A stretch of DNA of 64,000 nucleotides from Struthio camelus (Eukaryota > Chordata > Aves > Struthioniformes > Struthionidae): positions 200,810,747-200,874,746 of the forward strand of contig NC_090942.1 in assembly GCF_040807025.1 (NCBI RefSeq). Reading direction: 5' to 3'. Positions 1-64,000 of the stretch are shown here, in pieces (position 1 is the first letter of the stretch; each line of letters opens with the position of its first letter). Position numbers and translations under genes: made by a program. The notes under the pieces were generated by a model. The model did no database searches. It was not told the DNA's origin and saw only the letters and a program-made list of their open reading frames with translations.

Positions 1-1179
1 TCCGTAAAGCAGATTGGAAGAGACCGTCACTGGCAGGCAGGGAAATAAGACTGTAAAAAGCAGAACGACTTAAGAACTCTTTTGTTCTGGGTCCCTCCCC
101 AGAGGCACCCAGCTCGAGCTGTTACTCTGTCGTACCGTCATTGAATTAAATAATGAATTGTTGCTGTTGTATGCGCGTGAGACTCTGCTCCTCAGAAACC
201 CAGCGTCGAACTGTTTCCACAACAGTTATAGCATGTGGAGGGGAGAGAGAAGGGAAGGGGAAGAGAGACTATTGGAATTAAACTACAAGAAGTTGATAGC
301 AAACCGTAGGGTTTGGAAAAAGTCACCAATGTACAAAATCCAGGAACAGATGACTTCCATGGGTCAACTGAAAGTTGACCTAGCTGGGAACAGCTTGCTG
401 TGGATGCTCTCTGAGAGAGAACTTTATAAAAGACAAAACACAGAGAACGTAGGAACGGCTGAAACACAAAATTCTTGAACACACGTTCTCCATATACGTG
501 TCCCAAGAGAATCCAGCCTGAACTCCAGGTGGAACAGCTGGAGCTGCGAGGGCAGGTATAGGTTGGTGTGAGTGCTTTGGTCTTTAAGGATGGAGATTTT
601 TCTTTCTAGGGTATAGTACTTTTTTTAGATTTGGACCTTTTAGATCTGGCAGAAAAGCAACTACAAGGGAGGTTGTCCTTCGAGAATATCTACAATTTTG
701 CTGAGATCACAGAGCAGAGCCAATAATTCTGACAGTGGGTCCCTACACATTCTCTGGTAATTAATACCAGAGAAGGCTTTGTCCTAATCTCAAGCGTGTG
801 AACTGCACTTACACAAAAGAGCAGAACTAAGAAAAAAAATCAAGATAAATGAGACATGCAGTGGCATATTGTTTTATAACTCAGTTTGACAAAAATCTTG
901 TATAGTAAAGTACTGAAGCTACCACTGAGATTTCAGGAAGAAAAAACACATTACCAATAACTCAGAAAGCACAATACATTATAAATCATTATTTTCTGAC
1001 AACCCAGATACCATAATTGATGCTTGTTCATATTGTAGATACTACAAAAAAAGCAAGCAATTGAGCAGTAGGCAGGAATACTCAGTCTTTTGAAAGATTT
1101 TTTATTTTATTAAGGCTGTCAGCAAAGCCCTGAGATAACAGGGGCGTCCTGGTGCAGCTCAGCGCAGTATTTCTTCATT

Positions 1180-1400
1180 GTTCATTTAGATTATAGTAGC
1201 GCCTAACCTGAGAGCACAGCTCCATTGTGCTAGGCACGGTCCAGACATATAATTAGGAAAAGACCCTACAACAAAGAGATTCAGTCTAAACAGGCAAAAA
1301 GATGAGAGGAAAGCAGGGAGATGAAATGAGTTATTCAAGATCATAGGGTAAGTCAGCGGCAGAATTGCAAGCAGAACTCACGTCTCCTCACTTGCACGCC
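1180..1400 (+). repeat. Ancient CORE/MIR-like SINE remnant
   Basis: The stretch reads through the typical order of the sauropsid CORE-SINE family. There is a 'gtgctaggcacggtccagac' block, then an 'aaagagattcagtctaaaca' block, then the MIR-core-like 'gtaagtcagcggcagaattg' and 'agcagaactcacgtctcctc'. Matching is from memory of the family in turtles, crocodilians and birds. The copy is diverged and therefore old. A RepeatMasker run with a sauropsid library would settle the family name. Confidence 0.7.
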
Positions 1401-4325
1401 ACGAATCGCCCAGTCAACAGAGACACAAAGCATAGGTGCACCTTGGGCCACATGAATCAGGGCTCTTTGGTCTGCTCTACCCCTTCTGCCCTGATACTCC
1501 AGCGTTAAAAAACAGCCACAGGCAGTGACTGGCAGCGAACAGACAACCCTGCTGCAGCACTTCTGCAGCCGTCACCCACGCAACTCACTTTGCAGTTCTC
1601 CTCCCCAAGCTTGCACTCGGCCTGAGCTGTTTGTTGCCTGCTGCCTTTGTGAAGCTTTTGAAATTAATGCTTTAAAGCCTCTAAAAGCAGCTCACAAGGA
1701 AAAAAAATGGCAGTTTTACATTTCTAAAAAGATGTTCCCATTCCACTCACAGCTGAGTTTTGACTGCAGCCTGTGAGCAGAATAGTAAATGGGAGCTTTT
1801 GTTGTATTTTCCCAGGCCAGTTTGTCCAGGTAGTTGAGAGCCACATTTGTCCCTGTTTGGTTTTGGCTGCAGATAGGTCTCTAGGAAGTCACCTCCTTGG
1901 TGGAGGGCAGCCTGTGCATGCATGCATCCAGGAGAGCCAACTCACAGGACTCAGCCCTTCAAGCTGGGCTGAGTCCTTTTGCCCCGCTCTGAGGACAGAG
2001 AAGGTCCAACCTTTCCCCAGGTGCTTACTGCCCTTCTTCTGTCCTTCTCTTATCCTTCACTAGCCAGGTGTCTATATCTATCTGTCTCTACAACGTGCCT
2101 CGCAACTCCAGCCCCAGGCTGGACTCAAGCACCTTTGGCTGGAGTCGTGCCAGTACAAATACACGTTTCTGCGAGCTGAACACAGTCTCCCAGTTTTCTA
2201 GCTGTACCTTAGAGAAGAATTTAGTCTACACTAACAAGACAGTGCACGCTAACTGATTTCAAAGAGATTCATCCCAGAAGTGTCAAACTGATTATACACT
2301 TCTCAAAGGAGTAATCCAGCCTCCAGAGAGCAAAATCAGCTTTCAGGTAAGCAGCTGTGAATCCTGGAAAAATCTGAATTAATACAAAAGCAAGTTAATC
2401 TGAAGTTTCAGGCCTTGGTCACACAGATCACAATGACACCCCAAATCAGACGAAATTTCTACTTTAAACAAAGATTTTCCTATGAGCAGTGAAGTAAATA
2501 GCACTTGGTTCGTCAAGCTTTGCATTGCCTCTTAGTTCCCCCACAATCACCCCCGCCGTCCTTTGTCTCCTTCAACAGACTCCTCACACAGCATCAAAGC
2601 CCCCCGTCACCATGTCCCCTCTGTCTCTCCCGTGTCCTCAATAGGTGCTGTCCAACAGCACCTTTTCCCATCTACATCCTTTCCTTCACTGCAGTACTCC
2701 TTCATCCTTTCCCATCCCCTGCACGTCCCTTCGGCCAGCTGGCTTGGCAAAATGCAGCACGCACTGCACCTGATCTGATAATATGTATGTGGCAACTGGG
2801 CAGCCCATACACGTGCACCACCTGGTCAACTGGCTGAACTCTTTTGCCTGAAGGAACCATAAATTTAAGGGTGTCTCCTCTATTTAATAACTGATTTTCA
2901 CAAAGCTTGTAGGAATATATAAATATATCCAGTTAATATAAATATGCGGTATCTCTGAGCACACTATCTCTCTGCCAAATTGGGCTGAAGCGTCAACGAG
3001 AATGAAACTGTACTGAGAGACTGTGCAGAAAGACTGATGGACATGCAGACAAAATGACCACATGAGCTTTTTTCTTTAGGAAAGCATGAAAAAAAAGGGT
3101 AAAATCTGTGTTTGCCCTGATGAATTCCTATTAGATTTAATTAAATTCTATTTTCAAATCTCAGTTCTTTATTTTGCATTAGAATAAGGCACAAAACCAC
3201 TGTACTCTTATGGATTAATTTTGAAGAAAAGATTGGCAGAAGATAGGCTATTCTGTATAGACATATGAGAAATCCTACTGAACATTTTTAATTGAATAGT
3301 TTTCAGAAAGATTTAAAATGTTTCCTAATCTTTGCATTTCAAGAAGCTGAATGAGAACTTCTTGGTGGAGCTATCCATGGAGAGCATTTTGTAGTTTGTG
3401 CTTCTTTACTGAACTGGGGGGAAAAAGTCGAAGAACTAGTATCATGTGCTATACACTAAAAAATGTTGAAGGGAGATGATCATGACTGTTAAGGGTGTTT
3501 GGCTCCGATCATCTTTAGTGGTGGATGAAAAAGAAAACAAGATCACCTTGGGAAAAAATACCTACAAAGCAGTCTGATTGTAATGCTTCCAATGAAACAC
3601 TGCTCTTGGCAAGTTACTTTGCAGAAAGAAAAAAAGAAAGCACCTCCTCTGTCCCTAACGCATATTTTTTTTACATTTACAAATTATTTTTGACTTAGCC
3701 AAGCAGGGAGCTTACTTTCAACCCTCAATTTGAAAATCATAGAGGCTTTATAAAGTCTTCCACCTGCATCTCTTTTTTGCATCACAGTTCTTTATCCTCT
3801 AAAGGATGAAAACCCTGGCATATAAAAACTTTGTTAAGCTGTCACTATCAATGGAGTAAGAAAAAATAATGCTTGACAAAGAAGAAACAAATTGCATCTT
3901 CGAATAAGTTTCCTTCATGCTCTTGTTAAAAGCTATAACCTCTGATGTTAACAAAATTTAACCCATTCTGACCCTTGCGGTGGCCCTTAACCTTTTCTTT
4001 ATTCTGCTTCCTGTGGTTGCTGAAGAAAACTGGCCGGGCCATTGGGAAAGCCTTCTCTGTGGCACACAAAGGCTCGGCCGGGCTGCGAGGCTGTCGGGAG
4101 GGACAGAATAGACGGGGAGGTCAGCACCTGTGCTGAGAAGCAGGTGACAGGGAACTGCCGGGACCATTCGAGGGCAAGTTGTAATAGTTTCTACCCTTTA
4201 AATATCTCACTGTAGTTTCGGGTATTCAAGGCAGCGAAGTTCACGTTTTCTTTGTGAATGCAGACTTTAAACAAATTAATCTATTGCTGTTCAACTGACT
4301 GTAAAATTAGTAGATTTACTGTTGC

Positions 4326-4377
4326 AAAAAAAAAAAAAAAAAGAGAGAGAGAGAGAGAGCGAGAGAGAGAGCGAGAG
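4326..4377 (+). repeat. Poly-A plus (GA)n microsatellite
   Basis: Seventeen A residues (4326-4342) are followed by a GA dinucleotide run interrupted by C at two places, up to about 4377. This is a purine-only strand tract, probably length-polymorphic. Confidence 0.9.
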
Positions 4378-5344
4378 CTTTCACTTCCACTTTAATAAGG
4401 TCACGGATGTGTCCTAGGCTGCCAACAAAAGCAGCTTTTAAAATCTTCGCAGCTGAACCCAGCAACTTGCAAAGGCTGCAGAACAATGTCTTGGATGTAC
4501 AGTGGAAACTCCTCTCCCTACAGTCAAGATGTAAAACTAGACTTTCAAAAAACTTTCTACACTGGGAAGTTTTAACTTTAATTGTAACTCACCGCAGGGA
4601 CCCACAGCCTTGCTTTATGATTAACATTTTAATATATTCAGTTTGCCTTGCTTTTCAGGGAGCAAAATCAGTTCTTTGCTGGGATTCAGTAAATCAGTCT
4701 ACGCAACGTAAAGGCAGAGCGTGCATCCTCAAAAGATTTGTTTTAATTCATACAACAGAGGCCGATTTCAGAAACCGAACAAAGGTTGGGCCATTTCAGC
4801 TGGATTCTTGCATTCTGTGCAGGGGCTCAGTTAGCAGTGATTGTTTAGCACCCAATAGAGTTACCGGTTTTGCTCTCATTTTTTGCTGCCACTTGTCAAA
4901 ATAAAAATAGAGAAATGTGCGCATTAAGCAACTTTCAAAAGGTGGCGTTTGAAAAAGGAGTAAACAAGCTACTGCAGAATCCAGGAACCTGCACCCACTA
5001 CCTACCCCAGACTTCTGTATCCTTCAAATATCTGTTTGCTCTGAAGCTTTCTGTGACATATGGCAGCGCTCAGCTCAGCACAAGAGAGTTTTTCATCTCA
5101 GTAATCTGAGAAAGTCTTTTATAAACACCAACAGGAAAATGAATACTAAGGAGCACACGGGGCAGCCACAGTCCCCCTCTGAATCGGGGGACTGCACGAC
5201 CGCGTGGTCCTGGTTATAGCGTGGCAGGAAAGCGGAGGCAAAATACACCAGTTGGTGCTACAGAGCAGGGGCAATGGCAGAAGAGCTTCTCTCCAAGGCT
5301 TCCCCAAAGCTCCCCTGCCCAAATGGCCTCCAAAGGAAGGAACT

Positions 5345-5415
5345 ATACAGTCTTACAGGTGAGGAAAACAGAGGTGCACAGGGTAAGCAGGTCCTCCACA
5401 CAGTAGCTGTGCAGG
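5345..5415 (+). repeat. MIR-core-like SINE fragment
   Basis: The segment reads 'cttacaggtgaggaaaacag' followed by 'aggtgcacagggtaagcagg', which resembles the MIR/CORE-SINE core (gaggaaactgaggcacagag, then a ttaagtgacttgcc-like stretch). It is short and diverged. The assignment rests on similarity recalled from the family. Confidence 0.45.
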
Positions 5416-6944
5416 AGACTAAACACGGATTTAGTAGTATGACTTTGGAGCGATTGCTGTCCCACCTGCCAGCATTGGCCCATGACCAAGACTCCCTGGT
5501 GTTGCATAAAACCAACAATGTCAACAGTAAATTCCCGATAATCTTATTTGGCACTTGAAATTTCTGGACTAAATATTAAGAACTAGAGCTCCAGTTCAGA
5601 AAGGAGCAGGATGTTTGCTGTGGGACAAACAGAGACCCTCCTCCACCCAGAGCCACCAGGCACAAGCTCCTTGCAGATGGCTTTTCAACAGTTCACTTCT
5701 TCCTCCCATAAAAAGAATGATGGAGTTTCAAAGGAAGCAGATACCAGAGCCTCGGGGCTCCAGGTGAGCCCTTTATCATCCAGCGAGGGGCATTCCCACC
5801 TCTACTAAACAGCTGGCTGCCTGCAGAACAGAGCAGCGGGTCAGCAGGAGATCCACCCAAAACACCCTTCACCCAGCACAGAGGACTGGAACCAGTTTCC
5901 AGCATCCGCAGGGGACAATCACACCCTCGGTCCCCCAGAAATGGGGTACAAATGTGGAGGAAGCCTCCACAAGCAAACATGGAGATCTCTCTTTCCACCA
6001 CCCTTTCTCCTTCTCATATATCCACACTTTAAAGTCTTTGTGAAACGAATTATCTACCGTTTGGCGTGGGGCCTGGCAGAATAGGCCTTGAGGTGGCATA
6101 AAAAATTATAAAGTGAAAACAGCGACTTTGCTAACCAGCTTGTGAAGCTGTGTCAAATGAAAAAGAAGTCAGATACAGATTTAGGAAGAAAAGAACAAAC
6201 AAATGACTGAGAATACTGTCGAGGTGGGCTGGACTGGCAGAGGATGATGTGCATCAGACAAAATAGAAGGGATAAAGCTATCATTAAATACATTTATTAC
6301 AGTAGCGTCGTTTAAGTAATTAAGGTTGGACTCCCCCCGTGACAGGCACGGCAGAGAAACACAACCCCTAGACAATCGCAGTGTACAGACAAGAGACAAG
6401 GATGAGGAAAAGGAGCACAACGAATCCCCAGAAAGATCGAGTTAATTGGGAACTAACAGCATGGGAAGGCTGCACTATTTCTTGGCACACTACATTTAAT
6501 GAGAAAGGTACCAAGTAAAACAAGCTTAAAGTTTAAACTTAACGGAATTAAATAAAGGGTAGAGAGAAGGAATACAAGTTCTGCTTTCACGCAGGTAGTT
6601 TTTATCACAGCAAAGAGGATCGTTAGCTTTATTGCTCCCACTAACACCACCGAAAATTGTCTGTCTTACAGGTAAGACAAGAGAGGTTCTCAGAGCGGCA
6701 ATGGTAACCGACCGCAAGCTACGCCTTCAAAAAGCTCCGCTCTAACACAGACCGCAGATTCTTAGGCTGACAATAAAATCTTTCCAGGATTCACCTCTGC
6801 CAAAACTTTTCTTCCTGGTTATTCAAATTCCACACTTGATTTCCAGACCACGAAGAAAGCTGTAACAAATATTTTTGTCTCTCCCTTTTCTTATGATGGA
6901 ATATCAACAACGGGATCCTAGCAGAATTTCAGTAATTTGTGTGT

Positions 6945-7075
6945 TAAGAGCATCAAGCGGAGATCCCGTTATGTTAGGCACTCCACTGATGTACTAGAAG
7001 GCCATCCCTGTTCCCAGGGAGCTTCAAACTGTAAAAGCATAAAGCCTGAGGGAACTGAACAAAAGGGCAGGATGG
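6945..7075 (+). repeat. Fragment of the same ancient SINE family as at 1.2 kb
   Basis: 'gttaggcactccactgatgt' and 'ttcccagggagcttcaaact' with a following 'gtaaaagcataaa' line up with the 'gtgctaggcacggtcc' and 'caaagagattcagtctaaa' blocks of the copy at 1180-1400. The degree of divergence is similar. Confidence 0.45.
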
Positions 7076-7919
7076 AAAAAAAAAAAAACCCAGGCTCTAT
7101 TTGCATAGACCAGGTGAGCCTACAGTTCTCAGCCAGGCTGTAAACACAATTCGCCATCTACTTGGCTAATCCTATTAATGGCAGTTTTCCATATTGATTC
7201 CTGCAGGCAAGGAGAGAGTGAGGTGATATGAATGAATTTCAGATCGCGAACTGATTTAGCCAAGGTTTCTGGTTTTGCACAGAACTACCGTATTACAGCT
7301 TCTCTGAAGAGGAGTAACACACGGAAATGACTGGCTGACTTTTTTGCCTGTGTGTACCAAAGTGACTATACCAGAACGACCTGCATGTGGAATCAAACTG
7401 TTCTCCGAACAGAGTTATGGGCAGAAAGCTTTCAGACTAAAAAGAGGCAGCTCAGACCTATGTGACGTTTCCTCTTCCTGGGCGGGAAGGAGGAGGGAGG
7501 AAGAGGCGTCACTTAGTTGTGGGCCAAAGCAAATAAACTAAAAAAGTTCTGGATTTTTGTTTGTTTGTTTTTGGGTAAAGTAGAAAGGACAACGGACCAG
7601 GCCTCCCTCCTAGCTGCTTTCCAAGGACTCATTTCGCACCAACAGAGCGCGGTTCCCAGCTCCAGCCAGGCAGCAGCCCTCAAGAAACGCAAGCAACGCA
7701 GGTCCTGGAGGGACACGTGCGGCCCCACCACCGCCACAAGAGGACAAGAGCAGACTCTCAGGCTACTGCGTGTTTTACTCAGGGCCCGGGGACCTCGGGT
7801 CTGCACGAGCGTATCGGCTTCCACTTCCAAAAGCCGTGTTTTCTCCCTCCAAACCGGAAGACGGATCCTGACAACCTAAAGCAGAGCAGCCTAGCAGACA
7901 ACGTAACAAATCCAAATTC

Positions 7920-8645
7920 TGCTAGCGGACACACACACCAAGCTTTCCGACTGACTCACGTAGCCACACACACTACTGACCCCTACAGACACATCCTTAC
8001 CATGCCACACGCACAACGTGCACGCACACACACGCTGCACCACTGACACGGCTCGCAACCGCAAACACCCCCCTGGCTCCGCCACAGCCCTCCTGGCACG
8101 CACCGCTAGCGCACACACCCCTCAACTCACAGCCGCACCGGCAGGCGCACAGCCTCACAGCTGGAGGCACAGTGTGGTGTACTGCCAGCCGCGTGAGACA
8201 GGCGCTTGGGCACATGCTCGCGACAGGCGTGTGCAACAGCCAGCACACGGGCACCCAAGGAAGAGAATATGCGTAAAGGCACGACTCCAGGCTGGCACAC
8301 CCGGAAAAACACCACGACCAAACACGCGCAGAGCAGTGCACGCTACAAGGACAAGTACACGCATCCACAACGGGACAGAAAACTCAACGCTCCTGCAAAC
8401 TGCCATCCTCACGTGCAGAAATGCATACACAGATAGGGTGCACACAGCACAGATGCAAGCAGAAACAGGCATATGAGCAGACGGGCATGCAGACACACAC
8501 ACACGTGCAGACAGAGATGCACAGCCACACAGTATACGCACGCACACACATGCGCACACGCAGTCGCCTGGAGGTAATGACTCACAGGCAGGAACGGGTG
8601 TGCACAGACACACCTGCACGGAGCTGTGAGCACATCCGCACACCT
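7920..8645 (+). repeat. Degenerate C/A-rich tandem sequence, left edge of the repeat domain
   Basis: The plus strand becomes strongly C+A biased with interspersed (CA)n, CACG and GCACAC words and scattered G. No clean period could be seen by eye. It grades into the better ordered array that follows. It looks like the decayed edge of a minisatellite domain. Confidence 0.7.
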
Positions 8646-8689
8646 TGAGAAACCCATGCGCCCACAAACACATGGACGCACGGATCACA

Positions 8690-8895
8690 CACACACACAA
8701 GGATACACATGCACCAGGATACACATACCACACACACAGGGATACACATGCACCAGGATACACACATACACAGCGCTACACACACCCCGGAAGACACACA
8801 AAAACGCACACACTGGGATACACACGCACACATACTGGGATACACATGCACCACGATACACACACAGGGATACACACGCAGCAGGATAGACTCAC

Positions 8896-8931
<36 letters not shown>

Positions 8932-9130
8932 GGATACAACACATGCACCTGGATAGAGACAGACAGCGATACACACACACTGGAATACACACACATACAG
9001 GGATACACATGCACCACGATACACACGCACCAGGGCAGACACACCAGGACCAGGACAGACACACACACACACACAGGGATACACATGCACCGGGATACAC
9101 ACGCGCACACACGCACACACACAGAGGGAT
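8690..9130 (+). repeat. Minisatellite with 'gatacacatgcacca' core
   Basis: Tandem units are built around 'ggatacacatgcaccaggat' and 'gggatacacatgcaccacga', separated by (CA)n of variable length. The core recurs about every 20-40 bases from 8700 to 9110 (for example near 8700, 8740, 8840, 9000 and 9080). The monomer differs from that of the array at 9.6-13.1 kb. It contains a pure (CA) stretch near 8900-8928. The minus strand is G/T-rich and gives long Cys/Val frames that are artefacts. Confidence 0.85.
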
Positions 9131-9171
9131 GCAGGCGCACGCGCAGATGCTGGCAGAGGCGCACCCGCAGC

Positions 9172-9262
9172 GGGGGGGGGGAGGAGGAAGAGGAGGAGGA
9201 GGAAGGCGAGCAGGAGGAGGAAGGGGAGGGGCAGGAGGAGGAGGAGGAGGAGGAAGGGGAGG
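9172..9262 (+). repeat. Polypurine GGA/GAG tract upstream of the putative first exon
   Basis: A run of ten G (9172-9181) is followed by about 80 bases of nearly pure purine, mostly GGA, GAGGAGGA and GGGGA words with only three interrupting C. Such tracts can form triplex (H-DNA) or G-quadruplex structures and often sit just upstream of CpG-island promoters. Here it lies directly between the CA-rich minisatellite and the CpG island. Confidence 0.85.
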
Positions 9263-9580
9263 TGGCGGAGGCAGCGGAGGCTCCGCCTTTGCGGGCGCCC
9301 GGGCCGCTCGCTCGGCTGCTCCGGCGCCGCTGGGGCCCTGGCTCAGCCCGGCCGGTGGCGGCCGAGCCGGCAGGTAAGAGCGGCCCCGCGCCGCCGCCTC
9401 GGGCCGGGCCCGCCCGGGCGGGCAGCGGCAGCGGCAGCGGCAGCGGGAGGGGGCGGGCGGGGCGGCGGGCGGGCGGGCCGGGCCCGGGGCGGCCGCGGAG
9501 GCCCAAACGGGCCGCGCTCAGGGGGGCGCCGCCAGGCGCGGGGCCGCCTGTGCTCACGGGGGCACACCGGACCCACAGCA
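9263..9580 (+). promoter_or_regulatory. CpG island, probable MTIF3 promoter
   Basis: The segment is very GC-rich with dense CpG (ggcggccgagccgg, ggccgcgg, gggcggg and similar). It carries GGGCGGG SP1-type boxes near 9450-9480 and no TATA box. It is the only dense island on the left side of MTIF3, and MTIF3 coding begins in an exon with an acceptor directly before its ATG, so an upstream non-coding exon is required. The island contains a good splice donor. Assignment to MTIF3 is inference from order and strand. Confidence 0.6.
9280..9373 (+). other. MTIF3: Putative non-coding first exon of MTIF3 (start uncertain)
   Basis: Inside the CpG island the sequence 'gagccggcag|gtaagagcgg' gives a near-consensus donor at 9373/9374. 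The 5' limit cannot be read; 9280 is a guess at the left of the non-purine GC-rich block. If correct, it splices to the acceptor at 16679-16680, ten bases before the MTIF3 ATG, and the 90-bp minisatellite lies in intron 1. It could instead belong to a separate lncRNA. Confidence 0.45.
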
Positions 9581-12500
9581 GGTCACGCAGTGTCGGGAGT
9601 CACCCCGCCCGCGGTTACACACAGCCACGCACGCGCACGCACTCCAGGTCGCACAGCCGCACGCAGGGTCACACACGCTCACCCCCTGCCACACACGCAC
9701 ACACCGTCACCCCCACCACGCACGCACACATGCCCCAGGTCGCACAGGCGCACGCAGGGTCACACACGCTCACCCCCTCCTGCCACGCACGCACACACAC
9801 ACCGTCACCCCCACCACGCACACACACATGCCCCAGGTCGCACAGGCGCACGCAGGGTCACACACGCTCACCCCCTGCCACACACGCACACACCGTCACC
9901 CCCACCACGCACACACACACGCCCAGGTCGCACAGCCGCACGCAGGGTCACACACACTCACCCCCTGCCACACACGCACACACACACCGTCACCCCCACC
10001 ACGCACGCGCACGCACTCCAGGTCGCACAGCCGCACGCAGGGTCACACACACTCACCCCCTGCCACACACGCACACACCGTCACCCCCACCACGCACACA
10101 CACACGCCCCAGGTCGCACAGCCGCACGCAGGGTCACACACGCTCACCCCCTGCCACACACGCACACACCGTCACCCCCACCACGCACGCACACACGCCC
10201 AGGTCGCACAGCCGCACGCAGGGTCACACACGCTCACCCCCTGCCACACACGCACACACCGTCACCCCCACCACGCACGCACACACGCCCAGGTCGCACA
10301 GCCGCACGCAGGGTCACACACGCTCACCCCCTGCCACACACGCACACACACACCGTCACCCCCACCACGCACGCACACACGCCCCGGGTCGCACAGGCGC
10401 ACGCAGGGTCACACACGCTCACCCCCTGCCACACACGCACACACACACCGTCACCCCCACCACGCACGCACACACGCCCAGGTCGCACAGCCGCACGCAG
10501 GGTCACACACGCTCACCCCCTGCCACACACGCACACACCGTCACCCCCACCACGCACACACACATGCCCCAGGTCGCACAGCCGCACGCAGGGTCACACA
10601 CGCTCACCCCCTGCCACACACGCACACACCGTCACCCCCACCATGCACACACACACGCCCCAGGTCGCACAGCCGCACGCAGGGTCACACACGCTCACCC
10701 CCTGCCACACACGCACACACACACCGTCACCCCCACCACGCACGCACACACACCCCGGGTCGCACAGCCGCACGCAGGGTCACACACGCTCACCCCCTGC
10801 CACACACACACACCGTCACCCCCACCACGCACGCACACACGCCCAGGTCGCACAGCCGCACGCAGGGTCACACACGCTCACCCCCTGCCACACACGCACA
10901 CACACACCGTCACCCCCACCACGCACGCACACACGCCCCGGGTCGCACAGGCGCACGCAGGGTCACACACGCTCACCCCCTGCCACACACGCACACACAC
11001 ACCGTCACCCCCACCACGCACGCACACATGCCTCAGGTCGCACAGCCGCACGCAGGGTCACACACACTCACCCCCTGCCACACACGCACACACACACGCC
11101 CAGGTCGCACAGCCGCACGCAGGGTCACACACACTCACCCCCTGCCACACACGCACACACACACCGTCACCCCCACCACGCACGCGCACGCACTCCAGGT
11201 CGCACAGCCGCACGCAGGGTCACACACACTCACCCCCTGCCACACACGCACACACCGTCACCCCCACCACGCACACACACACGCCCCAGGTCGCACAGCC
11301 GCACGCAGGGTCACACACGCTCACCCCCTGCCACACACGCACACACCGTCACCCCCACCACGCACGCACACACGCCCAGGTCGCACAGCCGCACGCAGGG
11401 TCACACACGCTCACCCCCTGCCACACACGCACACACCGTCACCCCCACCACGCACGCACACACGCCCAGGTCGCACAGCCGCACGCAGGGTCACACACGC
11501 TCACCCCCTGCCACACACGCACACACCGTCACCCCCACCACGCACGCACACACGCCCAGGTCGCACAGCCGCACGCAGGGTCACACACGCTCACCCCCTG
11601 CCACACACGCACACACACACCGTCACCCCCACCACGCACGCACACACGCCCCGGGTCGCACAGGCGCACGCAGGGTCACACACGCTCACCCCCTGCCACA
11701 CACGCACACACACACCGTCACCCCCACCACGCACGCACACACGCCCAGGTCGCACAGCCGCACGCAGGGTCACACACGCTCACCCCCTGCCACACACGCA
11801 CACACCGTCACCCCCACCACGCACACACACATGCCCCAGGTCGCACAGCCGCACGCAGGGTCACACACGCTCACCCCCTGCCACACACGCACACACCGTC
11901 ACCCCCACCATGCACACACACACGCCCCAGGTCGCACAGCCGCACGCAGGGTCACACACGCTCACCCCCTGCCACACACGCACACACACACCGTCACCCC
12001 CACCACGCACGCACACACACCCCGGGTCGCACAGCCGCACGCAGGGTCACACACGCTCACCCCCTGCCACACACACACACCGTCACCCCCACCACGCACG
12101 CACACACGCCCAGGTCGCACAGCCGCACGCAGGGTCACACACGCTCACCCCCTGCCACACACGCACACACACACCGTCACCCCCACCACGCACGCACACA
12201 CGCCCCGGGTCGCACAGCCGCACGCAGGGTCACACACGCTCACCCCCTGCCACACACGCACACACACACCGTCACCCCCACCACGCACGCACACACGCCC
12301 AGGTCGCACAGGCGCACGCAGGGTCACACACGCTCACCCCCTGCCACACACGCACACACCGTCACCCCCACCACGCACACACACATGCCCCAGGTCGCAC
12401 AGCCGCACGCAGGGTCACACACGCTCACCCCCTGCCACACACGCACACACCGTCACCCCCACCATGCACACACACACGCCCCAGGTCGCACAGCCGCACG

Positions 12501-13110
12501 CAGGGTCACACACGCTCACCCCCTGCCACACACGCACACACACACCGTCACCCCCACCACGCACGCACACACACCCCGGGTCGCACAGCCGCACGCAGGG
12601 TCACACACGCTCACCCCCTGCCACACACACACACCGTCACCCCCACCACGCACGCACACACGCCCAGGTCGCACAGCCGCACGCAGGGTCACACACGCTC
12701 ACCCCCTGCCACACACGCACACACACACCGTCACCCCCACCACGCACGCACACACACCCCGGGTCGCACAGCCGCACGCAGGGTCACACACGCTCACCCC
12801 CTGCCACACACGCACACACACACCGTCACCCCCACCACGCACGCACACACGCCCAGGTCGCACAGCCGCACGCAGGGTCACACACGCTCACCCCCTGCCA
12901 CACACACACACACACACACACACACACCGTCACCCCCACCACGCACACACACACGCCCCGGGTCGCACAGGCGCACGCAGGGTCACACACACTCACCCCC
13001 TCCTGCCACGCACGCACACGCACATACCGTCACCCCCACCACGCACACACACACGCCCCAGGTCGCACAGGCGCACGCAGGGTCACACACACTCACCCCC
13101 TGCCATACAG
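9581..13110 (+). repeat. Large GC/CA-rich minisatellite, about 38 monomers of about 90 bp
   Basis: The monomer contains 'aggtcgcacagccgcacgca', then 'gggtcacacacgctcacccc', 'ctgccacacacgcacacacc' and 'gtcacccccaccacgcacgc'. I counted about 38 copies of the 'ggtcgcaca' anchor between 9646 and 13060. Spacing is mostly 88-98 bp, with a modal value of 90 and one short unit of about 66 bp near 11035-11101. Length changes come mainly from the (CA)n slots. Variant monomers (cccgggtcgc, catgccccagg, atgcacacacac, gcgcacgcactcc) recur in the same order, giving higher-order repeats. Sequences at 11591, 12145 and 12699 repeat at 554 bp, and the block at 10324 recurs at 11591 (1267 bp). Every monomer carries several CpG. 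Confidence 0.95.
11591..12881 (+). repeat. Higher-order repeat of six monomers (554 bp)
   Basis: Within the minisatellite, equivalent segments begin at 11591, 12145 and 12699, exactly 554 bp apart. The order of variant monomers is the same in each: a cccgggtcgc unit, a short cccaggtcgc unit, a catgccccagg unit, an atgcacacac unit, an acaccccggg unit and a unit with a shortened CA slot. This indicates recent unequal exchange or block duplication of a six-monomer unit. Confidence 0.8.
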
Positions 13111-13725
13111 ACATACACACAGAGTCACTCCCACGGCGCACACCCCCACACACATTGTTACCCCCTCATACACACACAGCCACAGACCCTCACACACACA
13201 AACAGAGTCACCTCCCCCCACACCCTCCAGGTCACACAGCCACCCTCCCCTACCCACATGGCCGTACCAGGTCAGACAGGCGTGCGTGTGTGCACACACG
13301 TGTGCACACACACAGTCAGCCCTCCCCCTGCACAGTCATGTACTCACACGTGTGGTCACATGCACACGCATGCACAGTCAGCCTCCTCTCCCCACGCACA
13401 CCCCCCCGGTCATGTAATTGCACACACAGTCACCCCTCCCACACATAACGCACACATGGTCACCCCCCCGTACACACATGGCCACGCCTACACATGCACA
13501 CCCGGTCACACAGCCACACGCATGGTCACACACCCGCCCACGCACACACACGCGTGCAGGTCTCGTGGCCACACACAGTCACAGCCTCCCTCACCCCCAC
13601 CCCCAGGTCACTCGGCCAAACACGCGTGGGTTTACAGGCATACACACGTCAGGTCACAGGTGCACACCCACACAGTCACACCCGCATGCACTCCCCCCCC
13701 CTATTCACACACGCAATTAAAATAG
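13111..13725 (+). repeat. Degenerate CA-rich right flank of the minisatellite
   Basis: The C/A bias continues with words such as 'cacacacagtcacc', 'cacatggtcac' and 'ccaggtcaca', but without an exact period. It ends abruptly near 13710, where ordinary AT-containing sequence starts. It probably represents old diverged monomers at the array edge. Confidence 0.75.
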
Positions 13726-16680
13726 CGTCTTTTTGGCATGGGAATACATGATGCACGCATGGGAACATACACGCTAGCTGCACATACAAGGCGCAAAACG
13801 TCTTGTAAGGCACGCGCGGAGCTGTAGCCGCCGGAGCGCTTCCCGCGCAGCAGGACGGCCCTGCTCCTGCAGCTCTCCACACACCTGCGGCCTGCCTCAC
13901 CCCTGCAACGCCTGCCCCAGACGCCTTTCCTAGCTAGCCTACGGGCCGCGACAGCCATAGAAATGCACAAAGCAAAATACACTTCCATAGCAAGTTATGT
14001 GAAGAAAAAGCATCCCATAAAAGGTGTCTGGAAAGAAAAAAAAAAGGCCAACGGAGGCAGGATTTAGTAGATCTAAAGAGGAACAAATAACGAAGGAGGA
14101 TAAAAGTGAAAATGCACGTTTGGCAGAGGATGAGTAACGTCACTTTAAAATACACTACTATTCCACTGCTGTGATACTGTTAACTGAGTTTAAGTAGTCA
14201 GTAACTGAGAAAGACCAAGGCCGGGTTCATATGAATGTAAGATAAATTTGATGACAGTATGTTATGAGATACCAAAGTCCTGCCTGGATTATGGTCTCTG
14301 CTAGCTGCAGCTGGGTTATGAAACCATATTAAAAATAAGGACTTCTCAGCTTTTATTTGGCTATGCTGATGATGTGCAAAGATTCTGGCATTTTGGCAAT
14401 GGTTGCTAAGTTCAGCTGTAAGGAAGTCACCACGGTAGAGAAAAGGCTGTTTCCCAGGGCCCTGGTTCTGGTCCGGGACGCAGCAGAAGCAGGACCCACG
14501 GCAGGAAGGGACTCCAGCTCCACCAGCTGCTTTTTAGGCTCTAGCATGAATATCCTGGTATTTCTCTTCTGTGCTCTTGTGGCTGGTTGAGTTCAGGGTC
14601 CTGCTAGAGCACATAGCCAAGTCAGACAGTCCTATCGGTGGACTAATTCAGCGCTGTCTTAAAGTACTTTGCACTGGCTTTGTCCCTCTTGTTAGAATTG
14701 GAAGCCTGTCCCAGACTCCAGAATTTGCCTGTTTCCAGACTAAGCTTATTCACAGGGAGGCTAGTTCACTTGTTCCTGTGCCAACTTTGCTTTTAATTAT
14801 AAATAGTTCCTTCTGCTTCCTGATTGTTTGCACCTTCCCCGCATATATTTACATATTATATATATGTACATGTATACATATTTACAGTCATATATGTATG
14901 TATGTATATATTTGTAGAACGCACTCATATTCCTTCCTAAGCAAAAAAATAACACTCTTGCCAACTCACGTGGTAAGATACGCTCTCAGTTTCCTCTGTC
15001 ATCTTCACCTTTCTCTGTACTTGCTGCCTTTTAAACATGGGATACCAAAGCTGCAGATAATACTCCTCAGTTTGCTCTTTATTTGTAAAGTTCTTGCACC
15101 TGTGAAAGAAGAGGTATTTTGGGGGTCTCGAAGCAAGTAAGAATAACGGTCAGGAGCACCAGAACTGCCAGGCGAATTCCATGAAGCAGAGAGGAATAGG
15201 GAAAAAATGCTAATGGAGGAAAAAATATCTCAAAGATCAGTTCCCTTGGTCTTCAAATATCAGGCACCCAGTGCATTTCCAGGCCTGTTTGGGAATTATA
15301 TAGCTTCATGACCACTGTGCCAGGTAGCTTCCTGTATAACAATTTATTTAAATTTTAATTTGCAAGTGGGGGGGTTTTAGGCATATAACTCTGTTGCTTG
15401 TTTTTCATTCCAAATATTGCAGAAAAGTCTTACCTATGCTTATATTTTTCTCTTCTTTCTGCAAGCTTTTTTTCAGCGACATTCTAACAGAAGAAAAATA
15501 ATCAAAATCAGTGTTTTTACCAGATGGTTTTGGTGAAACGTCTACAATAAATAGCAATTTCCAGACAATGATTTGTAGTTGCATGCATTGTGTGTAAGAA
15601 ATCTACATAGTTTTGAAAACTGGAAAAAAATCAGTTTATTGTAAATAAGATTATGCTTCTTAATTTCATGTTTGAAAATTTGAAAAAACTATTTTAAATT
15701 TCTGATAAAATAGGTTTAAAATTAAGGCATTACTTTAGCTCTGAAGCGTGGCTGAATCTGGAATTTCTTTGCATGTAGAGAGAGCAGAAACTTTTTTTTT
15801 TGGTTACTGAAATAGCATTGGTGCATAATCCATATGAAACCAAGTAGCTGGATTACTTACATGAAATGGTGTTTGGGAAACTTGTAGTTTGAGAAAAAGA
15901 AAACTATTTGGGGTCAGTGCTATGAGAAGCAAGTTGCATGCAAGCTATGCAAGATAAAAAGTATTTTCAAGCACAATAACACTTACTTTGTCATATTTTA
16001 AGACCAAGGCAAAGGTTTTGCTTTGGGGCTCTTACTCTGCATGGCTTCGAAACTCTAAAACCTTACAAAGCATCGCAGAGTCAGACTGTGGCCTTTGGGG
16101 TGGCTGCTGGCAGACGCTGCGTAGGCTTCCTTCCCCCCGTCGCTACGGTCGGTCGAAGTCAGTGCAGCTGAGCGAAACACTTTCCAAAGAAGAGTACCAG
16201 AAACAGGAAGAAAGTACTAGCGTTACAGTTTCAGTCCAGATGTTTTCACAAAGTATATGTGACTTCAGAGGCGTGACATGCCTTTTTATTTGACAACAAA
16301 TCCCCCTCTCTTACCCACTGGTTAATCTCTGTATACACACGAGCTGTGTCAGAGAAGATACTCTTATGAGAAGAAATGAACCAGAAGTTTTGGATTCTCT
16401 GATGGAGTTCAGGCTCAGATTTTAAACTATTGAAGATAACATCAACTCTTCATAAATTTTGTTCTACTGCCAGATTGTCTCTCTGGGTTAAACCCTCTCT
16501 TTGCTATTGTAAAATTACTGATGACCGCTCAGTCCGTATACTTACAGTACATATCTTTGGAAAATAATTGCAAGAGTAGTTTTAAGGATTGGACTTCTCT
16601 GTACTGGAGTCAAGTCTTTGTAATAATCGTGGCTAGAAGAAATCAACTGATAGAGGTAACTTCCTTTTTCGTCTTCCCAG
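13726..16680 (+). other. Remainder of inferred MTIF3 intron 1, no coding content seen
   Basis: After the repeat domain the sequence returns to ordinary composition. A GC-moderate patch lies at 13800-13950, and a TA-rich microsatellite at 14840-14922. No recognisable exon was found. Additional 5' UTR exons of MTIF3 cannot be excluded. The stretch ends with a pyrimidine-rich tract and the acceptor AG at 16679-16680. Confidence 0.5.
14840..14922 (+). repeat. TA/TATG-rich microsatellite
   Basis: Runs such as 'catatatttacatattatat', 'atatgtacatgtatacatat' and 'atgtatgtatgtatatattt' form an AT-rich alternating purine-pyrimidine tract with TATG units. Confidence 0.8.
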
Positions 16681-16690
16681 CTCCTTCAGG

Positions 16691-17156
16691 ATGACTACCT
16701 TTTTTTGTCTGATGAAACTTTTACGTCAAGCAACCAGAAATGAGAACAGATTCACAAAAAGATTCTATGGCACTCTCTTAGCACAAACCCTCCAAAAGAG
16801 AGGCTTCTCTCAGTCCTCCATGGTGGTGCCTGACCCCAGAAAGACTACTGTGTTTGGACTTACTAAACCATTTTGTACAGCTGAAAAAACTGATAGAGAA
16901 CCAAAAAGAAAAGCAGCGTTTGGAAGCGTTGGGAGGAGAATTCCATATCGGATTTTGCATGTAATCAACCAGAACGGAGAGAGCTTAGGAAATATGCACC
17001 GAGCAGAGGCACTCAAACTTATGGATCAACATGACCTGAAGCTAGTTCTGCTTCGTGAGAATGCAGAACCTCCTGTATACAGACTAATGACCGGGAAGCA
17101 GATTCATGAAGAGCAGCTTAAACGTGCAGAGAAGAAAAAAGCAAGTCCAAAAACAG
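16691..17156 (+). CDS. MTIF3: MTIF3 coding exon 1 (presequence and IF3 N-domain)
   Basis: The acceptor 'cgtcttcccag' ends at 16680, so ten bases of 5' UTR precede the ATG. The exon encodes 155 full codons plus one base and ends at donor 'aaacag|gtacgt'. If unspliced, the frame would read on only to 17230. Confidence 0.93.
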
Positions 17157-20100
17157 GTACGTGCATTGTTAATATCATAACACTGAGCACTTTGAAAAAT
17201 GCTGTATTAAAAGTGGTTTCAGCAGATTAAATCCTCTTACTTGTATTTGTGTAAATCCAAAGCAATGTCATTGCAGTCTATGCTATTAAGGATTTGCAGT
17301 GGTGAAAATAAAATTTTGGATTAGTCTAGTCTTCTACACAGAAGCCTTCTTTTGCTTTCTCAGGATTTACTCTTTTGGCATCTGCTGTTGTGTTTTTTTT
17401 AATCTATTTTTATTTAAGAGAATATAACTAGATTCTGGTTCCATGCGACCCAGTGAGTTTCTGTTCTTTTATTAAGGCATAAAAAACAGGCAGTTTTAAC
17501 GAACTCTATGCACCAGATCCCCAAAATTTTATGTTGTCACCAGCATTCAGGAAACAGCCCAGTGCTAGGCAGAGAAAGTCTGGAGCCCTTGACAGCTGCT
17601 CATTTATAATGTTCTGAAGAGGCCTATTCTTTCATAGCATAGGAGAACAACTTCTTCAATATTAAAAACTTTTCAGTTTCATTTCTTAAATCACTCTGCT
17701 CCAGTGGTTTAACAAATTGAAAGTTTGGCAAGGAAGATTTAGAAAAGGCATCCAACCTTGTATCCTCTTTTCTTATCCTCAGGCTGAATAAGGTATCTGT
17801 GCTTTGCCTAGAGTTCTGATTTTAGAAGAGAGCTACTGTGGTAGTTTTTCTGTTCAAGAACCTACAAAAAGATTATTCACATATTAACTACTTCAGAGAA
17901 CCTTTAACAGAGGGGGACACCATAGCTTGTTCAAACATACTATGAGGCATCTTATTTCCAGCTGAACAGAGCATTTCACTGTTCTCGAAGATGTGCCTGA
18001 GAGATCTAATTTTAAAGCTTTCCTATTTAGCTACGTTATGTGCAAAATTTAGAATTCATACACTAAGTCTTATGCCCAGATCCACAAGGATGCTTTTATC
18101 TGTTTATCTTTGTTAGGCCTACGTTATGGGTGGTATGAACAAATCCACAATTAAAATAAAAATACTTTAAGCCTTCCAACCCTGGAGGGCTCTCCCTCTG
18201 CACCCCAAACACACAGTCAGGTTTTCCGTTGTGGCCATGACTGCAAGATGCCAGTTAGCCACCTTCTAAGGCAAGAGTGATGCATGCTGACTCAATGAGG
18301 TTGGGGTGCTCTATGTATGAGAAGGTAGCACGGAGAAAGGGAGGTAAGTAGGCAAAGCACCATAAGCTATTGAAAAAGAGCAACTAATAAAAGTTTGTCA
18401 GATGTTAAGCCAACACTGTTTTAGTTGTGTTTTAAACAGCGCTGGTTCAGAAGGAGTTATCCTTTTCTTCAACTATTGCCAAGAACGACCTCGAAACCAA
18501 GACTAAACAAATAGCACAGTGGATTGAGAAGAAATACCACGTTAAAGTTACCATCCGACAAACAAAAGATAGCAATACAGACATGGTAAGTGGACTCCTG
18601 AGAACTGGACCGACCAGTCAAGTGCATTAAATAGGTGTACCTGTGTTAGCTTTCCCCAGACAGTACTGCTTTCTTCTTTGAATATGTCACTCATTGCTAA
18701 AATGACAGAAGGTCTAGGACCAGGGAAAGTAATAGTTGCCCTAGCTGAAGCAGTTCTGGAAAAGCAGTCTCAGAGAGACAATCTGAGTAACGTGATCGTT
18801 TAAGAACGCAGTTACAACTATCGGCTTTGACAGCAAAGTCTAAGCAGTTCCTGTCCATTTGCTGCACCAGCTTATTAACTGGGCTGATGGAACTCTGCCA
18901 TCTATGTGTTAAGCCAGCTCACTCGCTGAGAAATACTGGTTTTAAAACCAGTAAAAAATGGTTTTAAAAGTTTACCAGTAAAGTTTAAAAAACATTCTGC
19001 TGTTTTACTTGGATTATTTTAATAACCTAACTGTTCTTCTGGAAAACACATCTGTGCAACAGTGGCATAGGTTAGTTTTCCACTGCTTTGTTGAAAGCTG
19101 CCAAAATACTGTATTCCAAGACTGTCAGAGTGCACATATCTATACAGATGTTGGGGAGGTGGTGGCTGCTTACCAGCTAAGGTAGTTTGCATGGCCTTGA
19201 GATTTGTCTTCATTGTCACCTACACAAACGTCTACTTCTAAAAATTCACTGCATAGGGTAATATTAAATTAAAAAAAAAATTCCTTTAATGTGTTTTTGT
19301 TGCAGTGAATTAATTGTCCTTGATTCTACTAAATTGCTGGAACAGATTTGTAGTGTCACTTCATATGAAGGGACTAAAACTTTTCTGTAAAAAGCTGAAT
19401 CTACAAGGAAAGGGGAGGAGGAAGAACTGGATATGGGAGGGAGTAGAACATATGCTACAGTCCACATTTAGGTTTCCCTTAATTTCATAATTAAAATAAA
19501 TAATGCATTGACAAGTCAGCTTGTTCTGTGGACGCACTGGTTCAGACAGCTCAATCCTATTCACTTTCTGCTAAATTTAGAACAATACTTCCCATTCAAA
19601 GGGCAAGAGACCATTAATAATATGACTGATTCTACTGAGAAAAGGTGAGGAGTGGGATGCAGGGTTGCAAGCACTTTTGCTGAAGTCTGTATACAGCAAA
19701 CAGAATGAATCAGGAAATAAGCCTAAAAGTTCAGAAAAGGCTTAATTGCTTTTCTACCCCTAGTTACAAGTAAAGAACAAATTGTTAGGACAAGTTGAAA
19801 TGCTCAAACCAGGACTAGCAGCTAGATGGCTTTACGTGATAACTGAGTCACAGGGAGGAGAGCATGTCATTACAGAGCAGCTTGAAATATTTTTCTGCCT
19901 GTGTTTGTGCATCTAGCTCTATTTTTTTTTTCTCCTTCTTTCAGTTTATGCTTTTTGATCAGATTTTGGAGACTGTGTCCGAGAAAGCCACTTATCTTTC
20001 CAAGCCAAAAGCTATTAAAGAAGGAGTGAGTACCTGTGTTTTGAGACACATGTCTGAAAAAGAGCTGAAAACACATCAGAAGTTGGAAAAACAAAAAAAC

Positions 20101-20157
20101 AGTATAACAAAGACAGATGAGAATGAAGCTCCAAAATCAAGTGAGTTCTATCCATGA
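16691..20157 (+). CDS. MTIF3: Mitochondrial translation initiation factor 3 (three coding exons)
   Basis: Coding exons are 16691-17156, 18440-18585 and 19945-20157. They join in frame to 275 codons (274 residues plus stop); from memory the human protein is about 278. Residues 1-43 are rich in Arg/Lys without acidic clusters ([13 protein letters not shown]), fitting a mitochondrial presequence. The IF3 N-domain is near residues 78-147 ([17 protein letters not shown], then a [14 protein letters not shown] helix region and a Lys-rich linker). The IF3 C-domain is near 157-240 ([19 protein letters not shown]). The tail is Lys/Glu-rich. In the family, the protein binds the small mitoribosomal subunit, keeps the subunits apart and helps position the start codon. 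The start was chosen because ATG follows the acceptor by ten bases and has A at -3. It is tail to tail with GTF3A. Confidence 0.95.
18440..18585 (+). CDS. MTIF3: MTIF3 coding exon 2 (start of IF3 C-domain)
   Basis: The acceptor 'gttttaaacag' is followed by codons for [17 protein letters not shown], then the [19 protein letters not shown] segment typical of the IF3 C-domain. The donor is 'gacatg|gtaagt', and the exon ends in phase 0. Confidence 0.92.
19945..20157 (+). CDS. MTIF3: MTIF3 last coding exon
   Basis: The acceptor 'ctccttctttcag' is followed by [18 protein letters not shown] and the [10 protein letters not shown] motif that closes the IF3 C-domain. A hydrophilic tail and a TGA stop at 20155-20157 follow. 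A donor-like 'caagtgagt' lies just before the stop, but the stop position agrees with the family length, so read-through to another exon is unlikely. Confidence 0.88.
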   Translation, partial: FMLFDQILETVSEKATYLSKPKAIKEGVSTCVLRHMSEKELKTHQKLEKQKNSITKTDENEAPKSSEFYP

Positions 20158-20158
20158 T

Positions 20159-20164
20159 TTTAAT
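20159..20164 (-). terminator. ATTAAA on the minus strand, possible GTF3A poly-A signal
   Basis: Reading the minus strand after the GTF3A stop at 20272, the first common poly-A hexamer seen is ATTAAA, at plus-strand TTTAAT 20159-20164. Cleavage 10-30 bases beyond it would fall inside the last MTIF3 coding exon. This is a motif call only. Confidence 0.35.
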
Positions 20165-20271
20165 GAAGAGGTGTAAACAATATTAACTTGTTAATTAAAA
20201 AAAACTATATACTTAAGCTCTTGTCAAGCTCTGCACTGGTCATTCCATAAAAAAGGTGTCTCGATTAACCT

Positions 20272-20433
20272 TTACTGCAGAGTCAGAATTTCAACAGCTG
20301 GTATTTCATTTTCCATAGGTTTATCCATTGTCTTGCTTTCTGTCAGAATTGCAGCATTTCCTGGCTGTGTTTTAGGAGGAATGTACCCACTCAGACGAGA
20401 GGCTAAGCTCCTCTTAGGACGAGAACGCTTTGT
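20272..20433 (-). CDS. GTF3A: GTF3A last coding exon (C-terminal tail)
   Basis: After acceptor 'tctgccag' the exon encodes a basic stretch with [14 protein letters not shown], conserved in vertebrate TFIIIA, then an acidic end closing EILTLQ and TAA. It lies within the probable MTIF3 3' UTR on the other strand. Confidence 0.93.
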   Translation of the reverse strand, partial: TKRSRPKRSLASRLSGYIPPKTQPGNAAILTESKTMDKPMENEIPAVEILTLQ

Positions 20434-23400
20434 CTGGCAGAAATAAATCCAGTATTAACAACATAACATATCTGTGGAGCAAAGACTACTCATATATGTT
20501 GGGGGGGATATCATTGAAAATGCCTGCACTTTACTATTTAAAGTAGTTTCAGAAATTAAGGTCCCCCCAAATTAAATAGATAGCTGGCTTGTTTTCCAGT
20601 TTGAAGTAAAATTTTAAAACACTTAACACGTATCTTCCTCTGTGAAGTGACAGGAAATGGTTAAGAGGATTTCCTCTAGCACATGGCTTACTTTTAGGTT
20701 CAGCTTTCTCTTCTCCGGGTCATGTACAATGGTGTGCCTTGCTAGGCTCTGCTGCAAGTTGCAAAGAAGAAAGAGTTAGGTTTATCCTTTCAGATCATGT
20801 GATTCAGGTTAAGGCTCTGTAAAAATACATACCTTCATTGCAAACACTTTTCCACAGCCAGGATAATCACAAGAGAATGGCTTTTTCTCTTCATGGAAAG
20901 AGAGAATATGGCTTTGAAGATTAAATATAGTTGTGTAAGTTCTCCCACATCCTTCTCTTGGGCATCGGCAAACTTCCCTCTCCACAGCATGTGTTTTTTG
21001 ATGCTGCTTGAGGTAATCTTTGCGTTTAAAACTTTTGTGACACTCGCCACAAACTATTGGCTCTGCACAGAAAAGAGAGATAGACAGAGCGTAAGTTAAT
21101 GGTTTTGCAAAGGAGTTCAGAATCAAACCGTAGCGGTTCTCTAAAGCAAAGCTAGAATTCCCATGAACTGCAGGGAATTCAAAAATTAGGAACAGAACAA
21201 TGCAGTGTGAATCACCCACATAGTATACTGAGTAGCATTTTCACAAGTTAAAAGTATACCCAGAATGGCAACAATTTTACCTACTAGGTGCTGGAAACCA
21301 AGTTTGTCTAGATGTAATCACAAGTTGAGGAAAGGAGTTCAGCAAGGACCCCTTTTGAAATTAGCATTTGGTTTCCTATTCGTAAGACAATACTACATCA
21401 TAAGTTAAGTAAATTCTGTTTACTAAAGCATTTAGTGTTTACCTGTATGACTTTCTTTATTATGTTTTAGAAGCTCTGTCCAAGTTTTTCCTGTAAATGA
21501 GCAGTTTTCTTTCTTGCACGCATAGCCTGTTAAGAGACATGACAGATGCTTACAATCTCAAAGGCTTTGACAAACTGAGTCCAGTTTCACATGGCTGAAT
21601 TCGAGGCTGTAATGGTTATTCAACACTTTCAGTGTTTGAAAATTAAAGATGAGTGCTCCTTATATCCTCTCACACCGTAATATGACAAGAGAAACGGTAA
21701 TATGACAAGAGACAATGGACCAAACTGGAACATGGGAAACTCATAATAGGCATAAGGAAGAAATCTTCTATAACGAGGCTGGACAAACAGTGGTGTACTT
21801 TGTCCAAAGAAACTGTGGAATCCCTATCCCTGCAGAACTTAAAAACTTGACTGAATACAGCCCTGAGCAACCTGTTCTTAACTGACCCTGCTTTGGGCAG
21901 GGTGTTGGACCATATGACCTTCAGAGGTCCTTTCCAACCTAAATGATTTTAGGAAACTACCTCACCTTGCCTTCAGTAAAACTACTTTCTCATCCTCACC
22001 ACCTACATACATCCTTTCACTCAAATATACGAGACCAATGTGATATTTTTTATTATTTCTATACAAATAGTTGTATTACATATTAACAAGGTAGGAACTT
22101 GATGCAATGCAGTGATACTTCTGAGTCTACACTTTACCATTCTATCAGACAGTCAGGATGGCTTTTGAATGAAACAAGGAAAGCCAGTACTATTTGAATA
22201 CCAGGACAGGAAAGGTCAAAGAACTATGAACAACTCCCTATCTTAAGAAAGGAACCCAGACACAGTACCAGTCACAGCTTTTCAGATACTCTTCCTAGTC
22301 CCATAACTTTTTCTCGTGCTGAAAAGCAAGTTAGCTGTCAAGAGGGCTGCTACGCTGCTATCCATTCTTTTCAGGATTACCTCAAACACCTATGTGCCCA
22401 CCTTCCATCAACTCCACTTTCACGTAGGTACATCAGTAACTTTAAAAATTCAAGCCTGCACGGTTTGCTCAAGGCTCTACAGGAAGGCTGTCTGGCAACT
22501 GATGCTAATCTCTGGAGGCCTAGCCTAGGGCCTTAACCATTATCCCATCGTCTCTCCAGAAGATGAGTTATTGATAGGAAAGTGTATTAGGAGAGAAAAA
22601 TACAACTCAAAGGGGTCTTGAGATGTGTTCAGCCTGCTGAAATGCTGCATTGCCCTACAACTGTATTGCCGCTGACTAATCTAAGCAGGTATTCTTGTTT
22701 TGTCTGTCGGGATCATGAGACTCAAGACTACCTTCACCGCTGTTATACACCCCTGCATGCTATCCACACTGGAAGAAGTCATTTTTGCTTAGCTGGAATA
22801 TAACTGAAGAAAAAAAAGAAAATATTACCTTCATGTATCTTCTCATGCCGCTTTAGTCTACTTGGAGTAGTAAAGTGCTTTCCACATCCTTCATGATTAC
22901 ATCTAGGTATTAAGTACATTGGTTTAATTTTTTTTCGTCATTGTTTCCACGTTTTTTTCTTCATTAAGTCCAGCACAATATTAAAATGGGCAAAATAACC
23001 CAAGTTTCCCCTTGTCCAGAGATCTGTTCTGCTTCCTGTTCTTGTAAGAGTAAACTTCATAATATGTTTCAAAAAGAGGAGTCTGAGCCCCCTGACAACT
23101 TACAACTATAATAAGTTTCCTATGTGTACAGCATACAAGCTGTATACAGCTTTAGCTGTAAGCTTTAGCTAAATAAATCAGGCCTTGCACCCTCCCTACG
23201 CAGTAGGGTCTACAAACATAAAAAAGTGATAGAGCACTGAAAGCAAAGAATTACCATGTTACTAGCCATACTAGGCTAGGTTGCTAGACACTTCACTTAA
23301 GTGCAACACTCGTGGAAAGTTCGTCTACAAGGTACAGAAGATTAACGTTGCTCTCATCCGATCTTTACTGTCATGGTAACAATGGAGTTGCAATGCACAG

Positions 23401-25089
23401 CTTCTCAGACAGATTTAGTCCATCGGTGCCTCACTCACCTCTTTCTAAACCACTGCTCATGTCAGTGTTAGCTAAGCCCTGCTTTTTGCTGGAGAACGCA
23501 ACCAATTGTGTATTTCAATACTGTGCAAGCTTTTATGAAAGCTGGGGTGTTTTTTTTGTTTTGGGTTTTTTTTTTTTTTTTGCCTTGTGAGCCTGTAATA
23601 AATCCTAAGAAAATGCCTGGAACTCTGAAGTTACAGTGTATCAAGACTGTTGCTCAGAACAGACTAATGAGCAACAGTACAATAAACGTACTGGCAACCA
23701 TGTCTACAAATTCATGTAAGTTTGCTTCAAGTTTTAAATGCCACCTCAACAAAAAGGTTAGGAGAGGGCACATGTTTTCATCATTCAGTATTTAAATGAA
23801 ATAGCTGAAGTTCATTATTAAAATTATCCACCTACTTGAAGAGAGGTTCATTGGTGTGTTGGCACTGATGAACTTTAAGTTGTTGATGTTTCCTAAAAGA
23901 CTTGTTACAGCCTTCAAAGTCGCACTGTTTAGGAAATTAAGTTATCATTAGAGGCCAAAAAAGGGAACGCACGTGTCTTTTTTTGAATTCCAAATCCACA
24001 GCGTTTGCACTCATACAAATACTGCATAATAATTTCACTAGATAAACGAAGAGGAGCTTGTTTAGCCTTCATTTTACAGTATTAAAGGTAATTACTCACC
24101 ACGTATTGCTTCTGTTGATTCTCATGCTTGCGTTCAACATGCTTCTTTAAGTTTGATTTTGTTCCAAATTTCTGATTGCATCCATCAGCTATGCACCTGC
24201 AAATAAACTGTAGTTTCTTATTATCACTCTCAAACAGTAATTTGTTTCCTAAGCAGATACATAAATTATTGGAAAGAGAACTGCATGAAGAATAACCAAA
24301 ACTTACAACTCAATTAAAAAAAAAAAAAAACTGGTTTAAAGATAAGAAAAGCCAGAAGTTAAGTTACTACCAGAAGCTACCACAGGAAACGTGTCAGAGC
24401 ACAGTCCGTGACATGCAGCTATTAAGTAACATGAGATAACTGCCCTTCTTCTAATTTTGTATTGTAGGGAGAGCTTTGCCCTTTTCTTTAAGCATCTGTT
24501 ATGGGTCACTGCCAGGTCTGAGGTTTTAAACGAAGAGGATTCCCCAAGTCTCAACCTGCGTGCAAACCCTTACGGCAGCACTGCGGACACCAAAGCAGTG
24601 CCAGCAGGCTCGGTGCGACCTGGACTTTCTGCGTTTTGGGTTCTCACTCCCCTTTGCTTCCGCGAGGGCAAGCGAAGGGCAACGCGTGCGAAGGGCTGAC
24701 AGGGAGCTGGCCTTACTCGAACGGCTTTTCACCCGTGTGCGTAAGAAAGTGTCGCGTGCGGTGGAAATCCCGAGTGAAACCTTTACCGCAGCCTTCATAA
24801 TGGCACACATACGGCCTCTGAGGGGGAAAAAAAAAACAACAAATAAGCAAATAGATAAATAAACGACAGAGGTTTGTTTGGAGGCGAGGAGCCCCCCGCG
24901 GCGCTCGCAGGGCCGCCTCACCGCGCCCGTGTGCCGGCAGAGGTGCGCGTCCAGCCGCCAGGCCTTGCTGAAGGTGGCGTCGCACTCCGGGAAGGAGCAG
25001 ATGAAGGGCCGGGCGGGCAGCGCGCTCCCGCCGCCGCCGCCGGGCGGGGACGCGCGCGCTCCCGCCGCCGCCGCCCGCTCCCCGGCCAT
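20272..25089 (-). CDS. GTF3A: Transcription factor IIIA, nine C2H2 zinc fingers (nine coding exons)
   Basis: Coding exons on the minus strand are 25089-24922, 24817-24717, 24196-24100, 23924-23836, 22902-22829, 21526-21443, 21062-20833, 20751-20692 and 20433-20272. They sum to 1065 bases: 354 residues plus stop, against roughly 365 from memory for human. All nine fingers are present, starting near residues 31, 61, 91, 123, 153, 180, 209, 235 and 267. Hallmarks are [19 protein letters not shown] (finger 3 and linker), [15 protein letters not shown] (finger 4), TWTELLKH (finger 6), [10 protein letters not shown] (finger 7) and [14 protein letters not shown] (finger 8). The C-terminal tail has the conserved basic [20 protein letters not shown] binds the 5S rRNA gene internal control region to start RNA polymerase III assembly, and also binds 5S rRNA. 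Fingers map largely one per exon. The start at 25089 is the first in-frame ATG before finger 1. Confidence 0.97.
20442..20447 (+). terminator. Poly-A signal AATAAA, probable MTIF3 3' end
   Basis: A canonical AATAAA lies about 285 bases after the MTIF3 stop. A weaker CATAAA lies near 20247. Use of the AATAAA would make the MTIF3 3' UTR cover the whole last coding exon of GTF3A in antisense. Confidence 0.55.
20692..20751 (-). CDS. GTF3A: GTF3A exon 8 (end of finger 9)
   Basis: After acceptor 'caacttgcag' the exon encodes [20 protein letters not shown], completing finger 9 with its two histidines and starting the basic tail. The donor is GTAAGC, phase 0. Confidence 0.93.
20833..21062 (-). CDS. 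GTF3A: GTF3A exon 7 (zinc fingers 7, 8 and most of 9)
   Basis: This is the largest coding exon, starting after acceptor 'ttctgtgcag'. It encodes [20 protein letters not shown] (finger 7), [20 protein letters not shown] (finger 8) and [13 protein letters not shown] (finger 9 up to the helix). The donor is GTATGT, phase 0. Confidence 0.96.
21443..21526 (-). CDS. GTF3A: GTF3A exon 6 (zinc finger 6)
   Basis: After acceptor 'tcttaacag' the exon encodes [19 protein letters not shown], then LKHNKESHT. The TWTELLKH core identifies the atypical sixth finger of TFIIIA. The donor is GTAAAC. Confidence 0.93.
21672..21957 (+). mobile_element. CR1 LINE 3' end, 5'-truncated
   Basis: The plus strand reads like the CR1 3' region: 'aatatgacaagagacaatgg', 'caaactggaacatgggaaac', 'ataaggaagaaatcttct', 'gaccctgctttgggcagggt', 'gttggaccatatgaccttca' and 'gaggtcctttccaacctaaa'. 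It lies in the GTF3A intron between exons 6 and 5, antisense to the gene. The copy is diverged and truncated at its 5' end, as is usual for CR1. It is the main support for an avian origin. Confidence 0.9.
22440..22562 (+). repeat. CORE/MIR-like SINE 3' part
   Basis: 'gtttgctcaaggctctacag', 'gaaggctgtctggcaactga' and 'gccttaaccattatcccatc' match the order of the core and tail of sauropsid MIR-like SINEs (tgcccaaggtcacacaggaa, then ctgtggcagagc, then ccttaaccactacacca). It is in the same GTF3A intron as the CR1. Confidence 0.55.
22829..22902 (-). CDS. GTF3A: GTF3A exon 5 (zinc finger 5)
   Basis: After acceptor 'aatacctag' the exon encodes [19 protein letters not shown] and HEKIHEG. The donor is GTAATA, with one base of the Gly codon left of the junction. 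Confidence 0.93.
23836..23924 (-). CDS. GTF3A: GTF3A exon 4 (zinc finger 4)
   Basis: After acceptor 'cctaaacag' the exon encodes [19 protein letters not shown], then [10 protein letters not shown]. The donor 'ttcaa|gtaggt' leaves two bases of a Lys codon. Confidence 0.94.
24100..24196 (-). CDS. GTF3A: GTF3A exon 3 (zinc finger 3)
   Basis: The acceptor 'tatttgcag' completes a Glu codon, followed by [19 protein letters not shown] and the ENQQKQYV linker. The donor is GTGAGT, phase 0. Confidence 0.94.
24717..24817 (-). CDS. GTF3A: GTF3A exon 2 (zinc finger 2)
   Basis: The acceptor 'ccccctcag' leads into [18 protein letters not shown], then the HTGEKPF linker. The donor 'ttcga|gtaagg' leaves two bases of a Glu codon. 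Confidence 0.93.
24922..25089 (-). CDS. GTF3A: GTF3A coding exon 1 (N-terminus, zinc finger 1)
   Basis: The exon encodes [16 protein letters not shown], a Gly-rich stretch and finger 1 ([19 protein letters not shown]). The donor after 'acgggcgcg' is GTGAGG, phase 0. Human GTF3A is reported to initiate at a non-AUG codon. Here an ATG with G at +4 but C at -3 gives about 30 residues before finger 1. Upstream in-frame codons contain no CUG; a further in-frame ATG exists at 25479, but its sequence is low-complexity and promoter-like. Confidence 0.85.
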
Positions 25090-25099
25090 GCGGCAGCGG

Positions 25100-25105
25100 C
25101 ACGTG
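25100..25105. promoter_or_regulatory. CACGTG E-box just upstream of the GTF3A ATG
   Basis: The palindrome CACGTG, in the context GGCACGTGAC, is 11 bases upstream of the start codon. USF/MYC/TFE-family proteins bind this core. The Xenopus TFIIIA promoter is known to be driven by USF through such an element, so a similar use here is plausible though unproven. Confidence 0.45.
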
Positions 25106-25300
25106 ACGGCCGGCGGCGGCGGCGGCGGGCGGCGCTGCCCCCTCCCGCCACCCGCCCAGCAGCGCGCCCACCCCGGAAAAGCCGGCGGTGGCGCGCCCGG
25201 AAGGAGCGGCTCCGCGCATGCGCGGTCTGGGGGGGGGGCACGGCGAGGCGCCGGGTGGGGGGGGGGTGGAGGGAGGCGGCAGGGAGCGGGAGGGCTGCGG

Positions 25301-25309
25301 GTTCGAGAC
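25301..25309 (+). promoter_or_regulatory. B-box-like motif (TFIIIC consensus) in the GTF3A promoter
   Basis: GTTCGAGAC matches the RNA polymerase III B-box consensus GWTCRANNC, inside 'cgggttcgagacccgg'. No A-box or tRNA cloverleaf is recognisable in the preceding 60 bases, so it is not called a tRNA. It lies about 212 bases upstream of the start codon of a Pol III factor gene. Confidence 0.35.
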
Positions 25310-25761
25310 CCGGCTCCTCTGTCAGTGCCGTGCCCGTCCTTAGCGGATCGTTTCCTTCGCCTTTTCCAATCCACAGTGTTAACTGCTGAAGCAATTAGTC
25401 GAGCCAGTGTGCGCTGGGGCGCAGTGACGCTGCCGCGAGGCAGAGGTGGAGGTCTGGGCTGTGGCTGTTGAAGCGACATGGCGCTTCAGGCCCGCTGGTG
25501 CCGGCGAAGGCGTGAAGGCCCGGGGGCAGCCAGCCCCTCGGGTGGCGGCGGCGGCGTCTCCCCCACAGCCCGGCGGCCCCCTCAGTGGCGCAGGGGAGGC
25601 GAGGGGTGTTGGCAGGGTTTCCTCGGAGGGCGTTAGACAGCCGGGTGTTTGAGAGCCGTGTCGCCGTGCCGGCTCGCCCTGTGCGGCCGCTGGTTTTCTG
25701 CGGGGCTCAGGGGCGGTCTGGTCGCTCCGGTCGCCCGGAGGCGGCGCGTTCGTTCCCGAAG

Positions 25762-25778
25762 GCGTACGGATCGTACGC
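25762..25778. repeat. Short perfect inverted repeat in the GTF3A CpG island
   Basis: The arms are GCGTACG and CGTACGC around a three-base GAT loop. It is a CpG-rich near-palindrome with no known role; it could be a protein site or chance. Confidence 0.6.
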
Positions 25779-28700
25779 GCGCTCGGTAGCGAGGGTGACA
25801 GTGTCCGCAAGATCCGGAGAGATACAGAAGCGGCAAAGCACGTGCAAAACACAACAAGACAAGGCAAAACAAAAAACGTTTCTTCCTTTAATTACCAGAC
25901 CAGTTTTGTTTTCCTTAAGTCTTCAAAGGTGAGATGAGAGGAAATAAAACTTGCTTATTCGAGACTGCAAAAGATACAGGTTATGTCCTTGATAGAGAAG
26001 CAAAAGGTTTTACACTCAAAACATCTTGCAGTCCCGGAAGTACAAACTCCGGAGGGACCTTCTAGCATGTCCAGTACCAAAAGAGGAAAGTATTATTCCC
26101 GGGTTGCCCTCAGAAGGAATTGGCTTCTCCTAGCACTTACAGCAACGAGCATTTCAGAGCGAACATCCGCCAAAGTGGCGTGAACGCTCGAGGAGTTGTG
26201 CTCCCGCCTGGCCCCGTGGGGTTGGCTTGTCACGCTCCACAGCCGGCTCGCGGCGCTGACAGCCCACAGCTGCGCCTTCATGGTGTGGCACAGTGGTCTC
26301 GCTCCCTTCTCGGGTCCCGTGTGCCAGCTGCACTTTGCTTGGCCTGATCTACCAGCCACTAAAGGGCTGTGTGTGGTGCACAGGGTCACATCTTCCTCAC
26401 TCAAGAGCTTGTTCCCGAAAGCAGCCCACGGGGAAGATAAACGCTGGTGGGATCCCAGCTCGGTGGTGCTTTCTCCATCACATTATGGGATGCACCAGAC
26501 CCAGCTGCTGTATTGCTACCGGGTATGGTGCCACCTTGCACGTGGGGTGAGGTCTAACTATGCAAACACCGAGGAGTACTTATGCCTAATTCTGGGATCT
26601 TCCACAAAGCAGTGCTTTCAGGCTTTTAGGGGGACATGGGCTCTGCTGCATCCCAGGAGGTCCTGCACAGATCCGAATGGGGCTGACAGCCAAGGCCAGC
26701 TCCACCATAGCTGATTATCTGCTGCTGTGGCCGGCTGTGTGTGCTGTTTCTCAGCACCTCCTCTCTGATTCACCTCCTCAGCAGCTCTGACTTGCAGGGT
26801 CACTACTGCTTTCACAAATGTCACCATCTGTGTGGAGGTCTTTCCAAATAGTCTTGGTCTGAGCTCTTGCCTTGCCAGGGGAGAAGATGGGTCAGCATGA
26901 CATAGGCTGGCCTCAGGTCCATACGAGGGCTATCTCACAGACTCAGACATTAACCTCTGCAGGTTAACACCTACATCCTGGCCTGCAATTCAGGCGTTTG
27001 TAGAGGTCTCTCTCCTGCCCAGGATCTCATGGCAGAGGTGGCGTGTCTCTCTGACCTGTGATCCTGCCATTTCCCCCTCCTGCATGAGGACACAGCTCAG
27101 GAGAGAGGAGGAGGTACTTCACCGAACCAGGGGGATCTGACACCTTGCACAGCAAGGTGTCCCTGCTACACAGCTAGGTGTGTCAGAGGTATCCCATTAT
27201 CTGCTCTATTTTGCAGTATTTCCCGTGCTTTATTTTAGGATGTAGTCCTCTAAATTTGCCTCCTCCACTTGCCCTTGGCTTGAGCAAGACTGCCAGCAGG
27301 GATGCAGAAGTGGTGGCTAGCCCTCATGGAGCCAGCATTAGGGACCTGGAAATGCTATCTCCAACCATCCGTCCAAAGGCGAGGGTAAGACAAGGGAACT
27401 GGGGGTCCCTCTTTCGGAGTCACAATCACATCTGCATAGCTAATCCCTGCAATGGGGTCAACTTCCCCGGGGTATTTCCCTCCTGGTCTTCCCTGGTGCC
27501 CAATGTGTACCTGCCTCTGTGTGGGCTCCTGGCTGTGCTGTGCCCTCTCAGCGCCCTGCCTCCAGCCTCCTGTCATCCCCCCCACCTGCTGCAATTTTCC
27601 CCACAGAGAGCAAGTGTGAGGGATAGGGGGAGAAAGCAGGCACGGGATAGCAACAAGGGAACCGTCCCAGGGAGAAAAGCTCCCGTTCCTTCTTCTCTTT
27701 ATATATCCCAAGAGCCAGAAAAGCCTGAGCAGACGGCAGTGCTTAGAGCAGGCTTGAGAAATGGGAGGAGGGAAGAGGGGGAGATAAGAGGCAGGAACTA
27801 ATCATGTAGGGGGTAGCAGGGAAAGGAGGGGATCCATGGAGTGAGATACAGGGGAGAGGGTTGAAGGACAGGGTGCCTAGCCACCATGCACAGGGTGCTG
27901 CGGGGTGGGGGGGGCAAAGAGGCAAAGAGAAGGGGAGGGAGAAAGGAAAGCTGCCTGGCAGAGCACGAGGATCACGCCAGATCGGGCCAGAAACAGATCA
28001 CCATGGCCCTAAGGGACGTCTCTTATCTCCTAATCTTAGTGTGATTAAGAGAATGGCTGAATCAATCAGTTGGACCCTTGCAAAGCAATGCCAAGAAATG
28101 CAGCTTATTTTCATCGTAGTTTCAGAAGAGAAGTCAGCCTGAAGAAATTTCAGCTTTTGACAAATACTAATCAAAAAACTCAGAAGGAAAGATTACTCTA
28201 ATTTCTTATCTCAGAGTTACAATTAAAAAATACACCTGAAATTTAAAAAAAAGTGATAAATCTCCCTTTTTGAGAATTTGCCTCTTAAAACATGATATTA
28301 TTTCAGACCTTTTTAGCATAGGTAAGGAAATAGTATGCAAGGAAGAAAACTTTTGGAAAATGTCGTTGGCCAGACAGAGAGCAAATATTCATCACAAAGG
28401 GTTTTGCTGCAAGTTTGTGTGACCATTGCATGCACATTAGGTTTTGAAACATGACAGCAGGCCACCTCTTTCTGGTGAGGGCTGGATATTCCAGGTAGAG
28501 ATTTCATCAGGGTCCTCTGAGAATTTTCGTCCAACTTTGGATGAATCCAGGCTTGAGGGATTTTCATTCTGTTGTGCTGTTTACTGTCTTCTGAGCAATT
28601 TAGGGAACTACTGAGGGAGCATTTAAAGAGTCCTGCAGTAGAGCTGGAAAGAGTAGCGGGTCCCGTTTGAGGTTTGGTCTTGCAGTATTCCACTGTGGGA

Positions 28701-29149
28701 GACCTCTAAGAGGTAAGTGAAATGCAAGGGAGAAAAATAAGTCAGTAGATGTAAATTTCCAACACAAGATCCACCCCTCCACTGGAAAACTTTAATAATC
28801 TGTAATCTGAGAAAGATCAAAAAACAGAGAAGAACTGAGGTACAAGGCTCCCTTAGAGGAAAAAAATAACCAGGGTGGATAAATCCCTCAGACTATGATA
28901 AAAGGATACCTTTAAGCCCACAGAATCTAGCCATAATTAAGAAAAAATACAGGAAAGACTACACACACATGCTGTGGATCCTCATTTTTCACAGAACTTC
29001 TGAGTGAATTAACTGGACTTTTTCTACCAAAAGCTGTTTCATTGTCCTACCACGTCATTCTGATCTAGACAAAGTCAAATCTAGTCCAAATATCTCACCT
29101 TTCTTTATGAACATTACACAGAAATGATTTCAATATGTCCAAAAATGCA

Positions 29150-29215
29150 ATATATAGATATATTTTAAATGTATATCTATAATGGGTATCTCTATATAGA
29201 TATATTTGAAATGTA
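29150..29215 (+). repeat. AT-rich direct repeat
   Basis: 'tatagatatattttaaatgt' near 29155 is repeated as 'tatagatatatttgaaatgt' about 41-43 bases later. The segment between is also TA-rich with hairpin potential. Confidence 0.65.
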
Positions 29216-31309
29216 CTTACAGAGTAGCAGTGGTCTACTTCAATGAACTGCAGGAAGGATTCTCCCACATAAGAAAGTCTTTCAAACTGAAAGATGACTT
29301 CTTCCTATAGATTTATTGCTGGCTGAATATTGGCTGTCTGAGGCACTGTGTCTAAGGTCTCATGGCGTCGTGCAATGAAGGTGGGAAGAGTGACTGTGAC
29401 TTAAGAATGACACTAGATACTATTTGCCCATCTACTATTTAGCTGGTCCAATCATATTCCTACAAGTTTTGTGATCATGACTGTGACTGTAGTTTTGACA
29501 CTCCTGCAACAGGTCAAAATATATGTCTAAAAAAAGGAAGGGAGGGCTTCCTGTTTCCCAGAATAAGCGGATGCACAGTGTTGCATAGCTCAGTAAAGAT
29601 GGCAATAGTTGTAAAGAGACTTACTGTAGTCTGAGTAGTTTCTTGGTTATGCTTGGTGCACTGTTGCATGCAAGGCAGGATGGAAATGGAATGGAGCAAA
29701 GAAGTAATTCTAGCATTTTTTCTAAAGGTTTTTTTATTAGAAATGTGAAAATATTGCTATTGCAGATGTGATGAAAACCTATTGTAGTAGCTCTTCCTCT
29801 TTTCTTAAATTACAGAAAGGCTTATTTGTCCCACAGCTAAAGGATGGGAGCTGAACTACATGTGAATTATGCAAATTGGATACCAGAGGTAAACTGCAGT
29901 TAGGGTAATGTTTCCTTGATCTTTCTGTTTACAGAATTGTAGCTGACTTGTAATGGTGCCAGTGTCCTCAGGAGCCCTTTCTAGGGATTTCTGGTAACCA
30001 CAAAAACATGTTAGGAGGGGGATGGAGTTAATCAGTTGGGCTTTCCTGCTGCTATATTCAGCCTAGCAAGCTGACTCTGACAGATGTTTCTGCTTTTAGG
30101 CCACAAGGAACTTTATTGACTGGCTTTTCCTGTGTTCAAGAAGCATGTAAATCTATCAATCAGACTTGTTTTTCATAAGAGCCTTTTCCCATCGGGTGAT
30201 TTTTTTTCAGTCTCTGGCATAGTAGTTTTTAATGAATTTCTTGATAGACTGATCCCACAACAGAATAAATAGAGGAAATTTGCATTACCTGTAAGTGCCT
30301 TTGCCGTCAGAAGGCATGGACTGTAAGTGACGGTGAATTTACACGGCAGAACTGTGTGAAGCAGACCTCAGATGTTTCTGATGACAGCCAACCTCCCCAC
30401 CAGCTAACCTGACCTGCCTGTTTTGTTTGATGAAGAATCAGACCTTGAATAAAACCCCAAGATCTTCTTTAGGGTATCCCTTGTGGGGAGAAGGACCCCA
30501 AGCTGCCTGGGGGCACCTCTGCTCCCCAAGACCTCACTGCAGAAGGTTGTCCCAAAGCCTTCCCTCCTAGGGATGCTCTGGCCTGGGCAAGGCCTCCCTC
30601 TCCTCAGCTCTTCTGCATGGCCCTGCAGGAGGAGCAGGCACGTTCCCAGCACCTGCTCTTGGCTGAGGGGTGAAAATGCAAGGCCCCTCACTCACGCTAG
30701 TTCTGGGCAGCCTGTATTATAGTGGAGTCCCTCTGACAACATTGCAAAAGCTTTTCATCCCTCCTCTCTCCCTAGGGCTCAGACTGCCGTGGAGCTTTCC
30801 ACAGAGCTCTCGTGGCAGCACTCGGTCATGGAGAGCAGGCTGGTCACACGCTACTGACACTTGGCCGTGTTTCGGATTTCCAACCTGTATGAGTGCCTGG
30901 CATGAGCTGGTTCCCCAGGAGTTGAGTCTGATCCAGGCAGGGGGAAGAACACCTTGAGCACAACCTCTCATGGGCTGTGGGCTAATGGGTGACATGCTGA
31001 GGACCCCTCTCCCAGAAAACAACTTCTCCCTCCCTTCCTGCCCCTGCCTGCCTTAGTTAACTCTGAAGGATTTATCTACTCAAGTATTCAGCTCACACAG
31101 CCATTAGACAAGACCAAACAAGTCCATGTTAAAACATAATGGCCCAGCTTCTCTTCTCCATTTCACCATCCTAATCCCTGAAGTTAACAAAGTTACTCCT
31201 CAGTCCCACTGACACAACTCCGGGAAGGAGCTGGTCAGCCCAAAGGAGAGTTACAGGGGTACCAATCTTTCCTGTCTCATGGCACAGCCAATTTTCGGAA
31301 GCAGCATAA

Positions 31310-31800
31310 TACCCAGAATTGTGTTTGCCCTGCAAATGGTACCTTTTTTAATCAGTCACAATTATTTGTGCTTGCAACACAGGCCTCTTAAGGCATCAAA
31401 TTACATGGGTCAATAAGGAAGGCAGTTATCTATCTGACCAAAATTGCCGGTGCAAAATTATGCCTGCAGCTATTTGTGGCCATAAAAACAGGCCGTCCGC
31501 TGAAGGTCAGTTAGAGCAGAAGTTGCCACACAGTAGCTGGAGGACTCCTTCCTCTTCCCCTGGCCTGAATCCCTCAGGGAGTCTCTCTGGCATGAAGTCT
31601 GTTTACTTGGAGAAAGGAGAAACATAATTTCACTCATCCTCTCCTGGCAGCAACGGCTGGGAATTATAGTTATTTTAGCGGACCATAACATTATTATAAT
31701 AATTGCCGCTTCATCAGACAGAATTATTAGTCTGTCAGTAATGTGTTATATAGCAACACTTGTCTCAAATGCCTGTTAATTATCTAAATAAGCAAATTTG
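31310..31800. promoter_or_regulatory. Candidate conserved non-coding element (AT-rich, homeobox-type cores)
   Basis: This non-repetitive block holds many TAAT/ATTA cores ('ggaattatagttattttagc', 'cattattataataattgccg', 'cagaattattagtctgtcag', 'ctgttaattatctaaataag'). Such blocks in gene deserts are often enhancers. No conservation data are available here, so this is a weak call based on texture alone. Confidence 0.2.
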
Positions 31801-33754
31801 CTTCCTTTCCCACCACGAAGATCACCAGTCTTTTGTATCACTTGTGCAGTGGAGGGTGGGATCCTGCAAGCGTTCCTGCCAGTCGTTGTTCCTTGGAGGG
31901 AATGTCTCCTCCGAGCGCAGAAGGCTGCTTGTGTGAGGAGGAGATGCCAGAGCAGCTCCCCAGGCCCTGATTCAAATCCCTTTGAGATCAGTAGAGAGGT
32001 GCTCCCAGTCTTTAATGGGTTTGGATTACGTCCTCAGGTAGTAACTTTTACTGGGCAGGAATTTTGCTTCAGGTATCTCTTGAATACACTCAAGAGATCT
32101 GTCAACTGATAAAATAGTCAGCCTGAAGCCAATACAAACAGCGGAGCTGCTGAATATATTACATTTCTTTCAATGTATAGTTTTTCTACTCGGAAAAGCA
32201 ACCTTCCTTAAACAATGTGATATGCTTTACTGTGCAGAATCAGATCTGCAGTAGCTTTTTAGCCACAGAGACATCCAAGCCTGAAAATGTGGCTTTCACT
32301 GTAAGCGCTTGGGACTGCAAGCACCCCCTGGGCTTCAGGGCACCGTTTCTGCACGCTGCCCGGCAGGGAGGTGCCCACCCGCCCGTCTGCCCTGTGCTCT
32401 CTCCCCGGTGGGCGCCCCTCGGCCTCCTGCCCTCCGCTGAGCACAAAGCGAGCTCCCGACTCCCTGCCGCCACCTCAGTTAATCGCCCGGCAGCTGCCCA
32501 AATTCCTGGCTCTTGGCAGGAGCCCGCACAGAGGCCGAGGTCCAGCGGCTGCTGGAGCAGCCTGAGAGGAGGAAAACCCAGAAGCTCGTCCTCGAGGAGG
32601 CTGTTTCATACAAATCTCACAACATGGAGGTTTCCTCACAATAACGTTTATTTTCTTCGGGGATGTTAGCAAGAGCATAATGAAAACCATCATCAACCCC
32701 CCCAGCCCCCCTGGATCGACTGTTTCCTCAGCCCCCCAGGGGCGCCGGGTGATGCCGCAGCGCACAGCTGTGGGGGCCACTGCTTATTCTGTGCTGCGAA
32801 AAGAAAAGCGGGGGCATTTAGTAAAAGCAAATAGAGCCACCTAGTGACAAGAGAAACACTTCCTTCATTTCACGCTCACGTAGCCCCCAGAAGGGCTGTG
32901 TGCACCACCGCATCCCATGGGAGACAAAGCCCAGCTGCAGGGCACCGACAGCCCTTCTCCCCACAGCCGGCAGGAGTCTGGGGTCCGGGCTCCGAGCGAG
33001 GGGGACGAGCACGGTGCATCCCCAGGAGCATCAGTGCCAATCTCACACTGCTGGGTCACGCCAGGATCCGACCGGAGCGGCACAACGTGCTCGGGAGGTG
33101 AAAGGGGCATTCGCACTTCTGGAAAGAAAGAGTAGCCCGAGACTATTTTGAGCTACTTTAGCCAAACAAGGAGAAAAATCAGGAAAGTTGAAATGCTTCT
33201 TAAAAAAAGAAAAAAATAAAACCACTGTGTTTCAAAATATGGAAATATTTACTTTAAAAAAAAAAAGGTTTCTGGAAATTGTATCCTTTTTAAACAATTA
33301 AACATTTTAGCTTGGACTGAGCATTGCATTCCATCTGACCCAAAACAAAACTCTTCCATAATTTTATATTGCTAAAATATTAAGCAAATGGGTTTTCTGG
33401 CAAGGGAAAAATTATTTTTGTCTGATTTCTTTTCCTTTCCTTTCTCCAGCAAATTCCTCCCCTTCTCCAAAGAATCCCCAGAACTGAGTCTGTTATCAAT
33501 CTAGCTAATTGCAACACTGCAATTCCCAGCAAATTAAGATCCAAAGCCTGCCGTTTTACAGTAAACTCCTCAAACAAAGGGATAATGAGATTACTAAAAA
33601 GATGTTCCTAGGGTAATTTCCATGTGCTTTTTAGTTTATAAAGTGGCAGATAACGTAGACAGCATAGAATTAGCTTTTATGCTAGCCTTCCCAAGCATCA
33701 TCCAGTTCTCGTATCGCTTCTGGGAAGGAAAGAATTCTCCTAATGGAGGAATGG

Positions 33755-33810
33755 AGGTGAGACAGTTTGCCCCAAGATACAGAGAGAGCCAAAGTCAGAT
33801 CTGTCCCCAT
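33755..33810 (+). repeat. MIR-core-like SINE fragment
   Basis: 'tgagacagtttgccccaaga' followed by 'tacagagagagccaaagtca' resembles the MIR core (aagtgacttgcccaaggtca, then cacagcgagtcagtggcaga). It is short and old. Confidence 0.4.
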
Positions 33811-35334
33811 CTATGCTACGAAGAAAACAGTGCTCAAGATCATTTTGGGGGCTTTAGGCAAAGCAGTAGGGACCGGTTGTATCCACACTGCTCAGGGCTG
33901 GCCCCTCTAGGGCAAACTGGCTGTGTCCCAACCACTCAGCCCTCAGGCCTGGGTCTCCTCCTTACCTCAGGGGGTTTCCCCATAGCCCAAAGATAAGATT
34001 AGTACCTTGCACATGGGTGAGAAGTAGAAACCACTTCAAAGCACCTGAAATAGCTTGAGGGCTGCATGGCAGCCCATCAGAGTGGTACTTTCATAGCAAC
34101 AAGGTGGAGAAACCTGCTGGAGTATGGAACGAGGCTGCCTGAGGGTGCAAAACCTGCTGGGACAACACGGGAGGGCTGTGAAGAGCAGATGCAGCAGAAG
34201 CTGCTGCAGTCTTCTCCATGTTGCTCCACTCTCTGTTTTGGGAATGGACCCTGGCAACCCCGAACATCCTCTCACCTGACTCATGCCTGTCTGGCAGTGG
34301 GAGAGTAGGCACCAGCGAAACTGCGAAACTGGAGAGTGCTAACAATTCAACACCATTGGAGAGTGCTTTGGGCCATGCCCTGGCCCTGTTTTGTTGAGCA
34401 GTTTAAACACAACTTTCTGTAACTGTACCTGGAGCCCACATTCATGCTCCCGAATACAGACTAACGTCCTTGGGCAGTCTGATGTCCTCGCTGTTCCCTA
34501 CCGTGCCCAGTAACAGGAAAAGTCCACAAGTACCTGGCCATTACTACTTCTAGGACATTTCGACAGAGAAAGCTACAAATCCTGCTGAGCATTTGTCACT
34601 CACTCCAGATCAGCCTGTCAGACAGCCTGATCCTGCTATTAAGGCATCACAGCTCCAGATAGTTTCTAGTGCCGGATTTCCCAAGGGCTGGTGTACAGCC
34701 AGTGAGAGCTGCCCAGGCTGAGGGAAGATGCTCTGCCCAAGGAGAGTGAGTCCCTGTGCTCCCCACTCCAAGAGCCCATGACCCCAACTACATGGTGACT
34801 GGAGGACTATGCAGTAGCCCCGTCTCTTTTGTTACCCCCCGCCAGAACATCAGAGAAACAGCTCAAGTGCTCCCCCAAAATATGGGGCCACGATATTCCT
34901 TTCTTTATTCCCACAGAGACATTTTATTTTTATCAGATGACACGGTTCTTTGGATATTTGCTATGTTAGGGCATTTCTGACCAGCTCTGCTTAATAATTT
35001 GTTCATCTACCCTGCAGTCCCAGGCAGGAGTTCAGCACCACCATCCTAGTCATTTTGCACATCCCTAATTAAGCCAAGGTGAAATGGTATGAAGGGTGCG
35101 GACAGTGAATAAGGAGCTATGTCATCAAAAGAACAAAAATACATTTGCATAGGCTTGTAATTTAAAAATCCCTTCTGCAACAACTATCTAATAATGGTTG
35201 AACCTGCCACATTTAGCTTTGTTCTTTTTGTTATTAATTCTTTTCCCCAGATCTTCTCACTTCCATTTGGCCATTTGTGGATGAAAATTTCAGCCAAATT
35301 TTGTGCCTATTCATAAATCTACATTCTAAAATCT

Positions 35335-35415
35335 GGGGCAAGAGACTGTGCTATGTGTTTGCACAGCTCCTAGCACAGTAGTGTTTCCAGGCCATTATTG
35401 GACTTCTACGAATAT
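35335..35415 (+). repeat. Ancient sauropsid SINE tail fragment
   Basis: 'gactgtgctatgtgtttgca', 'cagctcctagcacagtagtg' and 'tttccaggccattattgg' match the repeat unit known from turtles and crocodilians as tgtgtttgtacagcgcctag, cacaatggggtcctgg. It is diverged. Confidence 0.5.
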
Positions 35416-36403
35416 GGTGCGAGTAGGTATCTTCACGATGCACGCTTCTTGCTTACCCTGCTATCTGAAGGCGTCACTCTGGCCTTAGTTAATCGGATAT
35501 GAACTTGGGAGCAACAAGCTAGTCCAGTCAAATAGCTTAAATCAGTTTAGAGTCAGGTTCAGAAACTAGTTGGTATACAGCGCTGGATAGCACATGGCAT
35601 AGGCAGGATCAGCTCTTAATTTGAAGGCCTCATTCTTAGTATATGTAAACAGAAAGTTCTCTGTGAAGATTTATTCCGCCAGACCCTCCAAGTACTGGAA
35701 GCTGGGCAGACATACTCTATCCTTTCTGCACAGGACTCCAAGCAAAACAGTTTTCTGTTCTATTTGGAAAGTTTCCACCTCTCCAACGCTATAAAGAGAA
35801 AATATGAAGCCCTTCATCAACTTTGCACTAAGCTGACAAAAACAAACACTTTTCGCAGTTCTACTTCATGCTAATAAATATGATCATGTTTGCAACAGAC
35901 TTGAATGTTAAGTCATCAACCAGTTTTATTCATCAGACTCTCTGACTCTCTACACTCTTTGCTCCATCTTTCCTGCCCACCTGCAAGCTGTTGCTCTAGC
36001 CCCACAGAGAGCATCTACCACCCATTTTGGTACGTGTTGCGCCAACTCTTTTAAATACATATAGCCTGCCTCAGCAGACCACTGCTTTTTCCTGGTGTAA
36101 CAGATGTTGTGGGAGAACAAGACTCAATCACTCAACTCAGGCTCTTAGGAAAAGCCTCCTTTCCTCATTAAGAGAAATAAATTTCTTTAATAGCTTTCAG
36201 TCGTAGTTAGCATTGTCTGGAGCACATTCTTTTTGATTCATCTGTCCCTTATGCCATGCTGCCCCACAGTCATGCTTACTCTTTCTGCTTGCCCCATCAG
36301 AAAACGCAGATCTGCCTATGTGATTTCTGTGTCTATCAGAACTGACCAACACCGTCCGTAATCTGAACATAAAGTGTCCAACACTTAACAAGCTGTAAGC
36401 AAC

Positions 36404-36428
36404 GGGGGGGGGGGGGGGGGGGGGGGGG
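36404..36428 (+). repeat. Uninterrupted poly-G run of 25
   Basis: Twenty-five consecutive G residues lie between 'gctgtaagcaac' and 'ctggcaggtatt' in otherwise AT-balanced intergenic sequence. It can form a G-quadruplex on this strand. Exact length may be affected by sequencing of homopolymers. Confidence 0.9.
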
Positions 36429-39400
36429 CTGGCAGGTATTGACTATATCCAAACAACGAGTAAGTATGGAGAACAGCAATCAAACCAGGGACAATTTACA
36501 GGTAGAAAGAGAGATTACGTTAGTTAGCTGATAATATGCAGGGAGTCCAGTTTGGGTATGCTTACTCCCTGTTTCTTTGAGAATCAGTTGATTAAGAATT
36601 CATTTAGTCACACACTTACATGTTTGTCCTACTTTGAAAGTGTCATGCTGCTGCACTTGTATATAGAGTTGTTATGATGGTTTACAAAGATAAAGCTTGT
36701 AATTGCCCTCATAAAACTGCCCGTGTTGCATTCATTCATTCATTTTCTATATTTCAGCACACTGGCTAAAAAACAACTTCCAGCTCTACCTAGCACTTGA
36801 AACAGTCTTGCTAAATAGACTATCTGGTCTCTAAGTAGATGGATGAAAGAGCAAGGTTTAGGAGCCCCGCGCAAACACCTTTATTCAAAAATTCTGTTAT
36901 CTGAGTCATCTGTTTTCAAGGAAGAAAAAGCTGGTTAACTGATTCCTCAGATCTGATTCTCTGACTGTCCCACTGAGCCCAGCAAAACTGTACCAGTACA
37001 AAGCCAGTTTAAGTACAAAAAGCATCTCTAGACTTTAACAATAGACTCACAATGTCCACCCCCTCCCCCATGCAACTTCTGAGGCTTGTAGGTGGTTACG
37101 CTGAAGTTTTATGGCAACAGCTAGGGAAAACAGCTTTGGGAACTAACATTGCCCAGCAAGACACAGCCTGGAGCATGTTTTTTATGGCCGAGAACTCACA
37201 ACGTTCCTGTCTTCATTTCCTAAATGCTCCCAGCAGTTCCCCTTTATGGCAGGGCTGTGCCCCCCAACACGTGGGGCAGGCTGGGGACAGAGCCTGTCCT
37301 GTCCTGTGCGACCCTCGGACACGCTGCAGCAAGAGCAGCAGTGGGATGCAGTTCAGACAAGAGGCAGTCAAGGGCTGGGGAAGCACAGAGCTTGAACTAG
37401 AAGACCTATGTGAGTTAAAACAAGCATACGGGGGCTAGATAACAACTGACAGCCTGCTCTTACAATGGGCATCACAGAAACATATCCCTACTGCCTAGGT
37501 AGGGACCCAACGACTTTGAGATGGGTGGCAAGAAGGACTCCATCAGCACCCAGCTGGAGACATGGACAAATGGAGAAAAAGGCCATGGCCCTACTATTTC
37601 CACTGCTAGAGCTAGCTCACTTGAGACCAGCTGGATCACCTCAGCACAGCACTGCACTGTGTGGCCCGCTCCTTTGGCCCATCTGTACAAAAGTCAAAAT
37701 TTGCAAATGCATGTAAAGCTGCTGTCACTAATATCACTGATGTCAAGTTTCCTGGGCTGGTAGTGAGGGATTTTTCCGTGTAAGCCGACACTTTATGATA
37801 CAGATACTTTATGATACAATAGCCCTGTTCACATCAAAAGGAAGAAAATACATAAATGCATTCTCAAAGAAGGTATTTGTCTCTAGGAAGTCAGTGAGAT
37901 TGGTATAGGACCTCAGGGCAGGATCTAGCCTGCAAAGTATATGGTGAAAGTGATTGACGACGAAAATGCAGCATTTTGGAGAGCAAGGTAAGATCCCACA
38001 GTTCTGGGAATACTGCAAGAACCTCAGAAAACAGAAACACACATCAGAGCTTATTTTCTCCTAAGCCGGTTGAACATTAACAAAGCCTACATTAAATGCA
38101 ACGCGGAGCTGCCGCCAGGAAGGAGAGCCTGACGCTCAGGTGCAGTGAGCCTTCCCACTTTTCCAGGGTTCACAGTTCTGTCAATTCAGCTTGATGCAGT
38201 CAGTGGGCTGCAAACCCTGCGCTCTTGCCCTCACTGCTCCGGATAATTAGGTAATTTCCAGGCCAACATGGATGCCAGCTGAACATAACCGCGGAAATGT
38301 AAACTGAGCACACTTAAGCTTTTCTGAGCGGAAATTGCCGTGGCTGAGCTCAGCTTCCCCCAAGAAGTGACTTCTGTCAGTCATCACATTTTGTTGACTC
38401 CAGCCTTGGAGTCAAACTTGGCCATTCCTGTTTTGTTTTAGCCCAGGATTTTCTGACAAAAGAGGTCTGGCTTTTGAGACATGCTGTCTTTCCCATGAGA
38501 CTTTTTCCAGGCTCTTTCACAGGCAAAGAAAGTACCATTTGTTGTATGTGTGCATTAGACAAGCAGCAGTTTGCTATTTCATTATTAATTATTTACCCAG
38601 TGAAAGAAAGCTTCCCCATCTAGGAACATTTTATTTTCTTTGTGGACAGGAGATGATATGGGTAATGAATGGCCAGTTCTTGACATGAGAATGCAGGAAT
38701 GGCTCTTTCTGGTATCCCATGTGTTTAGACAAAGGTACAAACATGCACAGTTGTTCCTAATCCCAATGTCCCTGTAACTGGTCTGAAATTAACGAGAGTT
38801 TTGCCTGATTAGTGACTGCAAGATCACAACATCACTGCATACTACCACTGCATTAACTCAGCTGAAAGGGCTGACACCTGTAGCCACAGTTATCCGTAGT
38901 ACATTTGTGTTTTGTGAATGCTGCTTCCCCTTGCATGTAATCTGACAGCAGCCACAGAACAGCAGGACCTGAATTTTTTTGCTAGTATAATTGTACCCAG
39001 TAGACGCTCATTTGGGAAGACTACAACATATTGTATTATACAGGCTGCATTAGAGTGTATAAACTACAGCACGGTGTCAGACTGTATCTTCCTGATGTGT
39101 CCATTGATACAGACTCACTAAGAAATCACTTTACCACTTTACGACAGAGGACATCCAGTTACAAACCTTTTTGTGCCATTCCTATGCAGAATCACATACA
39201 GTGGGAAGACAGGCTGGAAACTGTAGTCATCCTGATGGCTGTGCCCCAGTAATAACAAGCCTGACTTGACCTGGGCATTTGAAAATTATCCATCCAATCA
39301 CGATTTGAGCCTGCAGGATGTGATATAGGAGCGGAGGGAACTGGCTGCCAGTGGGGAGGCTGCTGGCTGACCTTTAAGTTCATAGATGCTTGGTAAAAGC

Positions 39401-42400
39401 ATGAGCCAGTCGTGATGAAACCCTTCTTAGCTCTGTTACACTGCAAAACCACAGGCCAGTCAGAAATATCCCTCTTTGTGCACAAAGGGAGGTGCAGAAG
39501 CTCCTGACTATCACAACAATCCATCTTCCTTCATTGTGCATAGAGGTAGGAGAACTTTGTTCTCCACCAATGTTATTTTTAATTCCCTGGATCACAGCGC
39601 GAACCGTAGGCATATTCCAGTGCCACTGTGCTGGGTGCAGTTGAGACAAATTGTGCAATGCGCTGAGCATTTCTCAGCATGTGCCACAATGAAAAACCGT
39701 TTCTTGCACATTTTTGGCATCAGAAGTCTTAGGAAATGGCTTTGCTTCTTTCAGAGGAATAGGTAGCCTTAACTAGGAAAAGAGGAACCTGATGCATGGA
39801 GGATCAGTGTAGGAAGGGACAAATCCATTTATTATGTATTACAGAAATACATTCATCTCCGATGACTCCAGTTACCCCAAGGACAATGGGCCTCTCGAGG
39901 TCCCACTGAAAAAGAAATGTGGCCGTCTTTCTTATAAACACCCCAGGGATTTCTGGGCAGAAATTCCTACTCAGAAATTCCTACTCAGCCCCTGTTTGGT
40001 GTCAATGAGTGTTTAGGGATCACAGGGTACAGGACGTGTTTCATTTTCCACATTCAGCGGCTTAGGCCAGAACTTCAGCTGATGTAAAAAGTCACAGGCC
40101 CATTTCACCAGCTGAGATATATATTTCCTCCAGTATACTCACCCTAAACCTCTCGTCATGACTCAGAAGCTAATAGGACAGTGTACAAATGGCCACAAAG
40201 GGGCAAAAGCATGACATAGGCAAGCATTCTTTCCCTGGCTGTGTTTAGGATAACATAGCAATTTGCAATCTTTCTTCTCATCTCTTACCTATAATTATGC
40301 CTATTTTATTCCCTGGTCATTGCTCTCTTTAGACCTATAATTTAGCAACCTTTCTGTCACCTACAAGTACTTATTTGCTTGCACAGTTAGAAAGATTTAA
40401 ATTTATGTTTCTGTTCATTTGGAAAGACTTAAACTGCAGGCGGTTTTCCTGGTGACTTAACACCACTGTTGTGCTTCACTTGGAAAAAAAAAATCCACAG
40501 TTACTTTAAGTGTTAAGCATATGGACATGATAGCAAATAAGCTATGAAAGGCTCGGGAAGTGCTAGGTGAAACCAGAACTGCCAGTGGGGAAGGCAGTAA
40601 GACAGCAGTGACTCAGTGCAGGAGATTCCCCTTCATGTTGTATGTTTAAAGATGTCCATCTCTAACGTATTTAACAAGATATAAAGTTGTAGTGTCCTGT
40701 ATGGTCGCTAAATAGTCTTCAGTAAGTGACTATGCGTATTTGACTTTGGCACCTTTTTAGCAGTGTAAAAAGCATTTGTGAGGAACCATAAAAAGTCATT
40801 ACATATGCAGAACAATTGAACCTCCTCAGCATCTGTGGTAGGAAACACATCTGTCTTCTGTCCATTTCTTTCCTAAATGTCTCCCTGAATCAACTTTTAT
40901 GGGAGGGTCGTAAATATCCCTTTCTATTTGAATCCAGGAGTTAACAATACCCCCTGTGACCATAAACACAAGATGTTTCATTCAGGAAAGAGGTGCACTC
41001 AAGTAAGCAGAGATCTTTGTGACAGTTGCTGCCAGTATGGTCCACATGCACAGCTAATCACATTAGTGTGAGAGCAAGGAGGTGGCCAGTAGACAGCAAA
41101 ATAAAGAGAGAGAGAAAAGCAAGACTAATCTTGTTAAAAGGGAAGCAAAGATAGACGCTACTTTTACACAGAAGCTTATAACGTTCCCATTTTCCCAGGG
41201 CTGGAATCACCTGGATGCTCCCAGAGACTCTGCGCTTCTAACCATCACGGACACAAACGTCCCCACATCTCACTGGGGTTTACGGAGGGCTTTTTTTTTC
41301 TTTAGGCCCTCAATATTTGCTTGGTTTCTTGTGTCATCAGTTGCCTCCAGATGACCTTAAAAGCAGTGGGAATGTTTTCAACCCCCAGCATGTGATCTTT
41401 TTCCAACAGAGGAAGACCCACAGTTTTTTAAGAGAGGAAACAAGCACCTAATGTAAAACATCCCTGTGTTTCATGATTCTCCCTTGGGGAAGTGATATCA
41501 GATGTTTGAATTAAGCCATACACTCTCTGGCTGTGTGAGAACGGTGCACAGATCTCCTCGGACATATGCATCTGTGGCATGCTTTTCTTATTCAGGGAAT
41601 CCCAAAGCACCCCACCAAGCTGGGAGTTAAGGATTAGCCAAGCAGTCACTACAAGGCCTGCAACAATCCCCATGATGTGGTCACAGAGCTTTTAATCCTC
41701 TGGTCTCTGGGAGGGGCACCACCGGACACACAGACTCACCGTGCTTCGCTTTGAGAAGAATTTGAGGCCGCCTGTGCCAGGGCAGAGCCCCTGCACTGAG
41801 AACAGGCAGGTTCCTTGGCCTTGTCTCCCTCCTCCCGGCTTTGCAGGCAGAACGGGCAAGGGAGGGGGTATAAGGAGGAGAGGGTGCTCCCCAATAGGGG
41901 TGCACTGCAGTGGAGGCCCCAGCCTGCACCCACAGAGGTGCAGAGCACCCTCCTCCTTACCCTGCTGTACAGCACGCGGTGCAACGTGGGACGGGGCTCT
42001 CTGGTCAGGCTCGAACTTGGGGCAGACAGCACCCAAACTACTGAGCTCCCAGTTTAGCTCCCAATTTAGGTGAGTGTGAGTTTGGGGAAAAACTATTGTC
42101 CCCTTTTGGGGAACGGGAGCTGGGACAGGCAGAGCCATGTGCCCATGGTGACTCTCTAAGCCAACGCTTGAGAGCTGATGAACTCAGACTTTCTGAGTAT
42201 TAATTTAGTACCTTGAAAACAAGACCATCCCTCCTTTCACAGCCTGTCTCCGAACCACACAGAGCTGTTTTAGTGGGTCCCCTCCCACAGGGTTTTATGG
42301 TGGAAGGGAAAGCAGTGCCTTGTTATCTCAAAGGAGCCTTAACCTGGGTTTATATCCACAACTGTTTAATCAGTATCATTGTACAGTGGCGACGATGGAA

Positions 42401-45400
42401 AAACAAAGCACTTGCGTCAGTAGATCAGGTGTCTACAGCTGCATATGTCTGCGGCTCATTTATTAATCGAGCGAGACAGGAGAGGGAGGATCCATTTGGC
42501 AGGAGAAAGCCCTGATGGAAAATCTCCCTAGTTGTAGCAAGGTCAAGAGGAGAAGATGAAGAAGCAGCTGAAAATCTAGCAGCAGGCACAGCTATCAAAG
42601 AAACAGCAGCCTGAGTTTTAGGACATCTACCGCTGCACAGCAGGAACAAAGCAACCTTGTCATAAAGGCTTCAGCATAGGTGAAAGCTTCACAGCTGAGT
42701 CTGTGAGCCACATCAGAGAGGGGAGAGGAATCAGCCACTAGTTGCCTCTTTAGCCCTTAGTATTTCATAAAGTTCTTCAATATAAAATGCAAAGAACAGA
42801 CCCTCTTGGCAAAAAAAGATGATTTCAACATGCATTAATAGTGGCTAAGTGAGCTGGAAAGTGACCTTTCTCAGTGCAAGAAATTGTTGAGGCTAGTGCT
42901 TAATGTATACCTTGATTAGCAGAGCAGACGCAGCACTACAGCTGTGTGTGACGGGATCCTCGTTGTTGCATTTGGAGTCCCCTGAGGGATTCCCAGCTCA
43001 GACCTGCTCCCTTCACAGCAGGGGACATGCCTTGACTTCTCCCACAGCCCAACGCACCTGCCCTGGAGCACGCGCATGCTATCGCAGTTGGACTGAGCAG
43101 GGCTGGGGGTTTCCGGGAAGGTGGTAGCGCTGGGCAGGGAGCAGAGCCACTGGGGAGTGGGGAAATCAGCTGCAGAAGCAATGGGGACTTTTTACCTGGG
43201 AGAAAAAAGATAGGTTATGAAGCAAAAGCTCTAGGGACGCTTGCAACGAAGGCTAAGGTAATTCGTTGGTAGACAAAGCCACTGTAGGAAGCAGACCCAG
43301 CCATAATGCAGAGACCCATGATTAAAAATAGCCCAGGTGGTAGACCCAGCATTTCCAAGGGCTGGAAAGCAGAGCTCCTTGAAGACAAGCTAACCATGAG
43401 GGAAAGCTGGAAGAGTCGCTTCCCCAAGCAATAGGTGCTTTGTGTCTCGGTCCAGGAGTTGATGGGCCAGGTCAGGGCTCGAGTCCGAGTGACCTGCTGA
43501 TGCTTCAGCTTGGCCACCTGGCTTCCTCGCGGCCATGGCCCTGGCCACCGCAGCACAGGCAGGTGACCCGGGGAGCCTCTGGCCCCACAGGCTCACCAGC
43601 TTCACTGATGCCTCGGCATCCATGTTAACCATTTAATCACTGATATTTTAGTGTCTGCGGGGGAGGGTCCGGGAACCACCCTTGGGCAGTGAGGCGGGAG
43701 CTGCCAGAGTGAAGGAAATGCAGCAAAAGGGAGAAAGGGGGGGGGGGTCACAAAAGCTGGGGAAAAGGACAAAGGACGGCATGAAAGGAAGGGAAAGAAA
43801 AGCCAGAAACAGCTGAAGGGAGAGCCTGCTTTCCCACTGACCGTGTCTGCAATGAGAAGGCAGCAGATGAAGGGATTGGTAACTTACGCATTGCAGAAAG
43901 TGAGCCTTTATGTCTGTGCAAACTCTTTCCTGGCAATAGGGGACATCCCCCCTACGCAGGTACATCCCTGTACATGTGGTGTACTGAAACTTCAGTTGGC
44001 TCCAGCGGTGATAGGGACCCTGAGCCCAATCCCCACTCTGCCCCTCTCCCTTTCTTTACATGCACACATGGGAACGGTCTGGGTTAATTTTTTTTATCAT
44101 TATTATCATTACTATTACCATTTCCTGATTTTCCCAGGAATATTTTTATATCGTATATGCAAATAGCTTTTGCAGTTTTTCTTAAAGATAGAAAGTACCT
44201 TACTTTCTCTCTTGTGGATGTCTGTCTGACTCTCGGATATAATTTGTTCATCTCCTCAGGTAAGCCAACATATTGATCTTCTCTTGGTCTCTGACCCTTC
44301 CATGCCTTTTCTGTTTACAGAGTTATCTTTAGCATTCTTGCCTTCTCACTACTATTCAGTGGCAGCAAATAGTTCAGATAAAATTGATCTGGCAGATATA
44401 AGAAAAGACAGGGTGAAGAAACCCAGGGCATGAGGCCATTCTCAGTTTCTCTCCCATCACGTAAGCTGACTGAGGTTTGGTTCTGCATTAGCTGGCTCAC
44501 ATGGTGGGTTTACGTAATAAGCGCTTCTGAATGGCTCTAAGTAACACTCACTAAATGCAAATTGGGGTATTATTACAATTATCATCATCATTGCCTTTAT
44601 ACAATGAATTTGACAAACCCTAATTCCACCTTTCTCTACAGGCCTTACATACAGTAATAGATTTTGAAGGCCAGACAAATCATGCAGACCACCTAGTCTG
44701 ACCTGCATGATACAGGCCAGAGCATCTTAGCCACAGTTTCTACTTCAGTCCCACAGTTTTGTACAAGTGCACAGGCGTCTGAAGGTTGAACAAAAGTCTT
44801 CTCAGTGTCTGTCAGGACACTCAGTGTCACTGAGACACCGTCAGTGTCTCAGTGTGAGTCAGGGCTGCCTCCAGGTTTACAAGGGCTACTCCAAACAAAT
44901 GCCCTCTTTTGGGGGACGTGCCGCATCCTCTCCATTTTTTAACCTGTTTATAGGTGGGATCACGTAAACAAAGATTATATTAATTTAACTACTTGCAGAC
45001 CCAGTCCCTCTTAACTTATCCCCTGGTCCTGCAGGCCATATTCAGGGGATTATAAATTCACACAAGTCATACAAGAATTCCTCCCATACGAGACTTCACC
45101 ACAGGTGATGTCCGACCCCTACCCAAGTGCCCTGCTTGGCTTCCTGAAACACCACTTTTTTCTGCACAGTGGCCTAAATTCAATCCAAGGGAGGAGAACC
45201 TGGCGGATGACTTCACTCTGCAGAGTCCCCTTGCAGAGGAAGGGCAATGTTTTGACCTTTAGTTGCAGCAGTGTTCAGCATGGCCATGCCTAATACCTGG
45301 CATGGCTCTTTTGTCTGTCCTTCCTCAAAGGTGCATTTATGGGAGCATAAATCACACTGTGCTGCGGTCAGAGGAGGTAGTGAGAGCGTGGAAGGTGGAA

Positions 45401-47380
45401 GAAACCACAACGCATCCCACAGATCGTGGGCAATGTCCTTGCTTTCCTTGCAAACAGCTGAAGCTGCCAGAACAGTATAACGGTATAAACTGGCAAGCAC
45501 GAAATAAAATTTAAAGAAGTATTTTGGACATCTTACATGACAGTGGCTTCAAGCATCCTTAAGTGAGAACTCTATTTTCAGCAGCTGTGGGCAGCTCTTT
45601 GCTCTCAAGATCTTAATCAGCAAACCCACAGAAGCAACCCCCAGCTGCTGCAGCCACCTCGGCAGGATTGATGTCCAAAAGTGCTGATCTGGTTGCCAAG
45701 AGGAGCTCAAGGGCTCAGGGAGGCTCCTGGTTGGAGCCTCTTGGTAAGGTCATAGGATGGACTTTCTCGTTTGAAAAAAATAAAATGCACTGAAAAAAGC
45801 TGATTACTTTGGAGACTTTCCTTCTTAATAGCCCTATATGATTTTAATGTGTCTTTTTTAATTACCATAATAGCTAAATTTGCTATAGTGGCCTGCATCA
45901 GAGGAAATCTAATTTTTCTGAGGTGTTGCCGTGGGTGAGAAAGTCTGATAATGGCAGAAAGTCAGACAGTGAGCAGCTGTTGTGGCTTCTCTGAAGGAAA
46001 GGCCAGAGCAGTTTAAAAAATGGCTCAGTAGGGACCAAGCTGATTTGAGGCACCTCACAGAAACCTCTGGCTATTGAGTATCTTTGGAGCCCTGTTACTG
46101 AAAAGTACCTGGGGGCACCCTTACTGGGGAGTAGGGATAGCGCTTCTGGCAGATGGGGATTGATCCAAGTGTGATGAATGAAGAGGTAACTGATTGCGTA
46201 TTAGTTAATCCACATATCAAATTAAAGTGCACTTTATCTATCACATGTAGGCTTTTGAAACTTCATATTCCCCAGCAATGTGATATTCTTGAGCATACAG
46301 TTAGAGAATTTGGCTTGTCCGTGACCCCTCACATGAGCATATCAAACGTGGCCTGAAGCAGTCCTGCTACTGCTTCTGGCCAGAGCAGAGTGGATGCTTA
46401 GGCTGTTAGAAGAATGGATGGAGAAAAGCTAGGCAATTCTTTAGCGTAATGCTCCTGACTAATTGAAAAAAGAAAACCAATGACCAACACAGGTGCTGTG
46501 GCATCTGAGGGAACTAGAGATATGTTGGTGGTCCTTACGCCAGGTGCTTTTTCTGGCCAGCAATCTGCTGGATTTCTCCCCAGTTCATGCTTTTCTAGCA
46601 CTTCTGGGATTTGTCTGCTTCACTGGTGTTTCTGGTTGTTTCTGTAGAATTTCCATCAACACAACATTTTCTTCCTTGCATTTGCAGTCAGCTCCAGTAG
46701 AAATCCTCTGTTTACATAGCTTAGTTCCTGACCAACTTCCCAATATATGTGTGTTTTCAAAGGTTGCTCCTATTGCTCCAGCTGTCTTACTCTTAAAAAA
46801 GAGCTTAACTGCATCTACCATACCTTGTGAGGAAAAGGTGGCTGTCGCATCAGCCAACTTCAACAAGTCTCCATTTTATCATGTCTTACTAGACAGATAA
46901 ATTTATTCCAAGCGTCCCACTCTTGTCTGAAACAGTGCTGCTGGCCTTTTTGACTTGAATAGCTCAAAAAGATTTGAGTAAATAAGAAAATAAATTGGAA
47001 AGAACTACGTGCTTCTTTGAGGCAATTGTATTTATCCCTATGCTGCCATAGCATATGCCAGAATAACAAAGCCTGTATGAACAGTGTGCTCGACTGCTAA
47101 AAAGGGTAGTAGCATTTGCATGCATCTACATGCTAGATTCAGCAAGAATTGTCTTGGGCTCTGCTCAGGTCTCCAGAAGTCTGCTGTTGCACAAGTCTGC
47201 TGAATTCACTGCTAAGTAAGAATTTACTGCTAATTTCAAACAGTCACTGTCTGGCAAGAAAGTAACTTTATGTTAGAGTTCTTACAGTGAAGAAAGACCA
47301 GAGCGAAGTAATTTTAGCTGGGCCAAAGTGGCTGGTGGGTTAGACAGACCAGATGATGTGACACACCCCAGCATGGATAA
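36429..47380. other. Gene-free intergenic stretch
   Basis: No recognisable coding exon was found. Open frames of up to about 148 residues (41692-42138, minus strand) lack motifs. Short local duplications occur: 'actttatgatacaga/taca' near 37789-37818, 'cagaaattcctactcagaaa' near 39958-39988, and a 'cagtgtctcagtgt'-type cluster at 44800-44860. A CR1-like remnant lies at 44.65 kb. A (TTA/ATT)-rich patch lies at 44.08-44.12 kb. Confidence 0.6.
44650..44735 (-). mobile_element. Ancient CR1-like 3' end remnant, reverse orientation
   Basis: 'agattttgaaggccagacaa', 'tcatgcagaccacctagtct' and 'gacctgcatgatacaggcca' match the reverse complement of an old sauropsid CR1-type 3' end (gattttaaggccagaaggga, then catctagtctgacctcctgt, then acaggcca). 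It is much more diverged than the copy at 21.7 kb. Confidence 0.6.
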
Positions 47381-47462
47381 AGGGCTTGACTTTGCATCCA
47401 CTGAAGTCAATGGGAGAGGATACAGTACAGTGAAGGCCTTTAACCTCTGGGCCCATCAACCC
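47381..47462. repeat. Possible ancient sauropsid repeat fragment
   Basis: 'gcatccactgaagtcaatgg' followed by 'gagaggatacag' resembles an abundant turtle/crocodilian interspersed repeat with the core 'ccactgaagtcaatgggag'. The assignment is from memory and the fragment is short. Confidence 0.3.
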
Positions 47463-50400
47463 GTCAACCTCGCATTATAAAAGCTTCATCCTGCGTTGCT
47501 GCAACCAGTGAAGCTTTCTGGAACTAATTTCTAGGCTGCAGGGTAGGATCCAGACTCCTGCAGTGTTAGCCTCTCTGCTTACAGGGAAGGAGGCAGGCGA
47601 GGAGGATGGCAGCAGCAGCCCACGAGGCCGTTTGCTGTATTCTGGTCAACTAGGAGAAGCAGCATGCGCAAAAGACCAGAGCTCAAATAACTTGCCACTC
47701 TAATCTTCAAATGAAGTATTACCCCTGTGGGTTTGATTCACCCGCTACACTACCCCGCAAGGATATTGACGTTATCTGGCGAAAGCAATAATACAGTCAA
47801 ATGGAGTAGTGAAACAGACAGACCATGCTTATTTTCTCCCTTTGCATGATATATGATGATCTGTTTCTGGAGTTGCTACAAAACTACACTTGAGAGCAAA
47901 AAAGAGAAAGGATAAGTAAGTTTTAAGATACTGTTTCACACTGAATCATTTGCCATTTCCCAAATTGTCTACGGGACATTAGCTAGTAAATATTTTATAC
48001 TGTGATCTTTCTGCAGTCCTCCAAATACAGTAGCTGAACATTTAAAGTTTAATTCACTATATTTAATTTATTGCTTTCTTTGAACCAATGTTCACCGATA
48101 TTTACTAGTTGTCTGAAAGCAAATTAATTGCATGAAAGACATATGTTACCTTTCAGACCCTAATGTGCCTTTAGGCAAGTGACATGTCTCTTTTATGATC
48201 CCCCTAATGGACTGAGCATCTGACACAGCGTAGACAGAACAAAGCCATCACATTTCACTGCCAAAGCTCACTATGGATCCAGATTTTTGAGCTGCCAAGT
48301 GCCTTCACTTCCCACAGAAGCTGTTCAATGCTTTGTGAAAGATGCTCAGACTGTTTCAGGATGAGGTGTAACTTCTGCAGGATCCAGAAATAAGAACCTA
48401 ATTTCAAACTTCAATGTAAATCCGTGGGCTGACATGTACCTCACTAGTTAGTAAAGATTTGAATAATCTTTGGGTACATGATTTCCAAGGCTCAGGTAAA
48501 GGGAGAGAAGCTGGAATAAGGATAATAGGAAAGGGGTAAGGAGATATTTCAAGTGTTTTAAATCACAGCCAAAGGCATGATGAGGAAAAAGGAGACTTTT
48601 GTATCTTCTCCAGTTCCAGTTAACTCAGTGATCCTTGTGTGTCAATTTAAGGTGTGCAAATGAGACTTAGAAAGTCCCCAACAGGCTCCCAGGGAGAGAA
48701 GTGCTGTTCTCTCCACCTCCTCCAGTCATTACTGGTAGTTCTCTATACCTACACCAGGAAAAAGTCATCCGTCGTGAAGTTGTTCATGGTGACTAAGGCA
48801 TGGATATGCGGATGGGTACAATACCATTTAGTGCTTTAGCAGTGATCCATATAAGGTTAGCACTGTTTCAGCCTGACTACTGTTTTGACCTGCTCTACTA
48901 CAGCTCCCTTCCTTCCCACTTCTAGGCTGGGCTCATACCAATGAACTTGAGACACCAGCCACAGCCTGTAGCTCTAAATCTACACTGTCTTTATAGTCAG
49001 TGAAAGCAGCTTCTGACTTACTGTACATGCCTGTAACAAACATAACATGAATGGCCCCATCAAATCGCCCAGTTCTTTCTTTATAGTCTGTGGACTATCA
49101 AGAGACCTCAAACTGACTAGCTCGGGTGCCTGTGCCGTAATGTTTAGTGTCAGTTCTCAGTGCTGTGGTCTGCTCCGCCTTGTTCTCTTCTCATACCCTA
49201 TGCATGCAGCAATTGTGCCTGGAGAACAATACCTGGGCAAGCATTACGCCAAAGTAACAGCTTTCCTAAGTCTGGAGTTAAGCCTTGCTGAAAAGGTGGC
49301 ACAAAGCAGCTTCAGAGTTAAATGCTACAGGGCCACGAGCTCGCTTTGGGGACTGAGACTGATATCTACACTGTGAGAAACGTCTCCTGTCTTTACTTGT
49401 TGAAAAGAATTACAAATACCTCCCCCTTGCTGGCACCACAAGTACCAGTCCAGGCAGGGTTGCCCCCTCCTTTGCTCCTCCTGAAATAGCTCGAGGCACT
49501 CTGCTGTCACCAGGCATCTAACACGGGGAACATGAAAGTCTCCTGAAAAGAGCAAACCATGGCCTCGTGCATCCCCAGCCACAGCCTTGTGCATCCCCAA
49601 CCATGACCTTGTGTCTCCTCAGCTGCAGCCCCTATGTCCCCAGCTGCTGGTTCCTGCACTGCTGTGTAAGGCCATGCAGCAGAGGTGACAGGCTGTCCCA
49701 GTGCCCCGAGTCAGCTGCCCTGAGGCTGTGCTCTGCGTGTGCATCGTGGCCTGCCACGGGAGGCCTGAAAGCGAACAGCATACGCTCAGTTTATATAGCA
49801 ACTGAGAAAAAAAAAAAATAGCTTGGTAGAGGGTGGAAGATAAAGCCTTCTGCAGGCTTGAGGAGAAGATGCTGCAAAACAGGAGTGACTTGGGAGGAAG
49901 AAGGAGTTGTTGGCAATCCACCAAATAGGCTTCTCCTCTTGTCGCTGCTGTGTGGTCACCTCTTCCTGGCCCTGGAGCCTGTCACCAGGTCTCTTCTGGA
50001 AAGCCCTTCTGCAGCTGAGTAATCCCAGGGGTGACAACCTGCCCCTGAAACTGAAGGTGTCTCCTGTAAAAATCACATAGCATACAAAGTCCTCCTTATG
50101 CTTTGGTGTAGGCTTCCACCACTATGCACCATGGCTACCCACCACATGTCAAAGCTCTCTCTCTTGCTAGTTTTCTTGCAAAGCTCTCTGGTTAGTTTTA
50201 CCAGGCAGGTGCAACAGGAATTCTCCAGAAAAAGCACTGGCTGTGTCTAATCCAGGAGTAATTCTAATCATCCAGGTACAAACTCTGGCCATATCCTGAC
50301 TGTTAGGATCAAAGTTGGGTTCCCAGCGTACTCATTTCTTTTTGAAGGAAGCCCAGACATGCAAACAGGGAGAAGGGTAACTCTGCATATCAGTAGTTCC

Positions 50401-53400
50401 CCTGACTGCCTAATGAGGGGACTGAAACTGCAGGGCATCCCACAGAGCACACCTGCTCCAAAGTCCGGACACAGCCATCATGGCTCCCTCAAAATGATGA
50501 CCTCTGCAATGTGACCTGCTGAACCCTGCTTCCGGTTCATAGCCTGCAAGATGCGTCTCTGCTTGTGTCACTGTATGAACTGCCTTCTTCTGAGTGCAAG
50601 AAATGGGGCCTGGGAACGAAGGTTTTGCCTACAGCTCCAGTGAGGAGATAGAGGTTGCCACATGCCTGGGAATAGGTATATAGATACTACTAAATGCCTA
50701 GTGTATAATCTGAGCTGTATTTTTAAATGGTACAGGAAGGTGCTGTGTTTGATTCCACAGTGTCTAATGGATCTCCATGGAGGGAAATCAATGCCATTAA
50801 TATTGGAACACTGCTCTGTTTTTCACTGCCTCTCAGCGTCGATCAATCACTTCAGGCTGCTGCTGTTTCACTCACTGTCCAGACGGCAATACTCGGTGCT
50901 TATATTTTTTTAAGGTCTTGTATATTAGAGAGAAAAGCAAGTTCTTTCCAGCTTTAAGCAGCATATCAGTCTCTGCTTGGTAGCAACCATACACAAAAAT
51001 AGCCCTGTGTTTCTGTGATGGGACAGTGCAAGACTTGGGCAGGCATTCAATGCTTTTTCTCTCCAACAAGCACAGATTATTTGTAAGTGTTTAGTTTTCT
51101 CGTCACTGAAATGAAGGCTAGGCCAAGCTAACTGTGGCAGCTGGTCTCTTATGTGCTTCCTTCTGCATGACAGTGGGAGCCAAGGAAGAACACTCTTCTC
51201 TAATGGAAAACACAAGGAAGGTCAAGGGAATCTAACTAGTCACCCTGGGACATAAGCTTGCTCAGATACGTTGACGCTCACTCCTCTGCTGAGCAACGCA
51301 ACGAGCACAAGGAAACACTGAGGAAAAACTTTCGTCTTTGAGAAACTAACTATGTAACTCGTGTCTCTTATGAAGGGTCTTCCTAGACTATCTTTAGAAG
51401 ATCATCCATGCATTATTTTATTTCCTCTCTTACACAGGAAAACGTGTGGTCAAACATCAGTAGATATATTCCTGTGTTTAGAAGGGCATTTATGCCTCCT
51501 CTTGCATTAAGATTGGTGTTTTTCTTTAAAGTAACAGACCTGAGAATGATGCAACTGGGTATATGAATACATCAGATTTGGAAGGAGGAGAGTGTTAAGT
51601 GTAAGTTTCCTGTTTTTGACCTTGGCTAGTGCTAAAGACTCAAAGTCATTGCCTCATTTTTGCACCAACCATATGTTTTTAAGGGAGGCTGACTTAGCAA
51701 GCTTGAAGACTCAGCTGGAGACAGTGAGATTGTCACAGATTGTCACTGATCCCAGCAGACTGACTGTGATTCTTCACCTACTGAAAGCACAGGGCAGTTT
51801 CGTCCATCTTCAGAAAGCTACACAATCGATATATGACCATGCTTACTGTTTCAGGTTAACAGATGAGTTTACCTGCTGCCCTAGTGCCTCTGAAACTTCC
51901 TTTAATAGCCATTGTCTTTGAATGACATTAGCCGTACCAAACCAAGAAAATAATTGAAAAGTAATACTTCTGATATTGTCTCTACACTGATTTAATAAAA
52001 ATTAGTTGGCATTTCTGTAGTCAGCAAAGGGTTTTCCTGAGCTTGTATTATTCTGTCTTAGCATTCATAATCCAGAAATACTAAACTTCCCTTTATTATA
52101 AAGGGGGAAATCCTTCTTTTCTGTCATTAGCACTAAGTTCTGCTTTTTCAAAAATCAGTGGGAAAATTCCTTTCTCTTCTATTACAGAGGCAGATCCTAT
52201 TCTTCTTAAAATGGAAGGTTGTAGTGCATGTTTTATGCGCTTTGCAGCTTTGCTGTAATTTAACATCAAGGTTATGCAGTTTCCATGTATTCTTTTGAAT
52301 ACTGTCAACATCCTTATGAACAACTAGCTTAAAACTTCACCGGTTGCTATTCTGAAGGATTTCTTGCATGAAGACATCATCTTCCATTGCTTTTTTGATT
52401 GTAGTTATTACTACAAAACCGTCCTCAGTTGTAGGTATGTGTCATTTTGGCAGGTGCTACTCAGACACCTAATAAGAGACATGCCTCGCCTATGTGCATT
52501 TACTGTAGGTAGCCAAGATTACTCAGTAAATATGACTCTGCTAAAGACTATGGAAACAATACATGTTTCATGTAGCACTTCTCTAGTTCTTCATTCTCCT
52601 TTTCTGGATTCATTGGTTCGTTTTAAAGCTTTTTTATGCTTATGTGACTGTCTCCACGTTCCCCCACCTTTCTTCACCATTGACTATCTTGTTAAGCTGA
52701 GTTGTTGCATCAAAGCAAATCCCAGTCTGATAAGAGGCAATAACATGATAAGCAGGTTTTCTGCCTCATTGGTAGGTTGCTTGATTCAGCTGATATATCT
52801 CTAAATTATGATTGGCTCAGTTTCCCAGATATGGTCATTTGGTTATAATGTGTCTCTGGTGCTCTGTTAACTTAACAGGCCTGAATAATCAGAAGACAGT
52901 GATCATAAAGACAGGCAGCCCTGTCTCTTAATATGAACCTTAAACTTCCTTGGAAAAGCTTCAGCACCTGTAGGAAATAAAACTACATCTAGCGGAATAT
53001 TATATCTGTCGCATAGAATTATATCCATTGGGAATATGCAGTCAGAGCTTTCTAGCTAAGATGACCTCTTTGTTAGGGCAAGAAATGCCACATGATCTTT
53101 ATGCTACCTCAGTGTTCTGCTTTTAAAATATCCCTTGCTGACAGATCTAGATATATGAATCAGAAAAAGTCCTTGCTAGTAAGCTCCAGCCCTGAGGGAG
53201 TCCCAGGTAAGTCTCAGCTACAAGCCTCTACAAGCAATCAACCTGTGTTGTGAGCCACCTGGGTCATCTACCAGTGCCAACTGTGAGGGTAGACACTTGC
53301 CCAAAGGGAACTGCAGTCACTTTTCATGAGACAGCAAAAATTATCCCTCTCTGTTGACCCAGATTGCTTTGAAGTGATAATGCCCAGCAAGAAAAGACTC

Positions 53401-56400
53401 TGGATTCCAGCTCCAGTCCCTAACTAGATCATCCATTCCATTTAATAGGGCAAAATCGCCGTGGCATCTTCCTAGCATTGGGTGATCCATAAAGAAAAAA
53501 GCCTTTATCACTCTGCCCTCAGCACTAGTACTCTTAAGCTCAGCCCCACTCCCAACACGGCTCCACAGACTGCAGCCCTTACCTGAGAACAGCCTGCGTC
53601 CAGGTCTATCATAAATGCCGCATTCTCATCTCTCAATGGGTCATGGACAGAAGGAAACCTGAGATAACCTTGGCCAGTTCAGAACAGTCTGGATTAAGGC
53701 TCTTGGACCTGGAAATGAGTGAGGAGTTAGCTGAGGGCTTGAATCACTACTGTAACAAGTTTGTGCCTCGCTGCTATCAAGGAAATGGGAAGGCCCCCTA
53801 GCCCCGATGGGCTGAGGACAACAGCTCAAACCATTGGAGATGAAGTCAAGAACCATTACTGTTCTGTCTTTTTGTGTGTGATTGATGTGGTCGACCTGGA
53901 AAGGTCCTTTACAGCTGCATTTACCACTTACTACTGTGACTAAATGCAAGAGAGTGGTGGGTGAGGCAGATCCCCTACTCTGCAGAGCTGCAAGACCAGA
54001 ACTCCCTGCAGCGAGTGTAGGGAGAAAGATGTAATGTCTAATTTAGACATCTTTAGTAAACAGTCTAGAGAAGACCTTAATTTCTTTCCACTGATGGTGG
54101 TTAATGCGCTGACTAAACCCTTTCAGAGCCATCTATTCCTCAGGCTTTGTAGAAAAGACAGGTGCTAAACAGATGCTCTGAATTGCACTTTTATGGTATG
54201 CCACAGTAGATGGCATGAGGCCCACTCGGTGTTCCCTCTTTGTCCACCTCAAAATCAAAATGGTCTGTGGCAGAACTGTAACATTAGAAGTCGATCAGGA
54301 AATGAAGAAACACTGGTCTGGCACTTTATGTCTCCACAATCAGAATGGTTCTTCCCATAGATGTCCACAACCAGAGTTCTTGAACTTGGAATAGACGGGA
54401 AGATAAGGAATTCTCTTGGGGCCTCAGCATGTATCTCGGAGATGTATACCAAGTGGTGAAAGAGGGAGGTGAAAAGCCCCAGAAAACTTCAATCTGATTG
54501 CTGTCTTCACCTTCTTCACTTTTCTCTACCTTCCACCCCATGCACATACATTTATGAAATTCTCTTCCCTTTAGCAGTGAAAGGAAGATTCCTTTCTTGT
54601 ATGAAGAAAGCAACATCTTAAGTCTGCGATGCCCTTTGGCAGCTCATCCCTTCTGTTGCCATTGATTTCGAAAAACCATTGCATTCTATAGAGGTTGGAT
54701 CTCAGACTGGGCACAAGGGCTGGAAGCCCTGGGAGACAAAATTCCGTTGGAAAGTCAGAGTTTAGGAGGCAGGATTGCAGGTCCCTGAATGCACAGCAAG
54801 AAACCAGGGGACTAGGAGAACCCCAGCACACAGCCACTCGGCAACATTTCCACAACCCTAATGGGGGTGCCCACAGCTCCATACCTGAGAACCCAAGTGA
54901 GAGGCAACTTTTACTGGACATCAGAGCTCTGACTTCTCCAGAGCCTGGGCTCAAGCCTGCAGCTCTGCAACAGGCATCTACAAGGCTTGGGAACCGCCAG
55001 GTCCCCAACTCCAATCCAATTCATTGGTCAAGGATAGCCTTGACTCAGCAGATCCTGGAAGTCTGGACTACCTCACTGCCTGAAAGATAAGCTGGCAAGA
55101 TATCACAGTCATATCCGATGGACATCTGCCCATGTGACATTGAAATGAATATATGTTGCAGAATATTCTGACTCCTGCAGACTGACATTCGTGCCTGAAA
55201 ATCTCTCATTGCCCGACTCCCAGCCAGCCCTCGCTCTGTGCTTAGCCCTGCTTGCTGGGAATCAAAGCGGGCCTCCCACACAGCTCAGTTTGCCTTCATA
55301 TCAATCAAAGCAGACACCACTGCTTTGACGTTTTTCACAGGTCGTGATTCCACTTGACACGCAGTAAATGCTGTCGTCCATGTGGGGAGCCGTGGTGGAG
55401 AACTTTTCTGTCAAGTACTAACTTGGGAGCTGATGACCTTCGTGTTTACGCTGGTGAGGATAGGTAGAGGGTGTCAGTAGTGTGATCGAAGTGCGTTCAC
55501 TGAAGAAAGAATTAATAATATCTGCTCTTTCTTTTACACTTCTCTAAGACTCAGTCAACCCCAGCATCATGATTGATGGCATGAGCAAATCATTATTGGC
55601 GCCGTCTCGAAGGCAGGTGCCTATTAATGAAATGAAAAGACAAGGATGAAGGTGTCTTGCCAGGGCTCACAACTCCCCTATCAGTGCTGGGAAGTCGAAG
55701 TGAGTGGCTTGTTTAGGGGGGTGTATTTGCTGACAAAAGTCTATGCAAACAAGTACCTTGCGAGAACATACAAGGAACAGCTGCTCTGTATCTGGGAAAG
55801 GTAAATGCAGTTTGCAGAGCAAACTCACTCTAATTCAGGCAAATACTGTTACAAGCACTGTAGCTGAAAAGAAAACACGTTTACTGGGATGTTAACATGA
55901 CTGGTAACAAGTGCAAGGAAATGGGGAAAATGCCTGTGTCTGTGAGACTAACTGCCTGAAATAAATAATTCCTGCTAAGAAAATCCTTTTGCTTGCCAAA
56001 CATCCTTGGTACCTAGGATGGAAAGATGCTCTGCACATGGCAGGATCTGGCCTCTACACGTCCAGTCCAAATACTAGCTCCATACTTTTATTTGCAAAAA
56101 GTGCTTTTGACTTTTGGTGCTCATTTTGAGTTGCTCAAAGGGCTCAAGCTACAAAAGTGGGTGCTAAGCGTTTTCTGGAAATCAGGGGCTTTTGAAAGGT
56201 TGAAATTCAGTGTCCCGAATCACTCATCAATCAAAATTTGATCCTATGTCCCTTCCCACCTGAAGGACCACCAGCAGCAGGCCTCAGCACCCCCGAGTGA
56301 GAAGCCAAAGGAGAGGCAGAAATAGTTGCAAAATTTGAGGAGAGAGCCCCACCTCGTGGAAGTGTCTTCAGGCCTTCCTAGACCAAGGGCTTCGCTGGGC

Positions 56401-57711
56401 TGCTTGGGGGAAAGGACCTCCAACAACCTTGTGCCCCCCAAATCTTGCACACTCATTTCAGCCACGGTAACTTGTCTAACAAAAGGTTTTATCTCTGCCT
56501 ACAAACTTGGGGCTGGTATTTAAGAAATGCAGCAGCAGAAGCAAAGCTGCCTACATCCCCCATGGAGGTATGGCACATCTGGTTTTCTCTGTGAGGTGGA
56601 GGTGGTGCTCGTGTTTTCCTCTCCTATAGCACAATGTATTCAGTGCAAGCAAATATAAATGTCAATAATATTTGTGCGCTACTACTGGAAAAAGTTTGTT
56701 ATTCATTACAGTGTATGTACCCAGCTCATTCGCTTCTGCATACCCTGCCAAGCTGCCCTTTTCTGCCATGCAGGGCCCTCTGGGGCAGCCCCAGAGAGGG
56801 TCACTTGTGATGCCCGCACCTGGCTACGGGACACTTTCCCCAGCAGTGTAGCAGAGGGTGATATGCTCTTCTGGCTTTCCTAGATCTGTCACCATACTGA
56901 AACACAGGGACAGGGCTATCAGGCAGGTTTTTGATTTGCAGACAGAGAGCTGGTTGAAGGCCATGCCAAACATCCTTCATTTAGGTAAAGAGCAATTAAA
57001 TCACCTTTCATCTAGTTAGATATGGGAGCAATAGGAAGACACAGCCAGAGCAGATCTGAGCCACGTTGTTTGAGGTATTTCCCTACAATTGGCTCAAATA
57101 CTGGAGCTCCAGCTGGTGGGACCTGTGGGTCAGTGGTGGTCAGAAAACAAGAAGGAATATGACCTAGGAGAAGTTACACACCCATACCTCTTTGAGTCAG
57201 TGTATTAACTGGAGAGACAGGTAAGAATTTCTGCATAAAGAAATTACCCACTCCTCTTTTTTCCACCTGCACTCAGGGATGATGGTCTCTACAAGCTTTG
57301 TCCATGAATCACTGGGATCATAGCAACAGACCGCTCTTCTCCTCCTCCCAGAAACAGCTCAGGGAGCTGAGCCCTGAGCCCTGAGGGGCCCTGAGGGGCC
57401 CTGAGCCACTGCTTGGCACCAAACCAAACTGGGCAAACCCCCAGCAGAAATGTAAGCTGCTATGAAATCAGCAGCCAGTGCACTCAGTTTCGCAGAAAAC
57501 ACGCTCAGTCCTCTTGTGTCAGCACATGCAGATGGTAGGACTGACTCAGTTCAGTGATGTTTATTTGCTTTGTGTTGGCAATTTCTTATTTCTGTCAGGA
57601 AAACCAAGTAAGCTCATCTCATCCAGAAGCTTTTGACATATGCGATCGTGGATCCTGAAGGGGCTTATTTAGTTGGAGTTAAAGATGTAGAAAATCTTCC
57701 TCCTTTATGGC

Positions 57712-57713
<2 letters not shown>
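47463..57713. other. Gene-free intergenic stretch
   Basis: No recognisable coding exon was found on either strand. The larger open frames (146 residues at 52364-52804, 147 at 54571-55014 minus, 131 at 54695-55090) overlap one another on opposite strands or lack motifs and flanking splice logic. A short CCTGAG(GGGC) tandem stretch lies at 57368-57405. The rest is ordinary intergenic sequence as far as can be seen. Confidence 0.55.

Positions 57714-57749
<36 letters not shown>
57714..57749 (+). repeat. (CA)n microsatellite
   Basis: About 17-18 uninterrupted CA units occur here; this is likely a polymorphic marker. Confidence 0.95.
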
Positions 57750-57753
<4 letters not shown>

Positions 57754-60700
57754 GGAATATCAATGGTGTCCTTTGATACAGTTGACTTAAGCAGGGATGA
57801 TCACGTCTCATGCTGCTTGGCTGAATTCTTTTTTTTTTTTTAATTCGCGTTTTTCTATCCTATGTTTTAATGGTTAAAACTCCTTCAAACTACAGAGGTG
57901 GCTCAAAAAGCCATGATTTTGCACCCCTGAGCACAGTGCTACACAGAGGTTCCCCGGACAGGACAGCCCGGCTGTCCGTCGCACCCTGCAGCTCTCTGGA
58001 GGAAGAGCGGAGGGACAGCCAACGTCACTGCTGCATTCACCTGACGCTGTCCCCGCTCCTGACGAACAGAAGTGATGTTGGCTTTTGCAGCCCCTAACAC
58101 ACACGGGAGAGAACGGCGGCTTTGGGACTCACAGGCAGCTCTCCCAAAAGCAGTCCACAGGCTGCCAACGTCAGCAGTGCTCCTGCGCTGCGACTGCGAC
58201 CGCTTCGACAGTGGCGCTGGCCTAAGGAGGGTGACTCCCTGCTCAGGCTGGGGCCAAAGCTGGTTTGTCACTCCCTCCACCGAATTTGTCCTGTGAGGAA
58301 AGGACTTGCTGAGCACTTTCCCATTTCTTTAGGCTGGAAGCTCCCAGTTTTGTTCAGGAAATATCGTTAGTTGGTAAAACGTGGAGTAGCAACATTCACC
58401 CAAAATGTCACCTGTGTGTAACAAAATCCCTTGGAAGGCCACGTCCAAAAGCGTTGTGGGCTGCAAATGGCCTGCTCCAGGCACCTGGGTGGCCTTAGAC
58501 AGGCTGCCCACTTCTCCCCACGTGCTACCTGCTCCCAGCGCCTGCTCCGGAGCAGCCGAAGAGCCTGGGGAGGCTCCTGGCGCCGTCGGCGAGCGCCGAG
58601 TGAAACCAGCAGGGAGGTCTCCCAAACACGTGGTGCCGAGCTGGTGCCCACGGGAGGGGAGAGCACGCCGGCGGGGCCAGCAGGGGCGAGGGGACCCGGG
58701 GGGGCGTTCAGGCATGGGAGCCCCGAGCACCCCCGTGCTCCGGTACGCGGTGTCCACCTGGCCGAGATGCCAGCGGGCGCCGGCGTGTCCGCTGGCCGTC
58801 CCTCACACCCGCACCTTCGCGAGAAGGCAGGTATTTACCGTCACGCAGGTGTCAGCCAAAGCTGCAGCCTTCTGTCGGACCACAGCAGCATCAAAACCAC
58901 AGAACAAGCCCAAACTGCCTCCTGATAAACGGCGCAAGGCATAAGCTTGGCTATGGCTAAATTTCTTGCAGCAAAAACCCAGGGGCTAAGCAGAATGCTT
59001 ATATTTAGAATTAATAATAGACACTTAGGGACTGGGTTTTGAGGGGATTGTAGGTTTTTGTTTTTAAACGTTTTATGGAAAGACTGAGCAAACACCATTA
59101 GCCAGTTCAGGGCTTATTAATAATTAAGCTGGATAACGCTGAGCTGCTTTCAATTGATTTTTGGAGGGAAAAAAAAACAAGCTGGAAGCTTTGTTTCCAT
59201 AAGATATGCGTTTAAAGAGGACTGATATGGGGCTGGCGATCTCAAGCCTTTATACCCTGGGAGGGAGCAGGAGTCCTTCGGCGCTGGCGGCTGCTCTGCC
59301 TCGGGGGACTGGAGGGTGACTGTCCACCGGGGACATCCGCAGCCCTGTCACCCCCATGGCAGGGGATGGAGGACAGAGCGATGGTCGAGACCAAATGAAG
59401 AGTCTTCTCTCGAGGGCATAATCCTGCTGGCGTGTTGCTCAGGGCCAGGCAGCAGCGCTGGCTGGGGCTCTTGGGGCTGTGCCGGTAGGAGCTGATAGAG
59501 ACGTTTCCTCCCTCTCAGGCTCCCTCCTTGCGGTGGCCGCTGCATGCAGCCCCTCAGCGTGCTCGCCAGCATCGCTCAGAGGAGTTTCCACATTTGGCCC
59601 ATCTCCTCCAAAGCCAAAATGCCCCCCGCTTACTCGGGCGCACGCCGCGAAGGCGGTGTCCTGCGTGTTTGTCCTGTGTGTTTTGGGTATGTTTTCTCTC
59701 GGTACGTGGTGCAGGGGTGACATCTGCCGACCGGTGGCTCTGTGGCTGTGGCAGCGTGGCTGCGACCCCGCGCTGCTGCACTGATGTGTAATGTTATTAC
59801 TGCTCAACCTGCTTATGGTCTTTCGATAGCCCTGCGTTTTCCACAGGAAAAATGAAAAACAGCGCCAAGAGTAAAATTGTCAAGGCTTTTTGTGGACTCT
59901 GCTTAAGTTAGCATTAACCAATGACTTTTAAAGTACAGGATTCGTTTCTATTATTAATTCTTTCAGCAGGTATCTTTTGTTTCCTTTTCTTTTTTTATGA
60001 CTCTAAATAAAACTGTGTCAATAAAACAATACCTGAGATTGTATGCTGTCATAACGTCTCGTTTACCTGTCCCAAGGTAAAAGTCAATAAACCTTTTATA
60101 ATTGTATGAAGAATGTATTTGCCATATCAGGATATTTCTCCGGTTTTTGACAAGAGGCCCAGAATTGTTTTTCAAGTAGAGCAGTGTATATTTGTAGGAA
60201 ATCTTTAAACTTGAGTGGAGATTTACCCGCCTGTAATTAAGATTAGATTCTCGATCTGTTTTCTTTCACTGAAAATTCACAACCAATCCAAAGCAATTAA
60301 ATACATGAAAAAAACCAGTGACGTCTTCTTCATAGAAAGACGCAGCTGCTGGTCTTAGGATTTCTTCTAAATGGTCATTTCTCTAATGTTTTTTTACCTT
60401 TGGAAGCATGGAAGGTAAAGCTAATAAAAAGCTGTGTTACCATGCCTAACTGCCTCTAGAAAAGAGAATAATAATTAATCCAAGAAATAATAAGCAAAAA
60501 GTAAATATTTGGATTCTCTGAAAGAGCAAGCAGTTCCAGGCTGGTGATTTCTGATTTGACGCAATACTCTAGTCCTGTAGTCAAGCTTCAGGGAGTAACA
60601 CTTGGATCCATCCTCAGCAAATTGCCTTGGCTGGACATGGTTCACTCAGTGCGTGGATATAGGCATAGACCCGCTAGAAGTCTGTAACTGTAGCAGTATT

Positions 60701-63700
60701 GCTCAGACTCTTAGTTCTTGCGTAAGACTCCTAAGCTTGCTTGCATGAGTTCAAGTTCTTAACCTATGTAGCTGCAAAGAAAAAACTGTAAATACGGTAC
60801 AAACAAGCTCTAATCCAATGGTAAATAGGAAGCAATCAACACTTATTCCTTAAAATATTGTCATTTGTAAATCTTAAAATATTGTGATTTTATTTTTTGG
60901 CACCTGACATATGATTTGTGAATACTTGGGCAAGGTGAGGCTGCTGTAGAGACCGTGCGAGCAGTACCTTGGCAATCCTATGGTATAATCCCACTCATCG
61001 CCACTGCAGTATTTGCAGCGCTGTAAACATTACTCCAGCTCGTACTCACTAATGCTGTCACCTGTCCACAGTTATAATCAGTTCCCAAAACAGGCACCAG
61101 ACTGAGACAAGTGGAGTCCTGCTGGAGGACCAGCAAGAATGATGTACCCAACTGATGTGTGCTATAGGATAAAAAGTGATCTGTAGACGGGAGAGCTGGT
61201 TCAGGCTGGGGAAAGGCATCTTAAAGATCATCCATAAATATGGGTGTAGGTAGACTCTGCGATACTACCCTTTTTCACTGTTGGCCATTCCCAAAAGATG
61301 AACACTCCTCAGTTTCTCTAAATTTCTTCACATTTGTTCCCAGGGGTTTTTACTTGGTGCAGCTGACTACCATCTCATTTCAGTTATTCCAGTCTCCAAG
61401 TTCGGCCAGTTCTTGCTCTACAGCACCCAGATCCTTCTATATACAGGCAAAGCATGTGCACATACCAGTCCCAAGATCCCACGATCTGCCTTTGCCCCGA
61501 TGAAATCCTGTCCCTGGAACAGCCCTTGAAGAGCAATATGAGTCATCTCATGCTGGCCCAAAGCCTGGCTTTTCACATGTACCGTACTGCATCCTATTTT
61601 CTACAAGCTACCTAATAATTTTTCACAAGGGCACTAAGCAAGATGCTCACAGAGATTAAATACTGTATTTCCTCATCAAAAAGATAGCAGGTTAATCTGG
61701 CAGGGCCTATCTTTTGTCGACTTATGTTGCTTTTTACTCTTGTTTCCATCCAGCTTTTTGGCTTTCATCATTCAGGACTTCATAATTTCTTCTGAGATTT
61801 TTTGTGCTAGTGAGCACAGCCTAATGGGCCTGTAGTTTTTTCAGTCTCCTACACCTCTTCTGATTATCCTCAGTTCACTCCCCCGTGATTGTATCTTCTG
61901 CAGATTTGTAGCTCTCAGTTGTTGCTGCCAGGCACAGTTAATTTGCCTTTATTATTTCTGTTATAATTTTTTTCTAATCTAAATATCTACAGATGACTGC
62001 CATCTGATCCAGCCTTCCAATAAGGCTTCCCTATACTCCAAAGCAAGTGTTAGCTTATCTATTAATCACTATTCTCCCATAATTAACAGTTTGTATTATA
62101 AATTGGAACACTATAAACAAGCACAGTATATTTTACACGTAATACAAATGTGGTATGTTATGCTTGATAGTGTGACTTATGAAATAAAATCCTTCTGGAG
62201 ATAGAAGAATGGAAATTATGCAGAAAAAAAATGATTCGTTCAGACTGCCAGCCATGCAGAAGTGTTTAGTGGCTTTAACATCTGATCTGGAACACTAGAC
62301 TTGCTGAACTTTAATGCAGCTTACTTTGCGGTGCTCTTTTGGATAAGATCTTACAAGGAAAGCTCCTGCATTTAAGGATCCTATACTTTTTTTTTTTTGA
62401 CAATAGGATTTAGTCATCCATCCTTTGGCAAAATACTCACTTCTCCCGTTATATGTTCTGCACACCTGCTCCAGCTGCCACCTTCCAGCCTAGGGATAAT
62501 TCAATAGCGCTTTATAATTACTGCTTTTAAAGTCCTTTGGAAGTTACAACTGCATAAATGTCAGCTGTATTCTGTAGCATAGCAGTTACAGGAACATCTT
62601 GGAAATCTACCCGGCTAGGGTATAGCCAGGGATTTGGATGAAAGCGTAGTGTGATTGCTTCGGGGAACAGTGAGATGAAGGCAAGTTATTTTGATTGATA
62701 GTTCACCATAATCATATTTTGAATTACAGATTAGTTTGCTCTGGTTTTGATTTGTCCATCCCTTTTAAGTATTTTCCCTGTAGCAGAGGAAACAATGTTA
62801 CCTTGAAATCCGCTGTGTTCAGAGGCGATGATGGCTCTCTGATGAGTGAGGCAGGAACAACACATAAGAATACAACATTTGCTTTTAGGTCTTACTTTTA
62901 AATAAACCATTTCAGAAGCCACAAGATGGAGCTAGCAGTCAGGGGAAGTAGGGCAGGACAAGAACAGGGAAATGACAACACCATCGCAGAATTAGAAGGG
63001 TTATTTAAACAAGGCTATTTTACGGAATAAATTCCTCCTCTCAGAGGATGCCATCGTGTTTCATGTTTTCCATAAACAGCGGAGCTGGATGTGGATGGAA
63101 ATTCCTGGCAGCGAGGCCAGGACCCTGGCGGGCAGAGCCCAGTGGCCCCATTGCGGCCACCCCGCCGGGACCACCCCACGTGCTGCCCCACTGCCCTGCT
63201 CCTGCCCCTGCAAAGGGGCTGCCACGCAGGGAAGGTGCCCTTCGCCGGGGAAGGGGCTTCTCCTCTCCCCAGCCCCGCGGAGAAGAGCAGTCTGCAGCCA
63301 CGTGCTGCTGGCCGCCTGGAGCCCCCTTGTCGCCCGGGGGCCAGTATCATACCAAGCAAGGGTTTTTATTCCTTCCTGGCAAACAGTGTAAAAATCTACA
63401 ATATTGACACAGCTTCTGCAAATTAAAACCCTATCGTCTTTTTTTTTCATGACCTAGTTGTCTTCATTATTTGATTGCAGCTCTGTAAAAGCTCCCTGCA
63501 AATTGCTTGCAATATTCATGCCATCCCTCCTGAGCGATGCTGATCTCCTGTGACCTCTCTCTTCTGTTTGTAGTAAAGGATTTTAATTAAAAACTCTTGC
63601 AACTGTTCCTTAAATAGTTTTCATGCTTCTGCACTGTACTTTAATAGCCTATTTTAGGATTCGGACCAGGATGCTGTAGGGCAATTGGCATTCCCTCAAA

Positions 63701-64000
63701 AATTTAGCTTTTACAAAAAGGCAAGCATTTCTGTTGTTTCCCCTAATTCATAACAACTGTTTAAAATCAAATGACATGGCAAATCTAATGATCTCCACGT
63801 CTTAATCCTTCATGCTTCTTTTCTTTAGGATTAATATTTGGCTGAGACTTTTTGGTTGCTTAGTCATTGCAAAACCGACCAAAATCCAATGTTTCTTTTA
63901 AGAAATGTGTTATTCCAAGTTTCGCAGTATCATCATGGGATTCTCAAGGAAAAATATAGGGACCCTCCTGAAAAGGCAGAACACTGTCTGCTGAGCAGGT
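57750..64000. other. Gene-free stretch with GC-rich patches to the window end
   Basis: No recognisable coding exon was found. GC-rich patches with more CpG than the surroundings lie at 58110-58230, 58500-58830, 59260-59780 and 63090-63350. Open frames within them (up to 179 residues) exist on both strands, as expected of GC-rich sequence, and show no family motif. AT-rich non-repetitive blocks at 59.8-60.5 and 63.4-64.0 kb could hold regulatory elements. Confidence 0.5.
58500..58830. promoter_or_regulatory. CpG-enriched orphan patch
   Basis: CpG density is raised ('ggcgccgtcggcgagcgccg', 'acgccggcgggg', 'cgctggccgtc') in a gene-free area. A donor-like 'gaaggcag|gtattt' lies at about 58829. 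It may be an orphan island, an alternative promoter of a lncRNA, or a decayed sequence. Confidence 0.25.

Follow-up and report, generated by a model that had tools for sequence, protein, structure and literature searches.

We have found that 3.5 kb of the Struthio camelus genome, within the 64,000-nt window considered here (the whole stretch of DNA that was analysed, on contig C1 at 200.8 Mb), is a minisatellite at a single locus, a known sort of repeat and a mechanistically ordinary one, whose unit variants recur in a nested order. With a probability of about 85%, this minisatellite, which probably lies in the first intron of MTIF3, has grown from an older CA-rich tract through the recurrent duplication of multi-unit blocks.

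Array and nested order of its units

Tandem Repeats Finder (TRF) reported 9625-13118 as a single tandem array (period 276, 88% match), and two further rows of 95 bp jointly span 9625-13109 with 92% and 91% match. The original prediction, which had proposed this check, placed the repeat at 9581..13110; the array itself stands, but according to the TRF boundary positions 9581-9624 are flank. A core word of 29 bases occurs 38 times, first at 9648 and last at 13062, and neighbouring words are 67-105 bp apart (n=37), with 33 of the 37 spacings between 88 and 95 bp, in agreement with the predicted number (about 38) and length (about 90 bp) of the monomers. With 38 core words at these spacings the array is a minisatellite, a term that PMC8096271 defines by tandemly repeated units whose length ranges from 7 up to several hundred bp. 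The coordinates of the features are collected in Table 1.

Table 1. Features of the array and its surroundings (positions in the window).
Feature	Position	Strand	Basis or remark
CpG island, probable promoter and exon 1	9180..9560 (boundaries ours)	.	GC 0.82, CpG observed/expected 0.87
Putative MTIF3 intron 1	9374..16680	+	donor-like CAG|GTAAGAG at 9373/9374; acceptor-like CAG ends at 16680 or 16689
Minisatellite array, 38 core words, units of ~90 bp, C+A-rich on +	9625..13118	.	TRF and unit map
Large duplicated block, first copy, 1045 bp	9906..10950	+	exact matches
Short 67-bp unit at start of second block region, 28 bp less than 95-bp types	11037..11103	+	unit map
Large duplicated block, second copy, 1135 bp; differs only by one added 90-bp unit	11083..12217	+	
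Six-unit higher-order repeat, 554 bp	11655..12208	+	unit map and comparison
Following six-unit higher-order repeat, 554 bp	12209..12762	+	3 differences from 11655..12208
Old decayed unit copy in 3' flank	13421..13553	+	local alignment score 91; maximum 70 in 200 randomised controls
MTIF3 orthologue, first coding exon, IF3_N domain	16691..17155	+	one match in genome search

The whole array comprises 19 exact unit types with the terminal unit counted, although this final unit is diverged and was cut at an arbitrary length, and one of the 19 types is therefore partly flank. Their order is 0 1 2 / 3 4 5 5 6 7 8 9 10 11 6 / 12 13 / 3 4 5 5 5 6 7 8 9 10 11 6 / 14 15 9 10 11 10 14 16 17 18, where the slashes are our own block marks. 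This arrangement is not random, as had been claimed: the longest repeated run of unit types is 9, a length that 10,000 shuffles of the unit order never approached beyond 5, and 10 repeated triplets were observed where the same number of shuffles gave a mean of 0.06 and a maximum of 3. Furthermore, all three units at either end are singletons, of which there are 9 among the 38 units (hypergeometric P 3e-5, with the choice of three per end made post hoc and the terminal unit partly flank), as expected where exchange homogenises the middle of an array, the usual polarity of exchange.

The variant-order map that had been suggested revealed both a six-unit period and a large block duplication. Positions 11591, 12145 and 12699, described as equivalent and 554 bp apart, do fall at the same places in units 22, 28 and 34. 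Neighbouring six-unit stretches differ at only 3 positions in 554 bp whereas single units match each other at 91-92%, which makes the longer period a higher-order repeat; a perfect match of 443 bp is seen both at lag 554 and at lag 1821, and an identity of 222 bp at lag 554 connects 10253-10474 with 10807-11028. As regards the large duplication, 843 bp (10108-10950) are identical at lag 1267, and position 10324, from which a block had been said to recur at that distance, lies inside them. The recurrence of the preceding flank also held, at a lag of 1177 rather than about 1179 bp (444-bp identity, 9906-10349). The difference between the two lags, 1267 - 1177 = 90, corresponds to the one extra monomer that had been predicted between the copies: when one 90-bp unit is removed from 11083-12217, it is identical to 9906-10950, with 0 differences in 1045 bp. 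Each of the large blocks contains one complete run of six units together with the opening unit of the run that follows.

Genomic setting, CpG content and other arrays

The open frame that contains the exon at 16691-17155 matches IF3_N (Pfam, E 8e-20) and a solved mitochondrial IF-3 (E 1.5e-27), with the ATG of the MTIF3 orthologue at 16691 preceded by acceptor-like CAG sites. Further downstream we found an IF3_C fragment at 18484-18573 (E 8e-5, under the curated cut-off) and no IF-3 match in the piece 19843-20154. On the minus strand, a zinc-finger sequence at 20.8-21.2 kb matches TFIIIA (E 1e-10) along with numerous further zinc-finger proteins, several of them scoring higher, and we take it to be GTF3A only because this gene is a neighbour of MTIF3. 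With a CpG island carrying a donor-like site upstream and the first MTIF3 coding exon downstream, the array is probably located in MTIF3 intron 1. Directly upstream of the probable exon 1 there is a (GGA)n purine tract (9180-9271). On the opposite side of the CpG island, 8680-9160 is a second CA-rich tandem tract, far more degraded and with a 16-bp-like unit, ACACACACAGGGATAC, so that the probable promoter has CA-rich repeats on either side; a relationship of this tract to the 90-bp unit is unsupported (score 41, control maximum 48). Elsewhere in the window, 58000-60000 is also GC-rich (GC 0.56, CpG observed/expected 0.65) and gave no Pfam match in the two open frames scanned.

The ratio of observed to expected CpG is 1.01 in the array (9640-13100) versus 0.61 in its 3' flank (13100-13730). 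CpG transitions account for 6 of the 8 interior single-base variable sites (P 0.0017 against 20 CpG columns in 94), a count read by hand in which two of the six are both sides of one CpG and the direction of change is taken from the majority base. It omits the composite tail of type 3, changes in CA length, variants private to the outer three units at each end, one unparsed unit, and one CpG site that can equally be read as a 2-bp deletion. In the decayed copy of the 3' flank, the core word at 13505 shows 3 mismatches to the 29-base word of the array, of which two are CpG-to-CpA changes. The CpG transitions suggest germ-line methylation of the array, and we read the CpG data as decay through methylation that recent copying has offset. 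The high CpG density would thus most likely come from recent homogenisation or amplification, and not from protection against methylation; protection by the adjoining promoter in particular is disfavoured by the spectrum of CpG transitions.

We searched a genome of 1,451,902,618 bases in 262 contigs. Allowing up to 3 mismatches, the core word gave 39 matches, all at the locus (38 exact, plus one next to the array that has 3 mismatches), and the reversed-pattern control gave 0 matches in the genome; at 1.45 Gb, the minisatellite is hence confined to one locus and a dispersed satellite is rejected. With a 220-bp array query there were at least 52 alignments in the genome, 36 at the locus and 16 elsewhere at 69-80% identity. 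A query from the 3' flank (13180-13730) gave 16 matches: its own position, five places within the array, and ten on contigs C16 and C204 with 67-75% identity. All 16 off-locus alignments of the array query are covered by eleven genome stretches, eight of which hold arrays with units of at least 12 bp according to TRF (some being merely CA/CG-type repeats); the other three (L009, L010 and L019) gave no TRF array at the threshold used. One of the eleven, L014, carries an array of 36 bp x 41. Another, L015, situated at ~1.34 Mb on contig C1, contains at 1721-2685 an independent CA/CG-rich minisatellite of 87 bp x 11 with 97% match. Ordered runs of at least three types were absent from the three L014/L015 arrays divisible into units (which number 9, 26 and 16, giving little power), and a fourth was not divisible; these arrays thus give no support for such order as a general feature of this genome.

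We also sampled seven contigs at round-number positions, taking 20 stretches of 10 kb each, which amounts to 200 kb and is too small for an estimate of how frequent arrays of this length are. They have a GC content of 0.436, a CpG observed/expected ratio of 0.37 and 7 CR1-like end motifs (0 in the 64,000-nt window), and none of the 20 contains a TRF row with a unit of at least 15 bp that reaches 1 kb. One of the 20, L037 on contig C14, has a minisatellite at 3565-4219 with nested TRF periods of ~46, 75, 120, 195 and 270 bp. Minisatellites in general, and nested periods, thus occur elsewhere in this genome too.

Growth of the array and alternative readings

The starting point would be an older CA-rich, CpG-bearing tract, which would have grown by repeated multi-unit block copying, through either unequal exchange or gene conversion when copies were misaligned. 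The six-unit block of 554 bp was probably the first to be copied; next, a block of ~1.2 kb would have been copied, bringing the six-unit pattern along; and last, one 90-bp unit may have been gained or lost, unless the difference was already present between the parental copies. That the six-unit pattern probably predates the large duplication is indicated by the full six-unit run inside each block and by the 222-bp identity at lag 554, which begins within the first block. Both this order of events and the exchange mechanism are what we infer from the present array, which would have no needed function.

In simulations, from which arrays of 33-43 units with 15-23 types were retained, block events produced an ordered run of 9 in 2/331, 23/221, 13/119 and 10/38 cases at mean blocks of 2, 4, 6 and 10 units, respectively, and in 48 of 709 (run of at least 9) when mean blocks 2-10 were pooled, so under this simple model block copying makes such a run possible rather than typical. 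A separate simulation with other filters pointed in the same direction, with few arrays kept at large blocks (0/1 at mean block 10). As the model separates block from single-unit copying only and does not distinguish crossing-over from conversion, the earlier proposal of unequal exchange or block duplication is upheld for the copying of several units at once, but not for crossing-over in preference to gene conversion or replication-based copying.

It is possible that the perfect 1.1-kb block (0 differences in 1045 bp) is a false duplication of the assembly. The structure would then be in part an artefact, in which the end-to-end joining involved two alleles that differ by a single 90-bp unit, or a single stretch that was read twice, and the fact that the block copies are identical save for one whole unit is what VNTR alleles would give. 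However, the six-unit period is also present with base differences (3 in 554 bp), and the 222-bp identity at lag 554 joins 10253-10474 and 10807-11028, so that the higher-order structure is independent of the large duplication. Moreover, the assembly looks long-read (262 contigs, one of 225 Mb), and long-read assemblies normally span arrays of 3.5 kb. We consider an artefact unlikely.

A function in the regulation of MTIF3, in which CpG methylation, Z-DNA-prone tracts or protein binding would make the array a kept element whose copy number tunes expression, seems to us more doubtful still. It would fit the start of the array ~65 bp from the edge of the CpG island as we drew it, the 74 alternating CA/CG/TG tracts of at least 12 bp that cover 36% of the array versus 0.1% of 13731-64000, and the reported activity in a reporter assay of the human CFAP410 intron-1 VNTR (PMC9484465). 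On the other hand, such tracts are a direct consequence of the CA/CG composition, and the germ-line methylation suggested above also argues against this function. With regard to other structures, there was no G-quadruplex motif with runs of three or more G and loops up to 12 on either strand of the array, weaker two-G motifs numbered 38 on its minus strand, and the window gave 0 Rfam matches at the gathering score and 0 tRNAs. It is very improbable, though conceivable, that a promoter-proximal, germline-methylated array changes in copy number by six or twelve units, producing stepwise alleles that would alter MTIF3 expression and so mitochondrial translation.

Growth solely by one-unit replication slippage is compatible with the runs of a same type (type 5 twice and three times) but hardly credible, since none of the 242 arrays kept under single-unit gain and loss contained an ordered run of 9, nor one as short as 5. 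Our results support that the nested order of units requires events that copy several units together, and that slippage of one unit alone does not fit. A coding array is rejected as well: all three plus-strand frames are open across 8890-13725 (stop-to-stop frames of 1356-1611 codons) because the repeat unit has no stop codons, and the one frame scanned (9378-13448) has no Pfam match. Neither is this a centromeric satellite, as it measures only 3.5 kb and has a CpG island on one side and a coding exon on the other, nor of viral or contaminant origin, the core word having 0 exact matches in viral_contigs.

Comparison with known systems and significance

Centromeric alpha satellite has higher-order repeats, and the array resembles it in that its multi-unit period is more alike than its single units; unlike alpha satellite, it is a single 3.5-kb locus with a 90-bp unit and only about three higher-order copies. 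The other arrays of the same genome, in L014, L015 and L037, are likewise GC-rich minisatellites, with units of 36-87 bp and, in L037, nested periods, but all are shorter than the array at the MTIF3 locus. Human minisatellites such as MSY1 are also made of tandem units with variant types arranged in ordered blocks, and conversion-like change has been proposed for them; the length mutants directly seen there are small (1-3 units), in contrast to copied blocks that here would be of 6 and ~12 units (PMC2599865). The VNTRs of CFAP410 (PMC9484465) and DPYSL4 (PMC8096271) occupy intron 1, the position that the array probably has; they are reported to be polymorphic with an effect in a reporter or a correlation with expression, whereas the array is known from one assembly. 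A narrow literature search found no paper pairing the words MTIF3 and minisatellite.

The array has a further consequence for genome annotation. Its composition would pass the usual thresholds for CpG islands (island and array together, 9180-13118, have a GC content of 0.70 and a CpG observed/expected ratio of 0.92), and this, combined with the long open frames in the three forward frames, makes it a trap in which automatic pipelines could annotate a spurious gene or an island stretched to 3.9 kb. Length polymorphism of the array is a fair prediction from the one assembly, and if polymorphic it would be a good marker. In any case, the array clearly records how blocks were duplicated at a single locus.
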